Positions 1 through 64,000 of a DNA stretch of 64,000 nucleotides are shown piece by piece (position 1 is the stretch's first letter; every line of letters begins with the position of its first letter). Location of the stretch: the NCBI GenBank assembly GCA_015657535.1, contig JADHZB010000607.1:1-64000 (forward strand), read 5' to 3'. Both the position numbers and the translations under genes were made by a program. Source of the DNA: Nephromyces sp. MM_2019. Lineage: Eukaryota > Apicomplexa > Aconoidasida > Nephromycida. Below the pieces are notes generated by a model that worked only from the letters and a program-made list of their open reading frames with translations, did not search any database and was not told where the DNA came from.

Positions 1-107
1 TAGGGTGTAAATACACTCAAGAAGAAGACTAGTGAAAACGCTCTATTAGAGCAGCTTATAGGGTGTAAATACACTCAAGAAGAAGACTAGTGAAAACGCT
101 CTATTAG
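1..107. repeat. 58-bp direct repeat, about two copies, in a PP2C intron
   Basis: The block beginning TAGGGTGTAAATACACTC recurs exactly 58 bases later and stays identical through CTCTATTAG. The array starts at the window edge, so more copies may lie to the left. It ends about 20 bases from the 5' splice site of the PP2C exon at 126-264. Confidence 0.9.
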
Positions 108-125
108 CTTATTCACTATAAATAC

Positions 126-3100
126 CATCAGAAACTTGAGTTTTTCGAGAAATAAGAAGGTAATTGTTGTCGGTCATTTGGAAGCCTTTTTTAATGGAAT
201 GCACCAGGGCTTCAACCTCACAGCTTTCCTTGTGTGAAATATGAGGCTGCCTACTCCTCCTCTTCTGTATAAGACAAACCAGTCAACGGCTGTATGTACA
301 CCGGTAACTTCACCGAGAAAAGCTAGTGATAAAAATTAGCCAATACGAAGGAAAATCTCAAAACCCTAAAATTCAACTAAAATAGGCCAAAATCGCAATT
401 CTTTAGGGCTTAGAAAGCAGTAAAATATGGAAAAAGCAGCGAAAAAAAGGATAAACAAGCAGTCAAATTGAAGGGGGAATTATACATATTATTATACGAA
501 ATTTTACTAAAGTAGCAGTGGATAAAAGAGCTGATTAAGATTGTAATAATTCAGATGTCGTGAAAATTATCGAAAAAAATATAAATTTCGTCAAATATAC
601 GGTATTTAACGTAGAAAGGCGCAAGAAAGTCGGCATTTTGCTAATTAGAGCCTTCCAAAAACTCAAAACCACACACATAAGCAACACAAACATGTCCTAC
701 AAAACATACTAGAAGGAAAATTAAAAGAAAAACAGAGAGGAATTACTATATCTAAAAAATATTTGAATATATTAATCGGGTTGAAGATGCCTTGAAGAAA
801 AACTGTAATTTTTGGGATAAGTAGAAGGCGAAAACCAGTGAAGAATTAAAGAGAAAATCACACAACACACACAACCAAAGAATCCTTTACCTAAGCTCTA
901 CAAATAGAAAAAAAAACTCAAGTTTTCAGGTTAACTAGCAACAACCGAAAGTGCAGAAGCAGTGATAAAGGCTTTCTCCATACCCCAAAACGAGAAAAAA
1001 CACCTCGAAAAGGAGTACCAAAAATTTCACAGAAATTTGCTGATAAATTAAAATTATTAGCTGCATTTTCAGTGTTTTTACACTTGAAATAGCTCTGGGC
1101 AGTATTGCAGTGAATAGCACAGAAATTTTCTCTGCTTTTATGTTAAAACGCAAAAATATTAAACTTTTTTCCGAACAAATTTACATAATTTTTCAAATAT
1201 CTTTGATTTCTGGAGTTTCTTGAAAAAAAAAAAAAAAAACTATTAGGATGATAAATTTAGCAATATTACACCAAAACATTGCTAGGAAATGCTGCCCGAG
1301 CTGCTAGTATTTCAGTCTTTATAATATATAATTGATGTGTGCTATTTTTACATCTTCAAAAAAAATTTAAATCAACAAAAAAGCAGCCAAATATCCCACA
1401 AAATGACTTATAAAAAATAAAAAAGTAAAAGTAAAATAATAAGCTTCTTTTTTCATTTTTTATAGATTAATGAATCTTCTTTGAAAAGTAATTAATTTAA
1501 TTATGAATTTCGCTCTTGTAGGAGGATTTGCAAACTAAACTTATATTATGATAGAATCTGCAGACGAGCTACACGATGGAAAAGTAAAGAAAATGCACTT
1601 AAAATCAATTTTTCGCATAATTTGAGGAGATTTGCACGGCGAAATTGGCATTTGAGTTCATAATCAGCTTGAAACTTTGCGTGGGCATAAAAAGAAGCAG
1701 AAAAGCACATTAAGTTTGAAGTGGTTTTGCAAGATATGATTATCATTGGTAGAATGAAATGGAGGCCTTTATTTTGATTTATTCTGTATCAAAATCCAGA
1801 AAAAAAGCAAAAAAAATGAAATCTAGCATTTCTACTCGCAAAATGGCAAAAGGCGAAATTCTGCGAATAGCATAGTTTTATTGAGTAGGAAAAGCGACGA
1901 AAAAAAGCGAGAAAATATCTCAGAATCCTTGCTTTTATACATAAATGAAGCGAAGCAATCACGAGATTTATATTTATACATCAAATAACTAAAATGAAGA
2001 GATTCATTGAAGTTTTTTTTAAATTTCAAAGAGAAGCAAGTAAATGATGAAAATTCCTTCTTTTTGAGCAGCAACAACTCAACATCTTCATGAAATAATT
2101 GATTTTTCTTGAAGCAAAAAAAAAGCCACATACCTTCGTTGGCTCAATAGACTGCCGAAAAACAGACATTATATTGTGATGAAGACGCTCGCTGGCGTAT
2201 TTTGCACATCTGAAATAGTTGTTTTTCGGAGCAGAAGGCAGTAAAATTCATGAAAAATCAGAGTTTAAACCAAGAGACGACGGTATTAAGTACATAATCA
2301 GCACAAAAATAGCAGGCAGAAAAGAATCGAAAATTACAATGAAATTTTGAGACTAAAGACTCGAGAAAATCCCAGTTATATATGGAAAAATTTCAATCGT
2401 AGCGTAAAAACAGAGCTTTTTCTTTTGGACTTTTTTTGCACGATTTTCAAATAGGTTGAATGGTTATGACAGATTTTAGTTAAGAGGAGAGAAAAATACG
2501 ACAATTTGTGGCAAAATCGCTGAAATTAGATGATTTGGTGGCTTCAAAAAATAAGTGGTGGCTGGAATAGTTTATAGGAGCAAAAAAAGGTTGAAGTGAT
2601 GAAATCTTCACGCACACACACTAGTGAAAAAAAGCCAACAAAAATTTGAAGAAAATCACCCGCTTCCTCCATGGCCATCAAATACTGCATAATAATGACA
2701 AACTGCCTCCACGTTGGCAACAATGTTGAGGGGGAGTGAGCAACTCGTCACATGGAAATCTTCCATTTCATCCTTCTCCAAAGCCTGATAAATATCAGTG
2801 TCTAATTTTGTCTAGCAGCGTGTGTGTAAGGGCCCATGGCATACAACATGGTAAGCTCGAGGCATATTATACATGAAATTCAACGTATATGCTACGTAGA
2901 ATAGCTCCTCCAAGGAAAAAACTCAAGCTTTTCTACTGTTTATTCTGTTGTATCGAAAGCAGCAGGAGGGAGTAAGGCTAGAAGCACACAAAAACAACAT
3001 CTTCATTGTATTCGGGGAAAACACAACGAGAAATGGTTAACTAGCTTCTTCAAGATAAAAGGAGAATGTGACAAGTAAATTCTTGATAGTCCAGATTGTG

Positions 3101-4190
3101 CGCATGCCAATAAAACTAGCCAAAATAATAAAAACTGTGGAATAGATTGGGAAAAACTGGCGGAGAATTCAACCTCCGCCTAGTTTGATGAAAAGAAGGG
3201 AAAAAAACATGATAATTGAGGGGTATGAATGCACTTTTCACCCTTACTGCATGCTCTGATAAGAGCGACCATCAGATTTACAAAAAAGCAGCTGAAAATT
3301 TTATCCCATTCTTGCAGCGGGTAGTAAAAAACGCGATCAACACCACCACTACAGCTTTTAGAAAGTAATACCTTCTTAGCGTAGGTTCCTGCCTCAACAT
3401 CTCTCTCGATATCCATTAGAAAATCTTCATCCGCATCGCTACTTGAAGAAGATGCTTCAGAATACAACTTCTCCGAAGCGCTTTGAGAAGCTTCCGCTAT
3501 ATCATGGAAGCCGCTGTCATGCTTTATACCAAAGTCAGACACCTTCTTAGCATTCTCAGCCTCATTGGTATTACCGTCAATTGCGTAGTCTGTATGGCTT
3601 CTGTTTTTAAGCGAGTCTCGTTGCGAAGATTCCAGAGAAGAGGTGCCCAACTTACCAAGTTCCTCTCCTGGGGTGCTATGAGTTTCTTTTCTCAAAGAAT
3701 CATTCCTTTCAACAAATTCATGATCTTCACTAGATCTTGAGATTAAATCGACCTTGCTTTCATTTGAAGTATTGGTACATCCAGTACCCGGTAATAAAGC
3801 CCAGATTTCAGCCTCATTATCGAAATAAAAAAGGCTTTGAGACCCAGGGTGAAAAAATAATTTGTCTTGTGTGGAATAAAGCCACTCACCGGATGGATGC
3901 ATCTTCCATTCTCCATCGCATGCCCAGCTGGTCAAATCATCATCTTCACCTAATTGGGGAGGGTAGACTGCTGCGGCACAGGCGGCGGATACATCTTCAT
4001 CATGACTGCCCGAATTATTTCCAGTATTCAGCTCTATGTCTTTAAACACGGCTGATACGGAGGTGGTACCCCTTGAAAAATCACCACCTGAATCATTATT
4101 TGCTTCGACAAATTTGCGGTGTTTAGGTCCTGATCCAGGGCTAGCATCATGCCCGCATACACGCTTGAATTGCCCTTCTTCACTAGTCAT
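126..4190 (-). CDS. PP2C-type Ser/Thr protein phosphatase with N-terminal OCRE-like domain (5' part; runs off the left edge)
   Basis: Metal-dependent (PPM/PP2C) phosphatase. Exons, read right to left: 3248-4190 (ATG at 4190), 2660-2784, 2134-2209, 126-264; the next exons lie beyond base 1. Exon 1 encodes about 314 residues, polar and Ser/Glu/Asp-rich, with a W-rich OCRE-like stretch near residues 85-135 (W..DG.W..HPSGEWLY, FFHPGSQSLFYFD). Exon 2 carries the first PP2C signature: KDEMEDFHV, then YAVFDGHGGSG, including the metal-binding Asp-Gly. Exon 3 continues CAKYASERLHHNIM. Exon 4 carries EALVHSIKKGFQMTD and ends SDG, where family members continue with S/G-T-A. Junctions 2-3 and 3-4 are phase-consistent with GT donors and pyrimidine-rich acceptors. 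The exon 1-2 junction is unresolved: the donor at 3247 leaves phase 1, while the acceptor at 2785 needs phase 0. Either a small exon lies between, or the weaker acceptor next to 2798 is used. Phosphatase identity is secure; the OCRE label is moderate. Confidence 0.82.
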
Positions 4191-5364
4191 TGCTAATATG
4201 CTCAATGAAAAAAGCGGAAGCTTTCGGCTCTGACGTAATAAGCCTAACAAGATTGAGTAGAGAGCAAAAATACCCTAGTTATTGTAGCGGCTTTTTAGGA
4301 AGGATTAACAAGTGAAAAACGAGTTTTCTCCACAATAATGTGGTCAGCGCAATACGTAAAGCACAAAACATGCGCCTCAAGTACTGCGCTTGCCGTGATC
4401 ATATTATGTTAGAAAAAAAATTTTGAGCAGTCCATGAAATCACAGGTGTTCCGACCACCAAACTGCCATTTGTAATGTATGTACAGCTAGCAGCCTTCAG
4501 ATGAAGAAGTGAAGTTGTGAAACTACGTTTTGCCTTTATTAACACCCCAGGGCAGGTTTATGTACTCCTCTCGTTACTAAGCTTATGAAATGCTAAACGG
4601 ATCACTACGTAAAGCAGTGATATAGCGCTCTGTGCGTTTTTAGAAGAACAGGAAAAAGAGGAAGATACAGTCGCAGAAGAGAAAGATAATGAAGAAGAAG
4701 AGGGAGATAATGAAGAAAAAAAAAGACGATGAAGAAGCGGAAAAAGAGAAAGGAGAAGAGGAAAAAACCAAGAAGAGAAAGGCAATAATCAAGAAGATAA
4801 TACTCTTTCGAGAGCATACACTTATGCCACAATGGAGCAAATCTTCGTAGAGTGCCTCTCAGCTTGAAAGTGGTCCTAGTGGTAGTTGCAGGTTGATGTA
4901 TGTGCTCGTAGAAACATATCACCGCACAAGCGTTTAAACTCAATCTGTGCTTTTGCTTTGGTGTTGTAGCCTTTTGCTGTGTGTAAATGCATAATCCGTC
5001 TGCTAAACCTAGAACTTTTGCAATGTTGGGCTAGCATCTGCTGCGTGTGCTAAGGTGTTGCGCGCATACACTTTGTAGCTCTAATGCCGTACCTTGCAGT
5101 TTGTGTTTCAGCTAAATGGCTTCGCAGTTTATGCAGTAGCGTATCGAGGCACATCCTTTCCATGTTCGCGGCATACCTGTGACTTGGCGCTTTGTATCTG
5201 CCGCTCGAAGATGTTCCATTTGTTTTTTTAAATGTCGTCATCACCAATTGCTTTTGCTTCTTTTTTGTTACGTGCTTTCTGACATAGTGTGTGCTCCTAA
5301 TATTTATAGGGCCGCGGAATTTTTCACCGCATCAGTGGGTTTAAGACATCCTGTAAATTACAAT
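4191..5364. promoter_or_regulatory. Divergent intergenic region between the PP2C and Whirly-like genes
   Basis: This stretch separates two head-to-head genes and should contain both promoters. It holds a strongly purine-biased tract on the plus strand at about 4644-4800 (GAAGAA/GAGGAA runs). Short ORFs on either strand there are by-products of that composition. The last ~200 bases are open in the Whirly-like frame and could be a leader exon (see that gene). No core promoter motif could be assigned. Confidence 0.4.
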
Positions 5365-6777
5365 ATGGCGGGAAAAGGTTATATGAACGGGCGGGCTCTG
5401 GTCTCAAACTTATGGGATCGGACAACTTTTTCTGCTAAAAATCTTCGCGATCAACTTCCTTCGGTGTCGCTTGGAAGTAACGCCCTGTGCAGTCTATTTA
5501 GTGCGAAAAATGCGCCTTTTTTTACGACTTCATCATCAGCTTTCACTGGATACACTACGCCATATCGGAAAACAATGCCGCCCGCTTCGTTGTCGCATGG
5601 CTCCAATTGTTTAGGAAGCAGCTTTGGACAGTTTTCTCTAAATATAGAGGCTTTAAGTTTACGCTATTTCTCGGCGATAAGGGGCCTTTTTGCCGCTTAT
5701 ACCGAAGGTACCTGTGTAAACCACGATGATGAAGCTAGGAAGAATCATCGCAGGGGAGTAACAACTCGTGGATATTGCCTTGAAAACAGGACAGGCGTGT
5801 ATATCTCCTTTTTGCCTCTGCAGAATGCTGCATTTCGGATAGCTGCAAGGTCAAACTCTAGTTTTCCACGGGGAGGATCCTTACAAGGCTACTATTCCAA
5901 TAAGCCAGAGTTTGAAGATAATGGAATGATCAATCTTGGAAAGAGGAAAAGCATGTACCCTGGTGATAATGCTGCTCGGGAGCGGTTTTATGAGTCGAAT
6001 GGAAATGCGTTCGAAGCCATCAACCACGGAGCAGCTGACGGATACAGTACTACCCAAGAGAAGGGGATGCAAGGCAATCGTTTCCCTGGCACAACAGAAG
6101 GCGGGAGCTCATCAACTTTTCTCAGTAATCTGTGTTTCTTTGGTGTTTCCTCCATGGTGATGTTCAGGCCACAGCCTGCTACGTTCAGCCCATACGTTGC
6201 CTCCTCCACTGGAGACAGTACGGTATCGCAATCAACGCCGATATCAACTCGTTTCCAGATGAGCCAGAATGGTGTCTTATTCTGCTCATTTCTTCCACGT
6301 TTGAAGGGCTCTAGGCAGTTTGATAAGACCAAAAGGATAGACATTGCCATCCCTCCAACCAAGGTGGGAGGGTTTCTTTTGCCACTTCCGAACCTCGAGA
6401 CTACTTCGTTACCCAAGTTTTCCTATGCTATCGAATGCTCTTCTCAATGGTCTATTTTCTTGCAACTAGTACCTCACGGAGGAATTAGTAGCGGTAAAAA
6501 CGCCAGTCCAGGAGAGCTTAATTTGAATGACTTTAGGATGCTTCTTTCTGCTGTTCCGTCAGAACCTGGAATAGAACAGGGTAGCATCAAAGCTTCGGAA
6601 GAAGGCCTTGCTATGAATAACGAAGTAGATGTAAATAAGAGCGCAAGGCAGAGTTCTACTGGCAAATCTCCTATTACGGTGCCGCTCACTCTTGGTGAAT
6701 ACCGCACTCTTCAGTCTATGCTACATGCTGTGCTTCCTTCATTGTTAGGCTGGGCTGTTACCGGAGAAAGGTCATAA
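5365..6777 (+). CDS. Whirly-domain (ssDNA-binding) family protein, possibly organelle-targeted
   Basis: The C-terminal ~220 residues follow the Whirly fold family known from plants: an opening FRPQPATFSPYV like the family's 'EPRPPEF.P', then QNGVLFCSFLP with FDKTKRIDIAIPPTKVGGFL, and a closing block ITVPLTLGEYRTLQSMLHAV followed by LPSLLGW, where plant proteins read 'VPITKAEFAVL...LPHLIGW'. Plant Whirlies bind single-stranded DNA in plastids, mitochondria and nucleus. The first in-frame ATG is at 5365, giving 470 residues with no intron. The N-terminal ~110 residues are rich in Ser, Thr, Arg and Asn and poor in acids, as in transit peptides. The frame stays open upstream to about 5140 but only with a GTG, and encodes a hydrophobic run (QLLLLLFCYVLSDIVCA) that would suit a signal peptide if an unseen upstream exon supplied an ATG. 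The middle (about 100-310) is low-complexity. Family call fairly sure; targeting is inference. Confidence 0.75.
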   Translation: MAGKGYMNGRALVSNLWDRTTFSAKNLRDQLPSVSLGSNALCSLFSAKNAPFFTTSSSAFTGYTTPYRKTMPPASLSHGSNCLGSSFGQFSLNIEALSLRYFSAIRGLFAAYTEGTCVNHDDEARKNHRRGVTTRGYCLENRTGVYISFLPLQNAAFRIAARSNSSFPRGGSLQGYYSNKPEFEDNGMINLGKRKSMYPGDNAARERFYESNGNAFEAINHGAADGYSTTQEKGMQGNRFPGTTEGGSSSTFLSNLCFFGVSSMVMFRPQPATFSPYVASSTGDSTVSQSTPISTRFQMSQNGVLFCSFLPRLKGSRQFDKTKRIDIAIPPTKVGGFLLPLPNLETTSLPKFSYAIECSSQWSIFLQLVPHGGISSGKNASPGELNLNDFRMLLSAVPSEPGIEQGSIKASEEGLAMNNEVDVNKSARQSSTGKSPITVPLTLGEYRTLQSMLHAVLPSLLGWAVTGERS

Positions 6778-8945
6778 TTGGTTATGACTAGATGAAATAT
6801 CCAGTGAAGCATATTGTGGTTTTTATGAAGCTATCTTTATCTTTTTATAACGAAAGTGCTGCTACGTAAAACTTAGTAGATTGTTTTTAATGCGTGCTTG
6901 CATGGGTACAGGAGCTGCTATGGTTTCATATAGATATAGTTAGGAAGCCGCGCCTTTATGAAATGAGAATCTTCTTTAAAGTTAAAGCAGTGCTCTCTTG
7001 AAGTTGGAAGCTCCTTTTTTCACTACGGTTATTGTTGTGGAGTTTGGTATTTGTTGTAATGTACTACAAGATTGACAGCGTTACTGTTGTGCGCTAAACT
7101 AACGGTGATATATGCTCGTTAAGCGCAACGTGGATTTATCATTCCTTACTGGAGAAACTGCGGGGCTTTTTTAAATCGCTGAAATTGATTCGTAGCCTGG
7201 ATCAAAGACTGAATAAGACATTTAAGGAACCTGTACTCCTTTTGGGGAAGTGGAGCGCATTTATAGAAACCCAAAATGAAATTACTCGTAGAATATTGAG
7301 CTTTCTTTTCTTTGGGTTGGCGCTATTATATATATATATATAGTAATTTTGGGGCGCCTTTACATTTTAAATCGGAAGAACTTATTGATATATCCCATTC
7401 AGATTTTTTTAAACCTAAAACTGTAATAACGCTCGATTGCGTGAAATTACTCAATATTAGCGCAGCTCCGCATGAAACACATTGAAAACTTCATTTTAGA
7501 AGGCGTTGGAAAATATGTTTACTTTGTATGAAATGCTATGCTTAAACTGCCGAGCTTTCGCTCTGTTAATACGGATGCAATCTGGACATATTTTGTAGCG
7601 CTGATTTGAAGTTAGGAATGCTGTTTTCATTTTTGCTACAGCCGTGCCATTAATACCTAATCTGAGCGATTTTGCTATTTGATCTGTCATAAGAAACATA
7701 CGCGCGAATATAGTGGATGGGGGATTTTTTTTGTCCTAATCAAATGCGGCAAAAAATATGTCAGTTGCCAATCTTCCCCTCCAGCTGGCAGTACCGCCAG
7801 AAAATTCAGTCCGCGGGAGCGGCATCGCCAAGAAAATTGAAAAAGCTAAGTAAAGTAGCTCATCCTTCAACACTCGGCCACTTATGCGAATTAGCTCAGC
7901 AGGATGATACTTACCATAATTCGCGGCAGCACGCAGGAGAGCTCTAATTTCAAATGGACATTTCAATATTCAACCTCATTATAGCGATTCACCAAGATTG
8001 CAATGATTGGCATTAGGAGTTCTTAGGCGTAGAAGTAGGCTTTGATAGGTAAAATCAAAAACTTGCAAATCAAGCGTATTCAAAAGCATTTGTAGATTTT
8101 TCAAGATAATCCGCACATAAAATTCCCTTAGTTACCAAAATTTGCTCCCCTTACGCGTAATCCTATAGCAGCCTGGAAGACACTTGGTACAGTTTTACGA
8201 ATAAAGATGGTAAACACCAAAGAAGACAAAAAAAAGGACAAGAAATGCTGCTGGTTTACGAATGAAAATCAGAAAGCCTTTTTTCTTAAAGGTCAAATTT
8301 ATCAATGTAGAGTATAACCTGGAGTAGTTTTATCTACTATCACATTCTGGTCCAAAGAAAAGTTTTGTCACCTAGTACTAGAAGATGATAGTTTAAAAAG
8401 TATAATCCATCCTGCCACAGATTAACAGGCACATACTCCGCATCATCTCTGAGCATAAAACGACTAAAAAAAACACTAGTACAAGCAAAATTGGATGCAA
8501 TGGCCTTGAAGCACTTGCTCGCGCCACATCCTTATTCTGTAGCACTACATTCGGTTTCAGGTTCTAGAAAGTAAGTCTGGAAAAGTTGTAGGGTACTCAT
8601 CTAAGCTTTATTTTCAGCAGATTCAAGGCCTAAGGAGCAGCCAGCGAGATTTGAACAGCATGACAGGCTAAAAGCCATTGGGAAACCGAGCAGCTCATCG
8701 GTATACAAGGCACGGCATTTCATCGCAAAGCCTTATACTAGTGTTTAGATGAGTACACATACTTATATTCAAGGCAGATAATGAAGCCTACCCAGTTGAG
8801 AGCTCTCTTAATAGCTTCAAAATGAAAGTAAGTGAACAGACGAATTAAGACTCAGGAAAGCTACATTCACTAGTGGTAATGAAACAAGAGCATCTCTCTT
8901 GTATAACTTTCAATTACTGCTTTGTGCGAATTTTACAAAAAAAAA
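6778..8945. other. Convergent intergenic region (Whirly-like 3' end to DIX-protein 3' end)
   Basis: Two genes converge here. Most of it is AT-rich and includes a short (TA)n run near 7328-7342. A GC-richer patch at 7730-7970 has an open minus-strand frame without an ATG, and a perfect 8-bp stem at 7886-7924. A 67-codon minus-strand ORF at 7496-7699 has an ATG but no recognisable domain. No secure gene. Confidence 0.5.
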
Positions 8946-11900
8946 TTAGTCCAAAAAATGAGCTCCTTTCTCCGAGTCTTTTCCCTCATCTTCAGAGTAT
9001 TTACCAGAGGTTGCCGATGCGTCTACAAAACAGAATTTTATCAAAGAACCGGGTGATTTTATTAAGAAAACAGAGAAAAACACGCAGCAAACTAAACAGG
9101 ACAAAACCAAATACAATCAGTCCTTTTGAAGACATTGGAATTCACCTCAAATTGAGCAAGCAACACACCAGCATGTACTTCCAAGAAGTATTTTCTTCAC
9201 ATTAAAGCAAAGAAAATTCAACTAAATATCTTCCAAGAGTTGAAAATATCAAATATTTGGATTTTTTCTCTAGTTTATTTAATTATCTTCTCAAATTTTG
9301 ACTTTTTTCTTTTGTAGACAACCTGCATTTTTCAAATTCACTAGTTTCTAATTCCACTGGAGATATCCATTAAGGTGTGAAAAAAACTCAACTACTAAGG
9401 GATATAATACTATTGAAGCATGCGCAACTCGGAATATCAAAAATGAAACAGAAACGACAATTATTTTAAAAACGAACTAGTATTGATATATATAGTTTAT
9501 CACTACTAATTTTGACTTTTGGTATACTTAAAGAACTAAAATTCTAATGGAACGAGAGGCCTGGAAAAAACGCCAATTTTAAAGGAAAAAGTTGTTTAAA
9601 TTTTTCATAAAAAAAGTCTTAGAAGCAACTATGATTTTCCATCACATAATATAGCAAATTCTAACGATTTTCATAGTATCTAAAGCATGAAAAGGCTGAG
9701 AATGAAAATTTTCCAGCTGCACCGACCAAGTAAAAGGCATATATGAATCTGGTGAAAAATTGCTCTTCAAAAAGCGTTATTTTAAGCTAGAATAGGCCTT
9801 GGTGATGGATAAAAAAAAACTTGGGATGTGTGTAGTCTGTGAGCATGGCATTAGTCGAGAACCATATAAGGCATTCAAATCAAGAAGTAAACAGCAAAAG
9901 ACAACACATTAAATTCTCAAACAAGAAACACCCGACAAATTTTTAAAAGTAATTGGCATCCTAAAAAAGATATAGAAAGCAGGACTAGGTTAAAAATAGG
10001 TGCTTAAAATCAGTGCCATAGGAAAATTATCATCAATTTAAAGGTAATTTTAATAATTTCTGCAACTATTCATTCCATTTCTACTTTTCGTTTACTTAAT
10101 GCTTTGAAAAATGGCACCTTATTTATATTTTAGGCCTGCAAAAGCATCAGCTTTACCGATTCAAAAACATGATAACACTGCTTCAAACGCCTTACATTCA
10201 TATCTTTATTTGCAAAGTAAGAACAAATGAGAAATTCCTAGAGTGAAGGAACATTAGATTCATAAGCATAAAGGGAAGGCGAGAGTAAGAAAGATCATTT
10301 CTACGCAGGGGTTGACCACACGTTCACTCGTACAAAACACTTTCAGTATAAAGCACTGAAGTTTTGCTAGTCTAAAAATCATATACCAAACATTTTCTTG
10401 AATGTGTTTCGGGAAAAAATTAAAATAGGGAAGTGTAAAAGTTTTCAATAGTCAACAAGCTTGTAGAGAAATTAGGCAAACACGCAATTTGTAGAAAAAA
10501 AAATTCTGCGGAAGCTCCACTGGAAGAGGAGAAAAAAAGGAGTTACGGTGTAAGCTTCGCAGCAGTGAAAACTTTATACTCAGAACAATCAAAAAAAAGC
10601 CTCAAAAGAGGAATATTCTCCAGCAATTTTTGCAAACAAAAAAAGCCCCAAAAAACTCTCAAAATGCCAGCAGAATACGATAAAAACAACCAGATACTCT
10701 CCAGTCATTCCAATCTTTGAAAAATTAACACTTACTGTCAGGACGTGAAGCGCTTGAAAGTAGATTGTCAGCTGCAGAATCAAAAAAAAACATGTCGTTA
10801 TGAGAAGTACCAACGGGGGTAGACTTCTGCTTAAACAAGACACTATCCTTCTTCTCGTCAGCAAATCCAGATGAGGGCCAATCACTTGGGGAAGCTTTGC
10901 TCAATGAAACGTTTAGTAAGTCATCATGAGATACGTTTTTCTTCGTTGCAGAAGACGAAATTGAAGAAAATGCATTCATATTTGCAGCTACTGACTGAAA
11001 AATTGGAGAAAAAATTGTTGGTTGTTGCTGATTGTTGGCCTTTTTCCCTTCCAAGCTATATTGAGGTGCTGGTAGTTGTGTGTTTGCTTGACCTGTCCCC
11101 CCCAGCGTAGACTTATCAAGTACTCCGCGTTTGTCTCCTTGCACATAATTAAAGTTAGAAAGCCAGCTAATCCTTAGCACCTAAAAGACACAAGAATCAC
11201 ATTGGAGATTAGAGGGAGCTTTCGAACGGCAGCCAAAAGCTTCTAGTACAGAGTGAAATACTCAAAACAGCTGAAAATTAGAGTAAAAATAAAGTTTTCC
11301 AAAAGGAGAAATTGCAATTTGACTAGTAGGAGCTTCATTTAGTGAAGGACATTTAATTGTTTGGTGGGAATTTGCATTTTTTTTTGGGGAGATGTTTTTC
11401 AAAGGGCCATTCCGTAAAGCCTTGGGCGGAAAGTAGTAATTTCACCACGAAAAAATCAGTATTAGATACTTTCTCTACGGCTATAAATTTCCTAGTTCAT
11501 GTGAAATTAGATGAGAAACAACCAAAATGACTTTGATTTATAGACGATTCATTAAAATCGTAGTTTTATGTTTTATAGGCAGCATATATTTTTGAGTCGC
11601 TGTACATACAGCGACTTTCTTTGAGAAATAATCAATTCCCATTTTACATCAGCAGTAAATAGCACAATAAATATTATGCAAAGCTGGTAGAGCCAGCAAT
11701 TCATGTTCAACAAGCAGCTAAAGATTATTCAAACGCACAAAAAGCCACTTATAGCTCATAAAAAAAAGCAGTATCCTCTTTCCGGCAGTCCACAAAGCCC
11801 TAAATTTACTTGTAAAATATATTTATTCATATAAGAAGCAAAATCGTTGCAAAACAAGAACAAAGACTTTCGTTGGAAAATTCTTCACTTGAGGAATACT

Positions 11901-13788
11901 TAACCTTCAGCAGAAACGGCAGATTATCTCGCGTATATATTAAGACTCTAATGCTACACAATTTTAAAAAGATTACCTTCCTAAAAATGAGTTTTTCATG
12001 ACGAATCGACACAAAAAGTAATGAAATATGCAACACCTGTAGTTAATTTAATGTGATGAGGAGCATTCATGGATATAAGTAGACTACGGGAAAAGAGGGA
12101 TTTATCCCTGGCCCTGCAAAGTCATGGAGGGTATATCGAACAGAGTAAAACACCGCCAAAATTGAAGCAAGAAGGTATGATCAGACGCCACAAATGCAAA
12201 TTTAAGGTGAAGCAGATCAGAGCCCCCCTTTAAAAGCCAATAAAGAAGAGGCAATCACAAAAAACTTCGTGCTTCAAAGCGATTCTCCAGTTAAACAATA
12301 AAATACCACAAACAGCAGTATAAAATCTCTGTGATCTTTCAATATAGCTTGAGAAGCTATATTATCTTCTAAATAGGAAAATGTGTATTATGAAAAAACG
12401 ATTAAGATTCGTATTTCACCTTGTCTTCACGTATTATTGCGAAAAACTTACTTCTTCATGATTCAAAAGATCAAGCAACCACCAAATTAGCAGGTAAATT
12501 TGGTGGGAATAGAAGCCTTTCTTATACCAATCAAGATATGCTTATATATATATATATCAAACACTAAGAAAAAAAGGGGGGGTTTCATTGAGTCAGCTTC
12601 TTCAATTATAAACGGGAAAAAAAAACATATGTAACTTGGAAGCTTATGGTTCATACGTAGGCAGTACATTCAGAAAGACATTCTAGAGAAGATGGCAGCA
12701 GCATGGAGTTATTAAAAAGTATGTAAAGCAAGAAAAAACTTTGCAATTATAGCCGCAGATTGACAGCCTTTGCAACTATAGGAGAAAAAAAAGCAAAATC
12801 ATTTTTGTGTGTAGAAGAATTTGAATTCTTTCGGAAAGTGCTAGGTGGAAAGCCCAATATCACACTATAGTAGCCCATTATAACAAATGAAGACAAATTA
12901 TCAGAGCAAATCAAAACATACAAAAAGCTATGCGTAGAAAAAAATATGGAAGAGTCAATACCTTTGCAACTATAGAGGAACCGTAAGCTGGGATATTCGA
13001 GATCTCATTGTTTACGTCAAGCCACACATCGGTGCCATTCAGTTTGAGCTTGAAGCTGGAGAAGAAGAAAAAGAAGAAAGCGCAGGATTTCTGCTAAAAA
13101 AAGTTTTTGACTTCAAATTTAATATTAAACTTAAAATACTCGTACAGGCCAACAGCTGCATTATAAACAACTCATCCACAAAAGAAAAATGATTAAAAAA
13201 AAAACTGGCAAAATGCGCTTTGGCATCATTACAGGAGTTCCAATGGTTATGAGCAGGGATATGATGCATAGTTTAAAAAAATTCAGATATATGTTGAGCA
13301 TCTGCAATGATCTTCATACTAGCGCAGAAAGCAGCAAAATCGGCAATTCAAAGAACCCTCATTAACTAAATCCGTGGAAATTTACAATTTCATTGCAATG
13401 CAAAAGTAAGGAAGAGAAATATTTCCTCGAAGCCAAAAGTGACTTAAAAAGCGCGTATCAACCGCGAGATGTCATCAAATACATAAGACCAAGTGAAAAA
13501 CTACGATAGAGTTCGTTGTTCAAAGAATCTTGGTGTTTTCATACGGCCTTAAGGAGCTGCACCCGAGTTGAAAAGCTAATTCGAGAAAAGAGCAGTATGG
13601 GGGAGAGTGCATAATGTATATCTCAGCACAACCTACCGGAAGTGATACCTTCCAGGCAATGGAAAACTATACTTTATATCGCGAAGGGTGATCTCTGAAG
13701 CAGCCTTCTTTATAGCAAACACGTTTGGGTGCCCATTCTCATCTCTGTCACCCGGTATATGGTAATACACCAGCGTTTGCTTCTCCAT
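8946..13788 (-). CDS. DIX-domain-containing protein
   Basis: Four exons: 13637-13788 (ATG at 13788), 12962-13055, 10736-11180, 8946-9022 (TAA). They join in phase into 255 residues. Residues about 1-90 form a DIX-type domain: TLVYYHIPGDRDENGHPNVF, ITLRDIKYSFPLPGRYHFRF, KLNGTDVWLDV, IVAKVLRISW. DIX domains polymerise head to tail; in animals they organise Wnt signalling (Dishevelled, Axin). The rest is a low-complexity Ser/Asn/Gln-rich tail with motifs such as SHDDLLNVSLS and a charged end (YSEDEGKDSEKG). Donors are GTAGGT, GTATTG and GTAAGT; acceptors are pyrimidine-rich. Exons 1-3 are secure. The last exon was chosen because its phase fits and its composition matches the tail; alternatives are an in-frame stop at 10725 or a strong acceptor leading to an exon at 10452-10519. 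Similar stand-alone DIX proteins exist in apicomplexans as far as I recall; no function is claimed. Confidence 0.78.
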
Positions 13789-15072
13789 TTTAGGAGTACA
13801 TAGAATAATCCAACCAACAAGAAAAGGGGGTCTGATAAGAAGGTAGTCCAGTACAGAAGATGATGAAGCAGAAGCTAGTAAAATACTAATTTTTGGGGTT
13901 AAACAAAAATAAAGGAAGTTCTTTATAAATCGATTGGTTAAATAAAATCGAAAAAACCATTTCAGCATCAAATCATCAAGCAAAGTATGAAACGCATAAA
14001 ACTGGTGATTTACACTTACCCGAGAACCCGCAGCTCTCCAAAAAGGAAGAAAACGAACGAGAAGATCAGATGCTGACTCTGCGTTTCTTGCGAACCACAA
14101 AAAAAAGCGAGTCCTCTTAATGCCTTGAAGTTACCAAAGGAACTTGCCAATAAGTTTGGCTTATATTGCGCAGAAAGTGGAACTAACGAGATAAAAGCGC
14201 CATAAACAGGTGGTCAACTTAAGTGTAGGCTAACCTGGTGCAGTATCACCAGAAAAAAACCCACTGCAACAGATTAGAGAAGAAATTGAAATACGATAGG
14301 CTGCCACGTGAAGTAAAAGCGAGCGAAGGAAGGACCCGCTTATTATACTTTAAATAGAAGATCATGTGAAAGCACAAAAAAAAGGTAAAACCGCTGAAAC
14401 GTGGTGTGCATCATGACGAGCTGATGATGAAAAAAGTCGTGGGCAGAGTGTTTTGCTCCGCACAGCCCAGTTCATTAGGAGATGAAGATGAACCTGGCAT
14501 GGAGTTTCCAGGACAAAAATGACTTCATAGGTCGATCAGACATACGATGAGGAATAAATCAAGCCAAAATAAGGTTAGCGCGGCTTCGACGGAAATATAC
14601 TCGTAGGCTTTGGGCAATGTGCGTGGCGCAAGGACCTACACCTAGTCGGTCTAGGTCTGATCATTCGAATGTGTTGAACTTTCAAAAACAGCGCGCTAAA
14701 AGTAGCGGCAACGCAAGGGCCGATATTTCGACCTAAAAGGCTACGAATTTACATGAAAGCACGTCCGCACCAGACGAAAGTCATTTAGGAATAGAAGTAT
14801 TAACTGTCCCTAAGTATGCTTTGGCCATCAGAAGCTGGTTTGCATCATCCCACTCTGCGTACTGCCGACGGTCCTTGTGCTCTTCCGTAAGACGATCTCG
14901 CTGATTCCCGGTCATCTGATGTCCCGTTGTGAAGCATAATTCGTATTTTTTTGAGTTTTGGTTATTTTTACACCTTTGAAGTAAAATAAATTCATTCACT
15001 TGTTGATGAGTTCTTGTGTATTTTAACCATTTTTTACCTGCAAGGCTTCCTTCACACTTGATTCCTCTTCAA
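13789..15072. promoter_or_regulatory. Head-to-head intergenic region (DIX gene / conserved-protein gene)
   Basis: About 1.3 kb between two divergent start codons. A minus-strand frame is open upstream of the DIX ATG to 14100, but reads hydrophobic, unconserved-looking sequence and is probably 5' UTR or chance. The part from about 14400 to 14900 is GC-richer than its surroundings, as expected for a shared promoter. No individual element could be assigned. Confidence 0.35.
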
Positions 15073-17425
15073 ATGTCGACCGCTAAGGTTGCGGCGAAGA
15101 CCGATTTATACGGCATGAACCGAGGAAAACTCAAGTTCAAGGCTGAAGTTACGAAAAAATTAAACAAGGCGAATAGACGAAAAAAAAAGGAGATTCAGGG
15201 GCATTACCAGGGAAACCTGGAGGGCTCCAATAAGCAACAGATATCTGTCTTAGCGGGATCGGGAAGAGTGGTTTCCAGCGGGACCACACTCCAAGGGTGA
15301 ATAAATAGGGTCCATCTAGCGCTAGCTTTTTTGTACTTGAAAGAATATCTTGCTTTGTTGGCATGCCCATATCTGTGTACAGTATATCCAGGTATTCAGT
15401 CACGTATAAAGAGGTCTTGTCTATCCAGATGGCCATCAGGGAAATGAACACATTTCATGCAATTAAAATTTCATTTATTTTGGCATTGCCTTTCTTGTCT
15501 TATTTGGTTCACGGAATTACTTGTCCTCTTTTTTGTATACGTTCCAGCATCATCGCCGTACTTTGTGTCCTCATTTGGAACACTAATAAAATGTTTCGAT
15601 ATTGTGTCGGCCTACACGGCGTTGGCATTTTTTCTTTACTTGAGATTCGGTGCTTTTTTTTTCCTGCAGCCATTTCCCCATGCATGCTGCAACGGCTTTT
15701 ATTTTCTCCGCATTTTACATTTGTTTTGAGGAGTCCCACTAAGTGAATACGGACCTACATTGTAGAGAAATTACATGTCGTTGATACCTTAACTACTTTT
15801 TGGCTATGAGAATAAAAAACGAATTGCTCACGAATTTTGAGGCAACATGAAAAAACTTGCTCTTTTGAGTGTACACTATCGGCTAACTATACGGCGAATT
15901 TGATTTTTTCATTTTATGGTTACGATTAATATACTTTTTAATTCATTATAGGATATTTCATTCATGAGATTCGCCTTCGTATTAATTTTCTTTATACTAT
16001 GGTCATGACCGTGATTTCTTAGCTCTTAGCCAGGCTATTGGTTCTCAGTACGAAGGATGTTTTTAACAATAGGCTTTTTTATGTCACGATAACTCTAAAT
16101 TTTAACCTTTTCCGCTGTTAAGCCAGTATAATATCGTGTAAATTTTCGAAAAATAAATGGGATATAGGCTGCGTGCCACATTTGTTATGCGGAGGAGTTC
16201 TATGTAGCATTTAAAGATGTGCAAGAAAAGTAAGTAGCACACTAGCCAGCTGCATATTTAGCACCAGCTCCATAGCTTTTTGTACATGTAGCTCCTTAAG
16301 AGTACGCTCGACTATCTTACGAGATACCTGTCATTTTGAATATATATATTTCAGCAGAAGTAGCAAGCCATGCGCCGCAACTTTTCCTCGGTGACTTCTC
16401 TTATCATTAGGCATTTGATTTTTCTAGCGTGAGCCTCAACCAAATATGATAAGGCTCCCGTTATTTTTCGGTACATATATTATAGTGGGAGTGTTTGTTA
16501 ATATAAAAGTAATGGAGCTTCAATGCCTCTTCATAGGTAATTTAGCCAGAAATACGCGAATAATCTGCAGTGTGTATTAATTGAAGCGTGAAGAAGTTCC
16601 AGTAGATACAATGAAAAAACTCTTGCTGTGGCTTGCTTCTGTAATTCATTCTTGAGAGACTGGGCAGGGGAATAAGCAGATGCTGATTTTTTTGAATAGT
16701 AGACTTATGTGTAGATTTTACTGCAGTAAGTACTTCTGGTAGCGTAGGTATACGGTTAAAGTTGTTCAACTTTTCCAAGGAAATGGTAAGACCGCTAATG
16801 AGAACTCGAAACTACTGAGAAATTTGTAAAGAAAAGTCAGTAACTACGTTCCCTTCTTTTTCATATTAATTCCATTCTATATCTTGTAGATAGTTCAATT
16901 AAAATTTACTCCTTCAGATTTGAGACAAAATTTACTGAAGAGCTTTGTTCCGGAGATTCAGTAGTTATATATCATCCTATAATGCTCAGTTTCGAGGATA
17001 GAGTTGTGGTGTCAATTTTGTCCCAGCGTTGCTTGGAGATGAATGAGCCTTTTAGTAGTGATTTAGTGTCCACTACAACTTTTCAGATTAAGAAGGATTC
17101 GAATAACACTTCTGAAGGACATGACTCTGCAGGAAGAAGTGAATCTGCGATTCCGAACTTGGAAGAACATGATTCTGAACTGAATCAAGAAGAATTGGCA
17201 AACGGGTCTATCAATCCTGCAAAAGCGAAACTGGGAAATATACAAGACAAAGCGTCTAAAACGCTTCAACGGTCCTTAAATAGTTCAAAGAGTACTATGT
17301 TTGTGAGAGAGAAAACGGGTATGTGGGGATATAGAACTGTTAAGAAGGTCATAGACAAGGAGATGACTGCTGAGGAAAAGCTTGATCTTCGAGGAAAGCA
17401 AGGAAGAGACAAATTTTGTTGGTAG
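15073..17425 (+). CDS. Conserved protein of unknown function (SGTT-GD domain; C-terminus GRDKFCW)
   Basis: Two exons, 15073-15296 and 16918-17425, joined in phase across a 1.6-kb intron (donor GTGAAT, acceptor ccttcag), giving 243 residues. The N-terminus has a short GKLKFK motif and a Lys/Arg/Asn-rich stretch. Across the junction is a compact beta-looking module: SGRVVSSGTTLQG | FETKFTEELCSGDSVVIYHP, then RVVVSILSQRCLEMNEPFSS. A Ser/Asn/Glu-rich linker follows, then a conserved-looking end: REKTGMWGYRTVKKVIDKEM, AEEKLDLR, GRDKFCW. The junction falls inside the module and restores a continuous motif, which strongly supports the splice. From memory, proteins with this arrangement occur in apicomplexans annotated only as conserved; I cannot name a family. 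The GKLKFK start recalls FAM32A, but the rest does not match that family. It could be an RNA-binding or nucleolar factor; that is a guess. Confidence 0.72.
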
Positions 17426-20424
17426 ACAATAGCTTTCATGTGCGCAGCAGCTGATTGTGAAAATTTCTAGTGTAATATATTTTTTGTTTTCACGACGCAT
17501 TGGGTGAAAAGTCTGGAAGCATCAGTTACGATTGCTATGGCTTTTTTGAGCCTCAAGTGATTAAATTCTGACCTTTAATAAAAACTGTTGAAAAAATTGC
17601 TTTTTTTATGAAATTGAGGAAGAGGGATTTGCCTTGTAATTCAGATATGAAGGCGGTAAAAATTAAGCCATACTATTATATCACCATCTTGGCAGGTGCC
17701 TGTTCTGCTAAGCAGCTGCATACCTTTCATTTCTTGATATATGTTGCGCGGCCATATATTATGAAAGCATGGAAACTATTGATAGGTTTGCAGTCTGCAT
17801 TTTTTTTTCTTGCATTCTTAAGATGCAGATAATTCTCAAGTTAAAGGTTGTGTCATGACATACCGAAGCTTCTATGGGTAATATGCAATGACTACGTTCT
17901 TGAGCCTGAGGCTAGCCACTTTCATGGCATAAAATTGCTCCGCATATAAAATTATTGGTCGATGGGAGGTCTCAGCCTGCAGGCTATGACGTGATAGCAA
18001 GGATGACAATACCAACCTTTTTGCATATTTTGACTTTCCTCCATCTGCGGTATTCGCGCAAGTTCTGGATAGTATCTTGCTGCTCTGGTGGGTAGTGTGG
18101 TTTGAAATAAACCCAAGCATTTCTTGCCTTTTCTTGTGTTCAATCACTGGTTGTGAAGAACGATTCGCGGATTCATACTGCAGCGCTTGCAACCCTGGAT
18201 GTCTCATTGGACTAAGCAGTTTTACTACAGAGACTAACCTTTCAGAGGCTAAGAGAGCTGAGGGAAAGACACAAAGCTGTGTGCTTTTTAGAAGGCAAGA
18301 CACGGAGCTAATTTTTTTTTATTAGTCTTGGGATGAATGGCGAAGTATAGCCTTCCAGACAACAGTAAATAGCGTAATTATGACACTGGAGAAGGGGTGA
18401 ATTCATATAAAATAGCTAAACTTTTCCACGCTCCCCCAAGGCAATACAGAGGTCACCTTAGAGCATTGCAATAATTCGCCTATTAAATGCAGAACTAGGA
18501 CTCAAGGTTACGCTTGTTTTAGCGTGATGTGCACGATATTGTGAGACTTGGGTTATGTTCTGCGACTATTTCTTGCAAGAAGTAACACACACCGACTAAT
18601 ATCCAACCTGTAAAGCTTCCGGTGTCATGCTGGTCACCTCGCTCTTGAAGGAGCTATTCAGCTCCCTGTCTTGCTAATGTTAAGTTGTCTGATGTGTATG
18701 ACAATTAAAGCTACTGCCTGTATGAGGATAGCGGGAAGGAGCCCTCGCTGCTAGCCGAAGACAGGCTGGGGATCATTATATAGGTTGTGTTTCGTATCAT
18801 GGATAAGATAGAATCTTTCCTGCAACTTTAAGCAAAGGATACCAGTACAAGTCAATCATTCACAATGGATACTCATGGTGTCGCAATGGTTAGTCGAGTC
18901 CTTATCGCCACGCACCGTGATGTTGGCTGACAAGAAATGACACTGCTCTCTGAAAACATCTCCAGCCTTTTTTGCTTGAAAGACAATACCACTACCACAA
19001 CACTTGTGTTTGCAAGTCTGCTGTGAACTAGTAAGCTATCTCGGTTTTAATTAATGAGAGATTAAGCAGATAATTCGTAGAAAATCGGATTAGCATTGCC
19101 AACTAAATGACATGCATAATATTAGCTCTTATCCGGATTATCAACGTCGCCAAGCATTTCCTTATAAATTAATGCCTACCCATGGACCTATATTAGAGAA
19201 TTGTGTACTGCCAATCAAGTTGCCATGTTTTTTCTTAAAGACATTCTGAAGGCTATATTAGCACAGATAAGAACCGATACATCTCATAAGTGCATAACAC
19301 GATAAATCTGCGGCCCCAATTTTAGAGCTCTGTCCCTATATGGTAAGAACTTAAATTCTTCATAGGACGCAAAACCACATCAACGAATTTACTCCCAAGT
19401 TCTTAAGTGAATATTTGACGTATTTTACACCAGTTTTCGGTTTTGGTACGCCGATAGCAGCTACCTCCGTGTGTAGCAGCGGCAAGTTATGAGTAAGCGG
19501 TGAATGTAGTATACACTGAAGGTGACATAAGCATCATGTGCTAGGAAACAGGGGAATGACTGGGTATAAATTCCAGACACTGACAGACTAATGCCCTATG
19601 CTACAAAGAATTTTTTGTTTCCTTAATAAGCCACTAGTTTATAGTAAAACCATAAACAAATTCCAAAAGGAATGCTATACACGGGTAGATAAAAAACAGC
19701 ACATCCTGCCGAGAAGTGCAGCGCTCGTCCAATTACATTTGTTACGCTTCAAGGTATCAATTTTCTCATCAATTCAAGAGAGACTAGAACTTAAAATGTG
19801 ACTACATCATAAACAATGACTTACAGCCACATTTCGGCGTATGTAAACTCCTTTTGCTTAAAAGTGAATGAGAAATAAAACTCAAGTTTTCACGTTTCAA
19901 CAAATTAGAGTCCGAATTAACAGTAACCAATTGTATTTATAAAATCAACCAACTAAAGCCAGGCGATAGAAAGGCTGATTCCCCATGCATTATTAATCTG
20001 TAATTTAACTTAATCTCAGCCTTGGCGTGCAGCTGCCTTAAAATAGTGGAAACGGCGGTAGCGATAGGCTGTACATTCCCTACTACTTTAAGTTGTTTTA
20101 ACAGAATAGGCGGTAAGGGTAACAGATAAACGTAACCGATTAACAATATCGCACCAGCTGGGAGTGGATAAGCGGAAGAAGTAGGCGTTGGAAAAAATAG
20201 AGACTACCAGGGATAGAAGATATTCGCATAGAAACCACAACAAAAAGAAACGACAACGCAAGGGCCACATCGCTGCCCAAGATTATCCTTCCAAGACGGC
20301 ACCAAGCATGGCAGTCGGCCAGTTTATAGGTGACGGTTCTATACAATAAGAGATTATGCTTAGCGACTTCGGCTCTTAAAAATATCATCTGCAAAAAGCT
20401 CTGACTTCAAAAATCCTCAGATTC
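17426..20424. other. Convergent intergenic region, no secure gene
   Basis: About 3 kb between the 3' ends of the conserved-protein gene and ELOF1. The only sizeable ATG-started frame is minus strand 18207-17872 (111 codons), with no recognisable domain. A second frame in the same place ends with a Cys-rich stretch (GWYCHPCYHVIACRLRPP) but has no start codon or credible acceptor. Overlapping minus-strand frames at 19937-20394 look like the 3' UTR of ELOF1. No tRNA, rRNA or repeat array seen. Confidence 0.45.
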
Positions 20425-23086
20425 TTAATCTTCTTCTTCAAAGAGGTCTTCAGCATTGCCTCCGCTTGTCCGCAAAAACTCATCCTCGTCCTGCAGTGTG
20501 TCTTCATCATCATTAAATCGCAGTAAGCGTCTCCTCTTTTCTTCCGGTCTATTTCCAGAGCTACTTCTATAGTTCCCACGAGAGGACCCACCAGGGGGAG
20601 CATCAGAATTCGCATTAGATGATGGCACAGCCTCAGATTCATAGCTTCGCTCTTTGCCATGAAGTTCTCCATTAGTTGAGCTGTGATCATCTTGTGCCCC
20701 ATCCTCTATATATTTCTCGAAATTATCTTCTATGTTACTAGTTAGTTGATTGGAACTCTTGAGATTGCTAGTACCAAGCACTGGTTTATTTACCTGGTAG
20801 CAATTATCTATCCAGGCACTGTATACATCGATGGCCACGTCATGCCTAGTCACGTCTACGCTATATGAAACACTGCAAATCCTGCACCAGAGATTTCCAA
20901 GCTCCCTTTGACGATCTCTGCATGGATTCACAAGATCAGAAAAAAAGATTATACAGCAGTCTCACTGGGAACCACAACACTCGAAAAAAGCTTAATCAAG
21001 CAGGCGATTGATTCTATTATCCAACTATGCGGGGGAAAAAGCACTGCAGCACGTGAATACCTTTGAAAGTAATAAGTGTGATGTACATTCACTACAGTTT
21101 CGATTAAACCACATAATAGAGTATTGGAAATATGATATCTCTATGCCTGATTATATAAAGGAGATTTTTGATAAGATATTGGATAAATTTGGCAATATAG
21201 ACACATTGGTTAGCAATGCCGTCACTGATCCATATATATGCAAATGCCAAATTTTAACAATGCCAAAAAAAAGTCACTAATGTGTGCGAATACGGAAATT
21301 AACAGCTCCAGCGGCTTTTTAGCTTATCAGCACTCAAAAATCGCTGGCTGTCAAAAATATAATTTCCTTACAGCAAATCAAATATAGATACAAACAATAA
21401 GTTCACTTAGGCAATAGATAAGGAGGCAATTACCATGCGTTTAAAGTACTAGCAGCAGGAGAAAAGTTGGATAAATTGCAAAAGGAATGAAAATGGTAGT
21501 GGGAAACTATTTCCCGTTGCAAAAAAATCTGGCCATAGGCACCAGCTGCCCAAATGCTCCACACTTAAATACTACGCACACTGAAGCCACATGAAGAATC
21601 AAATTAAAAATGCCTTCCTCTTATCATCTGCGAAGAATGAAATAGAGACAGCAGGATCTCTATTTTCCTAAATTATCTTGTGGACCGTTAGCATTCTGCT
21701 TTTATTAATTTGAACTAATTAATCGAATATCCTCCAAACGATTAAAAAACAAACAGTAAACTTTTAGCAACCATATGAATTAAATTTTTAATTTAGTTAA
21801 GAAAAATAATGAATGTGATACAAATTTAATCCCGAAAACATTTCTACAATCAGTGAAATGGGCCTACAAAAATTGAAACTTCTAATCCGGCAGTAGAAGC
21901 AAGCTATTACCAAAATTCACAGTCGAAAATACACGCAGTGGCAATTGGTTTAGCAGCAAAATGCTCGCAGAGTATGTGTTAATTCGCATCAAAAAACTAA
22001 ACGTAGCGAACTTCGCATTTAAAAATAATAAAAAGGGGTAGGACCAAAGAAAAACTGATTCTGAAGCCTTTAAAAAAAGAAGATTCAACGGCTTTTGTAC
22101 TCTGTTGATTCAGGATTCCACTGCGAAACCTTAGCCATGACAAAGATTGATGCTATAAAATAAGAGCGACCGCGACAGATACACTAACAATCTATGGCAA
22201 AAGCGTATTATTAAACTGTAAAAGAAATTAAGTGCCTCACTGGTTCTCCTTGTGAGGTGCTAAAAAAGCTTAAATTAATCATGTTTACTAATTGAATAAT
22301 GGCAATAAATTTAAAACCAGGCCGAACTCAAACAGTACGTTAACCTCCAAGTATGCAAGCTGAAACAGAAAAACGTTCGGGAATAAACTCCGGAGAAAAT
22401 TCTATTTAAAAAATAAACTCAGGCTGCGTACTCTACGCTAGAGGCAATGATAGATCGTGAACCATATCATCTACCGAATATTGAAGTGCTAGCTAAGCAG
22501 CTTCAATCGATACATGCTAATTATCGTGCTGCCCTAAAATAGATTTCTCCAGTCAATTTTGTATAATAAGTGGATTACCAGAGTCACCCGAGCATCGATA
22601 AAAGTTTGCACGACTCAATTCCTTTATATATGCCGGCGCATCTTTATATTCACAATATAGTAAATTGCATCCGGCATATCTCAGGCTCAAAAGTCAGTAG
22701 TTTACATCCTCTCAGTTGAATGCTGCATCCCTACTAACGTTTAATAGCCCACTAAACGATACATTTTTGCAAAGCGCGCTGCAGGCTGTTCAAAACTATC
22801 ATTTTTGCAAAACTTCGTAATTTTCATATCGTAGCTCAGTAAAACCATACTCAAGCTGCTTAATTTTAAGGAAGCGGCAATTCTCAGTGACAATCGGTGG
22901 TCCTAACAATGAAGGCAGATGAAAATTTATAACAAGTAGCACATTCCATTCTTCTATAATCATCTTTACTTACATCTTCACTTCAATACTTTTTGTATGA
23001 TTGCAGAAGGGGCAGTTAAACTCCTTGTCCAGCTTTGGAACTTTAGCAGACTTCGGGGGAGCCTTGCGCCCCTTTCTTTTTCCCAT
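20425..23086 (-). CDS. ELOF1: Transcription elongation factor 1 homologue (ELOF1/Elf1)
   Basis: Small zinc protein that travels with RNA polymerase II and acts in elongation and transcription-coupled repair. Exon 1 is 22974-23086 (ATG at 23086): MGKRKGRKAPPKSAK, then the first zinc knuckle C25-P-F-C28 in FNCPFCNHTKSIEVK. Exon 2 is 20425-20917: DRQRELGNLWCRIC with C49/C52, followed by the family hallmark IDVYSAWIDNCYQVN. The donor GTAAGTAAAG leaves two bases that the acceptor at 20917 completes, restoring the zinc ribbon (CX2C-20-CX2C). The product is 201 residues; human ELOF1 has 83 and yeast Elf1 about 145. The extra length is a polar, acidic tail ending DDEDTLQDEDEF...LFEEED, like the acidic tail of the yeast protein but longer. 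The ~2.06-kb intron contains an antisense SDR remnant. Confidence 0.93.
20980..21350 (+). pseudogene. Short-chain dehydrogenase/reductase remnant (DHRS4/FabG-like), antisense in the ELOF1 intron
   Basis: Three pieces of an SDR protein occur in the right order but not in one frame. About 20989-21058 reads SLIKQAIDSIIQLCGGKSTA, like the pre-beta3 region. At 21077-21280 comes CDV, then EIFDKILDKFGNIDTLVSNA, matching the family's 'kFG.IDiLVsNAa'. At about 21298-21345 comes INSSSGF..AYQHSKIAG, matching 'SS..Gf...Y..SKaA' with the catalytic Tyr-X3-Lys pattern shifted. The glycine-rich cofactor site and the C-terminal half were not found, the spacing between pieces is too short, and stops separate them. 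A decayed copy is most likely. A nested gene with very small introns cannot be excluded. Confidence 0.5.
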
Positions 23087-26000
23087 CTTCGAATAAAGGA
23101 AACTTCGACGAGTATGGGTAGCTGCAGCACAATCGAAAAATCCTCACCGAAGCATTACGAACAGACGTTGATAATCCCAACTTTTAGCAGATGATGATAG
23201 TATAATAGCCAAAGACTCACTCAAACGATCAAAAAGACTAGAAAGTCGTCCGGGGAACCGAAATGTCTTTTGTTTGTCTGTTCATGCCCCCGAAACAAAT
23301 ATCCTTAAATTAAAAGGTATACTGATATGAGCAAATAATAGACCTTAGCCAAAAAAAAAAGAAACTTGATTGCTCATCTTGGCAGATTTATTCAGACTTG
23401 CAAGATAAAAAAGTATTCCTGTTACAGCTGAACTTTGCTGCAATCTACCATGTTATGATAAAGCATATTAGTAAAATACTAATAGCATGCAGCACACCGA
23501 GGCTATTGAATTCACGCATTTCGGATGCTTAGCAAAGCTGCTTCCGCAGAATGTAGTAGGGTTTAGTGGAATATGATGATGTTACGGTAAACCAACTCGC
23601 AGGGCATGCGAAGAAGCGAGCTGGTGGCCGTCAAGGCGTTATCACAAACACCCTTCGAGTCTGGCAAGTTAAGTCACACGGGCTTTTAGCGCCGCTTGAT
23701 GATATTGAGAAACGCATCAGTAGGTTTGCCGTTAAAATCGCATGGACTTGTTGCTATCCCTCAGCCTGGTAAAAGCCTCAGCGTTAAATGATCGGACGGA
23801 CAACAGCGAACATAAAGAGTCCTTACCGGCCAAGATACTGTCATGCATCTCCCTAGACAACGCCCCTACCCAGAAAAGGCCGTCGTCAGTATTGAGATTA
23901 GCCTTAACAATAAAATTAGTTTTTGCAGAGACTCTTATTAACTCCCTCCCTGAAGGAGTTCATATTTAGCACTAAGCTAATATATAGCACCAAGCTTTCG
24001 AGGGGCTTATAACGTGTGCACAGACCATTTTGTGTGATATCCCACCAAATATATCGAAAATTAATGATATTTATTCTCATTATATATTTTAGCTGCCAAA
24101 TATCTTCAGTTGAAGAGTCCTGCTCTACTTAGGTCAAGTGCGTAAACGCCTCGACTATTTAGATATTTTTTTCAATTAATGCACATCCATAAGATCATTC
24201 TGCTATTTTCATGAATCGAGGCTAGGCATAACTAGTTTCAATCAAAGTCTGATAACCCGGCAACTCCGTGGAATACAGGGGTTGTGAGCCAGGAATCAAT
24301 CGTAACACTACGTGGAAATCAAACATTTGCGAACTGGTGCGAAAAGCAGCAGGAAATGTAGAAGCCCATACGCAATACCAGGATTCAGCAACAGCATCAA
24401 GTGCCTGCAATTCGCCTTTCTTATATTATTTTTTGAAGCGCGCAGATTTTGCAGTCTGAAAGGGGTTTTGTATGGTGCGATTTTAACACTTTGTCTTGAT
24501 TAATACTTGAAAGGAATAGCGAGGAGCACACCACTAGGAAGGTTGGTTGCACCACTAACACCTGCGTAACTCGCATCGCATCATTCTTGCTATCACACCG
24601 ATATTAGGCGCTTTATTAGTTTTGGGATAATCTACTGTGAAGATAGGGAAATACGCGCGACCTATGTATAATTCTTGGAATTATGCATATTAGTGTAGCA
24701 GGTTCACAGGCAAGCCATGTGGTAGGAAGATCCAAATTTTCTTAATTACTGGAATAAAGTGACTTTGCTTTCTTGTTTGTGCATACTCACACCTTTAAAA
24801 AGTTACTAGACGTACATCAGCTGCGTTCATTGAACTGCATGAAATATTCTTTACTGCATCTGGCTTCACTTGTAATGTAATAATGGCGTAATACGTTTGC
24901 TTGGTCAAGATTTTCGGGTACACATCAAGTGGTGCATACCGTAACTGATATCACCTTATGCTTATTAACTTTCAACCGAATTCAACAAAAACCCATGAAT
25001 TTTATGCATGCACCCTGCTGACCTTTTTTTTTGGTTGCACCAGATGAAATTAACTACTAATTGATAACAATCTGAAAACACGTGCACCTCTTCGTCAGTC
25101 CGTGGCAAAATTGAAGCAGGCAAATCCAACTACCCAGTACTAAACAAATTTTTGCTGAAGAAAAAGTTTGGCACAGCAGCACCATGATACTATGCCTGGA
25201 TCGCGTATAAGTCTGTCTTTAGGCGATCACTGGCAAATACGCTGGCATCTAGGGTCTTATATGTAAGTGTAAAACACCGAATCGCTATAAGCCCCATTGA
25301 ACAGGCAGTTTCAAAGTCATCAAAGTTACCCGGTCTCATTGTAGCAGCAACTCACCATAAGCAATAGCCAGTCAAAATGCTTCGGAAGAGAGTGGAAACA
25401 AAATCACTGAAGTCCGAAGTGAAGTTAGTATGAATAGTGCCCACGACACAAGTATGAAAAAAAGCGCAAGAAAAGTATAAACTGCCTGAACTTTAAAAAA
25501 ATTAGCCTCTTAGAAACGAGAAGATACTATTTTCTCGACATATGTTTGCATACTATCTTGAGCCCACTTTTTTGGAGAAGCATCGCTTCCTTCCAGGAGC
25601 TCTTCAGGCGTATTTGCAATTTATTTATGCAAAATCTTGCATGTTAGGGATAAGAACTTAGATCTGTGAAACACGGATTAATTTAAGGTTAAGCAAGCTG
25701 CAGAAGCTTAAAACTAAAGTTTTGTTTTCAAGCCACTTAAAGACTGATGGCGAAAAGATCTTCTTTTAAGACCATTCATATATATCTTAGTGAAACTCCC
25801 AACAATGATAGGGCTCTCTAACGCATGAATGATTCATATATCATCTTGCCCTAAAATTCTTGGACGCATTCTCGAAAGCAGAAAAGAATGGAAAACATAT
25901 CTAAATAATTCGTGGACAAAATTTCAGCAACGATCCGAAAAGAAGTAATAAAAAGAGGAGAAACAAAGAACTGCAAAATATAACTGAAATAAGCAGCTCA

Positions 26001-26507
26001 CAAGCTTATAAACGTAGAAAGTAAACAAAATCGATGAGGAAACCCCATACAAAGTGGTCCTTTTGTAAATATAGTAAGCTGCTCAAAAAAAACTAGCTGT
26101 GCAGCCAACTAATGTAAGAAAGAGAGCTAAACTTGAATAAAATGAAAAGGGGAGATAATTGGGGAAAAATAGCGCATTCTCGCTAAAAAATGCACGCAAA
26201 ATGAATAAGTACGGTAAAATGCTAAAATAGCGCATCTGAAAAATACACTTGCTTTTTTGCATTCAACTCTAAGTAGATTAAATAGCAAACTACGGTAAGA
26301 AAGCATGGACTAAATAAGAAAGGTGTTTAATGCAAGAAGACAAGAAACAAAATTCTTTGGCTCAATTATATTAGCAGCTTACCCTAGAAGAAAAAATAAA
26401 ATGAGAGTATCGAGATAAGGTGAAGGAAAAAACCACTCTATGCTTCCATATAGAACATTTGGAACTAAATTTATGCGAAGCTGAAAAATCAAGATTATAT
26501 CGGCAAG
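23087..26507. other. Intergenic region, 3.4 kb, with a GC-richer island
   Basis: Lies upstream of ELOF1 and downstream of the unrecognised gene. At about 23560-23970 base composition is clearly GC-richer and long frames are open on both strands; the minus frame 23732-23943 has 70 codons and protein-like composition but no start or recognised domain. The rest (24000-26500) is AT-rich with no coding pattern, tRNA or tandem repeat that I could support. Confidence 0.4.
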
Positions 26508-29063
26508 TCAAAAGCTACACACGAAGATATTAAGATGGCATTCCGCCTTGGCTGAAAAAAAGCTGAGGGCTTTGAAAGAAAGGCCATGCTAAACTGATAT
26601 GAAGCGCATGCAGATCGAATCAAAATACTTGCTCATATATCAGAAGGTAGGTGCCCAAGAAGTTTATCCAACAGAGAGTCACCTTATATTGGTATTTTCT
26701 CATGTATCATCAGTGTTAAATTACCGTTACTATAATAATCCCATAAAGCGTAAAGCACCTTCAATAACTTAAAGGGGAAATCAGAAAAAAAAACTGTAAA
26801 CTGCACTAAAGTACTTTCGTGGCTAGGGCTATCCGCAGTTGCTTGCATCAGCTTCTGCTCATAACAGAATCCACGTAAACTTTCGTCAATTCGCTGAAGC
26901 CCACTCAACAAGATCTCTTCATAACTGCTGCTAAATAAAAGCAAGTTGTACTCTAACCCACAAGAATGAATGCCTAGGTAATCTTTTGGCAAATTTCTAA
27001 AGAATAAAATGTGTATAACCAGCTGTGTTGCATTTTTATGCAATAAGAATTTTTTTTTGTAGCCTTTGAAGAGGCATATAAATATGCTTTCTCAGCAGCG
27101 TCCGGCTTGAAACCAATAATGGCAATCAAATGATCACATGTGAAACCACTTAAAGCACCGTAATTCCCTGTAAACGCTACGAGTCGCAGCATATATATCG
27201 GTAAAGTTATTAATCCCAGCAATTATATCAAAAGCGCCATCACGCTCGAGGGGTTTACCCCTGCTGAAGCCTATATCCGTACATTTTGAGGGAGCTTCTA
27301 CACCAAAATATCTGTCTGCTAATACACCAATCACACATTGTAGATTGAATCCAATTAATTAACTTAATGCCAAACGCTTAAATGATATAAGCAAATAGGA
27401 AATAAAGCCCTCGTTAATTAGGTCAGCACACACAAAAGAATTACAGGCAGCAAGCTCCCAAGACTGCCCCTCAAAGTAAAGCTTAAAAGAGGCCAAGACA
27501 TCAGTAATCATCCCTTTCATGCTTAAGCAAAAAAAGGATATATCCTATATATTTCAAAAAGCACAACCTCCCATCGTGACATTGCAGGCTTCTGCTAACA
27601 AGTAAACGCAAAAACGCTTTTTTGAATACGAAATTTTCAGAATTATTAACACAGGTCCGAAAGGCCCACATGCTAGGGCATGATGCTTGTGACCCATATA
27701 TATTAACCCAAAGCTCTGCTGACTCCCGTTGCACTTCATATGAGTATAACATGGGCGTGACCACAAAATATACCGAAAAAGCAGGTCAATGAAGGGAAAA
27801 GCGCAAAAGAGTGAAAGATGTATCAACAGTTCATTAGGAAAAGTGCGTTGCACTAGCACATTTTAGTTTTTCAGAGATTGAATATCTGAAGTTGTACTAT
27901 CAAACTATATTTTGGAACAAAGCATATATAAATGCGAACCAGAGAAAAATAGCTAATAAATTACGCAATTAAAGAAAAATAGAGAAGAGCTTAATATAAA
28001 CCCTACTGGAATATATATAAAGATGAAAAATTATTGGTAATGGTGGCCATTCAAACCAAAAAACTAATAAATTAAATGGCCAAGAGACAGCGAGAAATCA
28101 CAGCACGAATACCACTAGTAAGAGCATAACCGCACTCATGCAGCACTAGGAGTAAAAATAATGGCAACAAAAATACCAAGGTAAGTTCCGTGGCAGTTGA
28201 CTTTTCCTTAAAAAAGTAGCCTACTAAAAACTATAAAAACGCCACAATATCAGCGACTTAGCACCTAAAGCAAGAACCTTGCGCAAGCCGAAATGAAATA
28301 ACAAAGGAGGGAAAATTGCCACTTCAAACTCAGAAAATAACAAAACAAATGCAAGCAGGAAAATAAAAAGAAAAATATTGGTAAATACTAGAACAAAATA
28401 TTGCGAAACAGCATAACGGCGGTCTCAAAACAATACTGACAGACGAAGCTAAAAAAAAAAAATTAAGTTTATATGCGATGCAAACAAAACCAAAGGGCAG
28501 GAAAATCTGTTATGAATATCAAACGCTGGCTTCAGACTCAGGAAAATAAAGCTTGCACCCTCATGAGAAACATGCAAAATGGCACACACATGAATCAAGA
28601 CGTACGTACACGCACAGGCGAATCAAGATATACATACACACATCAATCAAGACACACACACACATGCAGCATCTAACAAAGAAAACATGGTATCCATAAA
28701 TGACTAAGATTTTATTACAGAAGAACCAGCTTTCTCATAAAAAAATCTCAATATTATAAGAATGAACATGCAGGATAAAATGAGAAAATAATACACTTAC
28801 TATCCATCCACTAAGTGAGAAGCATATTGTAATGCAAAAAAAGCACGAAAAATTAATCTGTTAGCTGCCTCATCATCAGTTGGATGTGCTGAACCTACAT
28901 TTAAGTTCGGGAATACAAAAGCTTCCCCCTTTAAAACGGCTTTTAATTTTGTAAAAGCACGGTAGCCTGACTTACTCATCAGCATCACTGCGACTTCGTT
29001 TCTTGAACTATTCAAGAATACGGTTGCACGGAAGTCTTCAATATACCATAAGAGGAGTAGTAC
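26508..29063 (-). CDS. Multi-exon gene of unknown function (5' end not located)
   Basis: Not recognised. Six exons join in phase: 28801-29063, 27376-27521, 27259-27315, 27114-27167, 26725-27063, 26508-26551 (TGA). The introns include unusually short ones of about 90, 60 and 50 bases beside longer ones. The product is about 300 residues, helical-looking, with stretches such as YIEDFRATVFLNSSRNEVAV, ASHLVDGYMKGMITDVLASF, FEGQSWELAACNSF, NLPKDYLGIHSCGLEYNLLL and GLQRIDESLRGFCYEQK. Best-supported sites are the GTAAGTG donor at 28800 and the ctttttttcag acceptor before 26551; the GTTTGG donor after 27376 and GTTTCA donor after 27114 are weak. No ATG lies clearly upstream of the first exon, whose frame opens at an acceptor, so more 5' exons are expected between 29.1 and 30.5 kb. 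Without the short introns the frames would be broken, so a decayed gene is the main alternative. Confidence 0.45.
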
Positions 29064-30504
29064 CTAAACCCTAATCTTCATGTTCTTTTTGACGTCAATT
29101 ACACTCTCAATAGCGAAGGAACATTACTCTGTAATGAATGCAAAAAATAGACCTAACGCATGCAATTAATCCCCAGGTACTGGAGACAAACGTACTTTAA
29201 TCGTAATCGCACTCTCTAATGAATACAAAAAATAGATTGAAATCATGCAGTTCATCCCGAGTCTAGCGTCAAATATAATTTCATCTTAACAGCCAAAATA
29301 ACGCATAGCCTTCACTCAAACAGAAGATACACCAAACGAAAGAAAAAGGATAATGTTTAGCAACAATAGTACTATGCAAACAAATTCAAAGATTCTGCAT
29401 TGAAACAACCCATGTATAGCACATTTCCCACAGAAATTACTCCCTTTCGGTTATAAACGAGAGTACAATAGAATAACTCCAGGCTTCGCTTCAGTTCAAT
29501 TACAACTGAAATGTGCAAAAACGATCATCTGAGGTTTCTGCACAAATTCATGCCACTACTAAAATTTAAGCTCTCTTTAAAGCAGAAATACCAAGAAAAT
29601 CCTCCAAGTATACTATATAGAGAAAGTAGTGCCCATGCTAATCTTTAATGGCGTAATCACTGTATTAAAAAACCAAACACTTAAAGTATATATATTCGCT
29701 ATTTTTCGACCACTAGCTTAATGGCTATATACCGTGAAAAAGAACGTGGAATGTCTGTGAGGTACTTTATGGAGCGTGCGTGAAAAATTTTTATGGAGTG
29801 TGTGCAAGACATTTTATGCAGTATGTGTGGAAGATTTATTATGGGGTGAGCTTGCAACGTGTTGTGGAGTGTGTGCGCAGAATATTTTTTATGGAGTGTG
29901 CGTATAACATGTTGTGGAATGTGTGTATAACGTGTTGTGGAGTGCGCATATAACATATTGTGGAGTGTGTGTGTGAGAGTTTCTATGGAGTGCGCATATG
30001 ACATGTTATTGAGCGTGTGTGGGAGCTTTTTTATGGAGTCTGCGTAGGTCATACTCGAAGACACAACTTTGGTATCATACTTCATCTTCAATATTTATGG
30101 ACATAAAAACGCACGACCACAAACTCTTTGCAAAATCATATGAATCAAGTCACCACAACGTCAGACTATCTGGCAATGCCGTTCGATACTTGAAGGATAT
30201 GAATGAAAATTTACAACAAAAACATACACTTCCTGCACTCACATTTTTTTACACGCTGAAAATACCAAAAGAGTGTTCACTAGACAAGTAAAATCTTACA
30301 CATTAATGAGATAAGAATTGCAATAGTTTTAATAAGCCTTGAAAAAACAAAAATGACGGTGCAGCAGTAGTAGTTTCCTCCCACGTCACCATTTATTAGA
30401 TCCACAACAAATACTAGGAAAAGCGCGTTGAAAGAAGGAGAAAAATTAACACAAGCATTCATAAAATAAAGCCCGAAATCACGGCATATATTTTTGAATG
30501 AGCC
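29064..30504. other. Intergenic/5' region with a GT-rich minisatellite
   Basis: Between the unrecognised gene and the CorA-type gene, both on the minus strand. It contains the ~30-bp array at 29745-30045. A 60-codon minus-strand frame at 30280-30462 starts with ATG and could be a first exon of the downstream gene, but no in-phase splice to the 29063 acceptor was found. Confidence 0.4.
29745..30045. repeat. Degenerate ~30-bp minisatellite (TATGGAGTGTGCG core)
   Basis: About nine to ten imperfect units of the kind TGTTGTGGAGTGTGTGTATAAC repeat with a period near 28-32 bases. The minus-strand frame 29699-30091 (His/Thr/Leu-rich repeats) is open only because of the repeat and is not a supported gene. 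Confidence 0.8.
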
Positions 30505-32556
30505 TTACAAATTCATCATCCTCACAAATCTAATAAAAATTGCCAAGGCAAGCACAAAGATAGCGCTAGTTGTCACTACTACTAGTTTAAACGCAAATCT
30601 GTCGCCCTCGTAACCGTTTCTCAAGTTCATGCCGAAAACACCGGCCACGGCACCTATAAACCCAAAAATCATCCCCAAAAAATCCAAAACCAATTCGCTT
30701 TTTAAAGCAGTATTTCGAACAGAAGAAAGATGTAGCTCCATTATTTGTAGGGCGTGATCCAATTCATTGATTGTATGCGAGGCAAAACTCGAGATCAAAG
30801 ATGCTTCTTGATGGTAAAACTCCAATATTCGCAGGAAAGTATCTCCATGCACTTCGCTAGTTTTTCTGCTATCTTCCACAGATAAAGAGGTTAAATCGGT
30901 CATCTCAAAAGGCTGAGAAGGCTTTGACAGAGAGATAATCTCTTGCTGTGAAACTGGAAAAATATTCGCGTTACTGTGAGGGAGTTTAAAGCTGCTGTTA
31001 CCAAATAACTTTGCCGATGTCGAAGCCACGGCCTTGGTACCTCTAAAAAATAGTAAGGATTCAGATTAAGCAAAATCCATAAAGAAGAGAATAATAAAAG
31101 TACGGCCAGAGAGGAAGCTGGTAAAAATTATCATCAAAAATACTCGCAAAGCAGATCTTTAAACTACAAACAGTGCATTAAGTTGAGACTACACACACAT
31201 ATAACCATCAAAAGCACTAAAAAAGCTTGCATAATATCACAGAAGTGGAAGACACATCACTCATCACTTTTTTGATCTTTGAAATTATAAGTAAAAGACT
31301 TTTCTAAGAAAAAACTACGTTTTAAAATTCTCTTAATCGCCTTACTTCCATTCTCCTGAACTTTGGTTTGTCACTGATGAGGAGGCAAAGGCATCGCGGG
31401 CAGAGGAGGCTTCCTTTACCCAAGTCGATCCTTTTTTACAGAGACTGCGGTGTAGCTCTAACTCCCGTATAAGCTGGGCAGCATGGGCAGACCCACTAGA
31501 AGGTTGTTTCATAGCTGCTACATTTTGATGAGATCCCATTAAATTGACTCTTACGTAGTCTTCAACGCAATAAAGTATGTCAAGCATAGCCCTTTCCAAA
31601 GCAAACGTATAGTCACATAGAAATGAAAGGCGGCTTCGCATATAACTAACTTCATGAAGCCGTGTAAATGTCTTTGACTTTGAATAGATATCTACAAGGA
31701 TACTCCTCGAATTTTCCTCAAAATGGGCTAAATTACCTTGAATACAGCTACAAAATTCAGATAAAATTATATCCAATGCTTGAAGGTGATAAGGAGTATC
31801 ACTCAAGAATGAGGAGCTCTGCCTACCATCTGAGCTGATTGAAGTGCAGCGACTGATGGCTGAAGGCACACAGGCTGTAAGAGAATTATCACGTTGAGTA
31901 TCAATTCCGGTAAGAAGTGCAGATGCCAAGTCACCGCATTGAAAAATGGAACGCGATGAAGCTGGATAGAAATCACTATTAATTAGGGTAAACAAGAGTA
32001 CAGTAGGAAGTAGGATGCAACGAAAAGGTGGGAGACACACCACAAGCATGTTATGTGACCTTTCATGTATGTATGGCCTAATAGTCGCATGAGGGGATAA
32101 TAATGAGCGTATATCTTGTATCATAAAGGGTTGCTGCAAGTTGATCGCTTCATCATATGTATCGAGTCCTGGAACCACTGTGTTAGAGCCAGCTTGAGTT
32201 CCCCGTGCAGATGCAGGACTATTAAGGTTTGACTGATAAGGTGAACCTGGAGCAGCAGATAACGAAGATGGTGTAGACGAACCCAAGTAATGACGTTCTA
32301 CGCAGCGAAGTAGCCTGGACTTGTCGTATCTACTACATTGTGGAGCAGAACCAGGGGTAAGCTGTATAACCTCAAACGTCCGAGGATGTTCTAGACTATT
32401 CTGCTGGCGATTGAACTCTTTAGGTGGCTCTGAATAATTCAGTTGCTGATTGTCCAGCAATGCGGAATATTCAAATGCTTTAGATTTCGTAGATTCAGCA
32501 TGGAAAACCTCTGAGAACGAAAGTTTTTTACCCGGAGCAGCAGGAGAAGCATTCAT
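30505..32556 (-). CDS. CorA/MRS2-type Mg2+ transporter family protein
   Basis: Divalent-cation (usually Mg2+) channel family with two C-terminal membrane helices. Exons 31346-32556 (ATG at 32556) and 30505-31042 join in phase (GTAAGG donor, tttttag acceptor) into 582 residues. The diagnostic GMN motif is intact in VFGMNLRNG near residue 540, at the end of the first membrane helix (LDFLGMIFGFIGAVAGVFG); the second helix is FKLVVVTTSAIFVLALAIF, and the protein ends in a short basic tail. The helical region before it (TINELDHALQIMELHLSSVR) fits the long stalk helix of the family. The N-terminal ~180 residues are a Ser/Pro/Asn-rich extension, and another low-complexity stretch (about 205-265) interrupts the soluble domain, making the protein longer than typical CorA (about 320) or MRS2 (about 400-470). 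Likely membrane: mitochondrial inner or plasma membrane; not decidable here. Confidence 0.9.
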
Positions 32557-35500
32557 TCTGCAAGCTTCAGTTTCTATTTATACTTTGCAAAAAAAAAATG
32601 CAAGTATAGGATTGATTTCTTTCTCGAGGTATGGTGCCTCAATGTAACACCACCATTAGGCAGAGATTCAAGGTGCCTCGCATGAAGTAGCGCAAGGCGG
32701 ATGCAATTAAATGGGGCAAAAATAAAACATTTCGTGAGTTACACGCACATGAAACTACAAACAGAAGTTGAAGACGCAACAAAACACCTCCCGAATAATG
32801 AAGGGGTCAACAGAGAGCGGTGAAAAAAGTACATCAAGATGCGAGTTACCCCCTTCACCACGTCGCCAGTAAATAAAATTGTTACAGCAACTTGTAAAGG
32901 CTGCATAACATCGTAAACTCCAGCAATTCCTGAGAAAGAGCCACGGATAATCAGTGTACACGTAAGCCAATTTCCTCTAAAGCATACGGATAGCTTAAAA
33001 AATATATGTATAATCTTTCTTGTCACTATTTCACCGCTACATCAAAGAAAAATTGCATGGCAGCTGAGGAAGAATTAATCCGCCCTCTGTGATAACTTTT
33101 TTATGACAGAGGTTCCTAAAGCAAGACGGAATCACTAGGAATATGAAGCCTACACAAGGGTCAAAAGTGGGGTCACCGTTTTAATGACACTATCGTACTG
33201 GGGTATGCACGCGGCGCATAAGATTTTCCTCCAGTTTCTTCTGATAAAAAGTCCTCTTCCTGCTTATAACTGAAGGAAGGGATATTTGAAGCTGCGCAGC
33301 GCAACAGACAATAGTCTTAACAGAGATGTTCAGGCAGAAAATCATCTCGCATTGCCAGTATCTTCAATATTTTAGAAAGGTTCCGTTTACTAAATACTCC
33401 ATCCTATATTAACTAACAGGTATGGCATAGCAGTAGTAGCACCTAACCGACAAGTCACACCATACCACACTGCAAAAAAATTTTATGTAATTACCATTTT
33501 GATTGTATCTTATGTCAATGGGAAGTGGTGGACTACCCTCTGCAGAAGCACCAAGAGATACGGTAGTACTATGACCCACAAGAAGCTAGTGAACTACACG
33601 TTGAAAAGGTCAGGGTGAAGCTAGATAGGACATAACACTCTATAGGCGTGAAAAGTGAAGTTATTACCACGTAGTTTGCATATATTAAGAAATTCATTAT
33701 TAATAACTTCACTGTAGAAAGATTGATACTAGAACAAGTGTGCCTTGAAGGGAAGATGGGGTAATACGCAGGTTATTTTACGGGCGACCGGCAAGTGGAA
33801 TACACGCTCGTGAGTATCGCTGGTGTGGTTGTGTGTAGTAGGTACTAGGATACTTTTTCCCTATGGTATGTAGAAGAGGGAGTAACTGCAGGTAATTTGA
33901 GTATTCAGGCAGAAAGGACAGTTCAAAGCGTCGCAACTTTACCTACCGGCTTGGACCAAGTTTATTGCCGTTGAATATGTACAAGTCAAAATTTTAGAGT
34001 ACTAAGACTTCTTTAGTAGGTACCTAATTTGGTGAAAGTTAGGATAGTTTTCGCTGAATATCGTAGAAATTTCGGCTCAGTGGCAGTTGCATGATTTTTG
34101 CACTTTTCCAACAACTGCTTTAACTTAAAAATAAACCAGCAAAACTAGTAACGCTGGTTATTGTCCCCACCTTGTGTTTAGATGCCTCGTAGAACTATAT
34201 ATGCCGTATAAAGGATGGGCAGGAAGCAAATCATGTGAAGTCCAAGGTGCCAACCTCGACAGTTGTGATAAGTGAAGTACCTCCATATTAATATCGAAAG
34301 GCAGTAGGGAGCAAATATCGCTGGTATATATATATGTAAGAAAAGCCCTGGTTGCTTGGTCATGCTAAAAGATTAGGAGCAGCCATTAGTAAAGCTAAAA
34401 TTTGTTTACAAAAGATCGGCGTGGAACTTTGCCAGAATCTGCTTTGGTGAGTTGCACTCAAAGTGAAGAAGATATGCTAGCCTCTTTTATACGGCGCTCA
34501 ACGCAGGGTATTTAGGGTCTCCAGTTAATCCTATAATGTGAAAATAGCTTTTGATTTTAAAGGATTATCTCTAGTCTTTTGTGGCAGTGAAACACCAAAT
34601 TTTAGTGATTGAGCATACTTAATCTGATATTTTCTCGTTATAAAAAGCATTCAAGTAGTGGTAAGATACTTTGTTTTTAAAGAGTAAATCTCAGAGTAAG
34701 TGTTCTATCACTACCTGATTGTATTGGTATACGAAAGTTTTCTAGTATACTTTTATTTAAAATGCAAAATAGTACTTACAATTGCAATAAAATAAGCAAT
34801 AATATCGCAATTTTCTTAAGAGAATTTAGTGGTTTCGATGGGATTCTATGACTCCTCGCATGTTCGTATAATCATCGCCTTCATTTAAATTGGCTACTGT
34901 CTTTTCTGAAGCTAGGAAAAGCAGTAGCTTCCTTTGCCGCCCAGAACCTGGACTCATAATTCTTCCTGAATACACTTCCAGCATAGGTTTTTGTGCATCT
35001 TATTAATCTGCGCAAACTTTATGTAAATTCAGCCTTACGCAGCATTTGATCCTATGGTAAATGGTGATATAAAAAGCCTAGTGCTTCGTAAACGGCTAGT
35101 CCTTTTACATTGATTGCTTAAAAAGACAGCACACAAGAGTAGCCAAAGTGTTTAAAAACACAGACATAATATGGGGGCGAATGCTCACGTCAGAGTGCAC
35201 AGGCGTCCTGTATTAAACCACAAACCTTTCTCGAAGAACTTAGATTAAAATTTGGCAATTTTTAAGCCAATTTTCATACAAGCATCAAATTGGAGCAACC
35301 GCATTCACTGTAAACCCTTCATTACGAGAAGAAATCAGCAATAGGTGGATAGTATACTACACAACCCCAACGAAAGATCTTAGGCTCTTCAATCTCCTAC
35401 TAACGAGAGCAACAGCATTTCAGCATAAGACAGCAGCATTCCGGGCGGCTTTCAAGCCTGCAACATGCATTAGACTAGTTATCTTAGCATGCAAACCTCG

Positions 35501-37405
35501 GTTTTTCCAGCGACAAGAAAGTTAATAGGATTATGAAGCCTCATTAATTATAGAAAATCCATCTAATACAAGCAAATTTTATTCCTCAGTAGAATTTTTA
35601 TCTTAAGATCCATTGAGGGACAATAACTGCAGCAACTTACAAAACTCGATGGGAAAGTTTAGCGAGCAGTTTGGGAGGGTGAAGCGATAGAAAATCACGA
35701 AGCCATACCCATAAGCAGGATTCTTCAATTTCACAAAGAAAGCAATCAGAGTCTCAAATAAAATGGTAATTATGAAGAAACGCGTGATCTAGTATGACTC
35801 AGGGCTTACTGCATGCAAACAAGCCTACTTAGCTTAATGTGAGCGGGAAATTTGCCTAGAGTATAAGTCTATCGAAATAGAGCGTCTATCTTCTGGAAAA
35901 AAAGGCCAGCAATCACAAGTATGATAGGCAAAAATTATCTCTATGATGATGCGATTCCACAAAATGATGTTATGGATTTAAGTTACGGACATATGTCACA
36001 AAAAGACCTAGGTAAGATGCTTTTTGGATAACGCCACCACATCAATTTTGAACTAGAGCAAGCAGTCAAGCCGACCCTCAAAAACGAAGTAACTAGAAGT
36101 TTTGGCAAAATAGACACGCATATTTCCATGTATGAAAGTTTTTCCTAACAAATGCCAAGACTATATTGGCCCTCACACGAGGAGAACCAAAAGTAAAAGT
36201 CAATGAGTTCTAATATTAGTAACGATGAAAAGCAGAAAATGGTGTCTTATTGGGTACCAATATTGGTAACTATAAAGGGCAGAAAGTGGCGTCTTATTGG
36301 GTACCAATATGAGTAACTATGAAAAGCATAAAACTGCATCTCATCTAGCACACTATTATTATTCATAAAAAGCATAAATTTCAGCTTATCTAGCATGCTA
36401 AATCTAAATCATTGATGAAATTAATACCCCTTCAACGGCTGATAAACACATCAAACAGTATATATCACATTATCCCGCGGTCCCAAGTCATTACTGTTAT
36501 CCCCATATTAACAACAAACAACGATGTGCACACATTGAGAGTTATCTCAAATGCCATGAATTGGCAGTCTATTGCAGCAAGCATGCTTTTTTGTAGATTT
36601 TTGAAATAATTATGTTAGCCTGCAATTTCAGGATCACGCCAGGGATTAACGCTGCAAAAAACCATTCACAAACTGATAGTTTGAAAATAATTTAGAGCAC
36701 TTCGCCTATAGGTAAGAAAATTATGTGACCACATCACGCCAAGGCATATTTTATGACTTTTATAGTGGAAGAAAACATACAAATGGCTTCCTTGTGTTCT
36801 TGCGGGTTCTTGAATATACTGGCTCCAAAGTTGAACTCAAGTTCCTCATTCAAATTGCAAGTTATTACGAAGATATAAACTCTAACCTAGTATTACTTTG
36901 TGTTTTTAACAGTCTACCAGAAAAGTGTTGTCAAAGCTTAGCAACCACACTCTCTTAAAGAAATAGAATTTTAGTTAATGGCCTGAAAAAAGCTACATAA
37001 TTTAACAACCAATCCAGAATTTCGGACTAAACACGGGCCTCAGAGACGCAATTTCTGCCAAAACTTTAAGACCTTGCGGATATTAGTTAACATATTGAAA
37101 CGAAAAATATGAATTAGAACATGCAATGCAAAGCTATACAACACAGGGAGCAACAGGGGAGGTAGCGAGATCATACTCGCTGCTCTGGTTTGACAATATA
37201 CTTTAGGCTCCAGAAGTAAGGAAAATAGCACATGAAGCGCTCGACCCTTACATATCACCTCCAGAAGTAAGGAAATGAGCATACTCAGCGTCAAAATGAA
37301 TCAACAAAAACCAAAAAGAAAAACTGGCTCAAAGCCGAGACCTTAATACATTGAAGCTACCCATCCAGGTTTACAAGCCATCAAAAGTATGCGATCTACT
37401 GGTAA
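32557..37405. other. Gene-free stretch, 4.8 kb
   Basis: Upstream of the CorA-type gene and downstream of the NDC1-like gene. A minus-strand frame at 32739-33026 (95 codons, ATG) has no recognisable domain. The only structured element is the 47-bp tandem array at 36205-36405. Plus-strand frames at 36412-36609 and 36725-36958 have no domain or splice context. No RNA gene seen. Confidence 0.5.
36205..36405. repeat. 47-bp tandem repeat, about four copies
   Basis: Units containing the core CAATATTGGTAACTATGAAAAG and GGTGTCTTATTGGGTAC start near 36209, 36256, 36303 and 36351. The first three are close to each other; the fourth is diverged. Confidence 0.85.
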
Positions 37406-40400
37406 TTACACAGAATATATTCCAGAAATTAAAGTCTTGATTAGAGGGTCACGTGCTATTTGAGTATAGGTGAGGATCTCCTGTCGATAAGCCTGGAATC
37501 TCTGTAGGGTATCATTGGCAACTGCAGAAAATACATGATTACTAGCAAAAGTGTTAAGCCATATTTATAATAAGGACGATGTTCACATTTACCAAGCAAA
37601 ACATATGTGAAACGTATTGCAAGCCTGAGGTACAACCGATAGGGCAGCCCCATCATCACACACACCACTCTCTTTTCACTCAAAAATTACCATTAGTAAG
37701 CATAGTGAGGTTTTCAAGTATATAAGGACGAAAACCCACGCCTTCAGCCCACGGGTTCAGCTCCCGAACAAGACGAACCAAGACAAGCTGAACAAAAGTC
37801 GCAAAAATCTGCTTTGTAATACAAAACGTCAAACTTTTCTGAAACTATGAAAAATAACGAGCTTAAAAAGCCACAAGATTCATTAGAAAATTCTTAAACT
37901 GCTTTATTTCAGTAGATAAAGCATAAAAAAAAATTATGTATAAATAAACTATATATTCTCAGTCGCTTTAAGCTTATTTTTTAACAAAATTACATCTATT
38001 TTACTAAAGAATATACATAATTTCTTAAGCCTGCTTTTTTGCATATTTCTATATCTTTAAATTTTATTAAAGAGCACCGAAAAAAGGTTCATTCCAGGGT
38101 TAATGCATAAGAATTGCAAGAACACCACAAATCGCTAGAAGCCCAAAAAAAAAGAATGAAGCAGTCCATTACAGTAAAGACAGCCCTTCCACAATGCACT
38201 AAATGCAGTACACACAAGTTACAACAAAAGAAACTATAGATCTGATAGCTTAAGCGGCGAAAATAAGGGTTTATGTCTGGCAGTAAGCTAGCAACCTAAA
38301 ATCCCAAATGGCGTAACTTCATCTTTCATCCCAAAAAATACTTTCTCATTCATAGTGTGACATAATGAGCATCTTCACTGGTTTTCGCCGAAAATTATAG
38401 TTGAAAACCCATGTTCTTAGCATTATTTGAAGATGGTTTTCCATATCATTAGCAATATTCTCAAAAGATTTCCAATCCAACAATGCATGTAACCACAAAG
38501 AGTTATGCAGACAGAGACATACACACAGACACGCAGACAGACACACAGCCAGACACACAGAGACACAGAGACAGATATGCACACAGAGACACAGACACAG
38601 ACAACGACGGACAGACAGATACACAGATAGAGACACAGACGGAGATACACACACAATAACAGACACGCAATCGCACAATCACACAGACACACACACACAC
38701 ACACATTTAATAATAGCACTACTAAAAAAGGATGCTACATGGTGGCGAATGGCACACCAAGCACACAAAAGAGCACTCTGCAAAAATTCCCACCGCGCTC
38801 CAAGCAGTATCGTACAGAGTTCTCCGGATCACATTATCATCTGTTCATTCCAAAAAAACATCAAAACATACAAATTTTAAAGAAAAATCCAGTTTTTCAT
38901 CTTTCAGAGAAAAAATGCTAGATGAAGCAGTCCAAGCGAAAAGAATAGCAATAGTTCGACAATCAATCTGCAAGACGAAAAAGCGCTTGCTAAAGCGCTT
39001 TAAACGAATTGAAAAGAATACAAATCGCACCAAACAGCAGTAAAAGAAATCTACAGACCCAAAGAGGCAAAATATCATCAAAAAAGACAGAAATGGGATC
39101 AGAAAAAACGCAGCCTACAAAGTCACAAAACGACCAAAATAATGCAAGCCACCAAATTTTTTAATAAGTAGGCAGAATCAGCCATGCTCAATATATATAG
39201 CCGCGGAATCTTTCGTATATGAGCAGCTAAAAAAGCGATAAACCTCACAATATTAATGCCTGGCAGAAGGTAATTCAAGCATAAAGAAAGATAAACATAA
39301 TTTCAAACAGATTTAAGCAGAAAAAATATTTCTCCACAAATAGAAATTGCCAACAAAATTGAAGTTTTTAAAGACTTTAAAGGTAGAAGATCTCGACGTT
39401 TTAGCATCACACAGTGGAATCGATAATAACATCTTCAACAAGCTTCAAATACCTCAAGATAAAAAACATTCAATTTTATACTAGATTAGAAAATAGCTCT
39501 TTAGATTCTAATAAATTAATAAACAAAAGAGAATGAACAAAAAGGCATTCAATTTGACCCAAGAAACTATTCCTTTAAAATGCTAGAAAACTATTGAGTG
39601 AATGCACACACACAAACACATAAATCAAGAGGCAATATTAGTAAAAGGGTAAAGAAAATCGAATACGCAGAAGCGATAGTGGTGGAACATAGGATACACC
39701 TCAAAATTAGAGGTAATCGCATGAGTGGAAAAATAAGAGTTTGGAAGTAAGAAAAAAAGTTTGGCAAAACATCTAAATTAGCAGTTAAAAAGATACTTTT
39801 TCTTGTTTTATAAAATGAAGGAAAAAACAAAAACTCTCTCTGCCATTCAAGTGTAGAAGCTAGACAGGAGCAGCAAGAATATAGAAGAGCATGCAATGTG
39901 GCAAAAAATGTAAAGGTTGGCTTTAAATTTACTGTAGTATCACGCAAACAACCGCCTTAAACCTAAAATCAGAGAGAGAGTTGGCAGAAAATCCCTGTCC
40001 TTAGCAGAAGCTGCCTGCCTCTAGCGAAAACTACCTCTCAGCAAAAAGTTACTATCCAAAATCATGAGAAGCTAAAGAGTTAAGCGTATAGATAATGTCG
40101 TATAAGAACACACACAGATTGAAGCCTCACTTACATATATCTAAAGCGTTAGCGAGACACATCCATTGAGTAACCCCTTTAAGATATAAAGTTCCCAACA
40201 CAATTGAAATGAAAAACTCTTCAGAATTCGCAAAGGCAGCAAAGGAAGAATATTCTCCAAATGATCTGTTTGGAATTGAACGCTGAAGTCGAGAGAAATA
40301 CGCACACACATTAGGACAAGAGGCAGCATAAAAGACATCATTTATTGAGAAAAACAGGCCAAAAAAATCCGCTAGAAATGTCAATTATCTGTCAACATCA

Positions 40401-43400
40401 CACACACGCATGCACACAGACACACAAAGACACAGACACACAAAGACACAGACACACACACATTAAGCAGATTTTAATTAAAAATATAAATTTATAAGTT
40501 GTAAAAACTCCACAAAGTATATTACAATACAAAAAAAGCTCTAAAACATCACGAAAGAAGCAAAACTGCTGCATCTTCATTTAAGGAGGCTGTTTACGCT
40601 TCTTCAAAAACTTCTTTATCAAGCGAAACACACAAGCTTTACCCGATCAGCTGCCATGTCTCTGGGCATACTATCACCGCCAGCCACTCTAAAATCACCT
40701 TCTCGCAGCGAAGAAACTCCCCCAAAACTTCCATCATCAAGCCTAGCTCCAGTTAGCTTGGATAGCTGTGCCTCATCATAGTAGATAATCGAAATGTCTT
40801 GCTTGATGTAGGCCAAGAGAAGACGGTGTAAGTCCCGTAATCTACGAGACATTGCAGCCGTGTACTCCATCCAAATCTGAAAGGTTTCAAAAGTCAGAAA
40901 CGCACACACTCACTAGATCAAACAGAGGGTAGTATTGGGAAAGGGTGAAAAAAGTTTCACACACACACATGCTGAGGTAGCTTGTAGAAGAGTGAAAAAA
41001 AAAACCAAGTTAGAGAGAGAAACTCTAAATTTTTGGGAAAAGCTTTGCAGATGAGATTGACTATTAGCATATAGATACGTCTTTATCATGTAGAAAGTGA
41101 AAAGGGTGGCAACTAACCAAAATGGGCGAAAGATAAAACGCAAAAATCTTCCCTTCATCCACACAGAAAACATCTAAATTTATGTGAAACATTGCACTTT
41201 TAGTCAAATTTTTTGGTGAGAAGCTAGCAAACACTAGTTCAAGCAAAAGTAAAGAAACATTGCCTATAAACAGTTAAGAAACCAGCGAAAAAAACAAAGC
41301 AAAAAACTCTAAACCCTTAACCAAGCCCACAAATACATATATCTTCAATAGCATTACTGGCATGATGATGCTTTATAAAAAACACCTTCAGTATATCAAA
41401 CTAATTACTGAAGAAGTAAGAAGCAAGCCAGCAAAGCCGAGCTTTCATATGCATATTGGGTAGCAGCTGCTTGCAATTACCAAAAAAAAGAAAAAATCGG
41501 CAATTCATCAGATATTTGGTAGGCCATTCAAAAAAAAAGGCAAGAAGCTCAGATTTTATTGAGTAAATAACGTAGATATAATCCCTCCAAAAGCACTTCA
41601 TTTTAGCTAAAAATGCAAAATGTTTTGGGAGTTTTTCCATCACATCACGCTATTATGAAGATTTCAAATATGAGGTAAATCTGGTAGAAACACGAGCAAC
41701 CTGAGAAAATTACTTAAACGATATACTACCTAATATGTCAAAAAAAGCCATTAAAAGAAGATATTTTTAGGTGCAAATACATTGCAAATGAGAGTATCCA
41801 CACACGCTTTGAGAAAAAAAATGCACATAAATTTCCACACCAAATTTGGAGGATGATACTGCTTGAGCTTAACCGAAAGAAAATCAACTAAGCTAATCGC
41901 TAAAGAGAGCCTAGGCACACCCACTGCAGAGGGTAGAGGCGAAACGATGTTAAAAACTGGCTTGTAGCTTTTACTATACACACAAAGCTCTACACTAAGA
42001 GCTAGCATCGTTGCTCAGTTTAATTCTTATACTTCTATCAATCAGGTGAAGCGTAACTAGCACCGAGAAATATCTCAAGTTCATGCACACAACACAATGA
42101 TTTGCATGATCGAGTGTGTGCGATTTCGGGTCCGTAACTGTACTCGATTGCTTTGCGAGCATGTGGTCTTGTGAGTCTGTAATTCAGCATTATACACAGT
42201 TGTGAGCATATACCACAAAACATCGAAGGAAGCAAGCAGCTATACTCCTAATACAACACTCTCTTAAACTAAGACGGCATCTTGTCTAGGTGCTTGGGAG
42301 AAAGCTTGCAGTATAAAAAAGTACTAGCGTAGCATCTTCCAAAAACGAATGACATTTGGTCGTTAATAAGGTAAATTCAGGGAATTCTAGCAAATACACA
42401 CGCATATATATGCCTAGACACACGGGCACACACCGACATACTCATATANNNNNNNNNNNNNNNNNNNNNNNNNNNNNNNACACACGCATATATATGCCTA
42501 GACACACGGGCACACACCGACATACTCATATAACTACATACACACATATATACCTAGAAACACACACACGCATATATATGCCTAGACACACGGGCACACA
42601 CTGACATACTCATATAACTACATACACACATATATACCTAGAAACACACACACGCATATATATGCCTAGACACACGGGCACACACCGACATACTCATATA
42701 GCTACATACACACATATATACCTAGAAACACACACACGCATATATATGCCTAGACACACGGGCACACACCGACATACTCATATAGCTACATACACACATA
42801 TAACCACACAGAAGTGCACCTACGCATACACAAAACGAACAAAAAAAAACTTTCTTTTCAGGCAGACTTCAATTCAATGAGAACTTACGTATTTATCTTG
42901 CAGCATGCCGTGAAACAAGGAATCTGTTCTCAAGTCATTCTTCAACAAGATTGACGTGAGATCATAGTTAGCGTTAAACTTCTTTTCTGGAGACAGAGAG
43001 GTTTCCCACCACCAAAACCTCTCTAAGGGAGCTAAGCCTTGTTTTCTAATAGCTTCTTTTAACCAATGATATTGCTGTGGCTGCTGAGGAAGTTTCCATT
43101 TGCTCGCAATAGAATCAAAGCAAAGAGGAATATCCTTTACCGAGAGATACATTATCCAGGCGACAATACACTGAAAAAGTGGGGATATAACGGGTGGGTA
43201 GTGGGGGATAAACTAATCAAAAGCTCGAAGCTCAGATAGTTGAAAGTAGTCAAACATGCTAACACACACACAATCAGGAAACACCATGGTTCTGTGGGAA
43301 GCTAGCTTGTGACTAGGCAAAGTAAAAAGTAAAATAAAGACTCGTTCAGAAAGCTGCTAGAGAATACTCTAAATGATGCTCCTAATGCTAGGAAATTGAA

Positions 43401-46400
43401 GACAAATAGAATGGATTAAGCTGCATATCAAATACGTACTGAAAAACAAAAGTATGATGATGCAGGCATCGAATATTCTTTAACTTCTCAGGCCTTCAAA
43501 CGGCCTTCAAAGAGAGAAACTGTTCGACGTTTCCAATATTAGCACACACACACACACACACACACGCACAAATATTGAAGGAATAACCAAATAGATAGCC
43601 TTACCTCATCTTCAAAACAAAGATCACTCAATAGTGGAAACTCCTTAACTGATACTAAGTTCATTTCACTCTGAAACCAAAAAAAAATTTATCAAGAGCT
43701 GCATATTAACTGTTAGTATCGCACACAAAACACACACTTAATATCACACTCAATATAACACGCAGCACACACTCAACATCACAAACACACACACACACAC
43801 ACTAAATCACAAACACACACACACACACTAAATCACAAACACACACACACTACATCACATACACACAAAAACGTTTATCCACAGCAATCAATAAGATCTC
43901 AAGAAAATTTTATACTCTATTCCTCTTTGAATCAGCGTAAATTGAACGTGTGTGTGTTATACTATTCAACCAAAAAATCAGTGAAATAGAAAAAGTGCAT
44001 CAAAACACACCAGAGAACGGATAAGCAGCTAAATAAGGTATAAACCGGTCTATGCACCCAATTTTCCTTTTACAATCGTGATCCAAAGGGAGGTATATTT
44101 ACAGTTCTCCTGTACATGCTAATCTCAACAAAAACGGAGGTGTACCTACAGCTCTCCTATGCACACTGACCTCAGTCATTAAGCAAAATTATAGCAAAAA
44201 AAAAAAGACTTGGTAAAATAACAGCTAAAAAATGATAGCTTTAAGAATGTATGAAAAGAAGTATACCAAAAAGAACAAGTAAAGCTACCAAACGATCAAG
44301 ACAAACCGCAAAAACTAACCATGTGAGTGCAAGTTGTTTGTGTGTGAATTATGTAATTAGCGTGTGCGTGTGGATTTTGTGAGAAAAATGTCATGGAAAC
44401 ATGAGAGAAATACACACCAAAAGCTCACCAAACAGGAAATTGGTGAAATAAGCACACAAAAAGCTTACCAAATCTCTCAAAGAACTCTGAATTAGCACAT
44501 TGTGAAGCTCCATCATCGTAATAGTCCACAAAACCAAAAGAATCACCAGGGGATAGTGTATCCACATACTGAGAGTTTTCAATATTCAAAAGAAACCAGA
44601 GATTTCTTGAAAAAGTGAAAAAAACATCAGAAAATTAGAACAAGTCTAGTGCTTCCTTCAATTATGTGTGCGTGTGTGCGTGTGTGCGTGTGTGTGTGTG
44701 TGCGTGTGTGCGTGTGTGCGTGTGTGCGTGTGTGCGTGTGTGCGTGTGTGCGTGTGTGCGTGTGTGCGTGTGTGCGTGTGTGCGTGTGTGCGTGTGTTCC
44801 TCATTTCCTATGATATACCCTTAGTTAACCCATCTCTGAATGCTTTGCCCTCTTTTCTGCCCTCTCGCTTCTCTTCCCTGTACCTCGACTAAAAGTATGA
44901 GCCTTCATCACTAATCAAAGCTGCAGCTCTCTCCTCTTTCAAGGACCGTTAACTATGCTAAGCGCGAAAAGCTCGCGAGAAGGTGAAAAAGCCTGGCCAT
45001 ACACCTTACTTGACAACGAACCAGTTCGTGCAGGTGTGTGTGTGGATCAAACTTTTATATAAAGTGCTAGCCTGTTGCAGCTATACAATCGGCTTTCTTT
45101 AGCTACCTACAGCTATCAGGTTCTTGTGTGTTAGCCTCTTGCAGCTATAGACTCCATTCATACAAGGATAAAGCATCGAATATGCTAAATACCTAGCAGC
45201 ACCCTATCATTTCTTTTTGAGATTCCAACGTATTTTATGATTTATCCTAGAAATGAAGAAGCATCATCAAGATTCCTCCAACCAACCATCCAACCAGAAA
45301 AATGCTCACAAGCAGGCCCAAATGCCAAATTCTTCACCTCTAATCACTAGTATCAAGGAATCACATGAAAATTATCAAAGAGAATGGAAACTAGGACTTT
45401 TTCGCACACATTGCCCTCCTCGAAAAAAAAGGACGAAATCATCTAGTGTGCAAAATCATATATAGAAAGCTCTTGATAGCAATTCTTAGGGTATTCTTTG
45501 CTCATAAATTTCCTGTGTTTTACCTCCATATAAGAGCTCTTTATCTATCATCTACGACTATCATTTTAGTAAGCCAAAGCATACAGCTTACAATATAGCA
45601 AGCAAACTTTCACAAGAGGATTCAATAAAGAATCCCTTCACGGGCTCTAATTTATACACTCTATGATATAAATGAAACCACAGAGAAATTGGAGTAGTCT
45701 ATACACACGCATATATAGCTTGGAACATGTAGAGGCTGGAGATTAAGAGGAGAAGGTATTTCGATGATAAGGCCCAAAATAGGGCAAAGCTAGGTAAAAT
45801 CAAATGTATACGTGTGCCTAGTCTCTGTAAAAGTAGCGTGAAAGTGTTGGATCTTCATGATAGTTTATATCCAAAGGTACCTTTAACAAATTAGCATTAA
45901 ACTCTAGCATCTTCATGATATTTCACGCAAAAAAAACAAATATTTGGTGCTCAGCAGGTAAAATATAGCAGCATTACCTTTCTAGTCCAAGGGATAGTGT
46001 ATCGCTATGAAAATATCCCGGAAGAAACAAAAAATTTACCGCCATATCAAGTGATTTTGCCAAGTTATTTTTCCAAGTAAATGGCAGCAATAGGTAAAAG
46101 AGAAATTTCATCAAAAGAGCAACGTATCGCACCAAGCCAGCAGCAAGGATGCACAGGAAAAGCTGAGACGCTCCCTGTAAAAAAATTCCATAAAAAAGCT
46201 AGTAAAGGGTAAGAAGAACACACAAACACACAAACACACAAACACACAAACACACAAACACACAAACACACAAACACACAAACACACAGATTCAATACCT
46301 CCCAAAGCCAAGGTAATACTTTAAGACTATAACAAACAAAACCTACAAACGCAAGTCAATTTCCTGATATTTTATTCATTTCATAAGAGAAAAACACTTC

Positions 46401-49400
46401 TTCATCTTCTTCATTTTTTCCATCATCTTGATCTACTTCATGTTCCTCATCGTCTTCACCTTTTTCATCTTCAAAAGATTCTTGAGTAATTTTTATGTGA
46501 AAAACGTATGAAATTTTTATAGAACAAGCTGAAGGCATCATTTGCCTGCTCAAACGCAGCTAAGTGCTGTTTTGAGCAGTTTTTCTGGAAGGAGTACCAA
46601 AATCGAGCAAAAAAGATGAGGCTGGGAAGTCCTTGCTAGCAACAGTATATTAAGCCTTTTAAATGAAAAAAAATTGTGCAAACTGGAGTCTAAAACACAC
46701 TTAAAGTACAGGAAAATGGAACAAAAAATGGCACAATACCCAATAAGTACGTAAGAAGCACGCTTCCAGCATATTATAAAGCTCAAAAACGAAAAGAAGA
46801 GGACGCTTTAAGCAAAAAAAAAATTTTTTTCCTTGCAGATATCTATCAGTTCTTTGCATATATCAATCTTCAAGAATTCTCAGAAAAATTCAACCCCTGA
46901 GAAGTGGTTTGAACGCAGCACACACACATAATGAATTTTTCTCAAAAACTGCTCTACAGAAAAAGTGGAAACTTCAGAGAGTAGAAAATACCAAAATAAG
47001 GCAAATGATGATGGAATCTGCAAACTTGAGGAAAAGTATAAAATTTGCCAACTTTGCATTTCGTTGAGCTTGCCAGCTGAAGATGGAAAAGTGAGTGCTC
47101 CACTTAATACACGGAAAAAAGCTCAAGAGCAAAAGATGAGGGGGGGGAGTTATATTTTGGCAGTTATTCATTAAGAATTCGCTGTTTTGCTACGCATAAG
47201 AGAAAGAGAAGACCGGGTAGTTTTAGGCCTCAAATAATGAAGCTTTATCCCATGGAGGCTAGAAGCGAAGAAAGATTTAGTAGGCTAACCTGCACATAAA
47301 GCTAATACATCAAATGCAAACTTCAATCCAACTAATAACCTGTGAAAAAATCCTAGAGAGATAGAGCGGTGGAAATGAAGTATCTTGATTGAACTTGAAG
47401 CAGAATATTCGTTTGTTTAGGTACCTCAGTTGCATCAAAAAACTGTGAAACAGTAAAATTTGTTGAGAAACCTTGAATAAATGAAAGAATCAGGAGAAGC
47501 TCAGCATCTTCTGCTTATTTTAGGGATTTTTTCATGAAATACAGTGAATTTCATCATTCAGAAGGAAACCACGTCAATTTCATCATCTAAAAACGTTAAA
47601 AGTCATTTTTATGAGTACTAAACAAGCAAAAAACGTCAATTTCATTTTATCCAAAAACAAAGGTAATGAAACATTATCAAGGGCGAAACATGGCTGAAAA
47701 CAAAAAATTTTTTTTGTAGCAAAAGTTTCATTTTATGCTGAAAAAAAAACGAATACAAACCTAGTCACGAAGAATAACGAAAATTGAAACGCTAAAGTTC
47801 AGTAAAATAGGAGATAATATAGCACACACACACACACACACACACTGAACACACAAAACTTTCTCAAAATCAGGGAGAAAAAAACCTTCTCAACATTTTG
47901 AAGAGTAAACAGATAAACATCCAATTTGCTGTGCTTAATTCAATAGTTTTCCACTTAATTATCTATGGAAAGCTCTTTTTAAAAGCTTCCACAGAAAGTA
48001 GATAACATCGAAACAACTTTGAGAAAGTAAGCACTAGCTTTATCATCTATAAGAACCAGGTGTATATACACTTTTAAAACCAATTAAATCTTCAATTTTA
48101 AGGCGAACACACATCATTAAGCCTAAGTATGATAGAATTGAGAATAAAAGATCGCGAACCAGCCTTCAAATGTCATTGACGAAGTGGAATCACTAGATAT
48201 TGATTTGCCAATCTTTTATTTGCGCTAAAATCTGCTCTTTTATAGCTTTTAGTTGTTTCTTCAAGCAAAAAGTAGTTGATGGAGATACAAAGAAGTACTC
48301 CTTTTATAAAAACTCATCTTCTTCATAGAAAACAGTCTTAACACAAAATTTTCTTCTACACTTCAAAACATACATTCCTCCAAGGTTAATGCATTAATAC
48401 ATCTTCATTGTGAAGAAATCCTAACCTTGAAATAAATATAAGTATACATCCAGGATCAGAAAAAGAAGGGACCATCCGAGTCGCTACTGTTACCGTAAAG
48501 CAAATCGTCCAAATAGTCGCCAGCACACTCAAGAAAAAGAATAAAACATGTTCAGTGGTAGAATAAGGTACTCCAGTTCTTGCTGCAGGAATTGAAAAAA
48601 GGATGAAAAGGAGGTAAACGTTAGAGGAAATATTCAATAATTTTGAGAAATTCAAAGAAAAAAAGCCAAAAACACCAAAAAAACTCAGCAAACCCCCAAA
48701 CACACCTAATCTTCAACATATCCACGAAATAAAGCCTTCTAAACATCTCTTTATGAAAGTAGAAACTGATAAAAAACAGTCTTCGGTTGCATAGCTTATA
48801 AGTACTAAATTGCTCTCAAATCGTTGCAATATCGAGCCATACACAGTTGATGGAAATTTATTATATGCGCAAAAAACGCTGGAGAAAAATCAAGAAAAAA
48901 ACTCTGCAGGCTGATACTCATTGGAGAAACACCAAGAATCAGAAATAGTGTGGGACTCAATCACATTTTAAGAGCCCATCCTTACCAGTCAGCATAAGGT
49001 GACGGGGGATTAAACTGATAACCGCACACAGAACAGCCAAAATAAGCCTAAAAATTCCATGGGAAATTTTCTCCACCAAAGCAGTATCTGATGAAGGGGA
49101 AAATTTCATAACAGGGGTTTTGGTAGGATTAAACCAAGAAAATATTAAAATTGAAAATGATGGGTGAAAAAAACAAAAGCCTCCATCAGATAATTTGCTA
49201 ATAAAATGCAACAAAAAGCATTAAAACGGGTGGAAAAAACTAGCAAATCTAAAGGTGTGAAATGCTGAGTATCAAGCCTTTAACACATAAGAAAAGGTGT
49301 AAGCACAGCTGCACGTATTTGAAAAAGCAGAAAACGGAAGAAATCCTAAAGGTGCGAACACACACGCATATAGGAAAGTTCAAATATTCTCTAAAAAATA

Positions 49401-50514
49401 TCGAAATCAAGAGGAAATCCCACGCAAAAAGGCGCGCACACACACATACAGAAATGTGCCAAAACTAGCATAGTTTTGGCTAGAGTTTCGCAAACAATAT
49501 CACGTCATACTCAACCACTAATTTCCTTTTTTTTCTCACTTATACACAAGGTAAAGCTCGTCTTTTTTGTAAAAAAATGCTTTACTCCAGATAGTAACCC
49601 TAAACTGTGCTATGCGACGCGCTAGTTCGCATGAAGAATACTCTAGAAATAAATTAATAGACTTTCGATTATTATATTAAAAAAAGGATGTGAAGGAGAA
49701 TGCATGCCTTTTAAATGAAAAAAATTCAAATTAATGAAACCATGGTTTAATACTACTGTCATCTTCTTAATACGCCTTTTTCAAAATACTCTCAATCGCT
49801 CAAAGTTTTCAAGCCACGAATTCACCGGCACCCGGCTTCCCCCTCAATAATCTGAAATTAAATCTTAGGGAGCTTGGCAGCAGCTTAGCAGCGAGCAAAC
49901 GCTAATTTTATCCACAAAAATTGCAATTTCAAATAATTCCCTCTTCTTCTTTTCAATCATGCGGAATAAAGTCTATAAATTTATTCTTTGGCAGCTTCAA
50001 CAGTATTTCTTGAGATTCCAAAAATTTGGACCTTAATTAAGTAAGCTATAAACCAGCGTACAGAGGCATATATACTTACTAAATTGGAAGTGCAATTGAA
50101 GAAAAAGAAGGAAAAACACCTGTGTTTAAATAATGTATTGCAAGTGGCTTTTTATTATATTGAAACAGGCCACAGTTATATATTCGCTAGATGCAGAATC
50201 TTTTTTATGGCTAGTGACATCAAAACAACGTAAATAGAAAGGAAAAAATTCCACGTCATTAAGAGAATCCCACTTTAAAAAATACACATAAAGAGGGGAG
50301 AGAGCTGTTACTCACCATCGAGTAATGACGATGACGCAACAAGCAGCCGTAGTGTCACACAAAATAGCACAGGTATTGACTGCAAATATGCTATCCTAAG
50401 CGGATAAGTCCAGCTAATGTGACTGATAAAAGTTCCCCACCAAAAGGATGAATGTGCCATATTTTTTAGTTTAAAGCCCAAAAAAGGGCGACCGCCAACC
50501 CCTCTGAATGACAT
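37406..50514 (-). CDS. Six-TM membrane protein with soluble C-terminal half, candidate nucleoporin NDC1 homologue
   Basis: Twelve exons: 50316-50514 (ATG), 48986-49087, 48426-48582, 47290-47339, 46299-46318, 45978-46174, 44469-44568, 43605-43670, 42889-43170, 40643-40876, 40135-40282, 37406-37521 (TAA). All junctions are phase-consistent and give 556 residues. The first ~270 contain six hydrophobic segments, e.g. [67 protein letters not shown]. The remaining ~285 are soluble and helical-looking: [88 protein letters not shown]. This layout and size match NDC1, the pore-membrane nucleoporin (and spindle-pole anchor in yeast), but no diagnostic motif was recognised, so the name is inference. The 20-base fifth exon and the GTTAGG/GTTAGC donors are the weakest points. 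An ATG at 50742 could begin an additional 5' exon ending near 50590. Confidence 0.68.
38506..38704. repeat. (ACACAGAC)-type microsatellite in the last intron of the NDC1-like gene
   Basis: Imperfect CACAGACA/CACACAGA units over about 200 bases, ending in a pure (CA)n run at 38688-38704. Cys-rich minus-strand frames here (38346-38719) are products of the repeat. Confidence 0.9.
40398..40461. repeat. (ACACAGACACACAAAG)n microsatellite in an intron of the NDC1-like gene
   Basis: Short units of CACACAGACACACAAAGACA between the exons at 40135-40282 and 40643-40876; UG-rich in the transcript. Confidence 0.85.
42390..42815. repeat. 84-bp minisatellite, about five copies, interrupted by an N gap
   Basis: Units containing CGCATATATATGCCTAGACA, a CACACGGGCACACACCGACA block and CTACATACACACATATATAC recur at about 42401, 42485, 42569, 42653 and 42737. 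The unit is a multiple of three, which explains the repetitive open frames on the plus strand. It lies in the intron between the exons at 42889-43170 and 40643-40876. Confidence 0.92.
42449..42479. other. Assembly gap (31 Ns) inside the 84-bp minisatellite
   Basis: A run of N joins two partial repeat units, so the true number of 84-bp copies is unknown. Confidence 0.98.
43541..43567. repeat. (AC)n microsatellite
   Basis: About 12 CA units in the intron between the exons at 43605-43670 and 42889-43170. Confidence 0.9.
43722..43868. repeat. CA-rich array with ACTAAATCACAAACACAC units
   Basis: CA runs alternate with ACTAAATCACAA or ACATCACA spacers with a period of about 20-30 bases. Intronic in the NDC1-like gene, just upstream of the exon at 43605-43670. 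Confidence 0.85.
44664..44797. repeat. (TGTGTGCG)n microsatellite
   Basis: About 16 units of GTGTGTGC on the plus strand. Intronic in the NDC1-like gene but, unlike the other arrays in this gene, CA-rich rather than UG-rich in the transcript. The plus-strand 74-codon frame here is repeat-derived. Confidence 0.92.
46217..46290. repeat. (ACACAAAC)n microsatellite between a micro-exon and the next exon
   Basis: Nine or so units of an 8-base repeat fill most of the short intron between the 20-base exon at 46299-46318 and the exon at 45978-46174. In the transcript this is a (UGUUUGUG) tract starting only about ten bases after the micro-exon. Confidence 0.92.
47823..47846. repeat. (CA)n microsatellite
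   Basis: Eleven to twelve CA units in the intron between the exons at 48426-48582 and 47290-47339. Confidence 0.9.
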
Positions 50515-51088
50515 CTAAGAAGGGATTCTTAAATTTTGAAAAGTAACAGATGCTTCTTCGCAAGAAAAGCCCAGTAAAGCTCTAGGAAACACCCATTTCT
50601 TTCCACAATTTATCGCCGCATCGTTTCGGCAACCAGCAAGACCAGTAGGAGGAATGTGCGCAAAAGGCTCCCTCAAAAAATGAAGAAAGATTAAAAAGTT
50701 CCAAAAAACGGAATGACACAGATCTATTTTGAAAGAACGCATTAAATAGCAATTTTAACTACCTATTATATGGGTTTATGATCTGTTTTGCAGCCTAAAA
50801 TAAAAGAGGTTACTTTCTTTTTTCCTATTAAAGTATCAACACAACTTACTACTATGTACACAGCAAAAAACTATAAACAAACCTATGCTAAAGAAGTTCA
50901 AGCAAATCTTCAAGCCAAAGAGTAAAAATAGAAATAAAGAAATGGGTAGGTTCTAGAGTTGGTTACAGCCACAGCACCAGGGTTGACGAGTCAAAAGCAA
51001 CACACATGTTAGAGCATATCACAAAAAGACGCAACCATTTTCAATGGATTTCCACCAAGCTTAGAGTTTTCAAGTTTTTGTAAAATTC

Positions 51089-51401
51089 AGCATCTGCCTA
51101 TGATAAAGGAGGTGAATCTACTGTAAGAAATTCTGCTCAAATGTCTAGGCGAAATATAGCATCAGCATACAATGGAGGTGAATCTACAGTAAGAAGTACT
51201 GCTGATGCCCTTTGGAAATACGACATCTGCCTATGATGAAGGTGCATGTATAGTAAAAATTTGTGCTCAAGTTCGAGGCAAAACACAGCAGCTGCCTATG
51301 ATGGACTTGAATCCACATTAAGAAATCGTGCTGAAGTTTCTAGGGAAAATAAGCATTTGCCTGTGATGGAGTTGAATCTACAGTAAGAAAAGCTGCTTAA
51401 G
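51089..51401. repeat. ~65-bp tandem repeat, five diverged copies
   Basis: Units with GCATCTGCCTATGATGAAGG followed by TGAATCTACAGTAAGAAATTCTGCTC begin near 51090, 51159, 51223, 51289 and 51353. Several copies contain ACAGTAAGA, which resembles a 5' splice site. Confidence 0.88.
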
Positions 51402-51677
51402 TACTACTAAACATTATAAAAAACCGTGTGTGCATGAACTTTCTAATAAACGGAAGAACCAGAATTTCACGCATCATTTCACTCAGCGGTTTTCACCCTT
51501 AAATTTTTCCTTCGTCTAATAAGCACTTCACCGGAAGCGACACACGAGAGACATGCCGACGCATAACTGTATTTGATGCATCCGGGCATCCACTGGGGAA
51601 AGAGGACGCCAATCCGGTATTTCGGCAATTACGTTGGTAAGCGAGGCATTTTCACTCTGGCAAGAAGCTTGACACTG

Positions 51678-51900
51678 TGTTATTCCCCTTCGTTGAGATT
51701 TATAGCATTGCTTGACCTACTAAATGTGTGTGTGGAAGATCGTAGCCATATTGGAACTTTAATTGAAATTGAATTAATCCTTCATGTATTCTCCTTCATT
51801 GGGGTTTCCGACGTTGGTTGAACTACTAAATGTGTAAGATCATAGCCATATTTCACCTTTAATTAAAATCGAATTAATCCCTCATATATTCTTCATCATT
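51678..51900. repeat. ~107-bp direct repeat, about two copies
   Basis: CTACTAAATGTGT, GATCGTAGCCATAT, GAATTAATCC and TTCTCCTTCATT occur in the same order at about 51717 and 51824; part of the unit also precedes the first copy. Confidence 0.85.
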
Positions 51901-53315
51901 TGTATTGCCGTCAGTACGTAAATCACTGCTGCGTAGCCTCCCATCGACTATAGTAATACCCAGAGAAACAGGTGGTAATAACTGGATAAAGCAGTCCCTC
52001 ACACATTTAATCGTACCGGTGAGATGGTTTGATGTGTTAAGCCCTCAGCATGCACCTACCACACTGCAATGCACCTGATATCATATAATTCATACCTAAA
52101 AATATAGTTTATGATTTTTTGATGAAAATACTTCTTATATTGAAAGTAATTTCTACGGTCAATATTTGATGGACTTCTTCCTGAAAGTATCTAAGCACAA
52201 CAGCACCTCTGATAGACACTCATTGAGGTTGGAAAAAAATGGCGTTTTTTGAGCATATATGTCATTTCTTGACAGCAGAAAAAGCTCTAGCCAAGTTCTA
52301 AATATATGCTTCATTCCTAGAGTGCAACAACAGCCTCATCCCAAACGTTTGCATCTAGAAGCACCCACTCTTCTGCGATTTTGTAATACAGTCCGCCGAT
52401 AATGTGTAGCATAGATCAAGCTTACGTAGAAGCTCCTCTTTGCTTAACATCAGCAATAGCCAAGTTTAACCTCATCACGATGCCTTTTCCAAGCCTCACG
52501 TTGCATAGTGTGACAGATATTACGAAATCCTCCATTAGTGGAGCTACTTACCGCTGTGCGGGCCAATAAATAATGCGCTTTAATATATTTGCAGCGATTA
52601 AAATGGGAATCCATGGATTTGCGCGCCATTTAGAGCTGAGTTGCTTGATTCCTTTATTATTAGCCATTTAGAGCTAACAATTAACAAATATATCTTCATT
52701 ATTAGAATATTCAAAATTATAAGCAATACTAGATTAGTTGGTCTATACATCTCATTGTGCCTTAATACTAAGGTAGTAATTTAGATTTTTGTGGAACGTA
52801 AAATTCATATTTTTCATGGCTGAGCTACTTAAACCCTTTAAACCCCCAGCCAATTGGCTGAGTATTTAAAACGGTGAACAAACAAAGTGTGACACTGAAA
52901 TAAAGCGAAATGGTCAACCTAGTATTCCTCATTTTATGGCAGTGATGAGACAGAAGGGAATTTGCGAGCTGTCAGTGTGGATTATGTGAGTCTCTAAGCA
53001 ACTTCACTACCAAGGTAGGCACAATAATGAAAATTGATGCGACGCTGAGCAGCAGGGATTCTAGCTTCTTAAACTGTTTAGAAAATAGTCATCAGGTATA
53101 TGATGCCTTGAAATAATGCAGTTGTGTATAACAAATTGCTCTAAAAATTTTAATTTAAAAGCTTTGCTAAACTAGAAAATAAAATGAAAAATAATATAAA
53201 AAAATCCAATCCCCGACCCGTGATTCTATTTTCGCTATGGTCTTCATTTTCACGTAAGCCTCTCGATTTTATTCGTCGAACATACACGGTACCAACATAA
53301 TATTAAAATGCTAAT

Positions 53316-53425
53316 GCATACGAGTAGCATCAAGGGAAGCTCATTTAGATGCTGAAGTTGCATTTTTCGAAATAGTAATGCGAGTAGCCTCAAATGAAGC
53401 TTCCATCTACATACTGAAGCAACAT
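53316..53425. repeat. ~61-bp direct repeat, two copies
   Basis: GCGAGTAGCATCAAGGGAAGC and GCGAGTAGCCTCAAATGAAGC start about 61 bases apart, each followed by a related ATACTGAAG..GCAT segment. Confidence 0.8.
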
Positions 53426-56400
53426 TGCTTGAATTATCTAACTCATATTGACAACTCCTATATTCGCAAAGACAAACATTTTTTGGGAAATTGTTAATGA
53501 TGAAAAAATAAATTAAATATTTTAATATATCAATCTTTTCAACACAATACTTATGATTGCACCTAGACGTTTTTTAAGCTCTAATTCCCTGCTAAAAGTA
53601 AGATTCATTTAACTTCCTCTAATTCACATATAATACGCGCAAGTTTCTCCCGGTAGCGCGTGCAAAAGTAGATATTATATGGGTTGTATCACGCTTTCAC
53701 CTTGGTACTGCCAGCCTCGACACCTGCAGGCTCCTAAAGTGGGATTTTTTAAAAAGCCTTATCCATGAAAGTTCATCGAATTTGCAAGTGCACCCTTTTA
53801 CTGATCTAAACATGCATGACATTTAAAATTAAATAGCGATCTATATGTGCACCTCCTTCCTGCCAAAATGAAGTCAAAAATTAACCTTTTTTGATCTTTG
53901 AGTGTTTAAGTTGCGTAATCTGTTTATTAATTGTTCTTTTCCTATAATATAAGCCTAATATCTGGAATTTTTTTTGAAAAAGCACTTTTGCCTGTTCTGC
54001 TGCCACTAATTCTATGCATGCAAATCTGAAATTTAATGGTGCTTTAAAATTTCTACCTGATTAACAGTATACTTTTTGAAATTTCGACTCATTAGGGATT
54101 ACTAAATTTATCTAGCGTGTAATTATTCGGCGCTTCTAGTGTTGCATTACATTTCATATATACTGCACGTTTAAACTCTTAACTCCTGCGGGTTCGGGTA
54201 ACTCATCGTTATCGCACAAACAATGCGCCCTGCGTCCTGTTCTATCATTTTCCTACCAAAATTAACCTCTACTTTAATGGTTTTACACATAGAACATAAC
54301 TACCGGTTACCAGCTGGTGTTTGCAACTTTAGTGTATTGTCATAGCCTTACCATCCTGCAAAAAACATCAAACTGCCGAGAAAATCCCGTTAACAGTGAT
54401 TCTAGCATTACAATTGCACGGACTCTCCCTATAATTTTTGTCTATTTTCCACCTTTACTTGTAGTCTTTTACGGCTCTATTTTATATTTTCGCGTGATGA
54501 TATTTTGCAGGAGGGAGTACGAACCACAAAAATGAATGAAAACTATTCTGAGCCCATCTCAATCATTCTTATTTTTAATGAATTAGACGAAATAATTTTT
54601 AAAAAACTGAAAAACTAAAGATCTCCGCAAAACCTCCATTTCAATTGGTACTAAAAACTTCTCTAAGCAGTCTCTGCGGAGTAAAAAGCTCATTTCTTTT
54701 ATAGCTGTTTGATACTCCTCCAGAAATTCAAAAGAGGGGAGTCACCATTCCAACAAAAGCACGAAGAATACAAGATAATAATCTCTCAAGCCTAATAGAA
54801 AAGCATTAAAGCCACTGTGGCATATATGTATGCTGTTTGTCTAAAGCCTTGAACATATTATCCTTTAATGCTGAATACTATTTTTTGTGTATTCAAAACT
54901 AGTATTTTTTATAAACTACTTTTATAGTTTTCATTAAATATGATTTTATTCTGTCAGAAAATTTTCCAAGTTATAGTCCTCAGACAATAGAATAGAGTGT
55001 TTTCATGCCGATAATTGTTGAAATCATGGTTCAAAAGACACCATTTATTTATTATATCATCTGCTAATACTACTATTTCAGCTCTTGATTTCCTAATAGT
55101 TCTATTTTAAGATAAATTAAAAATTCTGCAAACTGTAATAATAGTTTTCATGTGTGGATATATATTCCTAATTTTCTGTATAAAATTTTTACCATCCATA
55201 CGAATCATCATAATATCAGCTTAACTATGAATTTCCTGCTAGCATACAGCATCCCGCGACGAATACTGACAATCAGCAATACAAAGATTCGCATTTTACA
55301 AAGTGGCGGTTTTCGCAAAGCAGGCAGGTATCTTCATGCACTGCGACTAGAAGTATATGCCAGGCGCTGCATATATAACGCTTATCTTACTTATATAGGA
55401 GCCCCTTGAGAAAAACACCGATTTCCTTGTATTCCTTGGTGCGGCAAAACAAGTCTCAACAGTAAATTTGCGAGGGGTTTATTCTTAGTTTCAGGGGGAA
55501 GATGATACAACATAGTGATAAAACAAAAAATTTCTTCAGAATACGATTTAATTGAAAATTCTAAAGAAAGCTGAAATGGCAAAAATTTACAACAAAGACG
55601 GCTATGAAAAACAAGCATAGAGAGAGATGAAGCCATTATTCAAATAGAGATACTGTAGTGAGAGAAACACTTAATTCTGCGTTTTTCCTTTACAACTCTT
55701 GCTTGCAAGCTTCATAATTCATGGTAAGGAAAAGTATTATGCAATCTTAATTAAGAAAAAAAAATTGATGAAGACGGAGTGCTACTTGTTTCATTCTAAA
55801 AATGCAGAGCGCTCCCCAATTTATAAAGCTTATAAGGAAAGTGATTTTTAACCCTAGAATTTTCAGTCTCAGGTACTTGTAGAAGAATCTTGTCTTTTCC
55901 TGGTTTTGGAATAGTAATATCTTCAAGAGTTGAGCCTTTATAGGCCTGAATAGGGTGCATTAAAAATACTGAACATTAATAAATTTGGAGGATACAGAAT
56001 GAAATCAATGGCACTTCAATACCCCTTGCCATCACAGGGTGTGCATACTCATCAATCATCGCAGGATAAGGAAAAAAACGTTATGTTGTAGATATTTCGA
56101 AAAAAATTGTCTTTTTTTGAGATTAAAAACTGAAAATGCTAGCATAATCGGGAAAGGATAAGACGACCATACCAATCAATCAGAATGGGCTATGCAGTTA
56201 AAAAAAAGTCTTGATGGCAAAACAGAGCCCTCCCTAGCAAAGCTTGCTCTGAAAACCACCAGAAACGAGACATTAACAACCTAAATCAAAAATAAGTGGA
56301 AATTTCCATGCAGAATTTCAAGAAAGCCAAGACTGCAGCCGCATGACTAAATCAGCTTTGTAGCTAAATTAGCGTAGAACCATAACAGACGCCTCAACAA

Positions 56401-56526
56401 GCAAACACAAGGACAAACAAGCTTTGCTGAATATAATCCAGGACTTGAGGAAGCTTTTTTCAGCACCTCAAAACCAATTCAAAATATAAATTACCAGGAA
56501 AATTTCGCGTTGAAAGCACACGCACC

Positions 56527-59500
56527 TCATGATTTTACTTTACAGCTTTCACATATCCATTTGAGATAATCCTGCAAAATATCATAACAAAATGGAATCT
56601 ACAATTGGACAAGCAAAGAAATGAGCTAAAAGCACGCAAATAGCAAGCAAAGCCAAATATTCGAATTTAAATGTAAAAAAGTCTTCAAAAAAATATAAAA
56701 ATCTTCAAATAGAAAAGGATAAAAACAGTGGGAAAAATAGGTTATGCCAACATGTTCATACATGCAAATAAGCATAAATTCACACAAAAAAATCAGCACT
56801 CTTTAGAAATGAGTTTTTGATGCACCGGTTCCTCAAAAGAAAAAGCAAGGAAACTAAAATGACAATTCAAAGATACGGGCAAACATACCATAATACCGAT
56901 AAAATGGGCGCTGGAATGCGATAAAAGCCATAAAACAAAAAATTAATCTAAAGCAAATCCTCAACTCAAGATTAAAAATCAGCAATAAATGAAGCTTCTT
57001 TAGTTAAAACCAACAATCCAAAACACAAAATTTCATTCTTGCTCCCCCAACAATCAGATAAAAAACTATCGAATAAATGCAAAAAAAAAGGTTTTTCATT
57101 AAATTGAAGAAAACTTTCCACAGCGTCACGAAGTTATAAAATATTTCCAAATCGCATGGCACTCTAATGAATAATTCTAAAGATAACTTACCGGGTTACC
57201 ATGGGTAATCGGCACTGATATTACCTGTATTAAATGCAAAACAAATCAAATTTTCGAAAAACATAAAAAAAGAACCTCATCATACACTTTTAACAAAATG
57301 AGATCAGCTAAGAAAAAACCTAATCCAGTCCACTAAATTGCGCATAAGCAAAGTCAATTAAGCAAATATCCGAAACATCTTTTTTTTCAAATCATATTCA
57401 TATCATCTTCAAAAAGTTTTTAATAAGCTAGCACTTACACCTGTTCTCGCGTTTAAAAAATCAAGAAAGTTCGCGAATTCACTCAAAAAATGGAAAGCAA
57501 CAGATATTTTTGCAGCGCGAGAAACTCTAGGCAATAGTATGGAACCATGAGGTTTACTCATCAACAAATGAAGTATATCCAGTTCCAGTTTAATATTGCC
57601 ACCTAATACATTTTCTCTAAACCATCTTCTGAGTATGCTATATTGCAGAATCATAAGACATTCAATGAAAAAACTTACAAAACAAACTGAAAAATTTTAA
57701 AAACAAGTTATAAGAGCATAAACATCAATAGTATCGTAAAAAAATCAATTTTACAACAGAAATTCAGAAATTTATTCTCCATCTGATTATATGTAAAACT
57801 ATGCGAAAACATTATTTCCAGTAGCACCTGGTGAAAAAATCTCAGCGCAAACACACAAAAAAAACAACAAACTGTCGCTGCGAGAAGTGTAGAAATTCCG
57901 TAAAAAAAAGCACGCTAGCAGATATTTGCCTTCCAAACACTTCGGAAAACAAGTTACTTGAAAATACCAAGTAGCGGCCAAGAAATCTCTCAGGAGTGTC
58001 GAAAGTAGTTTCTCGAGATGAAAATGGTGTGCGTGTGTGCATGAACACAGAATGATTTAACTTTGACAAGAGAAGTTCGCACATAAACCAAATACAGGGA
58101 AGAATCGCAGCCGAGTGCTTTGAAACTCGCTATGCTATCTGCGGGTTTTTGAGAATCGTGATGATTACAGCAAACAAAAGTAAAAGTAAGAAATGACGTA
58201 CGAAAAGGAGCTCAAAAAAATAAACGATCAACAGCGGTCGGCAGGATAAGTTATATACGAGAACGCAGAAGCGAAAAAACTTACTGTATATACAAAAAAT
58301 CATTCCCGCAAAACTGGAAACACACGCAAAAGTCAATCGCACACATGGCCTTCATGAAAAATCAAGGCAATCATTCTCCAAGTACAAAAATGAAAATCAG
58401 CAAACAAATTCTTATCAAAAGGCTCTTGCACTGCAACAATATTCAAAAAATCGCAAAAATCAACACAAAAAAGTAACCAGTTAATTCTTCATAACTTCTG
58501 CTTGCCACAATTTCCCCTTCTTGAAATGAAAACGCATACAAAAAAATCAAAATTACAGGCTACCAACATTAACCCATGACGGGCAAAGCTTCTCAATAAT
58601 TTATATATATAAGCCATTCACCTCTGGGCATTCATACGGATGCAGCTGCCTCACAGCTGCAATCACATCCTCAACTAGCGAACTATTTGTTTTAATCATC
58701 AACAAAAATTCCTCGCTTTTCTGAAAATATATTAAAAGATGAAAATAATAAGTAAAGCATCATGAAGTTAAATGATGACTCTACCATCGTCAAGAAATGA
58801 AATAATGTTTGCTACAGCTTCAAACTACACACTATTCGTTATCCTGAGAGATATAACTTTGATAAATCAAATGAAACTGGTTCTTCATCTTCAGCAACCC
58901 TCCACTTTTCTGAATCGTGTCATGACGTGTAAACCGCATAGTAATAGCTTGATAATCGTGTATAGATAAAAACACTTTAATGATCAAAGAAAATATTTTC
59001 TGATGCCTTAAATATACATTTTCTGAGATCTATAATAGCATTGAAGATTAGCGGATAACTTGTGAAGAAGAAGTAGTATATACCATTTTTCAGAGAATAT
59101 ACGGTGTTGAGAAAACTTTTATTCAATTAAACAGGCAAGATAAAAAATACCTCCAATTTATCCTGCCAACGGTAGATGCTTGTCAATCCATTGATAACAT
59201 TAACGCACGCAGCCAGATTTTCATTTAATAGCGCCCCCGCAATCTACGAAACAAAGAAAAAGTGGTAAGAAAATTATTTGAAAACAAAAAGAGTATAAAG
59301 TTTTAACGCAAGAAGTCGGAGATCACATGAAATCCAGTGGATGCATATCCTGCTAACTACGAAAAATTACATACAGCTGTGGCATTCCAAGGAGTTTACA
59401 AAGATACTTGCCGGCAACCAAAGGCAAAGAAAGAGGGAAATCATATCAGCTACAAAGGAGAAATATCAACGAAATTCTGCGCATATAGCCAGCTTATAAA

Positions 59501-60835
59501 ATGGAGCACGGTTAAAAAAAATAGAGGGAATAGAAATACGCTGTGTGTTATATAGAAGTAACTGTGCGTATATAGAAGCACTTTGCACAGAATAACGTGA
59601 GAATCTTCTTTAAACCTCGAAATTAAGTGGTACGGCACAATAGATTAACTCGGATGTGAATTGCAAGACGTAAATCCATTCAGAAGTTAGGCACAGTTTG
59701 CTATTATACACAGCAAACAAGGACGTGTTCCTTGTTAATAGGATAAGCACGAAGAGTAGTATAGAGCAGATTATAGTTCTACCCTTAATTTCAATCTAAA
59801 AGTACCATTTATCAAGCAAATATTATACAGCTGACCAACCACTCGTATTTTTGCTACTCTAAAATTAGCATTACTTCATTCAACCTCCACATTTGAAAAA
59901 GCGATTTTATACGTGCCTGAAATACACCGCCAACTTTTGATACTATTAAGAATACTTACAGCCGTCATCTTGGGCATTGAATAAAATGCGAAAAAGTTCT
60001 CAGTATTTGTAAATGCATACTAGTCTTAAGACGACTATAACCAAGAGCCTTCAAGAGAATGCGCCACCAAAATTTAAGGATGACTTAAAAAAAACATTAA
60101 ATCAAATGTAGGGCTGCTTCCGTGCAGTACTCCATAATGGAGTCTTCAAATAGCAGTCACTGGGAATAATACGCTTGAAATAAAAAAGATAAAAAGAATC
60201 TTTCAATTCATGCAATTATCTCAGTTTTCCAAATGGTATATCCGCAATTTATGCAAAACATAGTCTCCTTCAAAGTACTTTTGTGGCATTTTTCTACAGG
60301 ACAGTTAGTACTGGCTGTATATTTTCGCACAAAAACGACACAATTTTTGCCACAGCTTAAAGTACAATAACAAAAATACTCCACTAAAATCTCCAAGTTT
60401 GTACAGCGCTAGCGCTAATATGTGTTTCTTGTGCTGCTCATCATGTGTAATAATATGTACAGAAGCGACCTTCTCACTGCTCTCCATGCTGTCCGTGGTG
60501 ACATATACAACGGAAAATTCATTTAGCTCAAACTCAGGGACTGCCATCTTTGAATGCGCCTCACGAGATTCTGTTGAAAGCTTTTTATGACGTAAAATTC
60601 GTGATTGCAGCAACTTTTCCAACTTATTAGGTATAGGAAACTCGTATAACTGAGTTGAGCGAGAGGTGGTCAACGGAGCTACGTTGAAGGCACCGTAAGT
60701 TGATGCTATACATTTTTTAAGGCGGCCAGCGCCCACGCGCCGTATTGACTCATTTGTATCGAGCCGAAAACCTTGCTGCCAAAGAGATTTTCTGCAATCT
60801 AAAAGCTGTGTCACTCTAAAGCCCTTTGTGCACAT
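56527..60835 (-). CDS. CUTA: CutA1 divalent-cation-tolerance family protein with N-terminal extension
   Basis: CutA1 is a small trimeric ferredoxin-like protein linked to copper tolerance in bacteria; its eukaryotic role is unclear. Five exons: 60461-60835, 59151-59243, 58622-58720, 57192-57224 (33 bases), 56527-56571 (TGA). All junctions are in phase 0. Joined, they read through the whole family: FSVVYVTTDSMESSEKVAS | IAGALLNENLAACVNVI, GLTSIYRWQDKLE | KSEEFLLMIKTNSSLVEDVI, RQLHPYECPE | VISVPITHGNP | DYLKWICESC. The ATG at 60835 gives 213-214 residues, of which about the first 96 are a basic, Arg/Lys/Leu-rich extension such as FRVTQLLDCRKSLWQQGFRL, suitable as an organelle presequence. An internal ATG at 60547 (MAVPEFELNEF) would give the usual ~118-residue core. 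The frame is open upstream of 60835 without another ATG. Family identity is secure; start and location are not. Confidence 0.93.
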
Positions 60836-63800
60836 ATCTAGGAATCCAGGTAGAAAATGCTTATTCAAATTCTTTAAAAAATGTGGGAGAAAGTTACCAA
60901 GTTCATAAATGAAGACCGGCCGACACCATCGAACAAAAATAGCTGGACACGCTTTTGAAAAAAGTTATGAAATGACTTTCTTGAAGGGTATTATATGAAT
61001 ATAGAGTTTCTATTATCCGTAGTGTATGCACAGTACTTCACACCGCGTGCAAGTGTGGGCGAGAAACTTAGCTACTTTAGTGGAAGTCGCTGCACCCGAA
61101 GGGCTTTGTCACGAGGAAAACTTCACACAGCATATATAATGCAGCGAATAAATTAGGATTCTTCACCAGTTGTTAAGGACACAATTGGAGAGAAGCTACA
61201 CAACTCTCTGAGGAGAAGCTTCACAGGAAAAGCACATGCTTCAGCTATGAAACACGCAAGTATTATAATACCCATAATACACTGTGATTTGTGGTAATGT
61301 AGTTTTTAGTTTGACGGGATACTATCAAAAGCTAGGAAGAAAATCTCACCTGAGCCAAAGTGCATGCAATTGCACCTCAAAAGATGATATGCAATGACGT
61401 AATGCACTACCAAAGTAGCTAGAATTTTCTGATCAAGAACCTTATTTTTAGAATAATCGGGCGGTACTAGTAATCTCCATGTATTGATGAGATTTTGCTG
61501 CTCCTACATGGTGGTTACGCCGCTGCTATGGCAAATTCGATTAAGATTTTAACTTGATTTTTTTTATGAAACGTCGCGAATAACTGCTACAGGCGCTATC
61601 ATTAGCAAAGGTAGCAGTGCTCTTCACATTTAAGCTCTAGAGCTAGCGGTCTTTCTTTTCAGTTCTCCGTTGATATTTTTTAATGCTGCACAAGCCCTGG
61701 TCATTTTCAATTTGTATAACTATTCTTAATTGTTTTGCTTTGGCATGCAGTAGTTGCCTTGTAATGTAGAACACAATATTGCGCGCTATAATTTTTTAGA
61801 AGTGCTCCAAAACTTCTTCTCTTCACTAACAAAGGAGCTAATAAGGGTATGGCATAATGCTTATTCTGTCACTATAATGCAGCAGTAGGACTACAACTGG
61901 CGCTCTATCACGCTACTAGCTCCTGCTCGAGTATGCTGTATAAGGCTTGAAGCAACTCTAGGAGATAATAGATCACCGCCTGATCAACGAAAGGATTGCA
62001 AGCAGAGTTTCCCACATAAAAACCTTATATGGGCACCTTTAAATTTTTTATAACACTTTTAAAGTGGTAGCTAGGCCTAAATGCTCGTCTCTGCTTTGGA
62101 GTGACTTCATCCTTTCAATTAGTACCTAATGCATATCATAATTGTGAATCGAGTTAATATCAATGCATTTATGGCCTTCGCCCCCTCTCTTGTGGTGTTT
62201 TTGACTATTGCATAATGCTCTATGAGCTAACTACTTTTATCGTGGTTATTCTGAGCATATTGCCTATACATCTGAGGCTGCATGTCAGCAATGCCAAGGC
62301 TCTAGCGAATTAGAGGTCATAAATTCTCATGTTTCATTAGATAGCTTTAATGATTTTTTGTTTCCCTTGAAGTGCTTTATCAACTAACAGCACCTCATCC
62401 AGCAGCTTAGGAGTGATTGCTGAAGCAATATTGCATACAGTAAATAAGCTACGAGGATTACTAGATACAACCTACAGACAGGCATTCTCTTCCAAATTAT
62501 GTGGAATATCTCATTTTATTCATGTTTGGTACATTCTGAGCAGCGCTCATTTTGTAACAAATTCATATGTAGTTTTTAAGCTGCCCAGCTGCGTTGCAAA
62601 AGTTTACCGATGGGCTGTGCCCACTCCCTTTATTAGCCTGCTATGAAGGCACCAACACTTTTTCTTCGATGAAAGCCCAAATATCTGAGGAATTTTCGTA
62701 GAACTGCACAAGCCTATGGATCAGTGCTGACTTATACCTGTGTATTAGTCATTGCTCGGTCCATTTATTAACTGCTCTAATTACCCATTTTCCCATATTT
62801 AGTTAGAAACCAAGGCTTATCACCATGCTTTCTTCACCCTCTTTCAGTATTGAGGGGCGGCGCGCTATATTACATTGCACAATTGTATGATAAATTCGTA
62901 TATCCAAAAAGTAGTTCCCTTTTGAAGCGGGTTCACTTGAAAGCTTCTACTGTTTTTCTCTGCAGCACTGTTTCAATTTTCGACAAATCCCTTTGTCAAA
63001 AGCAAGTTTAAATATATTTTCCTTCGGTGCTACGAGAATCGTAAATTTTTGAAAATTTAATAAGGGGTAGCAGCTAGGTATTTTGCTATTTTTGTAAGCA
63101 TTCGGCGAGTTGCAAGCCACGGAGACATAGCCTGAGCTAATATTCTTCTCTGCTACTATGCTCTAAATGAGAAAATTTTAGTTGATGTATAATTAGAGAG
63201 GCTTGGTATGAATGCGCGGCTTCGTATTATAGAGTGTAGCCCAGGTTAGAGGCCATTCATGGACGAAGAATGCCTAGCATTTATATTAGCTCTTTTGTGC
63301 ATTGTTTTGATGAAATGAGAATGTTGGTTATTTCCTGGGAAGAATACGTTGCTGCTAAGCCTTTACAAAAAAAACTGGGTGTCCCTATTATACGTCGCAG
63401 AGCAGGCATTTTGCACAGTGAAGCAAGTTTCCCTTTTTTTAAAGAGCCATGCACTACCTATTCGGTCTATTATACCATATACGAAGAAAACAACGAGATA
63501 AGTGCTTTGGTTTTTATAAGCGTTGCTGCTCATTGTATTGCAAAATATATGCTAATTCCACAGTTATTTTATTCAAGTACCATTAGTTCTAAAGTGCTGA
63601 CTACAGCTTGTTAAATTCCTACTACTAGAGTTTAAAGGCCAGCATTGAACCCTAACATGGCACGTGCTTGCACGAGAACTCAAAAACGCTGAGGCTCTCA
63701 ACGTTAGCCTCCTTGAGTAACAATAGTGGTTGATACGCAATCCAGTGAACTCGATAACGAAGATAAGTCCTTAAATTTATCTCAACGCAGTAAATATTTA

Positions 63801-64000
63801 AGAAAATCAAGAAAAATTATTCTTTGGAATAAAATGCTCATATTGGAATCTACTGTGTGCTTATTTCTAAAGCAGCTTTAAGGGAAATTCCGTACGCAGA
63901 GCTCGACACCAACTAGGGTGATGAATGATTATCTTTTGTAGACTCCAAATTTTACATAAATGCTGCAAAGGATAAAGTTTTCGCTTTAATAATTGCGCAT
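60836..64000. other. Gene-poor right end
   Basis: Upstream of CutA1. No tandem repeat, tRNA or splice-supported exon was recognised. The only ATG-started frame of note is plus strand 63270-63614 (114 codons), listed separately. Confidence 0.45.
63270..63614 (+). CDS. Hypothetical ORF, 114 codons, weak support
   Basis: ATG to TAA. Contains a charged patch (WEEYVAAKPLQKKLGVPIIR) and a hydrophobic stretch (ISALVFISVAAHCIAKYM) but no family recognised. The upstream 60 bases have no clear acceptor. It may be an exon of a gene lying to the right of the window or chance. Confidence 0.2.
   Translation: MPSIYISSFVHCFDEMRMLVISWEEYVAAKPLQKKLGVPIIRRRAGILHSEASFPFFKEPCTTYSVYYTIYEENNEISALVFISVAAHCIAKYMLIPQLFYSSTISSKVLTTAC

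Follow-up and report, generated by a model that had tools for sequence, protein, structure and literature searches.

We analyzed a 64,000-nucleotide window from an 81-kb contig of the Nephromyces sp. MM_2019 assembly; genome-wide searches covered the whole assembly (48.3 Mb, 1,127 contigs). Long reading frames are scarce around the gene described here, with four of at least 200 codons in the 64-kb window. The coding sequence at 5365..6777 (+) specifies 470 amino acids counted from the first in-frame ATG, and in a genome search the protein's single match was its own gene. It lies within a stop-free frame of 545 codons (5140-6777, +), in which the segment at 5140..5364 (+) contributes 75 codons in frame with the ATG at 5365 (a local second-order Markov model gives P = 0.018 for a run of 75 codons free of stops). 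This upstream frame encodes the hydrophobic stretch LLLLLFCYVLSDIVCA, and the same DNA resembles a pyrimidine tract preceding the AG at 5286-5287; the stretch could represent a signal peptide, or else the pyrimidine tract of a 3′ splice site read as codons. A search for a spliced upstream exon carrying an ATG and a GT[AG]NG donor, the only donor type tried, found none, and the stretch is assignable neither to exon nor to intron.

Ser, Thr, and Asn are abundant in the N-terminal leader, which is about 257 residues long. The original prediction had described it as Ser/Thr/Arg rich; residues 1 to 250 (47 S+T, 20 N, 27 K+R, and 18 D+E) carry a modest net positive charge. A hydrophobic stretch followed by an S/T/N-rich leader would fit a two-part apicoplast signal.

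Domain scans of the window's frames turned up just two domains, Elf1 and DIX. The Elf1 zinc-ribbon gene (~20797-23083, −) is present as two halves about 2 kb apart and is therefore taken to be split by an intron. An exon at 13633-14127 (−) encodes the beginning of a DIX domain (PF00778; 31.2 bits, cut-off 22.2; E = 2e-7); this domain is known mainly from animal Wnt signaling and plant polarity proteins. Two open frames at 30508-32577 (−) have the look of a CorA/MRS2-type magnesium transporter, with a GMN motif and sub-cut-off Pfam matches (MRS2-like, E = 0.034; CorA, E = 0.35). CA/GT-rich simple repeats at ~38346-46355 are open over about 90 to 150 codons on both strands and translate into His-Thr-rich and Cys-Val-rich sequences.

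The C-terminal Whirly-like domain

Profile searches, matches in the Protein Data Bank (PDB), and a structure model place a Whirly-like domain at 6136..6774 (+), residues 258 to 470, which are the last 213 residues of the protein. When the part of the domain starting at 6223 was compared with 177,635 distinct PDB sequences by phmmer, all six matches at E ≤ 10 were Whirlies (best E, 4.9e-4). Querying with the whole protein gave these six again (best E, 0.0041), and WHY2 as the query retrieved them plus one weak unrelated match. A profile search with mixed rows matched 891 of 4,526 candidates at E ≤ 10; the best 120 of the 891 all carry PF08536, and the names given are those of land plants, some rows being nameless, while algae or protists may be among the other 771. 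An HMM built from these 120 plant Whirlies scored the domain at 26.4 bits (E = 2e-10 for one sequence) and the whole protein at 23.2 bits, against 7.8 bits for the best of 5,000 shuffled sequences. The window's other 409 open reading frames of at least 50 amino acids supplied none of the 15 best rows, the gene's own frame aside. HHalign against 37 of the 120 plant Whirlies gave a probability of 82.5%, to which only the closing block contributed; the maximum over 150 shuffles was 4.5%, and the reversed domain and the leader gave 0.1% and 0.8%, respectively.

The original prediction of a Whirly-type domain at the C terminus is thus upheld by the plant-derived HMM and the PDB matches. The Pfam profile PF08536, to which it had also looked for a match, gave the isolated domain 13.7 bits (E = 0.057), under the curated cut-off of 23 bits, and this profile matched neither the whole 470-residue protein nor any part of the assembly. 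Because of the sub-cut-off score and these missing matches, we call the protein a Whirly-like homologue and refrain from assigning it to the family. Taken together, the sequence comparisons indicate that the ORF at 5365-6777 encodes a divergent homologue of Whirly.

Two Whirly blocks were aligned in order with WHY1, WHY2, WHY3, p24, and StWhy2 by phmmer, the first at residues 290 to 338 (containing RFQMSQNGVLFCSFLPRLKGSRQFDKTKRIDIAIPPTKVGGFL) and the second at residues 436 to 465 (ITVPLTLGEYRTLQSMLHAVLPSLLGWA). An opening, a middle, and a closing block had been proposed; local matches bear out the middle and closing blocks, while the opening block (6136..6186, +, a modelled strand) has a position that depends on the alignment chosen. 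Alignment A5 was selected because it sets this block on the plant KGKAAL motif, so the assignment is itself a choice, and alignments A1, A4, and A6 put the block elsewhere. In A5, GVSSMVMFRPQPATF is aligned with plant KGKAALSVEPVLPSF, a pairing to which the local score gives no support, and GVSSMV (6142-6159) occupies the place of KGKAAL, a motif absent from all 470 residues.

The middle block (6244..6378, +) comprises modelled strands 2 to 4 and the first helix (10-residue mean pLDDT, 60 to 82) and keeps F-x-P, G-x-R, and D. It is followed by modelled strands 5 to 7 at 6421..6558 (+), of low confidence (10-residue mean pLDDT, 38 to 51) and placed differently by the model and the sequence alignment, and by a low-confidence linker at 6565..6669 (+; 10-residue mean pLDDT, 30 to 48). 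The closing block (6670..6759, +), the source of the HHalign match, comprises strand 8 and the second helix. LPSLLGW, noted at the closing end in the original prediction, is indeed present there (6733-6753) and has the LP-x-x-x-GW form of the Whirly closing helix. Among 52 plant rows, 56 columns are at least 95% conserved; 21 of these are identical and 9 similar in the Nephromyces protein. The kept residues include, in model numbering, F110, P112, G116, R118, and D121, with P241, E246, P259, G263, and W264 in the closing block. KGKAAL (replaced by GVSSMV), the W following D (now K122), most of EFFHDP, and a Q (now I126) are lost.

A model built with plant Whirly rows reproduced the Whirly order of strands and helices, with a mean pLDDT of 53.5. 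Its best structural matches were Whirly crystal structures, with PUR and MRP ranking lower in each of the two comparisons, although the model is biased toward the Whirly fold because its other rows were plant Whirlies. The predicted strand-helix order thus agrees with the original prediction, and support for the paired sheets and helices is weakened by the low mean pLDDT and by the plant rows. With that qualification, a Whirly fold of four strands and a helix, twice over, is supported by the model. A single-sequence model (pLDDT, 33.6) was uninformative and was left unused.

The Nephromyces protein resembles plant WHIRLY proteins (WHY1, WHY2, WHY3, StWhy2, and p24/PBF-2; PF08536) in the order of its blocks, in its predicted strand-helix order, and in two motifs, F-x-P...G-x-R-x-[YF]-D in the middle block and LP-x-x-x-GW in the closing helix. 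It differs in the missing KGKAAL, in an identity of ~25%, in its leader, and in the span from the opening block to LPSLLGW, which is 206 residues here and 147 in both WHY2 and p24.

Genome of origin and distribution of relatives

The genome was expected to be apicomplexan or alveolate, and its gene content indicates that it is apicomplexan. The assembly holds 64 AP2-domain matches, 44 of them above cut-off, a gcpE gene whose pieces lie on a single contig, and an alpha-tubulin of coccidian appearance. A strong sufB match is present on each of three contigs, which measure 34.9, 25.8, and 28.1 kb. The pieces of the 34.9- and 25.8-kb contigs are AT rich, their long frames lengthen when TGA is read as Trp, and they carry sufB-like frames together with others presumed to be rpoB- and rpoC-like, names that we assigned by reading frames and not by search. 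These two contigs are of the apicoplast type. They encode two different sufB proteins, and we therefore suggest that the sample contains more than one lineage; coinfection by several Nephromyces species is mentioned in the available text of PMC6320678.

Relatives outside plants were not seen among the candidates searched and the matches listed, and no relatives were found in viral and prokaryote contigs. A search with the protein's own region 270 to 470 (lengths 258 to 822) matched none of 511 candidates at E ≤ 10, and the protein itself was also unlisted. When the first row of the mixed profile was lengthened, none of 7,990 candidates matched at E ≤ 10; plant proteins of the lengths covered should have matched, and we think that the added leader spoiled this search, which was given zero weight. 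The searches leave the presence of the gene in other apicomplexans possible and do not demonstrate its absence. A description of an apicomplexan Whirly was likewise not found in the accessible portions of the open-licence literature searched.

The portions of PMC4166229 and PMC11135702 available to us set the origin of Whirly in the green lineage and report red algae to lack it, and those of PMC5010701 likewise report its absence in red algae; a table in PMC4827209, as far as accessible, gives no Whirly for six of seven algal species, and the text of that paper names Chlamydomonas reinhardtii as having one. Given a green-lineage origin and the reported lack of Whirly in red algae (PMC4166229 and PMC5010701, in the parts available, for the latter), inheritance with the red-algal plastid, as first suggested, is not supported. 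Two origins remain: acquisition by transfer from a green source, or an older gene with repeated losses.

Proposed function and alternative readings

The simplest reading is that the protein acts in the apicoplast or mitochondrion as a tetrameric ssDNA/RNA chaperone. More fully, we consider it probable that this nuclear gene encodes a divergent, Whirly-like, tetrameric organellar ssDNA/RNA-binding protein that does not form 24-mers, its location, binding, and oligomeric state being inferred. The long leader would carry the protein to a DNA-containing organelle, either the apicoplast or the mitochondrion; four subunits would pack through their C-terminal helices (the LPSLLGW block), and neighboring sheets would hold ssDNA or RNA between them. 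The bound nucleic acid might be guarded against faulty recombination, or RNA processing might be aided. Organelle targeting peptides and binding of both DNA and RNA are described for plant Whirlies in the available part of the review PMC9070903, which calls Whirly plant specific and states that the proteins of higher plants need KGKAAL both to bind ssDNA and to assemble hexamers of tetramers. The original prediction of a 24-mer-forming protein is accordingly not favored: the loss of KGKAAL makes loss of 24-mer assembly likely and loss of ssDNA binding possible. The protein thus probably stays a tetramer and builds no plant-type 24-mers. The same review, in the text available, describes Whirly-like proteins of green algae and liverworts (Ostreococcus, Klebsormidium, and Marchantia) that are likewise single copy and without KGKAAL; we liken them to the Nephromyces protein by description, and the tetrameric state may hold in the green algae too. 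Against the reading that we favor stand the sub-cut-off Pfam score, the absence of KGKAAL, the bias of the model toward its plant rows, the lack of a non-plant relative among the matches listed, and the presence of a canonical SSB gene, split by introns, in the assembly.

In an alternative that we regard as unlikely, a Whirly homologue was repurposed as a mitochondrial RNA-binding or ribosome-associated structural protein and lost ssDNA binding. The replacement of KGKAAL by GVSSMV and the changes to K122 and I126 at conserved positions would be expected under such a history, and the intron-containing SSB gene could serve the ssDNA task. The green-algal Whirly-like proteins, however, also lack KGKAAL (PMC9070903, available text), and the sequence matches in the PDB include no ribosomal chain. 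It is far less probable that the protein represents a different member of this fold group, such as PUR, MRP1/2, or a PC4-like protein, its Whirly likeness being convergent or shared at the superfamily level. All six PDB sequence matches are Whirlies, and neither the kinetoplastid MRP1/MRP2 nor PUR-alpha was matched by sequence there; both scored below Whirly in the structural comparisons, for which the model leaned on plant rows.

A contaminant contig, for example from algal or other protist cells sampled together with the apicomplexan, would make the gene something other than apicomplexan, and this we consider very improbable. An apicomplexan-only protein was not identified within the 64-kb window, the GC content of the window is ~37% and that of the pooled AP2 loci 34%, and the pooled dinucleotide distance between the window and the AP2 loci is 81, compared with 39 between the window's halves. 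Individual window segments nevertheless lie 55 to 128 from the AP2 loci, within those loci's mutual spread of 40 to 304, in what is a weak test resting on 20 fetched loci, some of them overlapping. The gene also sits within the contig that bears the split Elf1 gene. The assembly lacks a homeodomain match, an absence that is weak evidence since none of 14 control genomes matched either.

Apicoplasts of related organisms use HU. An HU search (PF00216) gave no matches in this assembly, where introns or missing sequence could hide the gene, and matches in 9 of 14 control genomes. A more speculative proposal, which we hold to be doubtful, is that Whirly is not an invention of the plant lineage and that a KGKAAL-free form occurs in plastid-bearing apicomplexans, overlooked below profile cut-offs, and is in this lineage, for which the search gave no HU match, the nucleoid protein of the apicoplast.

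Implications

The finding of a known kind of protein in a surprising place is real, and the mechanism proposed for it is conjectural. Since the family is recognizable here below the Pfam cut-off, direct searches of other apicomplexans, chromerids, and dinoflagellates are worthwhile. An apicomplexan Whirly-like protein would need either a deeper origin of the family with many losses or transfer from a green source. If confirmed, it would widen the known spread of the Whirly family to a relative of Toxoplasma that lives as a unicellular symbiont of animals and would provide a new candidate for the handling of organelle DNA or RNA in Apicomplexa.
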